Source: Bacillota bacterium
GTDB taxonomy: Bacteria; Bacillota; Clostridia; Oscillospirales; Feifaniaceae
Length of the DNA: 39,896 nt
Assembly (NCBI GenBank): GCA_030705925.1
Contig: JAUZPM010000016.1
Span: 1 to 39,896, forward strand
Direction of reading: 5' to 3'
Below are positions 1 through 39,896 of the stretch, one piece after another. The position numbers and the translations under genes were made by a program. Numbering within the stretch: the first letter of the stretch is position 1; every line of letters starts with the position of its first letter. The notes under the pieces were generated by a model, which ran no database searches, had not been told where the DNA came from, and saw only the letters and a list, made by a program, of their open reading frames with translations.

Positions 1-32
1 AGCAAACCAATATTTATTTTACTATGTAAGAA

Positions 33-47
33 AAACCAAATTGGTTT
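33..47. promoter_or_regulatory. palindromic operator-like site upstream of fba
   Basis: The site reads AAACCAAATTGGTTT: two perfect 7-base arms around one central A. It ends 8 bases before the -35 box of the fba promoter. A further AAACCAA half-site lies at 4-10. Position and symmetry suggest a dimeric regulator binding site, but no regulator can be named. Confidence 0.4.
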
Positions 48-55
48 GATTTCTA

Positions 56-84
56 TTTACAACAAACTGCCTTTAGTATATAAT
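56..84 (+). promoter_or_regulatory. sigma-A type promoter of fba
   Basis: TTTACA at 56-61, a 17-base spacer and a perfect TATAAT at 79-84. Transcription would start near 91, leaving a leader of about 30 bases that carries the ribosome site GGAGG (108-112). Confidence 0.75.
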
Positions 85-120
85 TATCCTGTTAAAAAAT
101 TAACATGGAGGTATAAAAAA

Positions 121-1050
121 ATGGCTTTGGTTACCACAAAAGAGATGTTTGAGAAAGCTTACAAGGGCGGCTATGCCATCGGCGCGTTCAATGTAAACAA
201 TATGGAGATAGTTCAAGGTATTACAGAGGCTGCAAAAGAGCATAACGCTCCGGTCATTCTCCAGGTTTCCGCCGGTGCCAGAAAATATGCCAAGCATGCC
301 TATTTAGTTAAGCTGGTTGAAGCTGCAATTGAGGATACCGACCTTCCGATTGTTTTACATCTTGACCACGGCGATGGATTTGATATCTGCAAGTCTTGCA
401 TTGATGGCGGATTCACATCAGTTATGATAGACGGTTCTAAATATCCGTTTGAAGAGAATATCCGTATAACCAAACAAGTCGTTGATTACGCTCATGCTCA
501 TGGGGTTGTTGTTGAAGGCGAACTTGGTAAGCTTGCCGGCGTTGAAGATGACGTTAAGGTTGATGCTAAGGATTCAACTTATACAGACCCTGCCGAAGTT
601 GAAGAATTCGTATCAAAGACAGGCGTTGATTCTCTTGCAATTGCTATCGGAACCAGCCATGGTGCTTATAAATTCAAAGGTGAAGCAAAACTTCGCTTTG
701 ATATACTTGAGGAAGTAGCTAAAAGACTTCCCGGATTTCCAATCGTACTGCACGGTGCTTCATCAGTAATTCCTGAATATGTTGAGATGATTAACAAATT
801 CGGCGGCAATATGCCAGGTGCCGCAGGCGTTCCAGAAGATATGCTCCGCAAAGCTGCAACTATGGCAGTCTGCAAAATCAATATTGACTCAGATTTGCGT
901 CTTGCAATGACAGCCGCTATACGCAAACATTTTGTTGAGCATCCCGATCATTTTGATCCCAGACAATACCTTGCTCCTGCCCGTGACCTTATCCATGAAC
1001 TTGTTTCTCATAAACTTGTTGATGTTCTCGGTTGTGCAGGCAAAGCATAA
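121..1050 (+). CDS. fba: class II fructose-bisphosphate aldolase
   Basis: A 309-residue zinc-dependent aldolase. It splits fructose 1,6-bisphosphate reversibly into dihydroxyacetone phosphate and glyceraldehyde 3-phosphate in the cytoplasm (glycolysis and gluconeogenesis). Visible family residues are the LHLDHG motif with catalytic Asp82 and zinc ligand His83, the GELG motif with Glu134, the GTSHGAYKF segment with His180, and the LHGASS segment with His211. Length matches the short class IIB branch. The start at 121 is chosen because GGAGG lies 8 bases before it; the frame stays open upstream to 46 but that stretch contains the promoter and has no ribosome site. It has its own promoter and terminator, so it is monocistronic. 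The fold family also includes tagatose-bisphosphate aldolases, but the motif set fits FBA best. Confidence 0.95.
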   Translation: MALVTTKEMFEKAYKGGYAIGAFNVNNMEIVQGITEAAKEHNAPVILQVSAGARKYAKHAYLVKLVEAAIEDTDLPIVLHLDHGDGFDICKSCIDGGFTSVMIDGSKYPFEENIRITKQVVDYAHAHGVVVEGELGKLAGVEDDVKVDAKDSTYTDPAEVEEFVSKTGVDSLAIAIGTSHGAYKFKGEAKLRFDILEEVAKRLPGFPIVLHGASSVIPEYVEMINKFGGNMPGAAGVPEDMLRKAATMAVCKINIDSDLRLAMTAAIRKHFVEHPDHFDPRQYLAPARDLIHELVSHKLVDVLGCAGKA

Positions 1051-1070
1051 AATTTTTACAAAAAATATAA

Positions 1071-1098
1071 CAAGAGGCATTTTGCCTCTTGTTTTTTT
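1071..1098 (+). terminator. rho-independent terminator of fba
   Basis: A 9-bp perfect stem (CAAGAGGCA / TGCCTCTTG) with a TTT loop is followed by seven T's. It starts 20 bases after the fba stop codon. Confidence 0.9.
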
Positions 1099-1130
1099 CT
1101 CATAAAGGTTGTATAATAATCAAGCATTAT

Positions 1131-1204
1131 GCGGGTGTAGTTTAGTGGTAGAACATCAGCTTCCCAAGCTGAGAGTGTGGGTCCGATTCCCATCACCCGC
1201 TCCA
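1131..1204 (+). tRNA. tRNA-Gly (anticodon CCC)
   Basis: Complete cloverleaf with encoded CCA. Acceptor stem GCGGGTG/CACCCGC, anticodon stem TCAGC/GCTGA, and loop TTCCCAA giving anticodon CCC, which reads GGG. The T-loop reads TCCGATT, so position 55 is C instead of the near-universal U. The variable loop is four bases. A strong terminator follows directly. Confidence 0.95.
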
Positions 1205-1208
1205 TAGT

Positions 1209-1243
1209 AAAACCCTGCAGCCACGCGGCTTGCAGGGTTTTTA
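1209..1243 (+). terminator. terminator after tRNA-Gly
   Basis: An 11-bp outer stem AAAACCCTGCA / TGCAGGGTTTT, extended by GCC/GGC inside a small loop, runs directly into T's. Confidence 0.85.
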
Positions 1244-1320
1244 TTATCTCAAAATAACACACTTTTATTGGGGATAAGATCGGAAACGAAGTGCTTCTAA
1301 AATCAATTGCCAAGCATTAA

Positions 1321-1353
1321 AAACCTGTGTCCATATGGATTACAGGTTTTTTT
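1321..1353 (+). terminator. second terminator-like hairpin, no obvious gene before it
   Basis: Stem AAACCTGT / ACAGGTTT with an inner TCC/GGA pairing, followed by a T-run. Only about 75 bases separate it from the tRNA terminator and no gene is visible between. It may back up the first terminator or be the remnant of a lost tRNA or gene. The rest of 1205-1619 shows only this hairpin and the promoter at 1484-1512. Confidence 0.65.
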
Positions 1354-1483
1354 ATTTAAACCGATGTAAATAAAACTGTTTCTGTAACGATTTCAGCTCA
1401 TTTATTGCGTACTATACAATATGTTCAAAAATATGTTTTAATTGTTATTGTTTAAAAAAATCGCCTTATTTTATAAATAATGG

Positions 1484-1512
1484 TTGAAATTTGCAAAATT
1501 ATAATGTATTAT
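1484..1512 (+). promoter_or_regulatory. putative promoter of the small membrane protein gene
   Basis: TTGAAA at 1484-1489, a 17-base spacer and TATTAT at 1507-1512. Perfect TATAAT hexamers also occur at 1500-1505 and 1510-1515 but with poorer spacing. The area is very AT-rich, so this is suggestive only. A short hairpin (TGAAAC/GTTTCA around 1571-1587) lies in the leader. Confidence 0.45.
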
Positions 1513-1619
1513 AATTAACGGAAACTCCAACCAATCAATATAACGATTTTAAAATAAACCATGAAGTCCATGAAACGTAAAGTTTCATAAATAATAAATA
1601 ACGGCGGAGGGGTTTTAGT

Positions 1620-1994
1620 ATGTCAAAAGTACGAGGCACTTCAAATGTGCCAATGGTTCTAGGAATTGTGGGTGGTGTAATAGGTCTTCCGGCTGCGGTA
1701 TGTTCAGGTGCGTGTGCTGCGGGGTTTTCTGCTGCAGCCAATTCTTCAAGTTCAGTAAGTAATACTGCTGGAAGCACCTTTATGATTCTAGGATTGCTTG
1801 CTGCGGTTATAGGGATTGTCTTTGGAATATTGTCAAAAAAAGCGCCTATTACTTCAGGCATAGCTTTGATTATTGCGACTATTTTATCAGGAATTACATT
1901 AATTACATTTAATTTCTTGACATTAATTGTAGTTATATTATTGTTGCTTGCCGCTATTTTCTCTTTTGTACAGAAAAAAGAAACGGTCGAATAA
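1620..1994 (+). CDS. small multi-pass membrane protein, DUF4064-like
   Basis: A 124-residue hydrophobic protein of unknown function. A short charged N-terminus is followed by a first membrane segment (about residues 10-32), a Ser/Asn-rich loop, a second segment (about 52-70), then two close hydrophobic stretches (about 76-96 and 98-117) and a charged tail ending KKETVE. This pattern resembles the Firmicutes DUF4064 membrane family; the match is by layout, not by a diagnostic motif. GGCGGAGGGG precedes the ATG. It stands alone, with a candidate promoter about 110 bases upstream. Confidence 0.75.
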   Translation: MSKVRGTSNVPMVLGIVGGVIGLPAAVCSGACAAGFSAAANSSSSVSNTAGSTFMILGLLAAVIGIVFGILSKKAPITSGIALIIATILSGITLITFNFLTLIVVILLLLAAIFSFVQKKETVE

Positions 1995-2008
1995 ATATTT
2001 TATTCATA

Positions 2009-2322
2009 AAGAGCCGCTTGAGAGCGGCTCTCAGCTTGTCGAAAAACTATATTTTCGACAAGCTGGAAAGGCGCTCGAAAAAGGACAGGCAGACGAAGAA
2101 CAGGTGCTCGTCGCTGTATGCAGATACAGCAGGGCACCTGTTCTGAAGTAAGCAAAAGTGCCCGAAGCGGTGGCTCTCACGCCATTTTGCGTTTACAAGC
2201 CGTAACCTTAAGATCACGTTTAAAGGCCCAATCTTTTAATTTTGTCGTATAACTTATATTTAACCGCTTTTGCGGTGCACGTACTTTTTTGACAGTTTGA
2301 GAGCCGCTTACGAGAGGCTCTC
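2009..2322. repeat. hairpin-rich intergenic element (repeat or MITE-like)
   Basis: This stretch between two genes contains four strong inverted repeats. They are GAGCCGCT/AGCGGCTC at 2011-2030, a perfect 14-bp CAGCTTGTCGAAAA stem at 2032-2065, GAACAGGTGC/GCACCTGTTC at 2098-2143 enclosing a second stem (GCTGTAT/ATACAGC), and GAGAGCC/GGCTCTC at 2299-2322. The first and last hairpins share the sequence GAGCCGCTT, so similar palindromes bound the element. No RNA family is recognised. An open frame across its left half follows the hairpins and is not supported as a gene. The last hairpin is followed by TGTATTTTT and could also attenuate the downstream lgt-like gene. Confidence 0.55.
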
Positions 2323-2340
2323 TGTATTTTTGAGGTTATC

Positions 2341-3147
2341 ATGTATCCTATATTTAAATTTACAATTTTGGGAAGCACTTCAGTAATCCCTATGTATAAC
2401 TTAATGATCGGAATAGGTATTATTATCGGTATCATTATTTTTGAACATATATGTAGTAAAAAAGGTGTTCCAAAACATCAAATTGACAATTTGATGCTTG
2501 TAATTTGTATTTCTATAGTCTTCGGATTTTTTTCAGCAGCGTTATTTGATAAACTTGTTCATTATCATAGCTTTAAAGCATTTCTCTCACATTTATTTGT
2601 TTTTACAGGCCTTACGTTTGCTGGGGGTTTTTGGGGCGGAGCAATTGTATTTATAATTTCTTATAAAATTGTCATGCGAAACTTTAAAAATATTAAACTA
2701 CATATTAATTGCGCAGCACCTTCAATAGCTATAGCACATTCTTTTGGCCGGATAGGCTGCTTCTTGGGCGGATGTTGTTTTGGAAAACCAACGCATTCAA
2801 TAATCGGAGTCCAATTTCCTGCCGGCTCATTAGCTGAACAGTTTTACGAATATAAAGTAAAAGTCATCCCTACACAGCTTATTGAAGCATTATTTCTTCT
2901 GCTGCTTTTTTTCGTTCTTTACTTTTTACTGCAAAAACATGCCTTTTCTTTTTATCTGTTATTTTATGGGGTATTTCGATTTATCATTGAATTTTTCAGA
3001 GGCGATAACCGTGGCACAATGTTCCAAACCATATTCACTCCATCACAGTGCCTGTCCATTCTAATGATTTTTTTAGGTTTGTGGATCCTTTACAGAAGTA
3101 TTTTATTAAAGCATAATACTCAAAAAATCATTCTGAGTTCTAGATAA
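2341..3147 (+). CDS. lgt: Lgt-family prolipoprotein diacylglyceryl transferase (possibly a paralogue)
   Basis: A 268-residue integral membrane protein with about seven hydrophobic segments. Lgt transfers diacylglyceryl from phosphatidylglycerol to the lipobox cysteine of prolipoproteins at the cytoplasmic membrane. The family signature is visible as HSFGRIGCFLGGCCFG (residues 133-148), followed by a late YGVFRFIIEFFRGDNRG segment (209-225). Two points differ from canonical Lgt: the usual GRIGNFINGE core is replaced by a cysteine-bearing version, and the segment corresponding to the catalytic-His loop reads TFAGGFWGG (92-100) with no His. It may therefore be an Lgt-like paralogue of altered activity. 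GAGG precedes the ATG at 2341. It is monocistronic. Confidence 0.8.
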   Translation: MYPIFKFTILGSTSVIPMYNLMIGIGIIIGIIIFEHICSKKGVPKHQIDNLMLVICISIVFGFFSAALFDKLVHYHSFKAFLSHLFVFTGLTFAGGFWGGAIVFIISYKIVMRNFKNIKLHINCAAPSIAIAHSFGRIGCFLGGCCFGKPTHSIIGVQFPAGSLAEQFYEYKVKVIPTQLIEALFLLLLFFVLYFLLQKHAFSFYLLFYGVFRFIIEFFRGDNRGTMFQTIFTPSQCLSILMIFLGLWILYRSILLKHNTQKIILSSR

Positions 3148-3157
3148 ATATCAGCGT

Positions 3158-3190
3158 AGGCATGTAGGCTAGAATCTAGCTTACATGCCT
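3158..3190 (+). terminator. hairpin after the lgt-like gene
   Basis: A long stem AGGCATGTA / TACATGCCT with inner pairing GCTAGA/TCTAGC starts 10 bases after the stop codon. The following T-run is short (TTGTTTG), so termination efficiency is uncertain. Confidence 0.6.
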
Positions 3191-3204
3191 TGTTTGCATT
3201 ATAG

Positions 3205-3246
3205 GAAAACAAAAACGACTATCAAGGGCGTTTCACTTGCCCTTGA
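3205..3246 (-). terminator. terminator of the acidic small protein gene
   Basis: On the - strand the stem TCAAGGGC / GCCCTTGA with a 9-base loop is followed by a T-rich tail (TAGTCGTTTTTGTTTT). It lies 40 bases beyond the stop codon at 3287. Confidence 0.65.
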
Positions 3247-3286
3247 CAGCCCAGGCTGGAAACGCCTCACTGTCTTTGCCGCACAT

Positions 3287-3571
3287 TTATTGAGCGTCAC
3301 CCGTGTCTGAATCAACACCCTGTGAGATATCAATAATTTCAGAAGTTTCAAATTTTGAGCCGTCATCAATGTCATCAAGCCCAGGAAAATCTTTTTCGAT
3401 TTCCTCGTCTTTCATTTTTTTATCTTCCGGATTATTGAACTCACCGCTTTTATCTACGATAGGATACCGTGAAAACGGAGATAGCATGTCCTTTTTTAGT
3501 TTATATTTTTCTACCATTTTACTGTCTATTGGTATAAACTCGCCATTCATTTTTAAAAATAATTCTTCCAT
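3287..3571 (-). CDS. acidic 94-residue protein of unknown function
   Basis: I do not recognise this protein. The N-terminal half is mixed (MEELFLKMNGEFIPID) and contains a YPIVDKSGEF segment. The C-terminal half is strongly acidic and probably disordered (DEEIEKDFPGLDDIDDGS). There is no signal peptide and no membrane segment, so it should be cytosolic. A GGAG ribosome site lies 6 bases before the ATG and a terminator follows, which argues that it is a real monocistronic gene rather than a chance frame. It is divergent from the secreted polyproline protein gene across about 290 very AT-rich bases. Confidence 0.65.
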   Translation of the reverse strand: MEELFLKMNGEFIPIDSKMVEKYKLKKDMLSPFSRYPIVDKSGEFNNPEDKKMKDEEIEKDFPGLDDIDDGSKFETSEIIDISQGVDSDTGDAQ

Positions 3572-3861
3572 ATTTACTCCATATATATTTTTCTTCCTTT
3601 TTAATATATGTAAATTTTAAATACAGATTACAAAAATTTTTTACTCTCTAAATTTTAATAAATAAGTATAAACAATTTAAAACATAAATCTTTTTTATAT
3701 TTTAATTTAATATAAAAAAGATATTTATGAAAACAACCTACGAGCTGGATTTAAAAGTAATTACTTATTAATTTTATAAATCGTTAATTCATTAATTATC
3801 ATTATAAATTCGATCACCATACAATAGTATGCGGTCATTCCAAATACAAGTAGGTGATCTT

Positions 3862-4464
3862 TTGAAAAAAATAACTACTTTTGCCTTAGTGATAGCCATG
3901 TTAATGATTCTATCATTTTCGGCATTTTCCGCTAGCGTTTTACCGCAGCGTTATAACGGCAACGATTCAAACCCAAATGATTATACCCCACCGCCCGGAT
4001 GTTTGCATTATGAAATACCACAAAGTGATACTGCCGGTATCCACACCATTCGTTTTGACAGTAACGGCAATGTTGACCCCAATGGTGATTTTATATTTAC
4101 AATATCGGTTGGTACAGTTGCCGGTACAGATTATACCCAGGTGTTATACTGGACTAGCAATTTCCCCATTGACGCAGTCATTGTAAAGGGGGGAAACGCT
4201 TTTAATCTTTACGCATATTCAACTTCAGTACGTGGTGACACGTATCTTGTTTCCCCTATCAACGCATCCGGACATCCCGCAGATATAAGTCATGTGTCGG
4301 TTGTTATCTGTCCTGAGGACTTTCCGCCGGGTCCACCGCCTCCTCCGCCTCCACCTCCTCCGCCGCCTCCCATCAATTGCATTGTAATAGTCACTATTAT
4401 ATTAAGCATTATTGCAGCTATAATTTTAGCCGTAAAATTTTCAAATCATTGTTGTAGGAATTAA
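3862..4464 (+). CDS. secreted polyproline protein with C-terminal membrane anchor
   Basis: Function unknown. A TTG start at 3862 is preferred over the in-frame ATG at 3829 because AGGTGA lies just upstream of it and because it gives a textbook signal peptide: a KK charge, a hydrophobic core, and a probable cleavage after AFSA (residue 24). A beta-rich extracellular domain follows (about residues 45-150) containing FPIDAVIVKGGNAF and SPINASGHPADISH motifs, which recur in secreted surface proteins of Gram-positives. Next come PPG and 13 consecutive prolines, then a hydrophobic helix (about 174-192) with a short basic/Cys tail. The likely arrangement is an external domain on a rigid proline stalk held by the C-terminal helix. 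The proline run implies dependence on EF-P. No LPxTG sorting motif is present. Confidence 0.75.
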   Translation: MKKITTFALVIAMLMILSFSAFSASVLPQRYNGNDSNPNDYTPPPGCLHYEIPQSDTAGIHTIRFDSNGNVDPNGDFIFTISVGTVAGTDYTQVLYWTSNFPIDAVIVKGGNAFNLYAYSTSVRGDTYLVSPINASGHPADISHVSVVICPEDFPPGPPPPPPPPPPPPPINCIVIVTIILSIIAAIILAVKFSNHCCRN

Positions 4465-4486
4465 GACCGCACAGCAATATGCTTTT

Positions 4487-4515
4487 TGCCACACCGAAAT
4501 TTTTTCGGTGTGGCA
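4487..4515 (+). terminator. terminator after the polyproline protein gene
   Basis: A perfect 13-bp stem TGCCACACCGAAA / TTTCGGTGTGGCA with a 3-base loop is followed by a weak T-containing tail (TATATTTC). It lies 22 bases after the stop codon. Confidence 0.7.
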
Positions 4516-4526
4516 TATATTTCATG

Positions 4527-4554
4527 TTTACATGCCATATAATTATGGTATACT
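4527..4554 (+). promoter_or_regulatory. promoter of dinB
   Basis: TTTACA at 4527-4532, a 16-base spacer and TATACT at 4549-4554. A TATAAT overlaps at 4554-4559. The expected transcription start falls inside the LexA-like palindrome at 4560-4573. Confidence 0.65.
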
Positions 4555-4559
4555 ATAAT

Positions 4560-4573
4560 CAAACATTTGTTTG
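4560..4573. promoter_or_regulatory. LexA (SOS)-like operator at the dinB promoter
   Basis: The site reads CAAACATTTGTTTG, a palindrome with 6-base arms. The Firmicutes LexA/DinR box is CGAAC-N4-GTTCG; this site differs by one symmetric change (G to A, C to T) in each arm. It overlaps the expected start of transcription, as expected for a repressor site on an SOS polymerase gene. Confidence 0.5.
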
Positions 4574-4587
4574 TATTAGGAGGCAAT

Positions 4588-5826
4588 TTGGATAGGGTTA
4601 TTCTTCACGCTGATTTAAACTCATTTTATGCAAGCGTTGAGTGCTTATATAATCCTGACATACGGGAAAAACCAGTTGCAGTCTGCGGAAGTGAAGAACT
4701 TCGTCATGGCATCGTTCTTGCTAAAAACAAACATGCTCAAAAAGATGGCGTTAAAACCGGAGATACGATATGGCAGGCAAAGCAAAAATCACCTGACCTT
4801 ATTGTAATAACCCCAAACTTTGAACGTTATATGTATTTTTCAAAAGCTGCCAGATCAATATACGAAAGATACACCGACAAAGTCGAAAATTTTGGCCTTG
4901 ATGAATGCTGGCTTGACGTAACGGGAAGTCGGCTGCTATTCGGAAGTGGTGAAGAAATTGCGGAGGATATAAGAAACACCATTAAGAATGAGCTTGGCAT
5001 AACCGTATCAGTAGGAATATCGTGGAATAAAATATTTGCAAAGCTGGGCAGCGACTTAAAAAAGCCTGATACCTGCACACTCATATCAAAAGATAATTAT
5101 CAAAGCGTTGTGTGGCCTTTAAATGCATCCGATCTTTTGTATGTGGGTCGCTCAACTAAACAAAAACTTTACAGACACGGTTTATTTACAATCGGCGATA
5201 TTGCAAATGCCGATACTTATTTTTTAAAGAACCTACTTGGAAAATGGGGCGAAACTTTATGGGCGTTTGCAAATGGGTATGACCCTACTCTCGTACAGTC
5301 ATCAGACAGCTCCAGTATAATCAAAAGTATAGGCAACAGCATGACAACGCCGCGTGATATTGAGAAGGAGGATGATGCGTTAAAGGTTATAACCGCACTT
5401 TCAGAAAGTGTTGCAAAACGGCTTCGTGAAAATAATTTATATTGCCGTACTGTTCAAATAAGTTTACGGAATACTGACCTTGCCTATGAAGAACATCAGG
5501 TCAAGCTTAATTCTACTTTTATTTCAAATGAGATCGCAATGGCAGCATTAAAGATATTAAAACTAAACTATACATGGGAAAAACCTTTGCGTTCTTTAGG
5601 AGTGCGTGCATGTGATCTTATTGGCGTCGGCAGCTGTTTCCAGCTTGATTTATACGGAAGCGATATAAAAAGAGAAAAGTATGAACAGTTGGAATTTGCT
5701 CTTGATTCTATTCGCAGCAGGTTTGGAAGCGGTTCTGTTCGAAAAGCAGTGCTGCTGTACGATGAGCTTACGGGCTCGGATAATGCTATAACTCACGATA
5801 TACATCCTGTATCTTATATGAGGTGA
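4588..5826 (+). CDS. dinB: DNA polymerase IV (Y-family translesion polymerase)
   Basis: A 412-residue Y-family polymerase that copies damaged DNA with low fidelity. Catalytic carboxylates are visible: Asp9 in HADLNSFYASVE and Asp105-Glu106 in FGLDECWLDVT. The palm/thumb segment VGISWNKIFAKLGSDLKKPD and the helix-hairpin-helix region LYVGRSTKQKLYRHG follow. A probable sliding-clamp motif QLDLY sits at about residues 352-356. The start is TTG at 4588, directly after AGGAGG at 4578-4583; a TTG 21 bases earlier lies upstream of that ribosome site and inside the operator. Regulation is likely through the LexA-like box. The next gene is 4 bases downstream, so the two are co-transcribed. Confidence 0.92.
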   Translation: MDRVILHADLNSFYASVECLYNPDIREKPVAVCGSEELRHGIVLAKNKHAQKDGVKTGDTIWQAKQKSPDLIVITPNFERYMYFSKAARSIYERYTDKVENFGLDECWLDVTGSRLLFGSGEEIAEDIRNTIKNELGITVSVGISWNKIFAKLGSDLKKPDTCTLISKDNYQSVVWPLNASDLLYVGRSTKQKLYRHGLFTIGDIANADTYFLKNLLGKWGETLWAFANGYDPTLVQSSDSSSIIKSIGNSMTTPRDIEKEDDALKVITALSESVAKRLRENNLYCRTVQISLRNTDLAYEEHQVKLNSTFISNEIAMAALKILKLNYTWEKPLRSLGVRACDLIGVGSCFQLDLYGSDIKREKYEQLEFALDSIRSRFGSGSVRKAVLLYDELTGSDNAITHDIHPVSYMR

Positions 5827-5830
5827 TTAT

Positions 5831-6067
5831 ATGGCAAGAAAAGTTTTTGTGAACGTAACAGCTGATTTTATGTATGACGGTAAGATAATGCCTCGCTCAT
5901 TTGTTTGGGAAGACGGGAGACGCTTTGATATAGACCGTGTCCTTGATGTCCGTCCAGCTGCATCCTTGAAAGTCGGTGGGCAAGGGCTTCGCTATACATG
6001 CAGAATATGCGGTAAACAGAAATATATCTTCCTCGAAAACGGTCGTTGGTTTATCGAAGGCAAGTGA
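5831..6067 (+). CDS. small conserved protein co-transcribed with dinB
   Basis: A 78-residue basic protein with a predicted small beta-barrel pattern (KVFVNVTADFMYDGKIMPRSFVW) and a single CRIC pair (CxxC) near residues 57-60. Its ribosome site AGGTGA overlaps the dinB stop codon, so translation is probably coupled. Small proteins of this kind follow dinB in many Clostridia; no function has been assigned that I know of. The coupling suggests a role linked to the polymerase or to the SOS response. This is inference. Confidence 0.75.
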   Translation: MARKVFVNVTADFMYDGKIMPRSFVWEDGRRFDIDRVLDVRPAASLKVGGQGLRYTCRICGKQKYIFLENGRWFIEGK

Positions 6068-6088
6068 CTAGTAAAGTTGCCTCCCCTA

Positions 6089-6117
6089 TTGACACCTTTT
6101 TATTGGTATGCTATACT
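6089..6117 (+). promoter_or_regulatory. strong promoter of tRNA-Ala
   Basis: Consensus TTGACA at 6089-6094, a 17-base spacer and TATACT at 6112-6117, placed 19 bases before the tRNA. This is the best match to the sigma-A consensus in the window. Confidence 0.85.
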
Positions 6118-6136
6118 GGCTTTCGAACTAATATTT

Positions 6137-6212
6137 GGGGGCGTAGCTCAGCTGGGAGAGCGTACGGTTCGCATCCGTAAGGTCGAGAGTTCGATCCTCT
6201 TCGTCTCCACCA
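6137..6212 (+). tRNA. tRNA-Ala (anticodon CGC)
   Basis: A 76-base cloverleaf with encoded CCA. Acceptor stem GGGGGCG/CGTCTCC contains two G-U pairs; anticodon stem TACGG/CCGTA; loop TTCGCAT gives anticodon CGC for the GCG codon. The T-loop TTCGATC is canonical. This is the last clearly chromosomal gene before the accessory island, and its 3' end is a plausible attachment site for a mobile element. Confidence 0.95.
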
Positions 6213-6268
6213 CAACGCGCAGATACGAACTCTTTTTATAGTGAGAAACGTATTTGCAGTAATAGCAG

Positions 6269-6304
6269 AAATAGAGCGCCGCTGATGCGGTGCTCTATTT
6301 CTAT
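6269..6304. terminator. terminator between tRNA-Ala and the accessory island
   Basis: A long stem AAATAGAGC-GCCGC / GCGGT-GCTCTATTT with a TGAT loop, followed on the + strand by TTTCTATATTTAT. It would stop tRNA transcription from the left. On the - strand it lies about 50 bases after the last island gene. Confidence 0.7.
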
Positions 6305-6356
6305 ATTTATATAAAAAATTAATTGGCTAAGAAACCATCCAAGCAGTACTGTTATA

Positions 6357-7217
6357 TCAGAGCTTTGGTGAAACAGATCTTAGGTAGGTATCCCAATAAT
6401 CCTCATCAGTTTCTATCTCATGCAGCCAACAATAAAGAAGTAATGTCTCAAATTCCTGTTTTTTGCCTTTAATAAAGCTTTTCTTTGGCATGTTTCTGTA
6501 AAGGGAATCAAGATTAAACAAATTGCTTTTTTGTTTATAATCGTAATCCCATAATATGCTCTTTGGGATTTTTATGTCATTTCTTTTCGAATACTTATCA
6601 TAGTATTCACTCCTTTTCTTATGGCTTATAGGCCAAATATCAGGATTGTCATAAAAATATTCGCTCCAACCACAGCAAAAGTTATAAAGGTTTACCCCAT
6701 GCTTTTGATATGTCTCTTTGATCCAATCATCTATACTATCACATATGTGATAATTATCATATGGAGAAAATAAATTCTCTATTCGGTGCAGATCTTTAAT
6801 AAAGAGAAATATTTTCTCTGATTGATTGTTTAGAAACTTATACTTTTTAATTACTTTAGGATATATCTCATATGATAAGGCTCTAAATTCTGCTTCCGTA
6901 TCGTATAATAAAAAGTACGTATCTTCAATATAATTTGACAAATTCTTATTCATATACTTTCCATAAGATGAGTATATGGAAACCAGCCACTCCTGGATCT
7001 CTGTATCATAGTCCTTTAGCATAGCCCGATATTTATCAACTTTTTCTTCATGCAATATGGTCTTTTCATCAGCAGGGCTTGTCTCCAAGTAATTATTAAA
7101 ATATTCGAAAACGTAATTGACACAGATACGTGTATTTTCAGGACGCTTGTCAATATCATATTCATTTATTCCGTCTTCTTTTTTTCGCTTAAGGATGTAT
7201 TCTTCTAATGTGAACAT
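6357..7217 (-). CDS. unrecognised 286-residue protein at the end of the accessory island
   Basis: I do not recognise this protein. It is rich in Tyr, Asp, Glu, Lys and Asn, with many aromatic residues and no membrane segment or signal peptide. It begins MFTLEEYILKRKKEDGINEY, has a Cys-rich CDSIDDWIKETYQ...YNFCCGW centre and ends in an acidic/aromatic segment. AAGGAG lies 8 bases before the ATG at 7217, so the start is well supported. It follows the coupled genes in the same orientation but after 235 bases, so it may be transcribed separately or be an accessory member. It is AT-rich compared with the prophage. Possible roles are effector, regulator or unrelated cargo; the sequence does not decide. 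Confidence 0.6.
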   Translation of the reverse strand: MFTLEEYILKRKKEDGINEYDIDKRPENTRICVNYVFEYFNNYLETSPADEKTILHEEKVDKYRAMLKDYDTEIQEWLVSIYSSYGKYMNKNLSNYIEDTYFLLYDTEAEFRALSYEIYPKVIKKYKFLNNQSEKIFLFIKDLHRIENLFSPYDNYHICDSIDDWIKETYQKHGVNLYNFCCGWSEYFYDNPDIWPISHKKRSEYYDKYSKRNDIKIPKSILWDYDYKQKSNLFNLDSLYRNMPKKSFIKGKKQEFETLLLYCWLHEIETDEDYWDTYLRSVSPKL

Positions 7218-7452
7218 TGGTACTCTCCTTAATGCCTTTATTTTTCAAACGAAATCATTCGCGAAGTCAACAAAAAATATGGTGACCAAAGAGCCTCTCG
7301 ACTCTTTTTAATTTCAGCTATTTATTTTACGCAAACTAGTAAAACAACAAATATAAATAGGTGAAAGTATTTGTATAGATGTTGCAAATGACCTGTCCAT
7401 AACACTTCTGCGGTAGCGTATTTTAGTTAACAAACGAAGCAATAATGCTTTT

Positions 7453-7893
7453 CTATTGAAAGCATTCCTCATATTTAGTGTCCATCTCATCAATTAAATT
7501 CCAGAGTATTGACTCCTCGTCTTGTTTTTTAATATTAGAGAGCCAATTATTGATGATATTGAATCCCGTATTAGCATATGCCTGTGCAATCGCGAAAGCT
7601 TCATCCTTGTCACTTATTTTTTCCTCTTCGTTTCTTTTCCGCATCTCATCAACGAGAAGTGAATATATGATTGACATCGCGCCTTCGTTGTTTAATATAG
7701 AGCTTTCTAGTATAAAGCCATGTAAGGAGGAAATAGGCGTCTTTTTTTCAACCTTAACGCCAAGTGCCATTGCAAATAGGAATAACTCAATTCTATCGAC
7801 AGAACTCTTATCTAAACCCAAGAACTTAGTTTTATCAATAATTGGAATCGTTATATCATTAATCTTTTTATCAATGCTAAGTCTATCTGCCAT
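7453..7893 (-). CDS. small helical protein, DndE-like by position
   Basis: A 146-residue, mostly helical, acidic protein. The start at 7893 is chosen because GGGAGGCG precedes it; an in-frame extension upstream to 7926 lies inside the preceding gene. It begins one base after the stop codon of the DndD-like ATPase, so translation is coupled. In phosphorothioation (dnd) clusters, dndE follows dndD and encodes a small helical DNA-binding protein. This one shares position, size and helical character (KFLGLDKSSVDRIELFLFAM), but I see no diagnostic DndE motif, so homology is uncertain. A hairpin (AATGCTTT/AAAGCATT, 7444-7466) overlaps the stop codon and may end the transcript. An ABC-system middle component is an alternative reading. 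Confidence 0.65.
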   Translation of the reverse strand: MADRLSIDKKINDITIPIIDKTKFLGLDKSSVDRIELFLFAMALGVKVEKKTPISSLHGFILESSILNNEGAMSIIYSLLVDEMRKRNEEEKISDKDEAFAIAQAYANTGFNIINNWLSNIKKQDEESILWNLIDEMDTKYEECFQ

Positions 7894-7894
7894 G

Positions 7895-9859
7895 TTAATA
7901 CGCCTCCCGCTGAGTAACTTCTTCATCCGGACTTATAAGCTTATTATAACTTGATAGGACTTCCGAGTTAAAATATTTGCTAATTTCAGTGGAGAATTCT
8001 GATGGAGTGAATGCAAGGATAAGCTGCTTTTTCTCACTTACCGTAATTAGTGACTTTGCAAAGTTTTCCCTGTTAATATCCGAGACTCTGCCAACTGGAG
8101 TATCAATAAACAACAAGCAATCATGACCTGATACGCGATGTAATGCAATTGTAAAGGCAAGTGCTAGTAACTCACGCTCAGCAGCGCTGCAGCTACCCAG
8201 GCAAGATTCTTTTGTTATCTTATGAAACAACCGCAACTTATAGTCATCACTAAGCTCAATATGTCCATACGTGTTTTTCTTCCAGATCAGTTCCTCAAAC
8301 AGATCCATCGTTTCTGTTTCCATTTGCATCCGGACTTCGGTAATAATCTCATTTTCAATAGAAGCTACAATTCCTTTAGCTTCAGTTGCGAAGTTAAGCT
8401 GACTCTTTATTTCTTCACACTTGTCACTATCAGATATAGCCGCATCCAGTTTAGCGTTAATTGAAGCAATCTCAGTATCTAGAATTCCGATTTGGTTTTT
8501 ATAGGAGCCAATTTTCTCACTATTGATGCGTAAGAGATCTCTGTTTTCTTCTCGCTGTTGCATCCAAAGTTCGATATTTTCTACGCTCGAACAAGTGCTT
8601 ATTCGTTTATATAGTTCTTCATTTTCCGCAGTTAATGATGCAATATGTTCGTCAAGTTCACGTATGCTTGAGAAAATTTCTTTCTTGTCGTCCATATAGT
8701 TTGACGCTTCCTTGCAAGCACGGGAGACATCATTCTTAATCTCCACCAACTTATGTGATACAGTCGTAGATACTTCAAACTTATCAATTAATGATTTTAA
8801 ATAATCCTCTGCCGCTTTGTTAATTGTGTTCTTGCAGATCACGCATTCATGGTGTGTTAAGCTGTCCTTTATTAAATCAATGTTGATATCCGGAGGAAGG
8901 ACACCCTTTTGAAATTTAGCCTGAATATACTTATCTGTTGCTTTATTAGTGTCGTACATCATCAACAAAACATAATACTTTCTAATCAGTTCGAGAAGTT
9001 TTGTGGACTGCTTTTTTCTTGCATCTGTATATTCGTTGATCAGTTTAAGATTATCATTATACCTCAGATTATCACCAACAACCGATTCTGTTCCTGATAT
9101 CCGCTGGTCTAGGGTTGCAATAACATCATTTGATTCTTTTATACTTGCCTCAAGAGCAGCTATCTCGTCTGTCAATTTTTTTCTCTCGGTCTTTTTGGTT
9201 GTTATATCGGCAGTAAAAATATCAATTTTTGGATTCATTTTTGCGATAGATTTTTGATACTCCTCAATTATCTTTTCCAGATGAATGCGAACATTAGAGA
9301 CGACGCTGATTTGCGCAATCTCGTGTATCGAATCCCTTACATGCGTAGTAGCTTGTCCTTTGCCAAAGTAATTATGCAATTGTTCACCATCAAAAAAGAA
9401 GTACTGTCTGATCTTTTGTGGAAGATATTGATTTACTATCTCGCGAGCTTCATCGTTCTCAAGGATTTCAGTGTTACCAGTTGAATCAGTTACGGCTGCA
9501 CGAAATAAATCTCTATCAGGGAAGTATGTAGACACGTCAATCGCAACACTGCGATCAAATGCAATCTTACAATTGTTAGCAATAGTGTTAATGCGGACAG
9601 AAACAATCGCACTCTTTTCACCTTTTTCACGTGCTTCAACGAGTGCCGCATGGTTGCAGATAGTTAAGCTATCATCCTTATCACCAAGGTGCGGTTCATC
9701 TCCATAAAGGCACCAGTTAATCGCATTCAACATATTCGTCTTACCAATACCATTTGATGCAACAATGACATGCAGATCGGTGCATTTACTGCGAGGGAAG
9801 GAAATGTTGATTGCTTTATATTGCCGGTAATTGGATATAACGATAGAATCGAACCTCAT
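7895..9859 (-). CDS. DndD/Rad50-like zinc-hook ABC ATPase
   Basis: A 654-residue SMC/Rad50-type ATPase. An N-terminal P-loop ASNGIGKTN (residues 34-42) follows a typical ISNYRQYKAINISF opening. QYFFFDGEQLHNYF (152-165) is a hallmark segment of DndD-type ATPases. Two long coiled-coil arms flank a zinc hook CVIC (339-342). An ABC signature-like SAAERELLAL and a Walker B/D-loop FIDTPVGRVSD (about 584-594) close the C-terminal half. Such proteins hold DNA ends or strands and hydrolyse ATP in DNA modification, repair or defence. The ATG overlaps the end of the 61-residue gene by 4 bases and the stop is 1 base before the next start, so the product is made with its neighbours in fixed proportion. 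No dndC or dndB gene is nearby, so a phosphorothioation role cannot be assumed. Confidence 0.88.
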   Translation of the reverse strand: MRFDSIVISNYRQYKAINISFPRSKCTDLHVIVASNGIGKTNMLNAINWCLYGDEPHLGDKDDSLTICNHAALVEAREKGEKSAIVSVRINTIANNCKIAFDRSVAIDVSTYFPDRDLFRAAVTDSTGNTEILENDEAREIVNQYLPQKIRQYFFFDGEQLHNYFGKGQATTHVRDSIHEIAQISVVSNVRIHLEKIIEEYQKSIAKMNPKIDIFTADITTKKTERKKLTDEIAALEASIKESNDVIATLDQRISGTESVVGDNLRYNDNLKLINEYTDARKKQSTKLLELIRKYYVLLMMYDTNKATDKYIQAKFQKGVLPPDINIDLIKDSLTHHECVICKNTINKAAEDYLKSLIDKFEVSTTVSHKLVEIKNDVSRACKEASNYMDDKKEIFSSIRELDEHIASLTAENEELYKRISTCSSVENIELWMQQREENRDLLRINSEKIGSYKNQIGILDTEIASINAKLDAAISDSDKCEEIKSQLNFATEAKGIVASIENEIITEVRMQMETETMDLFEELIWKKNTYGHIELSDDYKLRLFHKITKESCLGSCSAAERELLALAFTIALHRVSGHDCLLFIDTPVGRVSDINRENFAKSLITVSEKKQLILAFTPSEFSTEISKYFNSEVLSSYNKLISPDEEVTQREAY

Positions 9860-10041
9860 TTGTTATCGCCACCTATCTGCTCACGTTTCTTAGCGCCCTT
9901 TTCAACTTCGGCGCTATAAAACTTTGAATACTGTTTACCTTCAGATTCATTTGTCATGATTGCAACCAAAAAGTCATACATAATGACATCCCCAGCAGTT
10001 TTGCTTTCCAACTTTTCCAGGATTATAGGATTCTGTATCAT
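9856..10041 (-). CDS. 61-residue linker protein of the accessory operon
   Basis: A short soluble protein, hydrophobic-helical in its first half (SKTAGDVIMYDFLVAIMTN) and lysine-rich at the end (EKGAKKREQ). Its ATG overlaps the helicase stop codon (ATGA) and its own stop overlaps the ATPase start by 4 bases. Such double overlap implies strict translational coupling and argues strongly for a real gene despite its size. It could bridge the helicase and the ATPase, like the small middle components of ABC-ATPase conflict systems. No motif is recognised. Confidence 0.7.
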   Translation of the reverse strand: MIQNPIILEKLESKTAGDVIMYDFLVAIMTNESEGKQYSKFYSAEVEKGAKKREQIGGDNK

Positions 10042-12170
10042 ACAATTCCTCCGAGTATTTTATATATCAAGTTTAATACGCTTGAATTGTTCAAGGCATT
10101 AACCGACAGGTCCTTAACTCTCTCCATCTCTTTTTCAAAGATTTTCCGTTCCAGCTTCACCATAATATCTTCTTTATAACCCGAAAGATCGGGCCTAATA
10201 ATCAAATCATAAATATCAGCCTGATTTTTTCCAGGAGCTTGCCTAATAATTCGGCCGATACGCTGAATATATTCACGCGGGTTCGTACTACTTGCCATAA
10301 CAATAGCACGTTTTGCCGAAGGGATATCAATACCTTCATCAAGACACTTTATAGCAACAAGTACCATGTACTCCCCTGAAATGAATCTTTTTATTAGGTA
10401 TTCACGTTCTGAAACCCCTCCGTATTTTGAAGATGGTATCGTTGATTCAGCCTGAGTAAATCTATGTGCTGTAATGTTTCTGCGTCCCATAATTCTCATA
10501 ACACGATCAATCTGGTCGTCTGACACAAAAATAATAGTATCAGAAATGTCATTGCCAATTTCATCAAGGATCAACTCAAGCTCGGAGTATTTATTTTCTG
10601 CATTTTTCTCAAGTTCTGCGCGTCTAAATAGCAAGAACTGTAAAGCCTGTTCCGAATCGCCGCTGTGTATTTGACTGATTTTAGTAATCTTATCAGATAG
10701 CTGTTTATATTCACTTAATTCGTCATCAGTCAAGTTAATGAAATGCGGATGATAACGATAATTAACCAAGAAAGTTTTACTCGTAATCGGATTTATAGTA
10801 GTTAGTGCATCCTGTATGTTGAACTTAAAAGAGACATTTCCAAAATAATCCTCGATTAGCTTACTGCCCTCGTCGTCAAACCAGCGTGAAGGGGTCGCAC
10901 TAAGACCCAACCGACACTGGTAAGACTCCAGCAATCCCTGTCTGGTTTTTGCAGCTCCCATTCCGTGTACTTCGTCACCAATGAAGAACTTCATTATTCT
11001 GGCGCTACATCCATTTATAATAGCTACAAAATCGCCATCACTGCATGTTTGATGCGTTGTGTATATTACTAAATTCCTATAAAAACCTGAGGAGAGTTTT
11101 TTTATTTCTTTGTCAAGAGAAGCACGCCAGTTATGAATTGTTCCATCGCAAACCATACTACCATCAATCGAAGTATTTAAACTTTCTATATCATTTTTCC
11201 ACTGTATAGACAGTATATTCTGCGGGCATGCAATTACAGCTAATACCGGATGTGTTTCAGTCCTGAGTAACTCTTGCATACAGCCTATTGCAGTACGGGT
11301 CTTCCCGCACCCAGTGGCCATCTCTAGCAATAACCTTTTGTTAGAATCTTCCCACTTATTTACAGCATTTTTCTGATAGAAAAATAGTTTCAAGTCTTGC
11401 TTAGCTTTTGTCAAATAGTCCCGGTGCCTGCTTGTGTAGTATTTTTTTAATGCGATTGAGTCCTTTGAAAAGTCTGCGCCTGTTTCAATTAGTTTTTCAT
11501 AGACTGCTGTTGGCAAGTCGACAACTCTTACGCCTGCGCGCTTGTTGTCCCAAAAGTCTTCGAATTTATTCTGATCTTCCGTAAAATATATCTTTTGCCC
11601 TGGTTCCCATTGCTTGAAAACCTTAAATTCCTCAATGTTCTCAAGCCACCCAGATGCGCTTTCATTATTGGAACCACTGAATGAAACCCCATTAAAATCT
11701 TCATCGTATAGGATTCCAACCTTCTGATGCATTATAGAGTGAGAAGCTGTTTTATCACTGTTGCTGATCTTCCCTTTTTCGTAGACCAGTGCAATTTTAA
11801 TCTGCAAATAACCCTCAGCCAGCATCCACCCTAATGCTGAAATGTGGTCATGTTGAAACTGGTCTTGTACTTGCGAAAGGTCATATATAAGTCTTTTAGA
11901 TAGAATGCTATCCGTATCATTTACAGCGATGTTAATGATATCAGCATCTTCTTTGCTAAGACGTGGACATGTTATCAAACGCATTTTCCCTCCGCGTTCA
12001 ATCAGTGCAGCAAGACCCCGTGCTGCAAGCGCTAGACTTGTCGAAGAGAAAAATCCCGTTATTCTGTCATAGCGCTGCGCATAGGAAAGCATCGGGATAT
12101 AAAAATCCCAAAGTAAATCATCTTTTTCAGATTCGTATGAATATTTGAGTTGAATATCCCGAAAGTTCAT
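10038..12170 (-). CDS. PLD-nuclease/SF2-helicase fusion
   Basis: A 710-residue two-part protein. The N-terminal 210 residues form a phospholipase D-type nuclease domain with a single HKD-like motif: HQK at 148-150, then Asp and GSNNES at 166-171. From about residue 260 comes a superfamily 2 helicase: Walker A ATGCGKT (285-291), DEVH box (399-402), SATPSRW (424-429), and a late motif VI REYIQRIGRIIRQ. The layout matches COG1061/Res-type DNA helicases fused to HKD nucleases that occur in restriction and defence loci. A single HKD motif implies that the enzyme acts as a dimer. It starts 3 bases after the preceding stop codon (GGGGATAAG ribosome site) and overlaps the next gene by 4 bases. Confidence 0.88.
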   Translation of the reverse strand: MNFRDIQLKYSYESEKDDLLWDFYIPMLSYAQRYDRITGFFSSTSLALAARGLAALIERGGKMRLITCPRLSKEDADIINIAVNDTDSILSKRLIYDLSQVQDQFQHDHISALGWMLAEGYLQIKIALVYEKGKISNSDKTASHSIMHQKVGILYDEDFNGVSFSGSNNESASGWLENIEEFKVFKQWEPGQKIYFTEDQNKFEDFWDNKRAGVRVVDLPTAVYEKLIETGADFSKDSIALKKYYTSRHRDYLTKAKQDLKLFFYQKNAVNKWEDSNKRLLLEMATGCGKTRTAIGCMQELLRTETHPVLAVIACPQNILSIQWKNDIESLNTSIDGSMVCDGTIHNWRASLDKEIKKLSSGFYRNLVIYTTHQTCSDGDFVAIINGCSARIMKFFIGDEVHGMGAAKTRQGLLESYQCRLGLSATPSRWFDDEGSKLIEDYFGNVSFKFNIQDALTTINPITSKTFLVNYRYHPHFINLTDDELSEYKQLSDKITKISQIHSGDSEQALQFLLFRRAELEKNAENKYSELELILDEIGNDISDTIIFVSDDQIDRVMRIMGRRNITAHRFTQAESTIPSSKYGGVSEREYLIKRFISGEYMVLVAIKCLDEGIDIPSAKRAIVMASSTNPREYIQRIGRIIRQAPGKNQADIYDLIIRPDLSGYKEDIMVKLERKIFEKEMERVKDLSVNALNNSSVLNLIYKILGGIV

Positions 12171-12173
12171 ATC

Positions 12174-12821
12174 TTATCCCCACACAATATTATTGAGCCG
12201 GTGTTGCATTTCAACTCCAGCATTATCCATTATATACTGCAGCAGCTCTCTGATATTAGATCTTCTCCTCAGCATCGTTGATTTCGAAAGATATCGCAAC
12301 ATATATTCAGCTATATTAAACGTACTATCTTCCGCCAGTATAAGTGCCTGCTGTATTAGCGGTATTCTCAAAGCAAGTTTTTTCTTAATATTAGAGCGCT
12401 TAGCAGAACTTTCAGTTAAATAGTAGGCCATGCCCAAATCTGTAGCTGCAAGTGGTTTTATCTCTGTCGTTAATCCCAACTGTGCTGCTAGTTTATAATG
12501 ATTTTCTCCATACTTGACACGTGCACCGGCTTTTGCATTTTTTGAACAAAGATAATATCCAATCTTTTCGTGATTTAGATCTTCCATTCTGGAATCTATA
12601 ACCACACGTAAAACTGAGAAGATTTCATCAGCTTTGCTGAACTGCGGAATATTGGCAGATGTAATAGGTAAAAGAATGGGCTGATTTTGATCTATAATCT
12701 TAAAAATATCCTCAACCGATGTATTAAGAATAAGCTCTATTACTTCAAAGGCATCCAAATCTGCATCAGGACATTGCGTCACATAAAGCCTTTTTAGAGC
12801 TTCGAAATCTGTCGTTGTCAT
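12174..12821 (-). CDS. helical protein, possible winged-helix/DUF7226-like module
   Basis: A 215-residue protein without catalytic motifs. An N-terminal helical part (1-45) is followed by LLPITSANIPQFSKADEIFSVL (about 50-71) and a segment with helix-turn-helix character (NHEKIGYYLCSKN...GARVKYGENHYKLAAQLGLT, 83-118), then a basic C-terminal helical region with several Arg/Lys clusters. Similar modules accompany restriction enzymes and helicases and may recognise DNA; the DUF7226 comparison is from memory of the pattern and uncertain. It lies 42 bases after the radical SAM gene and 3 bases before the helicase gene, so it probably works with the helicase. AAAGGA lies about 10 bases before the ATG. 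Confidence 0.7.
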   Translation of the reverse strand: MTTTDFEALKRLYVTQCPDADLDAFEVIELILNTSVEDIFKIIDQNQPILLPITSANIPQFSKADEIFSVLRVVIDSRMEDLNHEKIGYYLCSKNAKAGARVKYGENHYKLAAQLGLTTEIKPLAATDLGMAYYLTESSAKRSNIKKKLALRIPLIQQALILAEDSTFNIAEYMLRYLSKSTMLRRRSNIRELLQYIMDNAGVEMQHRLNNIVWG

Positions 12822-12863
12822 TCATATTAATTCCTTTCATTAAAGATGGAAAGTCAAAACCGA

Positions 12864-14030
12864 CTAATCAATATTGGGATTGATGTCTCCAAAGCGTATA
12901 TCGAAGTAACGAGCCGCTATATCTGGATGTTCGACCTCAAACTCAACCAGCGCCTTCATAGCAGCACAAAGTGTTCCATTAGTTTTGTGTAAAGCCTGGT
13001 TTGCTACACAAAATTCCCTAAAAGTCATTTTCTTAACTATACTAGGTTGATTACACCATCTTGCCATGGTGATGTAAAGTCCGCGGTATCGAGACCTCTT
13101 CCATGGTGTATCGTTCTGGTTCATATAACGCATTATGTATGGTAGGCATCTATAATGAAGTAATAGTTCAATGCGCCGGAAAGCATTTTCAATATCAGTT
13201 GAATCGGTGCTTTTAAATCCGACAAGAACATAAAACTTTACACTCTTCGACTTGGTATATTTCCTAATCATTTTCAACTTGGAATGAATTAGCTCGTAAT
13301 CTTCAATGTTATCAAAAGCAAAAGTGTAGTCACCATCATAGTTTGCTGTGAAAAGAATTTTACATTTTTCCTCGGTCAAAAGTCGCTCGTCGAGTCCCTG
13401 TTTAAATTTAAACGGTTTTCCCTTGGCCAAGATATCTTCCAGTAAATGTCTCCAGTTATGGCATCCAAGGAAATTGTCGTCTAAGAGACATATTTTTTTG
13501 CAATCTTCGCGGTAAAATTCATCTATGGGGCTATGGGCAAAAACATGGTCGAACTTCTGATTTACGCAGAACGCGCACTTTCTAAAACATCCACGTGTTA
13601 CAAAACCAATGCAGTAGTCTGTATATTCCTTAAATTGCACCATAAAAGATTTCTCGTTAAATGTAATACTTTTCTTATCGCATTCTGCTCTTGCCTTCGA
13701 AACCTCGCCGTTAATCCACTCATCATAGAGATGATAATCCGGCATATGGTGTTCAATTTCGTTAGGTAGGTTTGGAGCTTTATCAAAATAGAATCCAGTG
13801 CCGCCTATATGTACTTTTTCTGTTTCCTCAAGCCACTCGGGCATGGTGGTATCAGTAAATACTTTTGAAATATAGACATGATCAAAATCGTCAGACCAAT
13901 TGTAATCTAAAAGTAAATAAACTTCTGCCCCCTTCTCTTTCCAGTACCCTGAGAGTTTTTCACAAACAAGATTTGGAAAGCGATGTTTGTCGCGTCCAAG
14001 CAAATCCGCATCTATAATACCAATCTTCAT
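12864..14030 (-). CDS. radical SAM enzyme with B12-binding-like N-terminus
   Basis: A 388-residue iron-sulfur enzyme. The N-terminal 110 residues form a Rossmann-like domain (MKIGIIDADLLGRDKHRFPN ... HIGGTGF) of the type seen in B12-dependent radical SAM proteins, although no DxHxxG cobalamin motif is visible. The radical SAM core carries the cluster motif TRGCFRKCAFC with Cys148, Cys152 and Cys155, followed by LLDDNFLG (182-189). Such enzymes cleave S-adenosylmethionine to a 5'-deoxyadenosyl radical and modify nucleic acids, peptides or small molecules. The start at 14030 is chosen for GGGAGGAC just upstream; the frame extends to 14126 without another ribosome site and through the promoter. 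As first gene of the island operon it may make the modification or nucleotide used by the other members (inference). The substrate is unknown. Confidence 0.85.
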   Translation of the reverse strand: MKIGIIDADLLGRDKHRFPNLVCEKLSGYWKEKGAEVYLLLDYNWSDDFDHVYISKVFTDTTMPEWLEETEKVHIGGTGFYFDKAPNLPNEIEHHMPDYHLYDEWINGEVSKARAECDKKSITFNEKSFMVQFKEYTDYCIGFVTRGCFRKCAFCVNQKFDHVFAHSPIDEFYREDCKKICLLDDNFLGCHNWRHLLEDILAKGKPFKFKQGLDERLLTEEKCKILFTANYDGDYTFAFDNIEDYELIHSKLKMIRKYTKSKSVKFYVLVGFKSTDSTDIENAFRRIELLLHYRCLPYIMRYMNQNDTPWKRSRYRGLYITMARWCNQPSIVKKMTFREFCVANQALHKTNGTLCAAMKALVEFEVEHPDIAARYFDIRFGDINPNID

Positions 14031-14114
14031 TAGTCCTCCCAAATTGCATTGTGTCATGCTGCCTATAATTCTATAATCCCAGCCATGCTCTAATATCGAT
14101 TCTCCATTTTCTAC

Positions 14115-14143
14115 ATAATAATCCAAAACTCAATATTAGTCAA
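14115..14143 (-). promoter_or_regulatory. promoter of the accessory operon
   Basis: On the - strand TTGACT (14138-14143), a 17-base spacer and TATTAT (14115-14120). It lies about 85 bases before the radical SAM start and just after a terminator, so the operon is transcribed on its own and not by readthrough from the prophage. Confidence 0.7.
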
Positions 14144-14155
14144 CAAATGGTAACA

Positions 14156-14208
14156 TAAAAAAGCGGCTCACCGTTCCGTTTCCGTAACGATGAGCCTTCC
14201 TTATTTTT
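14156..14208. terminator. bidirectional terminator upstream of the accessory operon
   Basis: Stem GGCTCA-CCGTT / AACGA-TGAGCC with a 10-base loop, flanked by A6 on the left and a T-rich tail on the right. On the - strand it gives a stem followed by CTTTTTTATG and would stop transcripts from the small membrane gene at 14298-14489. Confidence 0.7.
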
Positions 14209-14297
14209 ATCATATTAACTACATTGGTTAATTAAACTTTCTTCTGTATGTAATTGACATTAGGTTTTTTTTAACGCAATATTTTTATATTATTTTT

Positions 14298-14489
14298 TCA
14301 ATACCACCTATCGTATTTTCTATAAACTTGAAGTTTTTTATCAAGACATTCCTGTTCACTAATTTGTTTACGTAAGAATTGCATATTAATTTCATGCATT
14401 TCTTTTTGATAAGGTGTTTTATAGTTGTCTGCTGCATTTAATACTATCAAAAGAATCACACACCCTACTAATCCAAATAACGCTCCCAT
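14298..14489 (-). CDS. small single-pass membrane protein
   Basis: A 63-residue protein: one N-terminal hydrophobic helix (GALFGLVGCVILLIVLNA) followed by a charged cytosolic tail rich in Lys, Glu and Tyr and ending YRKYDRWY. An in-frame ATG at 14504 overlaps the ribosome site GGAGGT; the ATG at 14489 sits 9 bases after that site and is the better start. Function unknown. It lies between the prophage late region and the accessory operon, so it is either the last prophage cargo gene or part of the boundary. Confidence 0.6.
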   Translation of the reverse strand: MGALFGLVGCVILLIVLNAADNYKTPYQKEMHEINMQFLRKQISEQECLDKKLQVYRKYDRWY

Positions 14490-14504
14490 AATTAATACCT
14501 CCAA

Positions 14505-14794
14505 TTATTACTATTATATTTCTAACATTTACAAAAATCAACATGTTTTAAAAAATTTGTCTATGCCTAAGATAAAAGAAAACATGTCATGTCACATTTA
14601 TTATTTTAAGCACTTATATACTAATTCAGTATAAGTCATATTATTTTTATAGTCTAATAAGAAAACAATAAGCTATCTCACTTCAAGATTGATTGCTCTA
14701 CTCCTAAGTAGTTTTATATAAAATAAAAAGCGATCCACAGCACCGAAAGGAACAATGAATCGAAATATCTATTATGTTCTAAAAAAAATAGTGT
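14505..14794. other. AT-rich intergenic stretch, possible prophage boundary
   Basis: About 290 very AT-rich bases without a supported gene. A short imperfect inverted repeat (TATACTAATTCAGTATA) lies near 14620-14636. On the + strand a 19-codon frame with a GAAAGGA site starts at 14756 and runs into the methyltransferase gene; it is too short to call. No direct repeat that could be an attachment site is identifiable inside the window. Confidence 0.4.
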
Positions 14795-15550
14795 TTAATA
14801 ATTCCGGATTATAAGTTCATTGAACCTTTCCCCCGGCTTGCTTTTCCCGGTCAGATTGCTGGATCTGTCAATCGCCTCAACATTGAAACCTTTATACAAT
14901 TCCCGAATAAACTCACAGTCATTGTATGACAATATGAACCGACCTTTTATCCCCTTCAAAGCTTCGCATAACCTGCGGTGGTCTGCTTCGGTAAAAGCAT
15001 TATCATAATACTTCTCTGTGCCAAAATAAGGCGGATCTAAATAAAACAGTGCTCCCGGTCTGTCATAAACCTTGATAAGGCTCTCGAAGTCCTTATTCTC
15101 AATCACAACCGACTTAAGACGGTCCTGTATTTCAGCGAGATACTCTATACCGCCCTGCAAGTTCCTTTTACTCGCCCTGAACGTTCTCATCCCACAACCA
15201 AAGCTGATTTTAATTAACGAATAATACCTTGCGGCGCGCTGAATATCAGTCAAGCCCCTACAGGAAAGCTGCTCCTTGAAGTCATATAACTGCTCCCTTG
15301 ATACAAGAGTATATTCAAGCTGCCTCTGCAGTTCCTCCCTATGATATTTTATGCACCTGTATAAGTTTATCAAATCACTGTTGACATCATTAAAAACCTC
15401 CAATGGAGCGTGACTGTCTTTTGCAAACAGAACCCAGCCACCGCCGCCAAACACCTCAATATAACGATCAATGCCGTCCTCCGGAAAGCGCTCGATTATT
15501 GCTTTCCTTAAAAGTTTTTTGCCGCCGATCCAGCCAATAAAGCTATCCAT
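14795..15550 (-). CDS. DNA adenine N6-methyltransferase (Dam/D12 class)
   Basis: A 251-residue D12-class enzyme that methylates adenine N6 in DNA. The SAM-binding motifs are FIGWIGGKKLL (residues 4-14) and FGGGGWVLF (about 34-42); the catalytic DPPYFG motif is near 173-178. Length and order match stand-alone Dam enzymes. GGGAG precedes the ATG by about 12 bases. It lies after the late-operon terminator (15571-15605), at the end of the prophage where cargo genes usually sit. A likely role is protection of phage DNA from host restriction or an orphan epigenetic mark; no cognate nuclease is next to it. Confidence 0.9.
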   Translation of the reverse strand: MDSFIGWIGGKKLLRKAIIERFPEDGIDRYIEVFGGGGWVLFAKDSHAPLEVFNDVNSDLINLYRCIKYHREELQRQLEYTLVSREQLYDFKEQLSCRGLTDIQRAARYYSLIKISFGCGMRTFRASKRNLQGGIEYLAEIQDRLKSVVIENKDFESLIKVYDRPGALFYLDPPYFGTEKYYDNAFTEADHRRLCEALKGIKGRFILSYNDCEFIRELYKGFNVEAIDRSSNLTGKSKPGERFNELIIRNY

Positions 15551-15570
15551 AATAATATTTGTCTCCCTTC

Positions 15571-15605
15571 AAAAAGCCGAAAGGAGCCTCCGGAGAGGCT
15601 CCTTT
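15571..15605 (-). terminator. terminator of the prophage late operon
   Basis: On the - strand a 10-bp stem AAAGGAGCCT / AGGCTCCTTT with a 6-base loop is followed by CGGCTTTTTG. It lies 21 bases after the endolysin stop codon and just before the ribosome site of the methyltransferase gene. Confidence 0.8.
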
Positions 15606-15625
15606 TCTGTCTATATATTTATATT

Positions 15626-16717
15626 TTAAATGTTGTATCTCAGTATTGTATCAACAACAGCATTGCCGTCCGTGACCGCCACGTTCGTTCCGTTCACATC
15701 AAAGACAAACGGAGTACCGCCGTCATACATAATCATATAGTTGAAACCATAATCTTTGAATGTGTTGTAGATCTCAGTAGTAGCCGCCGCCGCCCCTGAC
15801 TTCCTGTTATAGAACGCGAATATATATGCCTTGTCATACTTGAACGCAAGCATCGTGTGCCAGGTACAGCGAAACTTATCGTCCCTCCAGCCCTGCGGAT
15901 AAATATCACGGGAAGCAGAAACTTCTTTTCCGTTCTTTATGACTGGAATGCCGCTCGCCGCCCACAGAAGGTTTTCGATGTTATCTATCTGATTCAGCTC
16001 GTCGTAAAAGGCCTCCTGGTCCTTTGTGACATAAAACGTGCTGAGCTTCCTGTCTATTGTCGACAGCTTCGCTATATCGATCCAGTCGGGAAAATCCTTA
16101 GCCTGGTTAATCACTTTGCCGTCGATTGCGAAGTTGCCGACCGGGTAATACTTCCCGAATTTAGGATCAGGACTTGCAAGAGGCGTATAAAACATGAAAT
16201 TGCAGTAATTTTTGATTGCTGTAGTCCGTTTCGCCTTCTCCCATTCCTGCGGGAATGTGCTTGCTGTCGGAGATACCACCTCATACAAATAATTGCTGAT
16301 TTTTTTATATCCCATATTATGCTCCTCCAAATATCCTATTGGATTTATCGTGTTCCCCGGAAAGGGGATCGGGTACACGACCGGCAGCTTGCCGTACACT
16401 TCAAGGTGCAGGTGCTTGCCGGTGCTGTTGCCCGTGCTGCCCTGTATGCCTATGATCTGCCCTTCTGTAACTCTGTCGTCTTTCTTGACATTGGACCTTA
16501 CTAAATGTGCATAGCGTGAGGCCGTGCCATCGTCGTGATGAACGACAACATAGTTTCCGTATGACTTGTCGAATGCCGCCGTGCTTACCGTGCCGGATGC
16601 AATAGCCAACACATTGTCATCGCTACCGACAAAATCAGTGCCGGTGTGATAGCCGCAAGCCCAGCTCCCTTTTTTACCATATTCACAAGTAATTGTATAA
16701 CTTTTAAATGGATACAT
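15626..16717 (-). CDS. endolysin: M23 peptidase with extra C-terminal domain
   Basis: A 363-residue cell-wall hydrolase. The N-terminal 130 residues are an M23/LytM zinc endopeptidase: GYHTGTDFVG (His and Asp zinc ligands), GNYVVVHH, and HLHLE near residues 101-105. The C-terminal 200 residues contain a YDGGTPFVFDVNG motif reminiscent of phosphodiester-glycosidase (NAGPA-like) domains; that match is weak. No signal peptide is present, as expected for an enzyme released through a holin. The ATG at 16717 follows AGAAGG; an adjacent TTG one codon earlier is possible. The gene is directly downstream of two small membrane protein genes that are holin candidates. Confidence 0.85.
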   Translation of the reverse strand: MYPFKSYTITCEYGKKGSWACGYHTGTDFVGSDDNVLAIASGTVSTAAFDKSYGNYVVVHHDDGTASRYAHLVRSNVKKDDRVTEGQIIGIQGSTGNSTGKHLHLEVYGKLPVVYPIPFPGNTINPIGYLEEHNMGYKKISNYLYEVVSPTASTFPQEWEKAKRTTAIKNYCNFMFYTPLASPDPKFGKYYPVGNFAIDGKVINQAKDFPDWIDIAKLSTIDRKLSTFYVTKDQEAFYDELNQIDNIENLLWAASGIPVIKNGKEVSASRDIYPQGWRDDKFRCTWHTMLAFKYDKAYIFAFYNRKSGAAAATTEIYNTFKDYGFNYMIMYDGGTPFVFDVNGTNVAVTDGNAVVDTILRYNI

Positions 16718-16732
16718 CAATATGCCTTCTCT

Positions 16733-17014
16733 CTATTTATCTGCTGTTTCCGTCTGTGATTCTGTCTCAGCAGAAGCATAATTGCCGATAGCCTTCTTGA
16801 TAACTTCAAGCAATGCGTCAAGATCGATCTGGCTTGCCGCCGACGCATCGATCTTTCCTTCAGCAATTATGTAAGTTATAGCGGGTATCAATATAAGCCC
16901 GGCAGAAGAAACCGCCTGAATGGCGTTGTCTCCGGCCCCCATCACGCCCAGTATCCCGGTTATGATGGATATAACCGCGATCCAAAATTTACGACTTGTT
17001 AATTTAACTTTCAT
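16733..17014 (-). CDS. holin-like small membrane protein
   Basis: A 93-residue protein with a basic N-terminus (KVKLTSRKFW), a hydrophobic segment (about 8-28), a second hydrophobic segment (about 32-52) and an acidic, probably disordered tail. Two helices plus a charged tail next to an endolysin gene fit a phage holin that forms the membrane lesion. An ATG at 17023 is too close to the ribosome site GAGAGG; the ATG at 17014 has normal spacing. Confidence 0.75.
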   Translation of the reverse strand: MKVKLTSRKFWIAVISIITGILGVMGAGDNAIQAVSSAGLILIPAITYIIAEGKIDASAASQIDLDALLEVIKKAIGNYASAETESQTETADK

Positions 17015-17031
17015 TTTAAACATCCTCTCTT

Positions 17032-17283
17032 TTATTCGCCTTCGCTTTTATCCTGTGGCACATTCTTTTGAATTTTTACTAAGTTTTCAGCCTTTGCCTT
17101 ATTGTAATAAAACCCTGTCGCAGTAGCAAGTTCCGTAAAAACTGCCGGGATAAGGTATTGGAACACGCTCATGTCATTGGTCTTCCATGACATAATACAC
17201 GCAAAAACAGTCACAAATATGACGCCGCCCGTCACCCATGCTAGAATCACTTTTGAGAACTCATGTTTTCTTTTGCGTTTCAT
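17032..17283 (-). CDS. small phage membrane protein in the lysis module
   Basis: An 83-residue protein with a very basic N-terminus (MKRKRKHEF), two membrane segments (about 12-30 and 40-60) and a Lys/Glu tail. Its ATG overlaps the stop codon of the preceding gene (TAATG). It may be a second holin or a holin regulator; the family is not recognised. Confidence 0.7.
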   Translation of the reverse strand: MKRKRKHEFSKVILAWVTGGVIFVTVFACIMSWKTNDMSVFQYLIPAVFTELATATGFYYNKAKAENLVKIQKNVPQDKSEGE

Positions 17284-17603
17284 TATGTAGCCCCCTTTCC
17301 TATGATATCGTGTCCGCGCTCTAAATGTTCATCCAGCCGCTTGTGCGCCTGCTTTGCTGACTCTTCGACTTTAATAAGGCGCTCTCTGCTTTCTTTGATG
17401 TCGTTTTTAACGTTTGTCATCTCGTTCTTTATCTCCGTGATGCCTATGCCGATGTTTTCAAGCTTGACGATAACTGTAGCCATTACAGACGCATCCTCTT
17501 TGGTGTCGGCTTTGCTGTTTCGCTTCAGTGCCGTAAATCCGAAGACTGCGGCAAGTGTCACAGAAAAGAATGTTAATACGATTGAGAGATCTATTTCAGT
17601 CAT
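17283..17603 (-). CDS. XhlA-like membrane/coiled-coil lysis protein
   Basis: A 106-residue protein: an N-terminal membrane helix (IVLTFFSVTLAAVFGFTAL) followed by a long amphipathic coiled coil (about 40-95). This layout, placed before the holin genes, resembles the XhlA family of PBSX-like phages, where it cooperates with the holin; here the membrane helix is N-terminal rather than C-terminal. AAGGAG precedes the ATG at 17603. Confidence 0.7.
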   Translation of the reverse strand: MTEIDLSIVLTFFSVTLAAVFGFTALKRNSKADTKEDASVMATVIVKLENIGIGITEIKNEMTNVKNDIKESRERLIKVEESAKQAHKRLDEHLERGHDIIGKGAT

Positions 17604-17656
17604 TTTGCTTCTCCTTAGAAAGGCTCTCACACAAATATATGCGAGATCCTTTATTC

Positions 17657-17788
17657 TTATTTGTTGTCTAGGATTTCATAAACTATCGCCTGTAGGTTTG
17701 AGAGGTTCGGCACCTGTTCCCTCGTGTAATTGCCCTCATCGATATTGCGGACCCATATTTTGACCAGTGCGCTGTCTTTAGTAAACAT
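17657..17788 (-). CDS. XkdX-neighbourhood 43-residue phage protein
   Basis: A very short gene. It begins with ATG overlapping the stop of the previous gene (TAATG), after GGAGGGAA. The product has an aromatic start (ALVKIWVRNIDEGN) and a YTREQVPNLSNLQAIVYEIL segment. Short proteins with this TREQVP...L..VVY.IL pattern are common after tail fibre genes of Firmicutes prophages. Function unknown; possibly tail assembly. Confidence 0.75.
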   Translation of the reverse strand: MFTKDSALVKIWVRNIDEGNYTREQVPNLSNLQAIVYEILDNK

Positions 17789-18012
17789 TAAGCATTCCCT
17801 CCTAATAACATAGATAATTCAAGAATCGCCTGCTCATTCTCGGTGTTTTTGGCTTCCTGATCCGCCAAAAGCTCGGATGTTTCAAGCAGTCCCTTCTCGA
17901 TCAGATCCGCCCTTTCGTCGGCTTCTGTCTCGACTTTTCTGTATTGTCTAACCCCGTCGATCTCGACTTCTACAAAGCCGCTTTTCGGCGGCAGTGTCGG
18001 TGTTACTATCAT
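17788..18012 (-). CDS. small acidic phage protein after the tail fibre gene
   Basis: A 74-residue protein with an N-terminal beta part (GFVEVEIDGVRQYRKVE) and a helical acidic C-terminal half. AAGGAGGGA precedes the ATG. It sits between fibre and XkdX-like genes, where small fibre-associated proteins are usual. Function unknown. Confidence 0.75.
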   Translation of the reverse strand: MIVTPTLPPKSGFVEVEIDGVRQYRKVETEADERADLIEKGLLETSELLADQEAKNTENEQAILELSMLLGGNA

Positions 18013-18024
18013 GTCATTCCCTCC

Positions 18025-19905
18025 TTACTGCGCTTTGATATATGTGTACGCGTCCGATGCGATAGCGGGCAGTGAATAGCCGTTTGAGTATTTGACCTGC
18101 GCTGTAAATCCAGTTGACACAACATAATAGCCTTTTGCATACGCAATGTCCGCGCCTCCGCTTAAAGTCACCTGTGTCCACGCGCCTGTCGGATCTGCCG
18201 CAAAATATAGAGCTCCGTTTCCATATGTAAACCATAGGCCATTCACATATCTTACAAAACCTAGAGAACCGCCGTTTGATGTAGCGGCGAGCCCCGTTGA
18301 CGGCGGTGTCGTAAATGTGATTTGACTGCTTGTGCTGTTTCCGCCTAAAACAAACCTCCCGTTTCCGAAATCCACCGAATAAAAGGTTGCTGACGTTACA
18401 GTATAAGACGACCATGTCCCCGCAAGTGAAGTGGTGTAATAAAAAATATTTCTCCCTTTAACAGGTGCTACATAATACCCATTCCCATACGCAATATCAC
18501 TCAGCTCATAGCTTGAAGTATTAGTCGCCTTTGAGTTCCATGTGCTGTTCGGCGTAGTGGCATAGTACAGCTTCCCCATATTGGTGCAGGTGAACCAAGA
18601 GCCGTTAATGTATTTTATGAATCCCATCGGATCGCTGGGATTGAGCGCCAGAGTCCAGGTTCCTGTGATACTGGCTGCATAATAAAGGTAATATCCGCCG
18701 CACAAAATACACCAGTACCCGCCGCCGTATTTTATGTCAGTGATCGAGGCGGCGGCGTTAGAAACGGTGAAGGAGCTCCACGACCCGCTTGTTATATCAG
18801 AAGTGTAATAGATGACCTTCCCGTCAAAGAAAGCGAATATGTTGCCGTCAGTGGCAAGCTTGCTGTTATTGGCGGTGCCTGTGAAAGAAGTGCTTACCCA
18901 CGGTTTGCTCAGGCTGAAGGGAAGAATACTTGCCAAAGCGGGATATTCCGCCGAGTCAAATGCGCTGCCGTTGCAGAGCAGCCAGTCAGCGCCGAGATCC
19001 GTCCTCATGGTGGTCTTAATATCCCCAACTAGACTTTTGACCGGGATGCTTATGCCGGCGCTGCCGTCAAAACTAGCGCTCCCCGATAATTCCCCGCTGA
19101 TGTTGATACTCCGGGCTGTGGTAAGCTTAGTCGCGCTCAACACATTCTTCGATGCGTCCGCTGTGTTGTCTGCATTCCCAAGCCCCACTTGAGCCTTGGT
19201 CACGCTGTGGGGATTTGACGTGTTCGCCAAATGTGCGGTTATCTGCGCCTGCAGTTTCCCCAAAGCTGTCAAGACGGTGTCGCTTGCGGTTATGATCGCA
19301 TTTGTAGCGGTGCTGAGCCCGGTCAATACCGAGCCCGTCACTCTTGAAACAAAGTTTGATACTGCGGTGCTTATGCTGATGCTTGCACTGCCGTCAAAAT
19401 TAGCACTGCCAGACAGTTCACCGCTTAAGGCAATAGTTCTCGCTGTTGTCAGCTTTGCCGCACTTGCAACGCTTTTCGCTGAATCTGCCGTATTATCGAC
19501 GCTGCCAAGCCCCACCTGTGCCTTTGTCACCGAGTGCGGGTTTGACGTATTAGCAAGGTGGCTCGAGATCTGAGCCTGCAGCTTTCCAAGCGCCGTAAGC
19601 GCTGAGTCAGCCGCACTGATCACAGCACTCGTCGCCGTACTGAGCCCCGTTAAAACAGTCGCTCTCACCGCCGCCGCAAAGTCCGAAATAGTGCTTGAGG
19701 TCTGCGTCCCTGTATGGTTTGCCCGGTTTCGGTCGCTTGAGTGATAGTGTCCCACGACGTCCCCCGTGATTAGGTCCTGCTTACTGTTTGAAAGCGCCGT
19801 CAGCTGCTCGTCGATGATGTCAGCATTGCCGTTGAAATCTTGAACGTTATAAAAATCATCCTGCCCCGGCTTTACTAGGTTGTAGTTCGTTGTATAGTCT
19901 GCCAT
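18025..19905 (-). CDS. tail fibre protein with duplicated shaft and collar domain
   Basis: A 626-residue receptor-binding fibre. The N-terminal 75 residues attach to the baseplate (VQDFNGNADIIDEQL). Two shaft repeats of about 98 residues follow (residues 83-180 and 192-288), each with TVLTGLSTAT, SNPHSVTKAQVGLG and GSA.FDGSA elements. A tail-collar-like segment (GDIKTT...DWLLCNGSAFDSAEYP, about 294-322) precedes a Gly/Tyr/Trp-rich beta-propeller-like tip (330-626) with repeated YG.GYY / YYAA...GTW units that probably bind the cell surface. GGGGGC lies before the ATG, and the stop of the upstream gene is 1 base away. Confidence 0.85.
   Translation of the reverse strand: MADYTTNYNLVKPGQDDFYNVQDFNGNADIIDEQLTALSNSKQDLITGDVVGHYHSSDRNRANHTGTQTSSTISDFAAAVRATVLTGLSTATSAVISAADSALTALGKLQAQISSHLANTSNPHSVTKAQVGLGSVDNTADSAKSVASAAKLTTARTIALSGELSGSANFDGSASISISTAVSNFVSRVTGSVLTGLSTATNAIITASDTVLTALGKLQAQITAHLANTSNPHSVTKAQVGLGNADNTADASKNVLSATKLTTARSINISGELSGSASFDGSAGISIPVKSLVGDIKTTMRTDLGADWLLCNGSAFDSAEYPALASILPFSLSKPWVSTSFTGTANNSKLATDGNIFAFFDGKVIYYTSDITSGSWSSFTVSNAAASITDIKYGGGYWCILCGGYYLYYAASITGTWTLALNPSDPMGFIKYINGSWFTCTNMGKLYYATTPNSTWNSKATNTSSYELSDIAYGNGYYVAPVKGRNIFYYTTSLAGTWSSYTVTSATFYSVDFGNGRFVLGGNSTSSQITFTTPPSTGLAATSNGGSLGFVRYVNGLWFTYGNGALYFAADPTGAWTQVTLSGGADIAYAKGYYVVSTGFTAQVKYSNGYSLPAIASDAYTYIKAQ
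19042..19659 (-). repeat. two tandem repeat units in the tail fibre gene
   Basis: Two units at 19366-19659 and 19042-19332 have a period of 327 bases and encode near-identical shaft modules. The proteins agree over blocks such as NPHSVTKAQVGLG and LTALGKLQAQI, while the DNA differs at many third positions, so the duplication is not recent or was under protein-level selection. Confidence 0.8.
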
Positions 19906-19906
19906 G

Positions 19907-20455
19907 TTATGCCCCCAATTCTTCGCTGTTTCTCAGCTCATAGTGTGTATACTGCGCCATTTGGCTATGTGTAAGCTTTGTGAAATTCATGTGCTGGTTG
20001 TATTTGAGTGAAACGTCTACCAGAAGGTTTGCCGGAACGATCCTCTTGAGCAGTGCCGCCACTTCATCAAACTTCTTTTGCACTGTCAGCGCCACTCTCA
20101 CCGTAACTAAATACTGAGATCCTTTGATCTCGACTGTATAGCCGTCAGCCCCGCAGAGTGCGTCAAGCTGCTGCCTTAAGTTCGTCTTTGTGAACGGCGC
20201 TTGTTCTGTAAGCCGGGACAGTATCTTGAATTTTCTCACATCGAGGCTGTCATCGGCTTTCGGTGTGATCTGTAAAAGCTTCTCCCATCGTTTAACGCCG
20301 TTTTCGCTTGCGTCAGCTACAAACTGGTCATCCATTGCAACTCCAAGATCATTCCAGAGGGATTCTATCTCACCCTGTTCAGAGTCCATGACGGCTGCCA
20401 TTTCCCTAATATCTTTTAACACGGGCGGCAGGTAATTAATGATCATTCTATCCAC
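19907..20455 (-). CDS. tail protein, DUF2313 (YmfQ/XkdU-like)
   Basis: A 182-residue baseplate-associated protein. The opening MINYLPPVLKDIREMAAVM and the middle GVKRWEKLLQI..KADDSLDVRKFKILSR are typical of the YmfQ/XkdU family, which joins baseplate wedge to fibre. The GTG start at 20455 follows AGGGGTG and overlaps the end of the baseplate J gene by 8 bases. Confidence 0.85.
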   Translation of the reverse strand: MDRMIINYLPPVLKDIREMAAVMDSEQGEIESLWNDLGVAMDDQFVADASENGVKRWEKLLQITPKADDSLDVRKFKILSRLTEQAPFTKTNLRQQLDALCGADGYTVEIKGSQYLVTVRVALTVQKKFDEVAALLKRIVPANLLVDVSLKYNQHMNFTKLTHSQMAQYTHYELRNSEELGA

Positions 20456-21512
20456 TTATAACACCCCTTGCCGGTATGCTGTAAGCGGGGACAATGAGAT
20501 TTGCGGCGGAGCCGTTGATGGTGGTGTTTTGGATATCCAGCACACCCGTCACGGTAAGAAGTCTTGTTTCGATCTGACTGATACGCACTACAAGGTTTTC
20601 ACTGTCCGCCCATCCGCTGTTAAGCTCTGAAAAATATCCGTCAATGACTTGGCTCGCGCTCGCCTCTATATCCGCCCAGCTCCATCCCGCTTTATATGTA
20701 ATGTGGGTCGATATATTGACCTGAACTTCATCAGCTCCGGCGACCGTCACATTGTGACCGATAGGGGCGATCCCGACACCCATGCCATGACTGTCAGGCG
20801 GGTCTATCGCCTGTTGAACAGCTTCAACAAGAGCGGCGCTGGGCTTTTTGTTCTGTGAGTCGATTATTACAAGCTTAACCGTTCCCGCGCCGTTCCATGT
20901 GGGAATGACTTTCACACCACCAACGCCGTCAATGGCGTTAGTCTTTTCTTTGTAGTCGGCGATATTACCGCCGAAAGCCTCAGAATCGAGACTGTCAAAA
21001 TATCGTTTCCGCAGTGCTTCCGTTTCTTCCTCATCCTCACCCGGGATAAGCAGCTCGGACAGCGCCGCTTTTGTGAGACCCTCTATGTAATCTATCGGGA
21101 TAAGCGCTCCGAGCTTTTCATTCCCCGCTGTTCCCGCCGTCTCACATTCCAGTTTGAAAACGCCTGTTTGTACCTTTTCGGTCACTGCGTAATTCAAAAG
21201 GTCGAGAGAGAATCTTGACCCTATAGGAACATCCATATTGAATTCACCCTTAAAGGTCGCTTTTGTCGCCGGTGTCGGTGTGATCCCACGCTCGGCGCAA
21301 CGTTTTATAAGATGATCTCTTGACGCCGTGTCCGCAAACGTTTCATTAAGAATAGTGTCAAGCTCTATATCCATGTTCTGAAGCTCAACGGCAGCAGGGG
21401 CAAGGGCGCTGTAAATGATGCCGCCCTCCCTGGTGTCTATGTTAGGGTCCTTTTCAAGTGCTTTATCCAGCATACGCTTAAGGATAGATTCAAAAGTTAC
21501 ATTTTCATACAC
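20448..21512 (-). CDS. baseplate J-like protein (XkdT)
   Basis: A 354-residue baseplate wedge protein. Family features are the N-terminal DTREGGIIYSALAPAAVELQNM, the central GGNIADYK and TWNGAGTVKLVIIDSQN, and the C-terminal helical segment. It forms the wedge that surrounds the hub in contractile tails. The GTG start overlaps the stop of the preceding gene by one base; AAGGCGGTGAG is the ribosome site. Confidence 0.9.
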   Translation of the reverse strand: MYENVTFESILKRMLDKALEKDPNIDTREGGIIYSALAPAAVELQNMDIELDTILNETFADTASRDHLIKRCAERGITPTPATKATFKGEFNMDVPIGSRFSLDLLNYAVTEKVQTGVFKLECETAGTAGNEKLGALIPIDYIEGLTKAALSELLIPGEDEEETEALRKRYFDSLDSEAFGGNIADYKEKTNAIDGVGGVKVIPTWNGAGTVKLVIIDSQNKKPSAALVEAVQQAIDPPDSHGMGVGIAPIGHNVTVAGADEVQVNISTHITYKAGWSWADIEASASQVIDGYFSELNSGWADSENLVVRISQIETRLLTVTGVLDIQNTTINGSAANLIVPAYSIPARGVISG

Positions 21513-21910
21513 TAAAAGCTCACCGCCTTTTCCGCTTCGATTTCTCCATAGATAGTGCTTACCGTAAATGTCACAAGGATCTTTCCCTTGCCTGTTTCAA
21601 AATCAAAAGCACCGACATCAGTGATCCTTGAATCCTGTACCAGTGCTTCCGTTATCCTTCTTTTAAGTTCGGGCAACAGGTATGGTATCGGCTTTCCATA
21701 CAGGTCTTTTAGCTCTATCCCATAATTCCAGCTGTATATCAGGTATTCATACCGTTCGGTGTTCAGTATCAGATAAACCGCTTGTTTTACAGCTTCTAAG
21801 CCGTCTGTCATGCCGTTAATGGTGTTTTCCGTTGTTACCCTGAACGTCCTTGCCGGAAGTTCCTTGATTTCAAAATCTTTTGTTAAATCGTCGTTTACTG
21901 CCGGGATCAT
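21512..21910 (-). CDS. baseplate protein, DUF2634 (XkdS/gp25-like)
   Basis: A 132-residue protein with TFRVTTENTINGMTDGLEAVKQAVYLILNTER and a YSWNYGIELKDLYGKP segment, as in the XkdS/gp25-like sheath initiators of PBSX-type phages. AGGTGATGAC precedes the ATG. Confidence 0.85.
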   Translation of the reverse strand: MIPAVNDDLTKDFEIKELPARTFRVTTENTINGMTDGLEAVKQAVYLILNTERYEYLIYSWNYGIELKDLYGKPIPYLLPELKRRITEALVQDSRITDVGAFDFETGKGKILVTFTVSTIYGEIEAEKAVSF

Positions 21911-21914
21911 GTCA

Positions 21915-22232
21915 TCACCTCACCCTGTCCAACACAATGAATTTCTGCCCGCCCTGAGATCTTATAAGGATAACTTTTTCGCCAACAGACAGCCCCAAAC
22001 GGACGCTGTATGCTTCCTCGATCTGGTTCACAGTCATTTTCACATCAAAATCGCTCACCATGCTTGTCAGAACAAGGTTGTTCTCTGTCAGAGTCATTTT
22101 CTGCTCGACATTGATTTTCAAAGGCGCTGTGCTTGTAACCTCGCCAAAAAACACCCCTGCAGGCATGGAATTGTCGACTGCTTCAACTGCGGCTTTTTTA
22201 ATTAGCTGAACCATATTAGGCAATGAAATCAC
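21915..22232 (-). CDS. tail protein, DUF2577 (XkdR-like)
   Basis: A 105-residue small beta protein with QLIKKAAVEAV near the N-terminus, a FFGEVTSTAPLKINVEQKMTL strand pair and the end GQKFIVLDRVR, as in DUF2577 proteins of PBSX-like phages. The GTG start overlaps the hub gene by 17 bases; an ATG at 22214 is possible, but the family usually has several residues before the LIKKAA helix. Confidence 0.8.
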   Translation of the reverse strand: MISLPNMVQLIKKAAVEAVDNSMPAGVFFGEVTSTAPLKINVEQKMTLTENNLVLTSMVSDFDVKMTVNQIEEAYSVRLGLSVGEKVILIRSQGGQKFIVLDRVR

Positions 22233-23187
22233 CGCCCCGCAAGGTAAGATCCATCAAATGCTCATTCTCGCTGAATGTGTGCTTCGCCTTTTCAACGATC
22301 ATAAAATTCGCAACGGTCAGGTCGCCGACATCCATCTTCACAATAACGGAGCTTCCCGCTCTAACGCTGGTATCGCCCAGTACGTTGCTGATAGTAAGGT
22401 TACGTGTCTTCTGATTGTAAAGCTGAAGCAGTGCGTCCGCCTTCGCCTTGCCGTTTATTTCTTCCTTGATCGTATCAAAATACTGAAGCACACCCCACCT
22501 GTTCATGTTTTCAGAGTCCTGCGCTATGTATATCTCACGCTTTCCTGTCTTATCGTTGTCATAAGCCAGCTTGATCTTGTTGTACGTTTCGCCGTCGATG
22601 CTGGAAGTGTAGCTGAAATTTTCGCCTGCCGCCTCGTCGATCAGCAGATTCAGCTTCATGCTCTCGATATTTTTAAGAGTCAGCTTGCCAAAATCATCAT
22701 ACATGACAAACAGCCTCTTTGTGTTCCGCAAGGTCTCATCAAGCGCAGTCTGAATGATGTCGAATAGCGTTTTATTGTCTTCCACCCTTGACGGGATCTT
22801 GTAACCCGTGTCCTCAAGTTCCCCGGTCTTAAGCCGGAAGTCGTCGGCGATCATTTGGATCACCTCACCCGCCGTCTTGTTCGAATATACATAAGTATCT
22901 TTGTTCTTAAGGTATCTGAGCTGATCGTAAGCCGTAACCTCGATGACGCCGTCTTTATCCCGCTTTTTCTGAAACACAAAGCCGTAGAATATATTATCGC
23001 CGCCGTATCTAAGCCTTACAGCGTCCCCCTCAGTGAAATCCAGTATACTGTCTTTCAAAACCGAAAAGGTCAGCTTTCCGGGTTCACCGCTGCGGGATGT
23101 ATCCCAAGTGACGCCGTCTTCAACGATAGGGGCGAATATGTTATCCCCGTTTTGTATAAGTAGCTCGGCATATTTGATAGTGATCAT
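22216..23187 (-). CDS. baseplate hub protein (XkdQ-like)
   Basis: A 323-residue hub/spike-carrier protein comparable to phage T4 gp27 and Mu gpP. It shows the early WDTSRSGEPGKLTFSVLKD segment, the YDQLRYLKNKDTYVY segment and a C-terminal GSSVIVKMDV beta region typical of XkdQ. The ribosome site AAAGGGG is very close to the ATG, which is unusual but no better start is visible. Confidence 0.85.
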   Translation of the reverse strand: MITIKYAELLIQNGDNIFAPIVEDGVTWDTSRSGEPGKLTFSVLKDSILDFTEGDAVRLRYGGDNIFYGFVFQKKRDKDGVIEVTAYDQLRYLKNKDTYVYSNKTAGEVIQMIADDFRLKTGELEDTGYKIPSRVEDNKTLFDIIQTALDETLRNTKRLFVMYDDFGKLTLKNIESMKLNLLIDEAAGENFSYTSSIDGETYNKIKLAYDNDKTGKREIYIAQDSENMNRWGVLQYFDTIKEEINGKAKADALLQLYNQKTRNLTISNVLGDTSVRAGSSVIVKMDVGDLTVANFMIVEKAKHTFSENEHLMDLTLRGGDFIA

Positions 23188-23194
23188 CCCCTTT

Positions 23195-23851
23195 CTATGA
23201 CGGCATGGTAAGCACCTGACCCGGATAGATCAGGCTTGGATCTTTGATCTTGTCTTTGTTCAGAGCGTATATTTCGGTGTATCGTGCGCCGTTTCCAAGA
23301 TATTTCTTAGCGATATTCCAAAGAAGATCCCCTTTTTTCACAGTGTATGTGCTCATTTTGGGCGCTGTCGCTGTGTCTCTTGCCGTTTCGACTGTCGCTG
23401 CCGTCTTATTGTCGTTAAGCTGAACGGTCTTAGTCGTGTATTCCCTATACTGCTTTAGCTCTATGGAAACGGTTATGTCCAAACCCTCTCCGGCATCATC
23501 TGTAACGTCATACGATTCCAGTGACACGGTGATGTTGGTGTCAAATAGAAGCTTTCCGCCCTGTGTGACCCTTGAGCAAACAAACTGGAACGGCGACCTG
23601 CTGTCCTTTAGCTGTTCCAGCTTATCAAGGTAAAAGTCCGCTTCCTTGAATCCGTCAGGATAAACGGCAAACGGGTATTTGACCTGTGGAAGGATCGCTT
23701 CAAAACTGACTTCGGTAAGCCCCGCAGATTTCAGTATATTGATCTCGCCGTCATTGATAAGATTTATGGTTTTGTTCTGGTTTTTTATCTTCATAGATAT
23801 TTTAGAAGGGGCGACAGGCAATGCCACCCCGTCCAAGAATATAGTGTACAT
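23195..23851 (-). CDS. LysM-domain tail protein (XkdP-like)
   Basis: A 218-residue protein. Residues 1-150 are the XkdP-type phage domain (FLDGVALPVAPSKISMKIKNQ). The C-terminal LysM domain (TYTVKKGDLLWNIAKKYLGNG ... LIYPGQVLTMPS) binds peptidoglycan-like glycans and links tube tip to hub. The ATG overlaps the stop of the tape measure gene (TAATG). Confidence 0.9.
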   Translation of the reverse strand: MYTIFLDGVALPVAPSKISMKIKNQNKTINLINDGEINILKSAGLTEVSFEAILPQVKYPFAVYPDGFKEADFYLDKLEQLKDSRSPFQFVCSRVTQGGKLLFDTNITVSLESYDVTDDAGEGLDITVSIELKQYREYTTKTVQLNDNKTAATVETARDTATAPKMSTYTVKKGDLLWNIAKKYLGNGARYTEIYALNKDKIKDPSLIYPGQVLTMPS

Positions 23852-26022
23852 TAAGCGCTCGCCCCTTCCGCTGCCGCCGACATTGTCTCATATACCTTAT
23901 CTTCCAGATATGAAACTATGCCGTCAAGATCCATGCCGGAGCTTACATTATTGTTGTTTACCATATCCACCTTGATTTCAGCCGTCGTAAACCTGTTCAC
24001 TGCTTCCTGCTCCGCAATATCACGCAGATACTTCAGATCTTCCTCAGACGTCTGCATATTGTCTTTCATGGAAGCCGTGTTCTCCGCAGTAGATGCACCG
24101 TTGTTTTTGATGTTGTCAAGGGTGTCGTCAATGCCTCCGAGCCCGTTTCCCAGATCACCAAGACCATCATATCCATCAAGGCCGCCAAGAGCGTCTTTTG
24201 AATTTTTAAGGATATTCTTAAAAGAAAGTTTGCCATCAAGGTTTTTGCCAAAGTTATATCCAGTGTCCCACGCTTTGCCGTAATCAAAATGATAGTTGAT
24301 CTGAGGCGCTTTCCTCTCCAGCGTTATAGCCTTGTCATTTTTGCCCCAGCTAAGAACACTGCTCTGTAAAGATTCAATCTTTGCGGTCAAATCCTTTCCC
24401 GTAATAGAGTCAATGACTTTTGTAGCTATTTTTCCAAAAGATAAGACCCATGAAATGAGCTGACCGATCAGATTTATAGCCGCGTCTTTCAAACTGTCAA
24501 AACCGCCGTTAGTGACATTCAAAATCCATTCAATGATACCAATGAAAGGCTCTACAAAACGTGTATAGAGACATTGGAGGATTTCGTTGATTACTCCTAT
24601 GACCAAGTTGCCGATAAAGGCGGCCGCATAAAGGAAAGCCCCGCAGATGAGCCCGGTTGCGCTCAAGCTTTTCCCTGTAAAATGGTTCACCGCCGCCACA
24701 GCCGCGTAAAATATCACTATAAGTGCGATTATAGCAAGGATGATCCATGTTATCGGGCAGGCTAACAAAGCGGCGTTAAGTCCATCTTGCGCAATGACAT
24801 TTGCCCATGTGGCTTTCGTGTCTTTGTCAATCATGCCGGTTTTGAACGCCTTTGCCGCAGCGCTAACCTTCTCCACAAATGCCTGATAGGCAATCACTCC
24901 GTTTGTTATAAGTGCAATCGTTTTATATGCCGCCATGGCAAAAACGATGCCCCAGAGTACAGGCACTATCGAGCCCCAGTTATCGGCTATCCCGTTTGCC
25001 ATCGAGGTCATTATATTGAATACCCATAGCGCCACTGCGGCGATTATTACGAGACTGCCCACGAAATCATTGACGAACGTCTGAAACTTCGGGCTGTTTG
25101 CGATAGTGCTTATCTTCTGCAAAATAGGCTGAAAAGCTATGATTGCCCTGTTTTTTATATCAGTCCAGATGTCCCCGATAGTTTTAGGCAGCTCCGCAAA
25201 GCGAGCATTCGTCTGATCAGCCGCCGCGAACATGGCATTCTTTATAATGTCAGATGTGATCTTGCCGTCAGCTGACAACTGTTTCATTTCGCCCATAGGC
25301 TTCTTTAAATAATCGGCTATGGATTGCGCCAGCAGCGGAGCATTCTCCATGATAGAGCGGAACTCGTCGCCCTGAAGCTTTCCCGACGCCATAGCCTGTG
25401 TCAGCTGATACATTCCGGCAGTCTGTTCTTCCACGCTTGCGCCGCCTATTTTAAAGTTCTTGTTCATAAGTTCCGTGAAAAGGACCATTTCTTTTGAGTT
25501 TTTGAATGCGTCCCGTGACAATATCCCAAGTTTAGAGACAGCGTTTGCCGTATCGATATATGATGCCCTTGACCGCTGAGCAGAATTAAATATTTCCTTC
25601 TGCAGATCTGCCGTAGACTGCAGTTTGTCCTTCATCAGCCCCAGTCTCGCCGTTGTAAGCGTCATCTGATCCGAAAGGTCAAACACCTGTTTAGCGCCAA
25701 AAGCCGCACCCAGAGAAGCGGCGATCCCCATTATTTTTGATTTCAACCCCTGGGCTATGCCTCCGCCGCTCTCCATGGATCTGTTGAACTGCTGTTCTGA
25801 GCCGTTCGCCGAGCGTATCTCCTGCTCGATCTTGCCAAATGACGCTTCCGCCTTTGACATCTCTTCTCTTGCCGCCTTGATACTGCTGGTATCAACGGCA
25901 TTATGCGAAGCCTTCTGAACGGCTTCAAAGCTGTTCAAAGTAATGTCGATAGCTTTTGTCATGCTTCTGAAAGCCGGGGTCATTCCGTCCATGATCTGAA
26001 TGGATGTCCTGATCGTTCCCAT
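23851..26022 (-). CDS. tail tape measure protein
   Basis: A 723-residue protein that sets tail length. The start at 26022 gives MGTIRTSIQIMDGMTPAFRSM, the usual N-terminus, and follows AGGTGGAAAG; an upstream in-frame ATG at 26070 overlaps the end of the frameshifted chaperone and lacks a ribosome site. A helical N-terminal part is followed by the tape-measure core (LTTARLGLMKDKL..., MENAPLLAQSIADYLKKPMGEMKQL), then several hydrophobic segments (around residues 340-510) and a Gly-rich helical C-terminus. The gene is short for a tape measure, implying a tail of roughly 100 nm. Confidence 0.9.
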   Translation of the reverse strand: MGTIRTSIQIMDGMTPAFRSMTKAIDITLNSFEAVQKASHNAVDTSSIKAAREEMSKAEASFGKIEQEIRSANGSEQQFNRSMESGGGIAQGLKSKIMGIAASLGAAFGAKQVFDLSDQMTLTTARLGLMKDKLQSTADLQKEIFNSAQRSRASYIDTANAVSKLGILSRDAFKNSKEMVLFTELMNKNFKIGGASVEEQTAGMYQLTQAMASGKLQGDEFRSIMENAPLLAQSIADYLKKPMGEMKQLSADGKITSDIIKNAMFAAADQTNARFAELPKTIGDIWTDIKNRAIIAFQPILQKISTIANSPKFQTFVNDFVGSLVIIAAVALWVFNIMTSMANGIADNWGSIVPVLWGIVFAMAAYKTIALITNGVIAYQAFVEKVSAAAKAFKTGMIDKDTKATWANVIAQDGLNAALLACPITWIILAIIALIVIFYAAVAAVNHFTGKSLSATGLICGAFLYAAAFIGNLVIGVINEILQCLYTRFVEPFIGIIEWILNVTNGGFDSLKDAAINLIGQLISWVLSFGKIATKVIDSITGKDLTAKIESLQSSVLSWGKNDKAITLERKAPQINYHFDYGKAWDTGYNFGKNLDGKLSFKNILKNSKDALGGLDGYDGLGDLGNGLGGIDDTLDNIKNNGASTAENTASMKDNMQTSEEDLKYLRDIAEQEAVNRFTTAEIKVDMVNNNNVSSGMDLDGIVSYLEDKVYETMSAAAEGASA

Positions 26023-26069
26023 CTTTCCACCTGCCTTTACGAAATAACGGGACGGCGTTTGCCATCCCA

Positions 26070-26680
26070 TTATCTGCTTTTCTTTGCCTTTATTTTTTTA
26101 GCTTCCTTCTGCTCCGCTTCTATCTTCAGCTGGACGGCGGCTATTACAAACGCCTTTTCCTGCTTGTCGAGATTTACGAACTGTGAGGGAAGCATGTGGA
26201 GTTTATGAAGGCAATAATAAGCGATATTCGCTTCAAAATCGCCTTCCTCGATCAGTTTTTTGCTTCTTCCACCGCATCTTCCAGTGTCACGTCAAAGCCG
26301 TTCACTTCTTGGATCTTTGAAAGATAATCCGCATATTCGCCCGGCGTCAGCATGGTTTTAAGAAGTGCGTCCGCCCCCATCGCGCTATATGAATTCTGAA
26401 GCTCCGCGTCGTCAAGGTTCGGAAAAACCGTACACTTTGCGGCAAGCCTTCCAAGATATAAGTTGAAGTCCGTTTCCTGTGTGAACTGGTTCCTCTTACC
26501 CGGTACCTGCACACGCTTAGTGCAGGCTTTTCGCAGTGCTTCATCCTCTGTTGAGGTTATGCATGCGATCTCCCAGGGGATAGGCTGACCGTCACTTCCG
26601 AGGAATCGTTTTGACGCCACGTATTTTATATGATCTACCTTCACAGCATTCTGTGCCAAAAATGCGCTTAGTTCACTCAT
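26070..26680 (-). CDS. tail assembly chaperone, programmed -1 frameshift product
   Basis: A longer form of the chaperone gene, about 203 residues. The 142-residue frame ends ...GCA AAA AAC TGA. Slipping back one base on A AAA AAC at 26255-26261 moves into an open frame of 61 further codons (starting LIEEGDFEANIAYYCLHKLH) that stops at 26070-26072, one base into the in-frame ATG at 26070. The extension has the helical, Lys/Glu-rich character of the T-domain in lambda gpGT-type chaperones. Only a minor fraction of ribosomes would make it. It is not visible as a separate gene because it has no start of its own. Confidence 0.85.
26252..26680 (-). CDS. tail assembly chaperone, short form (XkdN-like)
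   Basis: A 142-residue protein of the PBSX XkdN family (phage tail assembly chaperone). The middle block contains FLGSDGQPIPWEIACI and KRNQFTQETDFNLYLGRLAAKC; the end is TLEDAVEEAKN. It coats the tape measure before tube polymerisation and is absent from the finished tail. The gene lies between tube and tape measure genes and carries a slippery site in its last codons. Confidence 0.85.
   Translation of the reverse strand: MSELSAFLAQNAVKVDHIKYVASKRFLGSDGQPIPWEIACITSTEDEALRKACTKRVQVPGKRNQFTQETDFNLYLGRLAAKCTVFPNLDDAELQNSYSAMGADALLKTMLTPGEYADYLSKIQEVNGFDVTLEDAVEEAKN
26255..26261 (-). promoter_or_regulatory. -1 ribosomal frameshift slippery heptamer
   Basis: On the - strand the heptamer A AAA AAC stands in the correct phase of the chaperone frame (GCA AAA AAC TGA), directly before the stop codon. 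This is one of the classical X XXY YYZ sites. I did not find a strong downstream hairpin by eye, but the adjacent stop codon may help pausing. Confidence 0.85.
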
Positions 26681-26694
26681 CTGTTATCCTCCCA

Positions 26695-27162
26695 TTACAT
26701 TCCTGACAGCATTGAAAACTGTTCAGGCATTTCAAAATCTTCAAATGTGAAATCCATATCCTCATCAAGATACTCGGCATCTGCGTCAAACTTAGCAAGT
26801 ATGCCGCCGTCAACATTGCAGTCTTTCAGTATGATCGTCTGCCTGCCGACGCTGGACGTCGGGTCTTCATTCGTTATCTGGATATCGAAATAAACATCCT
26901 CGCCAGTGTTCTTATACCTATAGAGAAGCTCTCTAAAAATGCTGGTGTTGTAGTGGAATGTCGCTGAGCCTGTGCCTTTCCAGCTTGTAGCCTTGTTCCC
27001 CTTCCCCGTTCTGCCGAGGATAGGAACTTCGCTTTTGTTCTTTTCAAACTTTGCCTCAAGATTGATAGCCTGCATCAGATTGTATCTGTTGCCCTCAATT
27101 GTCACAAAGCATTCCGCCAGAGACGCTGAAACCGCGTCCCTGCCGTTCATTGTATTTGTCAT
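26695..27162 (-). CDS. tail tube protein (XkdM-like)
   Basis: A 155-residue tube protein with the family pattern MNGRDAVSASLAECFVTIEG, the central EVPILGRTGKGNKATSWKGTGSATFHYNTS block and the acidic end DEDMDFTFEDFEMPEQF. It polymerises around the tape measure inside the sheath. Confidence 0.9.
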   Translation of the reverse strand: MTNTMNGRDAVSASLAECFVTIEGNRYNLMQAINLEAKFEKNKSEVPILGRTGKGNKATSWKGTGSATFHYNTSIFRELLYRYKNTGEDVYFDIQITNEDPTSSVGRQTIILKDCNVDGGILAKFDADAEYLDEDMDFTFEDFEMPEQFSMLSGM

Positions 27163-27178
27163 CCTGATTCCTCCTTCC

Positions 27179-28489
27179 TTACTCTACCACAACGGTCATA
27201 TAAAGCTGAGCCATTGCATTGACAGGCGTTACAACGTCGTTTACCACAACAGCCTTTCTGCTGTCTCCCGCCGTTACCGTCACGTCTTCAGCGCTAAAAT
27301 CCTCGATCGCTCTCATGTTCTGCAGATCCTGGTGATGCTTTACAATGTCGTTCCATAAAGAGATCCTCCCGGAAGCGTCATTCGGAACATTGCCAAGATA
27401 CTTTGTGTTGAAGAGTACCGCTATATCGTTCGCGATCTGATCGAGCACTCTGACAGTCTGGTTATTGCCGAAATCCTCTGATTTCTCAGCAGTAACGGAT
27501 GTGAATGTGTTGATATCCTCAAGCACACGCACATCATCACCGACCCTGTGAAACATGAATTTGCCAGACTTAAGCCCGCTTTCAAATGCGTTTTGTGTAT
27601 AGTCGACGTCAACGGTATATTCGCCGTCATACGCCTTGTTTGTGTTGCTCTTATTTACGGCGCACCCGGCTTCAGCGCCGGTCACCCAGTAAACAAGCGA
27701 AGACTCCGCCGCGCCCGTGTCAGTTGCTTTATTCTCAACGGAGATAACGCCCTCATGATCTGCCGATGCCGTTCGGTACAGCACTGTCTGAAATTTAACG
27801 CCAAGTTCATCACGCATACGCTTAGTAAACGCGGTGAAGAGCGCTGTTATATCAGAGCTTACGGATGTACAGCCCAGCGCATTGAATGAATAAGACTCGA
27901 TCTTATCTAAAAATGCCTGGTATGCCGCACCGTCCGGCACGCTTCCATTTGTACCGCCCGTCAGCGGAGTTCCCGCTGTGAGCGTGAGCGTTGCCGATGC
28001 GTTGAAATCGACATAATCGTTGCCCTTAAGCTCGGTTGCCGTGCTGACCGCCTGTGTATCGACCTTTAAGGTTCCGAAGAATGTCGATACATCAAATTTT
28101 GAGCTGTCGTCGACGTTTGTCTGTATCACGATCTTAAGGTCATTGCCCCGTATGCCTGAGTATTTAGCTGTCGCGTATGCGCAAACTGCCTTTACGCCGG
28201 AATTAAGCCTGTAAAAATACCCTTTGCGGATATTCTTGAAAAGATCACGAAGCCCCTTCATTTTGTCGCTGCCATATGGATACCCGAAGACTTTCATTGA
28301 GTCGGCCTGAAAGTTTTCACTGTCCATTTCAAAAACAATGCCCTCAGCGCCCCAGTCGAGTTCCAAGGGCATTGCGGCAATACCTCTCTCCGAAAGCACA
28401 GAGGCCGCTCTCGCAATGCTTACAAAATTGATATAGGAACCGGGAAGCGCTTTGTTCTGTACTGTGAATGTTCCGCCGCCAAGCGCCAT
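27179..28489 (-). CDS. contractile tail sheath protein (XkdK-like)
   Basis: A 436-residue sheath subunit and the main proof of a contractile (myovirus-type) tail. It shows the N-terminal ALPGSYINFVS, the AAMPLELDWG segment and the C-terminal DVTVTAGDSRKAVVVNDVVTPVNAMAQLYMTVVV strand pair that locks neighbours. The ATG follows AAGGTG two bases after the previous stop codon. Confidence 0.92.
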   Translation of the reverse strand: MALGGGTFTVQNKALPGSYINFVSIARAASVLSERGIAAMPLELDWGAEGIVFEMDSENFQADSMKVFGYPYGSDKMKGLRDLFKNIRKGYFYRLNSGVKAVCAYATAKYSGIRGNDLKIVIQTNVDDSSKFDVSTFFGTLKVDTQAVSTATELKGNDYVDFNASATLTLTAGTPLTGGTNGSVPDGAAYQAFLDKIESYSFNALGCTSVSSDITALFTAFTKRMRDELGVKFQTVLYRTASADHEGVISVENKATDTGAAESSLVYWVTGAEAGCAVNKSNTNKAYDGEYTVDVDYTQNAFESGLKSGKFMFHRVGDDVRVLEDINTFTSVTAEKSEDFGNNQTVRVLDQIANDIAVLFNTKYLGNVPNDASGRISLWNDIVKHHQDLQNMRAIEDFSAEDVTVTAGDSRKAVVVNDVVTPVNAMAQLYMTVVVE

Positions 28490-28490
28490 A

Positions 28491-28679
28491 TTATTTCACC
28501 TTACCTTTCAAAAATCTATCTATCGTTTCATCCGCTTCATCAAAGCTGTACGGTCTGTCTTCAAGAAGGGCGCTTAAAATATCCCGTCTGTTTTCATACC
28601 TCTTTGATGAAAGGATCTGCTCTTTGGTGAAGACTTCTTTTATATCGCCTTCTCCCGTTTTATTTGCCAACCTTATCAC
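28491..28679 (-). CDS. small phage protein upstream of the sheath
   Basis: A 62-residue charged helical protein (TKEQILSSKRYENRRDILSALLEDRPYSFDEADETIDRFLKG). The ATG overlaps the preceding gene by 4 bases. Proteins of this size and pattern sit before the sheath gene in many PBSX-like prophages. Function unknown, perhaps tail completion. Confidence 0.75.
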   Translation of the reverse strand: MIRLANKTGEGDIKEVFTKEQILSSKRYENRRDILSALLEDRPYSFDEADETIDRFLKGKVK

Positions 28680-29101
28680 CCTTTCACATTCATATCCGTT
28701 TTTAATTCGCCCATCGGATCTTCCGCTTCAGCAATTTTCTTTACTATAAGATCGAAGCTCACAAAAAAATGCAGGACATTATCCACTATCTCATATTTCA
28801 TGTCTGTCCCGCGCGCGAGGCTTCCGTCAGACAGTGTTATGAATTCCAGTGTGCAAAATAACGCTGAGCCTATAGAATGAAGCTCTGAGTTATCCGGCTT
28901 TGCGGGAAAGTAATGCACGTCAAACGGATGCTGTCTTAGATAGCGGTTTCCCAAAAGCGGAGTCTGTGACGGATCTAAAGCCAAAATGAAAAAGCAAGGC
29001 TCGCTAAAACCCTGCTCCACTGTATCGCTGTATATCTTATATCCGTCTCCAAATGTGCCATTCAGCTTTACGGATATCCCGTCAATGATCCCGTTTACCA
29101 T
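28676..29101 (-). CDS. tail completion/terminator-like protein (DUF6838-like)
   Basis: A 141-residue protein. The pattern NGTFGDGYKIYSDTVEQGFSEPCFFI and RYLRQHPFDVHYFP resembles small proteins encoded between HK97-gp10-like and sheath genes, thought to close the tail top. It overlaps the preceding gene by 20 bases. Confidence 0.75.
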   Translation of the reverse strand: MVNGIIDGISVKLNGTFGDGYKIYSDTVEQGFSEPCFFILALDPSQTPLLGNRYLRQHPFDVHYFPAKPDNSELHSIGSALFCTLEFITLSDGSLARGTDMKYEIVDNVLHFFVSFDLIVKKIAEAEDPMGELKTDMNVKG

Positions 29102-29588
29102 CTATGCATCCCCCTAGGTATTTCATGAGCTTGCTTTCAAGCACCTTTGGGGCAGTCGTCTCAAGCTCATTTTCTGAAATCGTCAGCATGAATCTTCCCT
29201 CCACCCAGCCTTTATGATCTCGTGTCCTGTGTCCATACTCGACATATGAAGCGTATGAAACAGGGTTTATGATCTCAACCTCATACATATCGCCTGACTT
29301 TGTTACTTTAAGCGAATCGGCGTATGTCTTAGCGTTGGAGCTTCCGCCCCCTGAGGCGTCTGATTCACTTTTAGCCGTCCAGCCACGCCTCAGCGTTCCG
29401 CCTTTTCTGCCCTCCGACGCTGGGTACTGACCTACAGGCGTTCTTCGTATCACTTTAGCGAGAAGCCTTGCGGCAAGCTCCTTAGCGCAGCTCTCACAGA
29501 AGCTTTCAAGATCTTGCTTTTGCAGCCGCTCCATTTGCTTTTGAAGGTTTTGTAATTGTTTAAAATCACAGTTTCCCCAGCTTGCCAT
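29082..29588 (-). CDS. HK97 gp10-like head-tail joining protein
   Basis: A 168-residue protein. RRTPVGQYPASEGRKGGTLRRGW and the SYASYVEYGHRTRDHKGWVEGRFML block are the family signature. The start at 29588 follows AGGGGTGG and overlaps the preceding stop (TGATG). Confidence 0.9.
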   Translation of the reverse strand: MASWGNCDFKQLQNLQKQMERLQKQDLESFCESCAKELAARLLAKVIRRTPVGQYPASEGRKGGTLRRGWTAKSESDASGGGSSNAKTYADSLKVTKSGDMYEVEIINPVSYASYVEYGHRTRDHKGWVEGRFMLTISENELETTAPKVLESKLMKYLGGCIDGKRDH

Positions 29589-29938
29589 CACGTCCACCCC
29601 TTGAAAAGTTCCAGTATGATCTCCTGATGGCTCGAATACACCGCAGGCTCGCCGCTGTTCTTATAAGCAGTCGTCCTCCCGTTTTGCGTGACCGTTATTT
29701 TAGCGCCTGCCGGAACGTTTATCTCAGGGGAAAGGAACAATTTCACCACCTGTGAAACCTTGTTTCCTGTGGCTGTTTCCACCGCATTCGCTATGTTTTT
29801 AAAGGATAAGCGGCAGGGCTCATCTGTCACAAGTTCGACAGGCTCAAAGCTTGTCCGCTTTGTAACAGGGTCAGTGACCTCCGTCTGGACGGTTATATTG
29901 GACACCCCATTCCATAGGGCTTTTAAACTGTTCACCAT
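29588..29938 (-). CDS. head completion protein (YqbH/gp9-like)
   Basis: A 116-residue small beta protein in the connector cluster (RTSFEPVELVTDEPCRLSFK ... EIILELFKGWT). Pattern and position fit the YqbH-type stopper. The ATG at 29938 overlaps the previous gene's stop; AGGTG is the ribosome site. Confidence 0.8.
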   Translation of the reverse strand: MVNSLKALWNGVSNITVQTEVTDPVTKRTSFEPVELVTDEPCRLSFKNIANAVETATGNKVSQVVKLFLSPEINVPAGAKITVTQNGRTTAYKNSGEPAVYSSHQEIILELFKGWT

Positions 29939-30324
29939 TTCACGCACCTGTAAGACGCTAGCTTGTTATTTCCCTTATCGATCAGATATGAAATCAGATC
30001 GTCCATACGTTTTTCAGGTGTAGTCTCAGAAAACGTCACGCTTGTGTCCCCCTCTGAAATCTGCTTTACAGCGGCGTCAAAGTCAAAGCCGGTAAGCTGA
30101 CCTGTGGACTTTTTAAACATTAGAAATTCAGCCGCAGACATTTGGGCAGCTGTCTCATGCAGAGCCTCCGGAATTATCAAGCCCGGAACAGCCGCGTCAT
30201 ACACGCCGCATTCGCTTTTTATCTGATCCTCTGTTTTCTTGATTATAACGCCTAGAATCCACTCGTCAGAAGGGATGAAGGTATAACCGAGCGCCGCAAG
30301 CATTTCTTTCACATCGTCCATCAT
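29932..30324 (-). CDS. head-tail connector protein (YqbG-like, DUF3199)
   Basis: A 130-residue mostly helical protein: MLAALGYTFIPSDEWILGVIIKKTEDQIKSECG and MSAAEFLMFKKSTGQLTGFD. This is the helical adaptor that docks on the portal. The ribosome site is weak. Confidence 0.8.
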   Translation of the reverse strand: MMDDVKEMLAALGYTFIPSDEWILGVIIKKTEDQIKSECGVYDAAVPGLIIPEALHETAAQMSAAEFLMFKKSTGQLTGFDFDAAVKQISEGDTSVTFSETTPEKRMDDLISYLIDKGNNKLASYRCVKW

Positions 30325-30339
30325 GTGAGATCACATCCA

Positions 30340-30609
30340 TTATTCAGATTTTTCTTCCGCAGAGCCGCTGTCCTCTTCGCTATTTTCATCTTTGCTGTCT
30401 TGATCTTTGCTGTCTTCATCTTTGCCCTGTTCGTCTTCCTGAGCCTTAGCCTTTTTCTTTGGCTCCTGCTTTGGCTCTTGAGCTTCATAGCCATGCTCTT
30501 TGAACCAGCCTATTAAATAGGGATCGGATGTTGCCCCGATCCCGTTTTTAAATGTCACCCCGGCAGAAACGCCGGAATACTGCTTATTAGGCGCAAATAT
30601 CTGTGCCAC
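30340..30609 (-). CDS. small head protein with low-complexity charged tail
   Basis: An 89-residue protein. Residues 1-40 are folded-looking (NKQYSGVSAGVTFKNGIGATSDPYLIGWFKEHGY) and resemble small proteins after capsid genes. Residues 45-89 are a disordered Lys/Asp/Glu/Ser/Gln tail built from DSKDx units. The GTG start follows AAGGTGGGGT. Confidence 0.75.
   Translation of the reverse strand: MAQIFAPNKQYSGVSAGVTFKNGIGATSDPYLIGWFKEHGYEAQEPKQEPKKKAKAQEDEQGKDEDSKDQDSKDENSEEDSGSAEEKSE
30388..30431. repeat. 15-base tandem repeat coding for DSKDx units
   Basis: Three copies of ATCTTTGCTGTCTT plus one base (30388, 30403 and a degenerate third at 30418), period 15. On the coding strand this yields the DSKD-type units of the small head protein. 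It is prone to slippage without frameshift because the period is a multiple of 3. Confidence 0.8.
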
Positions 30610-30621
30610 TATGACCCCACC

Positions 30622-31578
30622 TTACTGTACTTTAATTTTGCGGAGGATACCGGCCGCTTTTGTTGCCTTCAAAACGACTGCCGCAACCATTTCGACCTCG
30701 CCGGTCTTTACAGCTCCTGCAGTTTTGAAATCAGGAAGCCATGACTGAACAGGGGCGACGCCAGCCATTGAAACCGCATGGAAGCCGTCAAGACCAAGTC
30801 TTGCCGCAAACAGTGATGTTTCTCCCGATGTACCGTCAACAGACACGACAGGGCTGTTTGTTCCCGGCTTTGCCCCGAAGTCTACAAGCGGGATAGAGCC
30901 GTAAGATTCTATCTGCTGACCGAAATCGTTCTTTGTCACCTGATACATACCTGCACGTCTAGCGCATGCGCGGATCTTTGCGATAAGCTTAACGTTGCCG
31001 CCGATGAATGAAGGTGTGCCGTCAAGACCCATCAGGAATTCATCCAGCACATCAAGGAAAGCCTTGTAGTTCACGTCTACCAATGCTGAAGTTGAGAGGT
31101 CGATTGCCGCTCCCGGTATCATTTCTGTTGATGATCCTGTTACAGCCTTCTCAAGTCCGTCGAAAGCCTTTTCATCGACAGCTGAATCACCGTTAATGAC
31201 GGTATCGTTGAAGAGCGCAGAAGCGGCTTTGATCTTCTGCTGCATCTGAAGCGTTGTTTCTGATACGATACCTCCCATGTTGCTGATGACACGGTCTATC
31301 TGGAAAGCGCCGCCGAAGATCTTCAGATCCGCTGTATAACGCTGTTTTGTGACTTCCTGCGAAGCATACTCTGTGTTCACCGCACGAAACTCCGCTGTCG
31401 GCTGTGTGATGAGCCTTGTATAGCCGTATGTAAGTGTAGCGCCTCCGCCCGTGGGAGATACGCAGTCGTCGAACGTCAAACTGTTGAATAGGAAATTGCT
31501 TTTTGAGAATTCATCGATGACTCCAAGCTGAAGATCATCCTGAACATCCTTTTTTGCTTCTGCTAGTGTAACTGCCAT
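30622..31578 (-). CDS. major capsid protein (HK97 fold)
   Basis: A 318-residue capsid protein with no obvious cleaved prodomain. FSKSNFLFNSLTFDDCVSP, the E-loop region (TAEFRAVNTEYASQEVTKQRYTADLKIFGGAFQIDRV) and the LDGTPSFIGGNVKLIAKIRACARRAGM helix fit HK97-like capsids of PBSX-like phages. AAAGGCGG precedes the ATG. Scaffold is the gene directly upstream. Confidence 0.88.
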   Translation of the reverse strand: MAVTLAEAKKDVQDDLQLGVIDEFSKSNFLFNSLTFDDCVSPTGGGATLTYGYTRLITQPTAEFRAVNTEYASQEVTKQRYTADLKIFGGAFQIDRVISNMGGIVSETTLQMQQKIKAASALFNDTVINGDSAVDEKAFDGLEKAVTGSSTEMIPGAAIDLSTSALVDVNYKAFLDVLDEFLMGLDGTPSFIGGNVKLIAKIRACARRAGMYQVTKNDFGQQIESYGSIPLVDFGAKPGTNSPVVSVDGTSGETSLFAARLGLDGFHAVSMAGVAPVQSWLPDFKTAGAVKTGEVEMVAAVVLKATKAAGILRKIKVQ

Positions 31579-31597
31579 TTATAATTCCGCCTTTCTT

Positions 31598-32191
31598 TTA
31601 CTCGTTAGATTCAAAATGTGATTTGACCGCGTCCGCAAGGGTCGCCGGTCTTGCGCTTCCAGGCTGTCCGTCTTTCTTTTCACCCGGAAGTATGCCTTTG
31701 AAATTAGGTTTTCCTTTAGTGTCAGTGTCAAATAAGAACTTGGTGTCATCCGACTGGGTCAGCTTTTTTACTGCCTCATCCAAGCCTTTGATACTATCTC
31801 CGTCAAACTCCGCGTTCCCTAAGAAGTCAGCGAGAAGCGCTTTTGCGGCAACAGTGCTTTTAGCCTTTGCCGCAATCAAAGATCTTTCGACTATACTGTC
31901 TACTTTCATCTGATTTACCTCTGCTTCATAGGTTGCCTTGTCTGTCGCGTTTTGAGCCTGAAGATCTGTTATCTGTTTTTTCAGGGTTTCCACATCACCT
32001 GTGGAGGTTTTCAAGGTTTCAAGCTGTGTGTCTCTTGCCGCAACATCTTTTTCTAGCTGTTTTTTAGCGTCATTCACCTCATCAAACCTTGTTTTAGGTA
32101 TAAACCCTTTCAGTTCTTCCGCTGAAGCGTCCGCGCATTTCTGAGCTGCCGCCTCATCAAGCCCTAAACTAATAAAATCCTCTTTTTTCAT
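31598..32191 (-). CDS. capsid scaffold protein (phage GP20 family)
   Basis: A 197-residue helical protein. It begins MKKEDFISLGLDEAAAQKC, has a coiled coil (about 35-100) and ends with a basic/Gly-Pro-rich tail that usually contacts the capsid. It guides procapsid assembly and then leaves. The ATG at 32191 follows AAAGGA. Confidence 0.85.
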   Translation of the reverse strand: MKKEDFISLGLDEAAAQKCADASAEELKGFIPKTRFDEVNDAKKQLEKDVAARDTQLETLKTSTGDVETLKKQITDLQAQNATDKATYEAEVNQMKVDSIVERSLIAAKAKSTVAAKALLADFLGNAEFDGDSIKGLDEAVKKLTQSDDTKFLFDTDTKGKPNFKGILPGEKKDGQPGSARPATLADAVKSHFESNE

Positions 32192-32283
32192 ATATGCTAG
32201 TCCTTTCAAATTCATTTTTTACCTGGTTCAGTCCAGTTCTATTTGTCTTGTTCGTTTACGCCTTCAATACCAAAAAGGCGGTT

Positions 32284-32469
32284 TCAGTCAAGTCTTGCGC
32301 TTCCAAGTTCGCCATGTGTAAACGCCGTAAGCTGCGAATGAGTATACTCAGATAGCCTTCCGTATGTGCATTCCTCTATAGAGATCCTGATTATATATGA
32401 CGCTCCGGCAATGACCGGGTTTGGTGTAAGCTCTGCCATCGTTATCACCGGGGCTGTACTATATGACAT
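32284..32469 (-). CDS. short Ig-like phage protein
   Basis: A 61-residue protein. Its first 28 residues (SYSTAPVITMAELTPNPVIAGASYIIRISI) closely match the C-terminus of the large Ig-like protein encoded at 33065-33979, suggesting duplication of this beta module. The second half (YTHSQLTAFTHGELGSARLD) is unlike it. The ATG overlaps the previous gene by 11 bases. Confidence 0.65.
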   Translation of the reverse strand: MSYSTAPVITMAELTPNPVIAGASYIIRISIEECTYGRLSEYTHSQLTAFTHGELGSARLD

Positions 32470-32725
32470 TAACAAGCACCCGCGCTTTCCGCTGTTCCGG
32501 CGGTATCGAATAATTTATCTCAAGTATGAACCGCCCTCTGGATGACGGCGTGATCAGTGCTGAAACAGTATGCCCGTCGATATCGCACTGACCGCTTGTA
32601 ATCACTTCCCCGTTATCGTCTTTCAGCTCATACCCTGCGGACACTATCACAAACTGGTCTATTGTTTTACTGCTCACAGCAAAATCTATGTACTTGCTTT
32701 CGCCTAAAATAAACTCCGCATTCAC
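32459..32725 (-). CDS. small beta-rich head/decoration protein
   Basis: An 88-residue protein with AEFILGESKYIDFAVSS and SSRGRFILEINYSIPPEQRK segments, as expected of one beta-sandwich domain. The GTG start overlaps the preceding stop (GTGA). Its place in a cluster of Ig-like genes between portal and scaffold suggests surface decoration. Confidence 0.7.
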   Translation of the reverse strand: MNAEFILGESKYIDFAVSSKTIDQFVIVSAGYELKDDNGEVITSGQCDIDGHTVSALITPSSRGRFILEINYSIPPEQRKARVLVNVI

Positions 32726-33063
32726 CGCTCCACCACCATCCTTTCAAAGCAACGCGCAGAGTACCGTTCATTATGCATAGCCGCCTCATATTTAGATGCT
32801 CTCAACACTGCCCTGACTTTGTCGCTTAGTATAAGGGTTTTGAATTTGTCCTCTATGATCTCAAGTTTTGATACACAGCCGTCAAACATATATAAGATCG
32901 CTGTGCTGTACGCTGTATTGCCGCTTTCATCCTCCGCCCAGACTTCAACGGCATATGTGCCATCAGAAAGATCAGCGGGAACAATGGCTTCCCACTGCCC
33001 CGCTGAACTTAAGCTGAATACTAGGTCAAAGCTGTCCGCCCTGCCTATGATAGAAGTGACCAT
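32722..33063 (-). CDS. Ig-like domain protein of the head cluster
   Basis: A 113-residue protein: an Ig-like half (SLSSAGQWEAIVPADLSDGTYAVEVWAEDESGNTAY) followed by a helical half. Such WEA.VPA.L.DG.Y.VEV..ED..GN domains are widespread in phage head and tail decorations. It starts 1 base after the preceding stop codon. Confidence 0.75.
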   Translation of the reverse strand: MVTSIIGRADSFDLVFSLSSAGQWEAIVPADLSDGTYAVEVWAEDESGNTAYSTAILYMFDGCVSKLEIIEDKFKTLILSDKVRAVLRASKYEAAMHNERYSARCFERMVVER

Positions 33064-33064
33064 A

Positions 33065-33979
33065 CTATCCCGTCACCGTAACCTTGATGACATAGGTTGC
33101 GCCTGCGTCAACCGGGTTAGGTACAAGCTCGATTGCGGTAATACTCGGCGGAGTCGTATCGAGGGTGACTGTCCGTGTGATTGTCGTTGCCTGACCGAGA
33201 GCGTCCTTTGCTGTGATGACGATCGTGTTTGTGCCTTCGGCGTATGTGACCGCTTTGCTGAATGCGCCGCTTGAAACCGTTACAGTTCCCTGATCTACGC
33301 TATTGAGCTTGATTGTCACAGTGACCGGGCTTGAGAGTTCATCATTCGTTGTGCCGCTGACTGTGCCTGCCGGATTGTTTGTTACAAGTCCGTCTGCGGG
33401 TGTGCTTACATTAAGCGAAGGCGGCAGTGTATCAACGTTGAATGTCCTTGTCGTTGCGTCCGCCGCATTTCCGTCATTGTCGCTTATGTTCACAGTGATA
33501 GTGTGCTGACCGTCCGCTAAAGCCGTCTGAGGTATGTATGTGACATCATACCCGCCTGTGACAGCTGTGCATGTAACGCCTGTAGATGTGTTCGTAACCG
33601 CTGACCCGCTGTCTATCTTGATGGACAGTGTGGAAATGCTGATGCCGCTGTCGTTATCCCTCAGCTGGATCGAAATGCTCGGCTTATTGTTTGTGATATA
33701 TGACCCTGCGCCCGGGTTCACGATCGTGATCGTCGGTTTGACCTTTTCCTTTACGGTCAGTCTTAAACTTGTTCCAAGCGTAGCGTCAGACTGATTCACC
33801 GTTGTCGTATTTCCGGCATTATCTGTCACTGCCACCTGAACACCGTAATATCCGCCGCTTTTGGTGAATGAAGATGTGCTGGGCGCTGTCAGTGTCGCTT
33901 CCCACTTTCCTGATGTCGAGTTATATGTGAGGCTATACTCAGTGCCGTTTACAGTCGCTTTTACCGTTTGTATCGCCAT
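33065..33979 (-). CDS. multi-domain Ig-like phage surface protein
   Basis: A 304-residue protein made of about four Ig-like beta-sandwich domains: residues 1-55, 80-165, 170-260 and a short fourth unit. It shows repeated DNDGNA / DNAGNT / KDALGQ turns and PPS...TP or PPS...EL linkers. The last domain ends IELVPNPVDAGATYVIKVTV. It probably decorates the capsid or tail and may bind host surface glycans. AAAGGAGTGG precedes the ATG at 33979. A terminator-like hairpin separates it from the minor head gene. Confidence 0.8.
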   Translation of the reverse strand: MAIQTVKATVNGTEYSLTYNSTSGKWEATLTAPSTSSFTKSGGYYGVQVAVTDNAGNTTTVNQSDATLGTSLRLTVKEKVKPTITIVNPGAGSYITNNKPSISIQLRDNDSGISISTLSIKIDSGSAVTNTSTGVTCTAVTGGYDVTYIPQTALADGQHTITVNISDNDGNAADATTRTFNVDTLPPSLNVSTPADGLVTNNPAGTVSGTTNDELSSPVTVTIKLNSVDQGTVTVSSGAFSKAVTYAEGTNTIVITAKDALGQATTITRTVTLDTTPPSITAIELVPNPVDAGATYVIKVTVTG

Positions 33980-34003
33980 TGCTTCCACTCCTTTCTTTGC
34001 ATA

Positions 34004-34035
34004 ATAAAAAAACACCTGCTTTCACAAGTGTTTTT
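34004..34035. terminator. terminator inside the prophage head module
   Basis: Stem AAAAACAC / GTGTTTTT with a 12-base loop. On the - strand it is followed by a T7 run, so it acts on the late operon between the 59-codon gene and the Ig-like genes. It also works on the + strand. Confidence 0.7.
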
Positions 34036-34070
34036 ATCAAAAATTATAAGACTGTATCAACTGAATATTA

Positions 34071-34250
34071 TCATTCAGAATAGTCTCCATTCTTATGGCG
34101 TTCCTCTACTTCTTTTAAATGTTCTGCCCAGTCTTTCGTAAAACGTTCTTTGATGTCTTCGGGCGTGTCAGGTTTAAAGTAAATTGTATCGTCCGGAAGT
34201 ATCATATAATAACCCGCTGCATATTCAAACAATGGCTTTATTCGATACAT
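34071..34250 (-). CDS. 59-residue protein next to the metallopeptidase-like minor head gene
   Basis: A small, acidic, aromatic-rich protein (MYRIKPLFEYAAGYY ... DTPEDIKERFTKDW ... EEVEERHKNG-like end). The ATG directly abuts the stop codon of the minor head gene and AAAGGA lies upstream, so the two are coupled. A terminator follows. Because it follows a toxin-like C-terminal domain, it may be a cognate inhibitor (immunity) protein; this is inference. No family recognised. Confidence 0.65.
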   Translation of the reverse strand: MYRIKPLFEYAAGYYMILPDDTIYFKPDTPEDIKERFTKDWAEHLKEVEERHKNGDYSE

Positions 34251-35954
34251 CTAACTAAATCCTTTCATAAAAAATTTAACAATTGATTTAGCGACTTTTG
34301 ATTTATGTTTTCCAAAATAATAATTTCCGAAGCTTTGCGCAATTAATTCTTCGCCGCTTTCACTTGCCCGTTGACCAAGTTCATTATATATTTTATGAAA
34401 AATCTCCTCAAAGCTTTCATCTGTAAAAGCTTGCAAGTAGATTTCCTGTGATATTTTTTTACGTTCCGACTGAAAAATCGAAACTTGTATAGATGATAAA
34501 TTTTTCCCATTAACATATCCGGCTCTGTTCAATGCAAGCAGCTGATGTGCCGCATGCCCCAACTCATGAGCAACAAGGCTTCCAATGTTTTCAGTTTGAT
34601 AGCTGATACCCTCTGTATAATGGTCATGAAGCACCTGCATAGTCCCTTTAGTATCTGAAAAACACCCGGAATCAAGCACGACAGAATCAGTGACTTTACC
34701 AGTTCTATCGATACTAAAGCGGTTCTCAGCAACCGCACCGTTCAAGTCTCCGAATGATATATCCGAAACAAAACCATTCAAACCCGGAAAATCTTTGGTG
34801 ACAGTGTCACTTGCTTTTTTGATGTCAGACAGAGTCTTTACAGAAATATCGCCGTTTTCGATGATATGGATATTGTTAGTTCTATATGATTCTATTATAT
34901 CCAGTTTTTCTCTTTCGTCAACTTTACTTGCAAAAGATTTTTTCCAGTCCTTATAGGTCATATCAGACGGGACATCGTATGTCTTGCCTTCACTGTCCCT
35001 TGCGGCTCTTTCACCGTAGTCGTCCTCAAAATAAGGAACTGTGACGGTCCTGCACCAAGGGTGAAAAGGTGGAGCAGTAAGCCCGATCTCATAGTCTTTC
35101 ATTGCAAAGACCTGCCCATCGAGATCCTCACAGATCTCGCTTGTACGCAGATCCAGTGTTGCGACCAGCTGATACTTTTCAACGTCAAGATCATTAAAGC
35201 AGTCTTGCTGTGACTTTGAAGCAAAAAAGGCTGACTCTGTCATGATCAGCCTTCCCGCCTTATTCTTACTTACTGTAAACTGATTTGAGATCCTGTTTAT
35301 TGCCTTTGTCGGTGCATCGCCTCTTATGATCGCCTGGGTGAGCTCCGTGTGAACTGTATTGACAAGCTGCTGCTTATTCGTCCAGCACCTGTCTTTGAAC
35401 GTCTTATTGTCTGCCGTCCATGGCTTAGAAACCACTGCGGAAACTTGCTTTTCATTTAACGGCTGAAGATCCCATCCGACGTTGAAGCCTCTCTGTATCT
35501 CATAGGCGGTATGGTAATAGCCGTCTGAATAGATCTTCCTTGCCAGCTCGTCTATGCCGTCGACCTGATTTCCGAATAACACCTCTGCCTGCTGCTGTAT
35601 CTGCAGTTTCAGCGCTTCAAGTCTTGTTATATGCGCCTTTGCCGAGGCATTTTCAAGTTCCTTCATCCAGCGCTGATCTAGGGCATTCTCTTTTCCGTAT
35701 TTTATGTATTCCTCTATGTCCCACTTTAGTTCCTTAAGCTGACTGCTGTTTAAAAGCCGCTTTGCTTCTAAGAGACTAATTTCATTGTTTTCGGCAAATC
35801 TTCTATACCAGTTTGAAATCTCCTTTTCAACGTTTGCCGCCGCCCTCGTGAACTGTTTTTCCGCTTCTGAATAATAGGCCTGTCCAGTCTTGAGCTGAGC
35901 TTCTTCAAGCATTTCAAAACGCTTCTGCCAGTAATTACGCGCTTTCATTGCCAT
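34251..35954 (-). CDS. minor head protein (SPP1 gp7/Mu F) fused to a zinc metallopeptidase-like domain
   Basis: A 567-residue fusion. Residues 1-330 form a minor head/morphogenesis protein of the SPP1 gp7-Mu F type, visible in VNTVHTELTQAIIRGDAPTKA, MTESAFFASKSQ and CEDLDGQVFAMKDYE...PPFHPWCRT. After a linker, residues 380-567 are a separate domain with the zincin motif HELGH (463-467) and a downstream Glu-rich SGEELIAQSFGNYYFGKH (533-550) that may give the third ligand. The fusion places a possible protease or toxin inside the capsid for injection with DNA. Several nearby ATG/GTG codons exist; 35954 has the best spacing from AGGCGG. It overlaps portal by 20 bases. Confidence 0.85.
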   Translation of the reverse strand: MAMKARNYWQKRFEMLEEAQLKTGQAYYSEAEKQFTRAAANVEKEISNWYRRFAENNEISLLEAKRLLNSSQLKELKWDIEEYIKYGKENALDQRWMKELENASAKAHITRLEALKLQIQQQAEVLFGNQVDGIDELARKIYSDGYYHTAYEIQRGFNVGWDLQPLNEKQVSAVVSKPWTADNKTFKDRCWTNKQQLVNTVHTELTQAIIRGDAPTKAINRISNQFTVSKNKAGRLIMTESAFFASKSQQDCFNDLDVEKYQLVATLDLRTSEICEDLDGQVFAMKDYEIGLTAPPFHPWCRTVTVPYFEDDYGERAARDSEGKTYDVPSDMTYKDWKKSFASKVDEREKLDIIESYRTNNIHIIENGDISVKTLSDIKKASDTVTKDFPGLNGFVSDISFGDLNGAVAENRFSIDRTGKVTDSVVLDSGCFSDTKGTMQVLHDHYTEGISYQTENIGSLVAHELGHAAHQLLALNRAGYVNGKNLSSIQVSIFQSERKKISQEIYLQAFTDESFEEIFHKIYNELGQRASESGEELIAQSFGNYYFGKHKSKVAKSIVKFFMKGFS

Positions 35955-37431
35955 CGCCATCACCGCCTGAAGGTTTTACAGCCCCGAAAGCGCCCTGGTA
36001 TTCATCTATCGACTCTTGTTTTTCCTTTTTCAGTCTTTCAAGCTCCTTATCGACGTCTGTTGTCCACGGATGCTGTGAAACGATCGTCTCTTCAGAGAGT
36101 ATGCCGACAGACTTTGCGCAGTTGTCTATAGTTTCGGATTCATTGATAAGGATATCCCTGTTGAATATGACTTCTGCATCTTGGCTCTCAAAATTTCCTC
36201 TGCCGGTGTTGGCGAGATGCACATTAATAAACCAAAGCAGTTCCTCAAATGCCGCTTGAAATTCAGTTTCCATGCAGTTTGCGTCAAGGTCTATATCAGA
36301 ATACATAGACTGAATATTCATCTGATTCGGGTTGCCGCTCAATCGGTCATCCTTTGCGTCATACCCTCTGGCGTTTTCTATGAGCGCCTTTTTGAAAAGC
36401 TCAAGGATAGCTTTGTAATTATCGGCGTTCACATCAAGAGTCAGCGTTTCGACTGCGCCGTCAGCTCCGTCCACTGTCTTGACCTTTACAACGCCATACG
36501 TCGCTAAGTTATGTCTGAACTCTGCAAGGTTCGTACCGTCATAGTTTTTAAGCACTAAAATAGTATTCCTTGCATCCTCCTGCATGTTGTTTTCAAAGTC
36601 TGACAGTATGGTATTTATGCCGTCCTGCAAAGACTTCACACGCTTTATGAGCGGCGTTTCCTTGTTGTTGTATTTGAAGGCTATAAGCGGGATCTTAGCC
36701 CAGTTATGCCCGGTTTCATTACCGTCACCGTCCACAACGACCATGTGTGTGCTGCTGGGCTTCTCAATGTCAGGAATAAGAGTGTTATTGCTTAAGATAT
36801 ACCGCTCGATGCCATCCTTTTTATAGATCTCCACCTTTTCGATGATCTTCTCTCTTATCCCTTCGTATGCCTGCACTTCATACAGCCGCACGGCGCAGTC
36901 AAGGATCGTATGCTCGGCGTCTTTCCAAAAAGGGAGGATCTCATACGGATCGAATTTTTTAAAAGACAATTCACCGTTTTCATCGTAATAAGGATGAAGC
37001 CATGCTATACCGCCGTTCAGCGCATCCTCACCTAGATTCTTTAAAGTCCTCTGAAACCGCTTGCTGAAGATCTCTTTCAAAGCATCTGCATAACCGTCAT
37101 CATCGGAATTGAATGTCAGCGGTTTGCCTAATAGGTAATTGACTTTCTGATCCACTATCTTTGCGTACTGATTATCGACTATCTTGTTGTTCGGGAGGTT
37201 ATCTACCTCCTGAGGCAGACCGTCTTTCCCGATCACCGTGCGCTTACGATGCATGATGTCATGTTCGCCGATGTAATACCTCTCGCCGGTTATCATTTCT
37301 TTTCTATGAGGCGAGCGTTTCCATTTTGCTATCTCCAGCTCAAAAAACTGCTTCTCAGTCATGCCGGATGCCGCTCCCCTTGCGATTATCCCTTTAAAAG
37401 CCTCTGGCAAGCCGCCTAAAAAATCAAACAC
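35935..37431 (-). CDS. portal protein (SPP1 gp6-like)
   Basis: A 498-residue dodecameric DNA gate at one capsid vertex. RYYIGEHDIMHRKR, NNKIVDNQYAKIVDQKVNYLLGKP, DALNGGIAWLHPYYD and KIPLIAFKYNNKETPLIKRVKSLQDGIN are family blocks. The GTG at 37431 lies 8 bases after GGGAGG; the in-frame GTG at 37440 overlaps that site and is less likely. Confidence 0.92.
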   Translation of the reverse strand: MFDFLGGLPEAFKGIIARGAASGMTEKQFFELEIAKWKRSPHRKEMITGERYYIGEHDIMHRKRTVIGKDGLPQEVDNLPNNKIVDNQYAKIVDQKVNYLLGKPLTFNSDDDGYADALKEIFSKRFQRTLKNLGEDALNGGIAWLHPYYDENGELSFKKFDPYEILPFWKDAEHTILDCAVRLYEVQAYEGIREKIIEKVEIYKKDGIERYILSNNTLIPDIEKPSSTHMVVVDGDGNETGHNWAKIPLIAFKYNNKETPLIKRVKSLQDGINTILSDFENNMQEDARNTILVLKNYDGTNLAEFRHNLATYGVVKVKTVDGADGAVETLTLDVNADNYKAILELFKKALIENARGYDAKDDRLSGNPNQMNIQSMYSDIDLDANCMETEFQAAFEELLWFINVHLANTGRGNFESQDAEVIFNRDILINESETIDNCAKSVGILSEETIVSQHPWTTDVDKELERLKKEKQESIDEYQGAFGAVKPSGGDGDGNESA

Positions 37432-37446
37432 TCGTGTCACCTCCCT

Positions 37447-38712
37447 TTAATCAAAACTAAATGTATCACCCAGTCTGAAGTCTTCCATCGCATACCTGAA
37501 CGCGTCAAGCAGGTGGTTGAAATCATCTACAGGCTTGTTGATCTTTTTCCCTGTTTTATCAACATCCCATGTGTAATTGCTTATCTCTGTAATGAAATTT
37601 ACACACTTTGGATGAATGTATATTTTATAGTCCTGTATGTACTGAATGCCGTTGTTTATGCTGTCTTTGCCCTTACGGGCGGATCTGATATTGTACAGAC
37701 CAAGATCCCTCAGCTCGTCTATGCTTTTCGGCTCAGCAGAATCCGCACGGATCTTTTCTTTTACATAGCCCATGAGAAGGATCTTTTGATATATCATCTT
37801 GTTCGTGAGCGCCTTTTCGTACATCTCATCAAATACAAATATCTCTTTTGTATCAGTGTCAACAAGACCGCAGAATAAGGCTGACGGATCTTGCGTGTAC
37901 CCAAAGTCGAGGCCGAACGCGCTTTTGATGTTCGGATACATCTTCTTAAATTCATCGGTCTTATAGTTGAACTCTTTTTCTTCCCAGTTCTCATATATAA
38001 GCCCTTCAACAATGCCCCAGTCCCCAAGCCCTGCCACCTTATACCGTCTTGGATTATTCCTTTTCATTGCCTCAAACACCTTTTTATCCGCCGCATCTAA
38101 CCATTCATTACACATGTAATTCGATGTCACGGCAAGGATATCAGGATCAGGGGAGGCATCGAAGAACCGCTTTTTGATCCAGTGTTTTTCATTCCATGGG
38201 TTGAAAGTGAGTGTGATCTGTTTGAACAAGCCTGTTTCTCGCGGGATAGCGCCACGGATGGACTCATCAAGTAAATCAAAATCAGTCTCGTTCATTACCT
38301 CATATGCCTCTTCAAGCCACATCCAGCACAGATATCCGACTTCAACCGTTATAGAAGTGACTTTGAGCGGATCGTCTAGCCCCCTGAAATAGATCTTCTG
38401 ACCTGTAGGCTTATATGTCATTTCAAGCGGACTCTCTTTGACCTCCCACCATGCGGCGACGCCGAGGCGGTTTATAGCCCATTTAAGCTCTGTAAAACAG
38501 CTGTCCTTGAGCGTTCTAAAAACCTTTCTGACGACCAGAGTGTTTGCCTCCGGGTATCTCATCATATTGGTGATATACCATAGAGCAGTGGTTTTAGACT
38601 TCTTTGAGGCACGGCTGCCCTTGCATACCCTGTATCTTCCTTTAAAGCGCCAATAGGTGCCATAACCCTTGCCGACTATTTCAGGCAGCTTGACTTTAAT
38701 CTTCAAGGTCAT
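37447..38712 (-). CDS. terL: terminase large subunit (PBSX XtmB family)
   Basis: A 421-residue packaging motor. The ATPase part has the P-loop-like CKGSRASKKSKTTAL and Walker B YLCWMWLEEAYE. The nuclease part has FGLDFGYTQDPSAL, RADSAEPKSIDELR and DFNHLLDAFRYAM with the expected acidic residues. It overlaps the small terminase gene by 17 bases. The ATG at 38712 is preferred over a TTG at 38730 without a ribosome site. Confidence 0.92.
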   Translation of the reverse strand: MTLKIKVKLPEIVGKGYGTYWRFKGRYRVCKGSRASKKSKTTALWYITNMMRYPEANTLVVRKVFRTLKDSCFTELKWAINRLGVAAWWEVKESPLEMTYKPTGQKIYFRGLDDPLKVTSITVEVGYLCWMWLEEAYEVMNETDFDLLDESIRGAIPRETGLFKQITLTFNPWNEKHWIKKRFFDASPDPDILAVTSNYMCNEWLDAADKKVFEAMKRNNPRRYKVAGLGDWGIVEGLIYENWEEKEFNYKTDEFKKMYPNIKSAFGLDFGYTQDPSALFCGLVDTDTKEIFVFDEMYEKALTNKMIYQKILLMGYVKEKIRADSAEPKSIDELRDLGLYNIRSARKGKDSINNGIQYIQDYKIYIHPKCVNFITEISNYTWDVDKTGKKINKPVDDFNHLLDAFRYAMEDFRLGDTFSFD

Positions 38713-39193
38713 CCGCCCCGGATATAACAACAGGAACGGGACCTTCCAGCTTCAGTTTGTCGCTGAACATCCCCAGATGCCGCCCAAGCAGTTCAAGCGC
38801 CTTGATCTTGTCATAGGTCTTTACCTCACGTTCTGTGATGTTACCGTCTTCAGAGGGTATAACCTTGACTTTTACGGAAGCGAGACAAGCTGTATCCTCA
38901 CGGTTTGCGTCCCCCCGGATAGTGGCTTCATTCATATCGATCACATCGGCAGGGTTTAGAAAAGCAATCTTCGCAAGCTCTTCGATAACTCTCTCCTGGT
39001 TTATGCCTGTGCGCCTGCTTCTTTCGCTGAGTGCCTTTTGGATAGCGTCTGATACACTAACTTTCGCTAAGTTCTGCGCTCCCTGCTCGTTTGCGGTTTT
39101 AGGTGAATAACCGGCACGGATAGCGGCCTGCGTAGCATTCAGATCTATCAGATATTCTTCTACAAAACGCTGCTGCTTCGCAGTCAGCATCAT
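38696..39193 (-). CDS. terS: terminase small subunit
   Basis: A 165-residue DNA-binding subunit. LTAKQQRFVEEYLIDLNATQAAIRAGYSPKTANEQGAQNLAK is the terminase_2 helix-turn-helix signature. A C-terminal part LKLEGPVPVVISG contacts the large subunit. Three start codons in a row follow AGGCGG (39196 GTG, 39193 ATG, 39190 ATG); 39193 has the best spacing. Confidence 0.92.
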   Translation of the reverse strand: MMLTAKQQRFVEEYLIDLNATQAAIRAGYSPKTANEQGAQNLAKVSVSDAIQKALSERSRRTGINQERVIEELAKIAFLNPADVIDMNEATIRGDANREDTACLASVKVKVIPSEDGNITEREVKTYDKIKALELLGRHLGMFSDKLKLEGPVPVVISGADDLED

Positions 39194-39215
39194 CACATCA
39201 CCGCCTTTCAGTCAA

Positions 39216-39241
39216 TTAAAAAACCGCCCTTTCGGACGGTT
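39216..39241 (-). terminator. terminator between late regulator and terminase genes
   Basis: On the - strand the stem AACCGTCC / GGGCGGTT with a GAAA loop is followed by six T's. It lies between the DUF1492-like gene and terS, 24 bases before the terS start. Confidence 0.8.
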
Positions 39242-39256
39242 CATATTAATACAGTT

Positions 39257-39293
39257 TATATATTATCACATATTTTCGGGACAAAAGGGACAA
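39257..39293 (-). promoter_or_regulatory. putative late promoter with tandem GGGACAA repeat
   Basis: On the + strand GGGACAA occurs at 39278-39284 and 39287-39293, exactly 9 bases apart. On the - strand the promoter-proximal copy supplies a TTGTCC -35-like box, followed after 16 bases by TATATA (39257-39262). The terminator lies in the leader. Repeats upstream of the late genes and next to a late regulator gene suggest an activator or antiterminator site. This is inference. Confidence 0.45.
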
Positions 39294-39294
39294 C

Positions 39295-39684
39295 TTATAT
39301 GTTTTTCGTAAATCTGTATACCGCCTTCTTGATGCTGTCCTCGGTATTGCCCCCGCCTATCTCCATCGCTATCTGATACCACTTCATGCCGTTGATATAC
39401 CGCAGGCGCATGATAAGCCTAAGCCTGCTGTCGTTTATCCCGTTTATATATCTTTCAAGACGCCCGCGCTCGATCTGTATTTTTAATAAATTAAGCTCAA
39501 CAATGTTCTGCAGGTCTGCGATTTCTGCTAATAATAAGTCACGGTCCTTTCCGTTTCCTCTCGGCATGCCTGTGATCATAGTGGTGCATTTATTTGCCGC
39601 TGTCTGCAGTTCCTTTAGCCTGTTTTGCTGCTGCTCGACTTCCCTGTTCAAGTAATAAAGCTGAGATAATTCTGTTTTTGTCAC
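39295..39684 (-). CDS. phage late transcription regulator, DUF1492-like (sigma-70 region 4-like)
   Basis: A 129-residue helical protein. The N-terminal coiled part (LSQLYYLNREVEQQQNRLKELQ) is followed by a C-terminal helix-turn-helix (DSRLRLIMRLRYINGMKWYQIAMEIGGGNTEDSIKKAVYRF), as in DUF1492/ArpU-RinA-type regulators that switch on late genes. The GTG at 39684 follows AGGTG; an ATG at 39699 is possible. It is placed just before terminase, as usual. Confidence 0.8.
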   Translation of the reverse strand: MTKTELSQLYYLNREVEQQQNRLKELQTAANKCTTMITGMPRGNGKDRDLLLAEIADLQNIVELNLLKIQIERGRLERYINGINDSRLRLIMRLRYINGMKWYQIAMEIGGGNTEDSIKKAVYRFTKNI

Positions 39685-39700
39685 TCGCGCACCTCGCATT

Positions 39701-39896
39701 CTAAAGCTCGACAAATTCAATACTCGGGAACAGCTCTTTAAATTGCTTTATCTTGACGATATATGTGTCTGTCCGTTTGCCTTTTGTATCCTCTACTGTT
39801 ACCCTGCCGTCTTTCCACCAGACCACGAAGTCACATACGTACTCACAGCCGAGCAGTGGGAAACGTGCCTGTCTCGCAAAGCCTACGATCTCCCCC
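39701..39896 (-). CDS. DUF1064-like phage nuclease, partial at window edge
   Basis: The C-terminal 64 residues of a gene whose start lies beyond the right edge. The segment EYVCDFVVWWKDGRVTVEDTKG and the end YIVKIKQFKELFPSIEFVEL match DUF1064 (VRR-NUC/resolvase-like endonucleases), with a D...ExxK active-site pattern (D, then VEDTKG). It probably cuts branched DNA before packaging. The stop overlaps possible starts of the next gene. Confidence 0.75.
   Translation of the reverse strand, partial: GEIVGFARQARFPLLGCEYVCDFVVWWKDGRVTVEDTKGKRTDTYIVKIKQFKELFPSIEFVEL

Follow-up and report, generated by a model that had tools for sequence, protein, structure and literature searches.

Among the closest described systems is the G/G-T frameshift of bacteriophage lambda (Levin 1993; Xu 2004, 2013, 2014, as summarised in PMC5009743), in which the rare long form of the chaperone connects the tape measure and the tube protein (PMC5009743). 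For the HK97-type tail assembly chaperone cluster, slippage of 6-7% was measured in two genes (PMC3711429); XkdN is not mentioned in the main text of that paper. In bacterial IS elements, frameshifting on the heptamer A_AAA_AAC has either been proven or is likely; according to PMC4066793, no stimulator has been established for the proven IS cluster with this heptamer. In E. coli, A_AAA_AAC is reported to be a low-efficiency heptamer, while A_AAA_AAG and A_AAA_AAA are stronger (PMC4066793, PMC5009743). No open-access paper treating XkdN frameshifting was found, an earlier mention in the subscription literature being possible (Xu 2004; Pell 2013; Sharma 2011). In a frameshift-finder survey of phages, Abouo and Jimmer among them, the only reported case was another gene, from phage Emery (PMC4168068).

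We analysed a stretch of 39,896 nucleotides from a Bacillota bacterium (contig JAUZPM010000016.1), which is called the window here. The gene at 26252-26680 (minus strand) encodes the short, G-like form of a tail assembly chaperone with 142 amino acids. This protein matches PF08890 (Phage_TAC_5) over positions 1-135 of 135 with an E-value of 8.1e-49 (165.5 bits, cut-off 27) and belongs to this family, which bears out the XkdN-type identity proposed in an earlier note on this DNA. It also matches phrog_389 (E 1.9e-48), and a solved structure exists among its relatives, that of B. subtilis YqbN (3klu, E 4.7e-17). The neighbouring genes are encoded on the same strand in the order sheath, tube, chaperone, extension and tape measure. 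The contractile tail sheath gene is located at 27179-28489 (PF17482, E 8.3e-29; PF04984, E 4.7e-28) and the XkdM-type tail tube gene at 26695-27162 (PF09393, E 1.3e-56); the chaperone gene thus lies between the tube gene and the tape measure gene (PF20155, E 6.7e-48; phrog_1068, E 6.9e-218). Together with portal (SPP1 type) and Mu F-like genes further upstream, these genes identify a contractile-tailed prophage.

Some further features of the window were recorded. The Mu F-like head protein encoded at 34251-35963 (minus strand) carries PF04233 at residues 202-308 and a long C-terminal part, in which HELGHAAH, a zincin-like HExxH motif, was seen by eye; this part is possibly a MuF-fused enzyme domain. 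A likely anti-phage defence cassette is located inside or beside the prophage at 7453-12821 (minus strand) and comprises genes for a PbeA-like helicase (E 9e-217) and a PbeC/DndD-like ATPase (E 1.5e-95) as well as two small unknown genes. An Rfam search of the window returned two tRNAs only; tRNA genes are located at 1131-1201 and 6137-6209 (plus strand), the latter just outside the leftmost minus-strand gene (6357), where it could mark the prophage attachment site.

The 3' end of the chaperone reading frame reads GAA GAA GCA AAA AAC TGA. As the earlier note had described, it contains an in-phase slippery heptamer A_AAA_AAC (26255-26261, minus strand), which is immediately followed by the zero-frame stop codon TGA (26252-26254). 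The plain string AAAAAAC is ordinary in the window (18 occurrences, 15.2 expected), and the case for frameshifting therefore rests on phase, position and conservation. From the heptamer, 61 codons can be read in the -1 frame (26073-26255, minus strand); they encode a putative T-like domain that reads LIEEGDFEANIAYYCLHKLHMLPSQF...KKSR, and the frame ends with the stop codon TAA at 26070-26072. The last base of this TAA is the first base of an ATG (26070-26068) in the tape measure frame, up to which the tape measure open frame extends. The length of the -1 frame and the one-base overlap stand as the earlier note gave them, but this ATG is probably not the tape measure start that is used. The ATG at 26022 is preceded by the Shine-Dalgarno sequence AGGTGG, and the N-terminus M(A/G)TIRTAIQ recurs together with the same upstream sequence in four homologous loci (L003, L020, L022 and L029). 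Moreover, the best PHROG tape measure profile starts at residue 17 of the long reading frame. The tape measure gene thus probably occupies 23851-26022 (minus strand), which would make the overlap incidental. In four other loci (L002, at +176 to +209, L043, L078 and L086) an extra reading frame of about 170-260 amino acids, often with a hydrophobic start, is located between the extension stop and the expected tape measure gene.

All 73 homologous loci of an initial set retain the heptamer in phase, followed by a -1 frame that stays open for 50-69 codons. The set was then enlarged with phage records and PF08890 matches from class-wide, phylum-wide and two family-wide genome searches, which yielded 238 distinct readable junctions. 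A_AAA_AAC is located in phase within the last two codons in 219 of these; A_AAA_AAA was found in nine, and A_AAA_AAT, A_AAA_AAG and G_GGA_AAC in one each. Altogether, 231 of the 238 junctions contain an in-phase slippery heptamer within the last three codons, and all 231 are followed by a -1 extension (46-82 codons, median 60). The earlier note had made its reading depend on the conservation of heptamer and -1 frame in homologues, and both are conserved. The zero-frame stop follows the heptamer directly in approximately 90% of the homologues and one codon later in most of the remaining ones. Elsewhere in the chaperone reading frames, in-phase A_AAA_AAC occurs only six times in total (earlier set, 132 reading frames). 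Synonymous choice is frozen at the heptamer: the third base of the preceding codon is A in 51/51, and the following codons are AAA in 51/51 and AAC in 51/51. Weaker synonymous constraint is also seen at codons -5 to +6 and +13 to +15. Heptamer, phase, -1 frame, extension protein and the place before the tape measure gene are kept down to approximately 25% identity, and a second chaperone copy in the same genome (81% identical) carries the same signal. Conservation of the place and phase of the heptamer among these sequences is far beyond chance.

Seven of the 238 junctions were initially called as having no heptamer (L159, L225, L179, L226, L109, L217 and L135). L159 and L225 do carry an in-phase A_AAA_AAC and L179 an A_AAA_AAG, with the zero-frame stop further on; the end of L226 resembles that of L225. 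L135 and L137 (G167:C2:77002-77325 and 75021-75344) are two PF08890 copies 1.7 kb apart, of which one retains heptamer and extension and the other ends differently, without both. L109 is phage EJ-1 (NC_005294.1), which has one extra A upstream of the heptamer compared to MismyG (approximately at 1880-1900). Because of this one-base difference, chaperone and extension form a single deposited reading frame of 198 amino acids, which is either a natural constitutive fusion or a sequencing error.

Among close relatives, 67% of the changes in the extension fall on codon position 3, compared to 65% in the chaperone itself. This indicates that the extension evolves as a protein and that the -1 frame is under protein-coding selection. 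In 217 of the 231 junctions, the extension frame contains no ATG, GTG or TTG before or at extension codon 5, which leaves frameshifting as the only evident way to translate the conserved first part of the extension; in the window the earliest possible start is codon 20, downstream of the conserved LIEEGDFEANIAYYCLHK block. The extension matches PHROGs 20560, 10943, 33439, 28231, 5646 and 2722, all of unknown function, and their profiles start at differing internal points. Such starts are expected if gene callers used any start codon lying downstream, and the six families are probably truncated calls of one frameshift domain. Searches of the extension against Pfam and NCBIfam gave no matches, except for one weak PF09550 match among 59 members.

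Downstream of the heptamer, the RNA can form a stem. Its 5' arm GAAGGCGAU (26238-26246, minus strand) begins 8 nt after the heptamer and pairs with the 3' arm AUUGCCUUC (26207-26215). Folding of 26170-26254 gave this 9-bp stem together with an inner hairpin in its loop (AAGCGA/UCGCUU, 26219-26233, in the window only), with -20.1 kcal/mol and a z-score of -2.3 against dinucleotide shuffles. Against synonymous shuffles, the window alone is marginal (stem p 0.05, minimum free energy p 0.12). Across the family, we shuffled synonymous codons with protein and codon usage fixed and scored stems with a 5' arm starting 4-12 nt downstream of the heptamer. The excess at the slip site has a mean z of 2.08 +/- 0.18 (81 representatives, <75% identity). 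This stem search was made a posteriori, and the offset control used identical settings: at eleven other offsets the values range from -0.71 to 0.47, with -0.71 just upstream and |z| <=0.5 otherwise. The values for the A_AAA_AAC class of the enlarged set are 2.03 +/- 0.14 for the stem z and -2.45 +/- 0.13 for the folding-energy z (129 representatives, <70% identity), and significant stems begin mostly 6-8 nt after the heptamer. Covariation of the stem is 0.185 in a gap-free alignment of 52 sequences, compared to 0.143 after shuffling (0.185 reached in 0/500) and to at most 0.114 for slid versions. Single pairs vary on both sides (A-U 35/G-C 9; A-U 24/G-C 13), and the pairing segments of homologues include GAAGGC/GCCUUC, GGAGGC/GCCUCC, GCAGGGC/GCCCUGC and others alike. 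Elsewhere in the family, the partner of the 5' arm is another segment 59-75 nt downstream, and approximately one quarter of the A_AAA_AAC junctions have no significant structure. Neither a Shine-Dalgarno-like stimulator upstream (mean z -0.26) nor a pseudoknot between loop and 3' flank gave a signal. For the family, a candidate stimulatory element is thus present at a suitable distance and with covariation, and for the window alone the result is marginal. The stem is an addition to the earlier note, which left a stimulator unmentioned.

Conservation of heptamer, phase, -1 frame, extension and gene order supports the programmed -1 frameshift of the G/GT type that the note had proposed. We consider it highly probable from this sequence evidence that the chaperone gene of this contractile-tailed prophage uses -1 programmed ribosomal frameshifting to make a G/GT-like pair. 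Most ribosomes would read GCA AAA AAC and then the stop codon, releasing the 142-residue chaperone. The RNA stem, starting 8 nt downstream, would hold up a minority of them, possibly with help from the adjacent stop codon, so that the Lys and Asn tRNAs could slip back by one base onto AAA AAA. These ribosomes would read 61 more codons and make a 203-residue fusion. Slippage presumably occurs at a low rate, and the products may act in tail assembly; by analogy to lambda, the rare long form would link the tape measure and the tube protein. A weak heptamer combined with a stem suits a small fraction of the long form. In virions of phage phiCD508, the XkdN-like gp57 and its small neighbour gp58 were not detected by mass spectrometry (PMC11948020), which is consistent with chaperones that are not part of the virion.

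Heptamer type and stem are associated in the family. Members with A_AAA_AAA or A_AAA_AAG have no stem (z 0.08, n=10; representatives -0.19, n=6) and differ in this from the A_AAA_AAC members (Mann-Whitney p 5e-5 for all, 2.5e-4 for representatives). The A-run is exactly six in 218 of the 219 A_AAA_AAC junctions, whereas all nine A_AAA_AAA members have a run of nine A. These nine apparently represent one clade, which brings the stem difference close to a single evolutionary event. We noted L216 and L217 in this stem-free A9 side clade, as well as L075, L130, L132, L134, L140, L141, L211 and L240. L216 closely resembles L217 but has A9 where L217 has A8, so that another frame would be required; the reason may be transcriptional slippage, or else a sequencing error in the homopolymer of L217. 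The absence of the stem suggests a different mode of slippage in the A9 clade, and its long A-run would fit transcriptional slippage. One chaperone family might then use two interchangeable modes, stem-aided ribosomal slippage on the weak A_AAA_AAC in most members and a stem-free, probably transcriptional slippage on A9 in one clade, with the stem kept only where the heptamer needs help. We put this forward tentatively, with slightly less than even chances of being right.

For the window, transcriptional slippage would mean that RNA polymerase inserts an extra A while copying the A-run, which fuses the two frames in a part of the mRNAs. The site does consist of an A-run, and the A9 clade, with its missing stem and its A9/A8 pair, looks as expected if transcription slips. 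However, homopolymers of at least eight are typical for this process, and its direction need not be kept (PMC3711429). A run of about eight or more is found only in the A9 side clade and not in the window; the run of the main class stops at six A and ends in C. In addition, the codon phase does not vary, the shift is always towards -1 and the covarying RNA stem lies at the distance of a ribosomal stimulator, so that we regard polymerase slippage here as very improbable.

Alternatively, the extension could be an independent short gene that has its own start and makes no fusion; several records do annotate a short reading frame within it, and PHROGs also contains such fragments. This is at odds with the protein conservation, which already sets in at the heptamer, and in 217 of 231 junctions that is ahead of every start codon. 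The internal positions at which the annotated fragments begin vary, the first possible start in the window is as late as codon 20, and no conserved start with a ribosome-binding site was seen; a separate gene appears even less probable than slippage of the polymerase. Least probable of all is a degraded gene with an incidental A-run. The window does lie in a prophage and the heptamer string by itself is not rare, but decay or chance is refuted because 230 other distinct junctions, isolated phages and the second copy in the genome show the same arrangement. Ribosomal frameshifting thus remains by far the preferred reading.

A joined frameshift coding sequence is annotated in none of 14 annotated phage records. 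Four of them (phiCDKH02, PBP180, Osiris and Abouo) contain a short hypothetical reading frame that ends at the stop of the extension, and EJ-1 has the one fused reading frame; the expectation that ordinary annotation gives the short form only thus holds. This kind of frameshift is textbook knowledge, and the family-wide signal and the stem are useful additions. One predicted frameshift signal, absent from the annotations examined, spans a Firmicute chaperone family that includes relatives in C. difficile, Lactobacillus, Streptococcus and Brevibacillus as well as in PBSX-like phages, and six or more PHROG families without an assigned function would be explained as fragments of the extension domain. 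The many junctions are also a natural data set for testing how heptamer strength and stimulator relate, since they combine an almost invariant heptamer of low strength in E. coli with a stem.

The same A_AAA_AAC heptamer is found in a tail chaperone gene of the haloarchaeal virus HCTV-2 (g-t site, PMC5009743), an archaeal virus that resembles this locus in its heptamer and in the kind of gene. It is also shared with the bacterial IS elements (PMC4066793), where its efficiency in E. coli is low as well, but the genes there encode transposases. The HK97-type tail assembly chaperone cluster (Antonov et al. 2013, PMC3711429) likewise has a predicted phage -1 frameshift and belongs to a different chaperone family. 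As in lambda G/GT, the -1 frameshift is located near the end of a chaperone gene between the tail tube and tape measure genes. By the same likeness, the short product would be in excess and the long product would carry a C-terminal T domain. The lambda heptamer is G_GGA_AAG; unlike lambda, the locus analysed here combines a chaperone of the PF08890 family with the A_AAA_AAC heptamer, a covarying downstream stem and a contractile tail.
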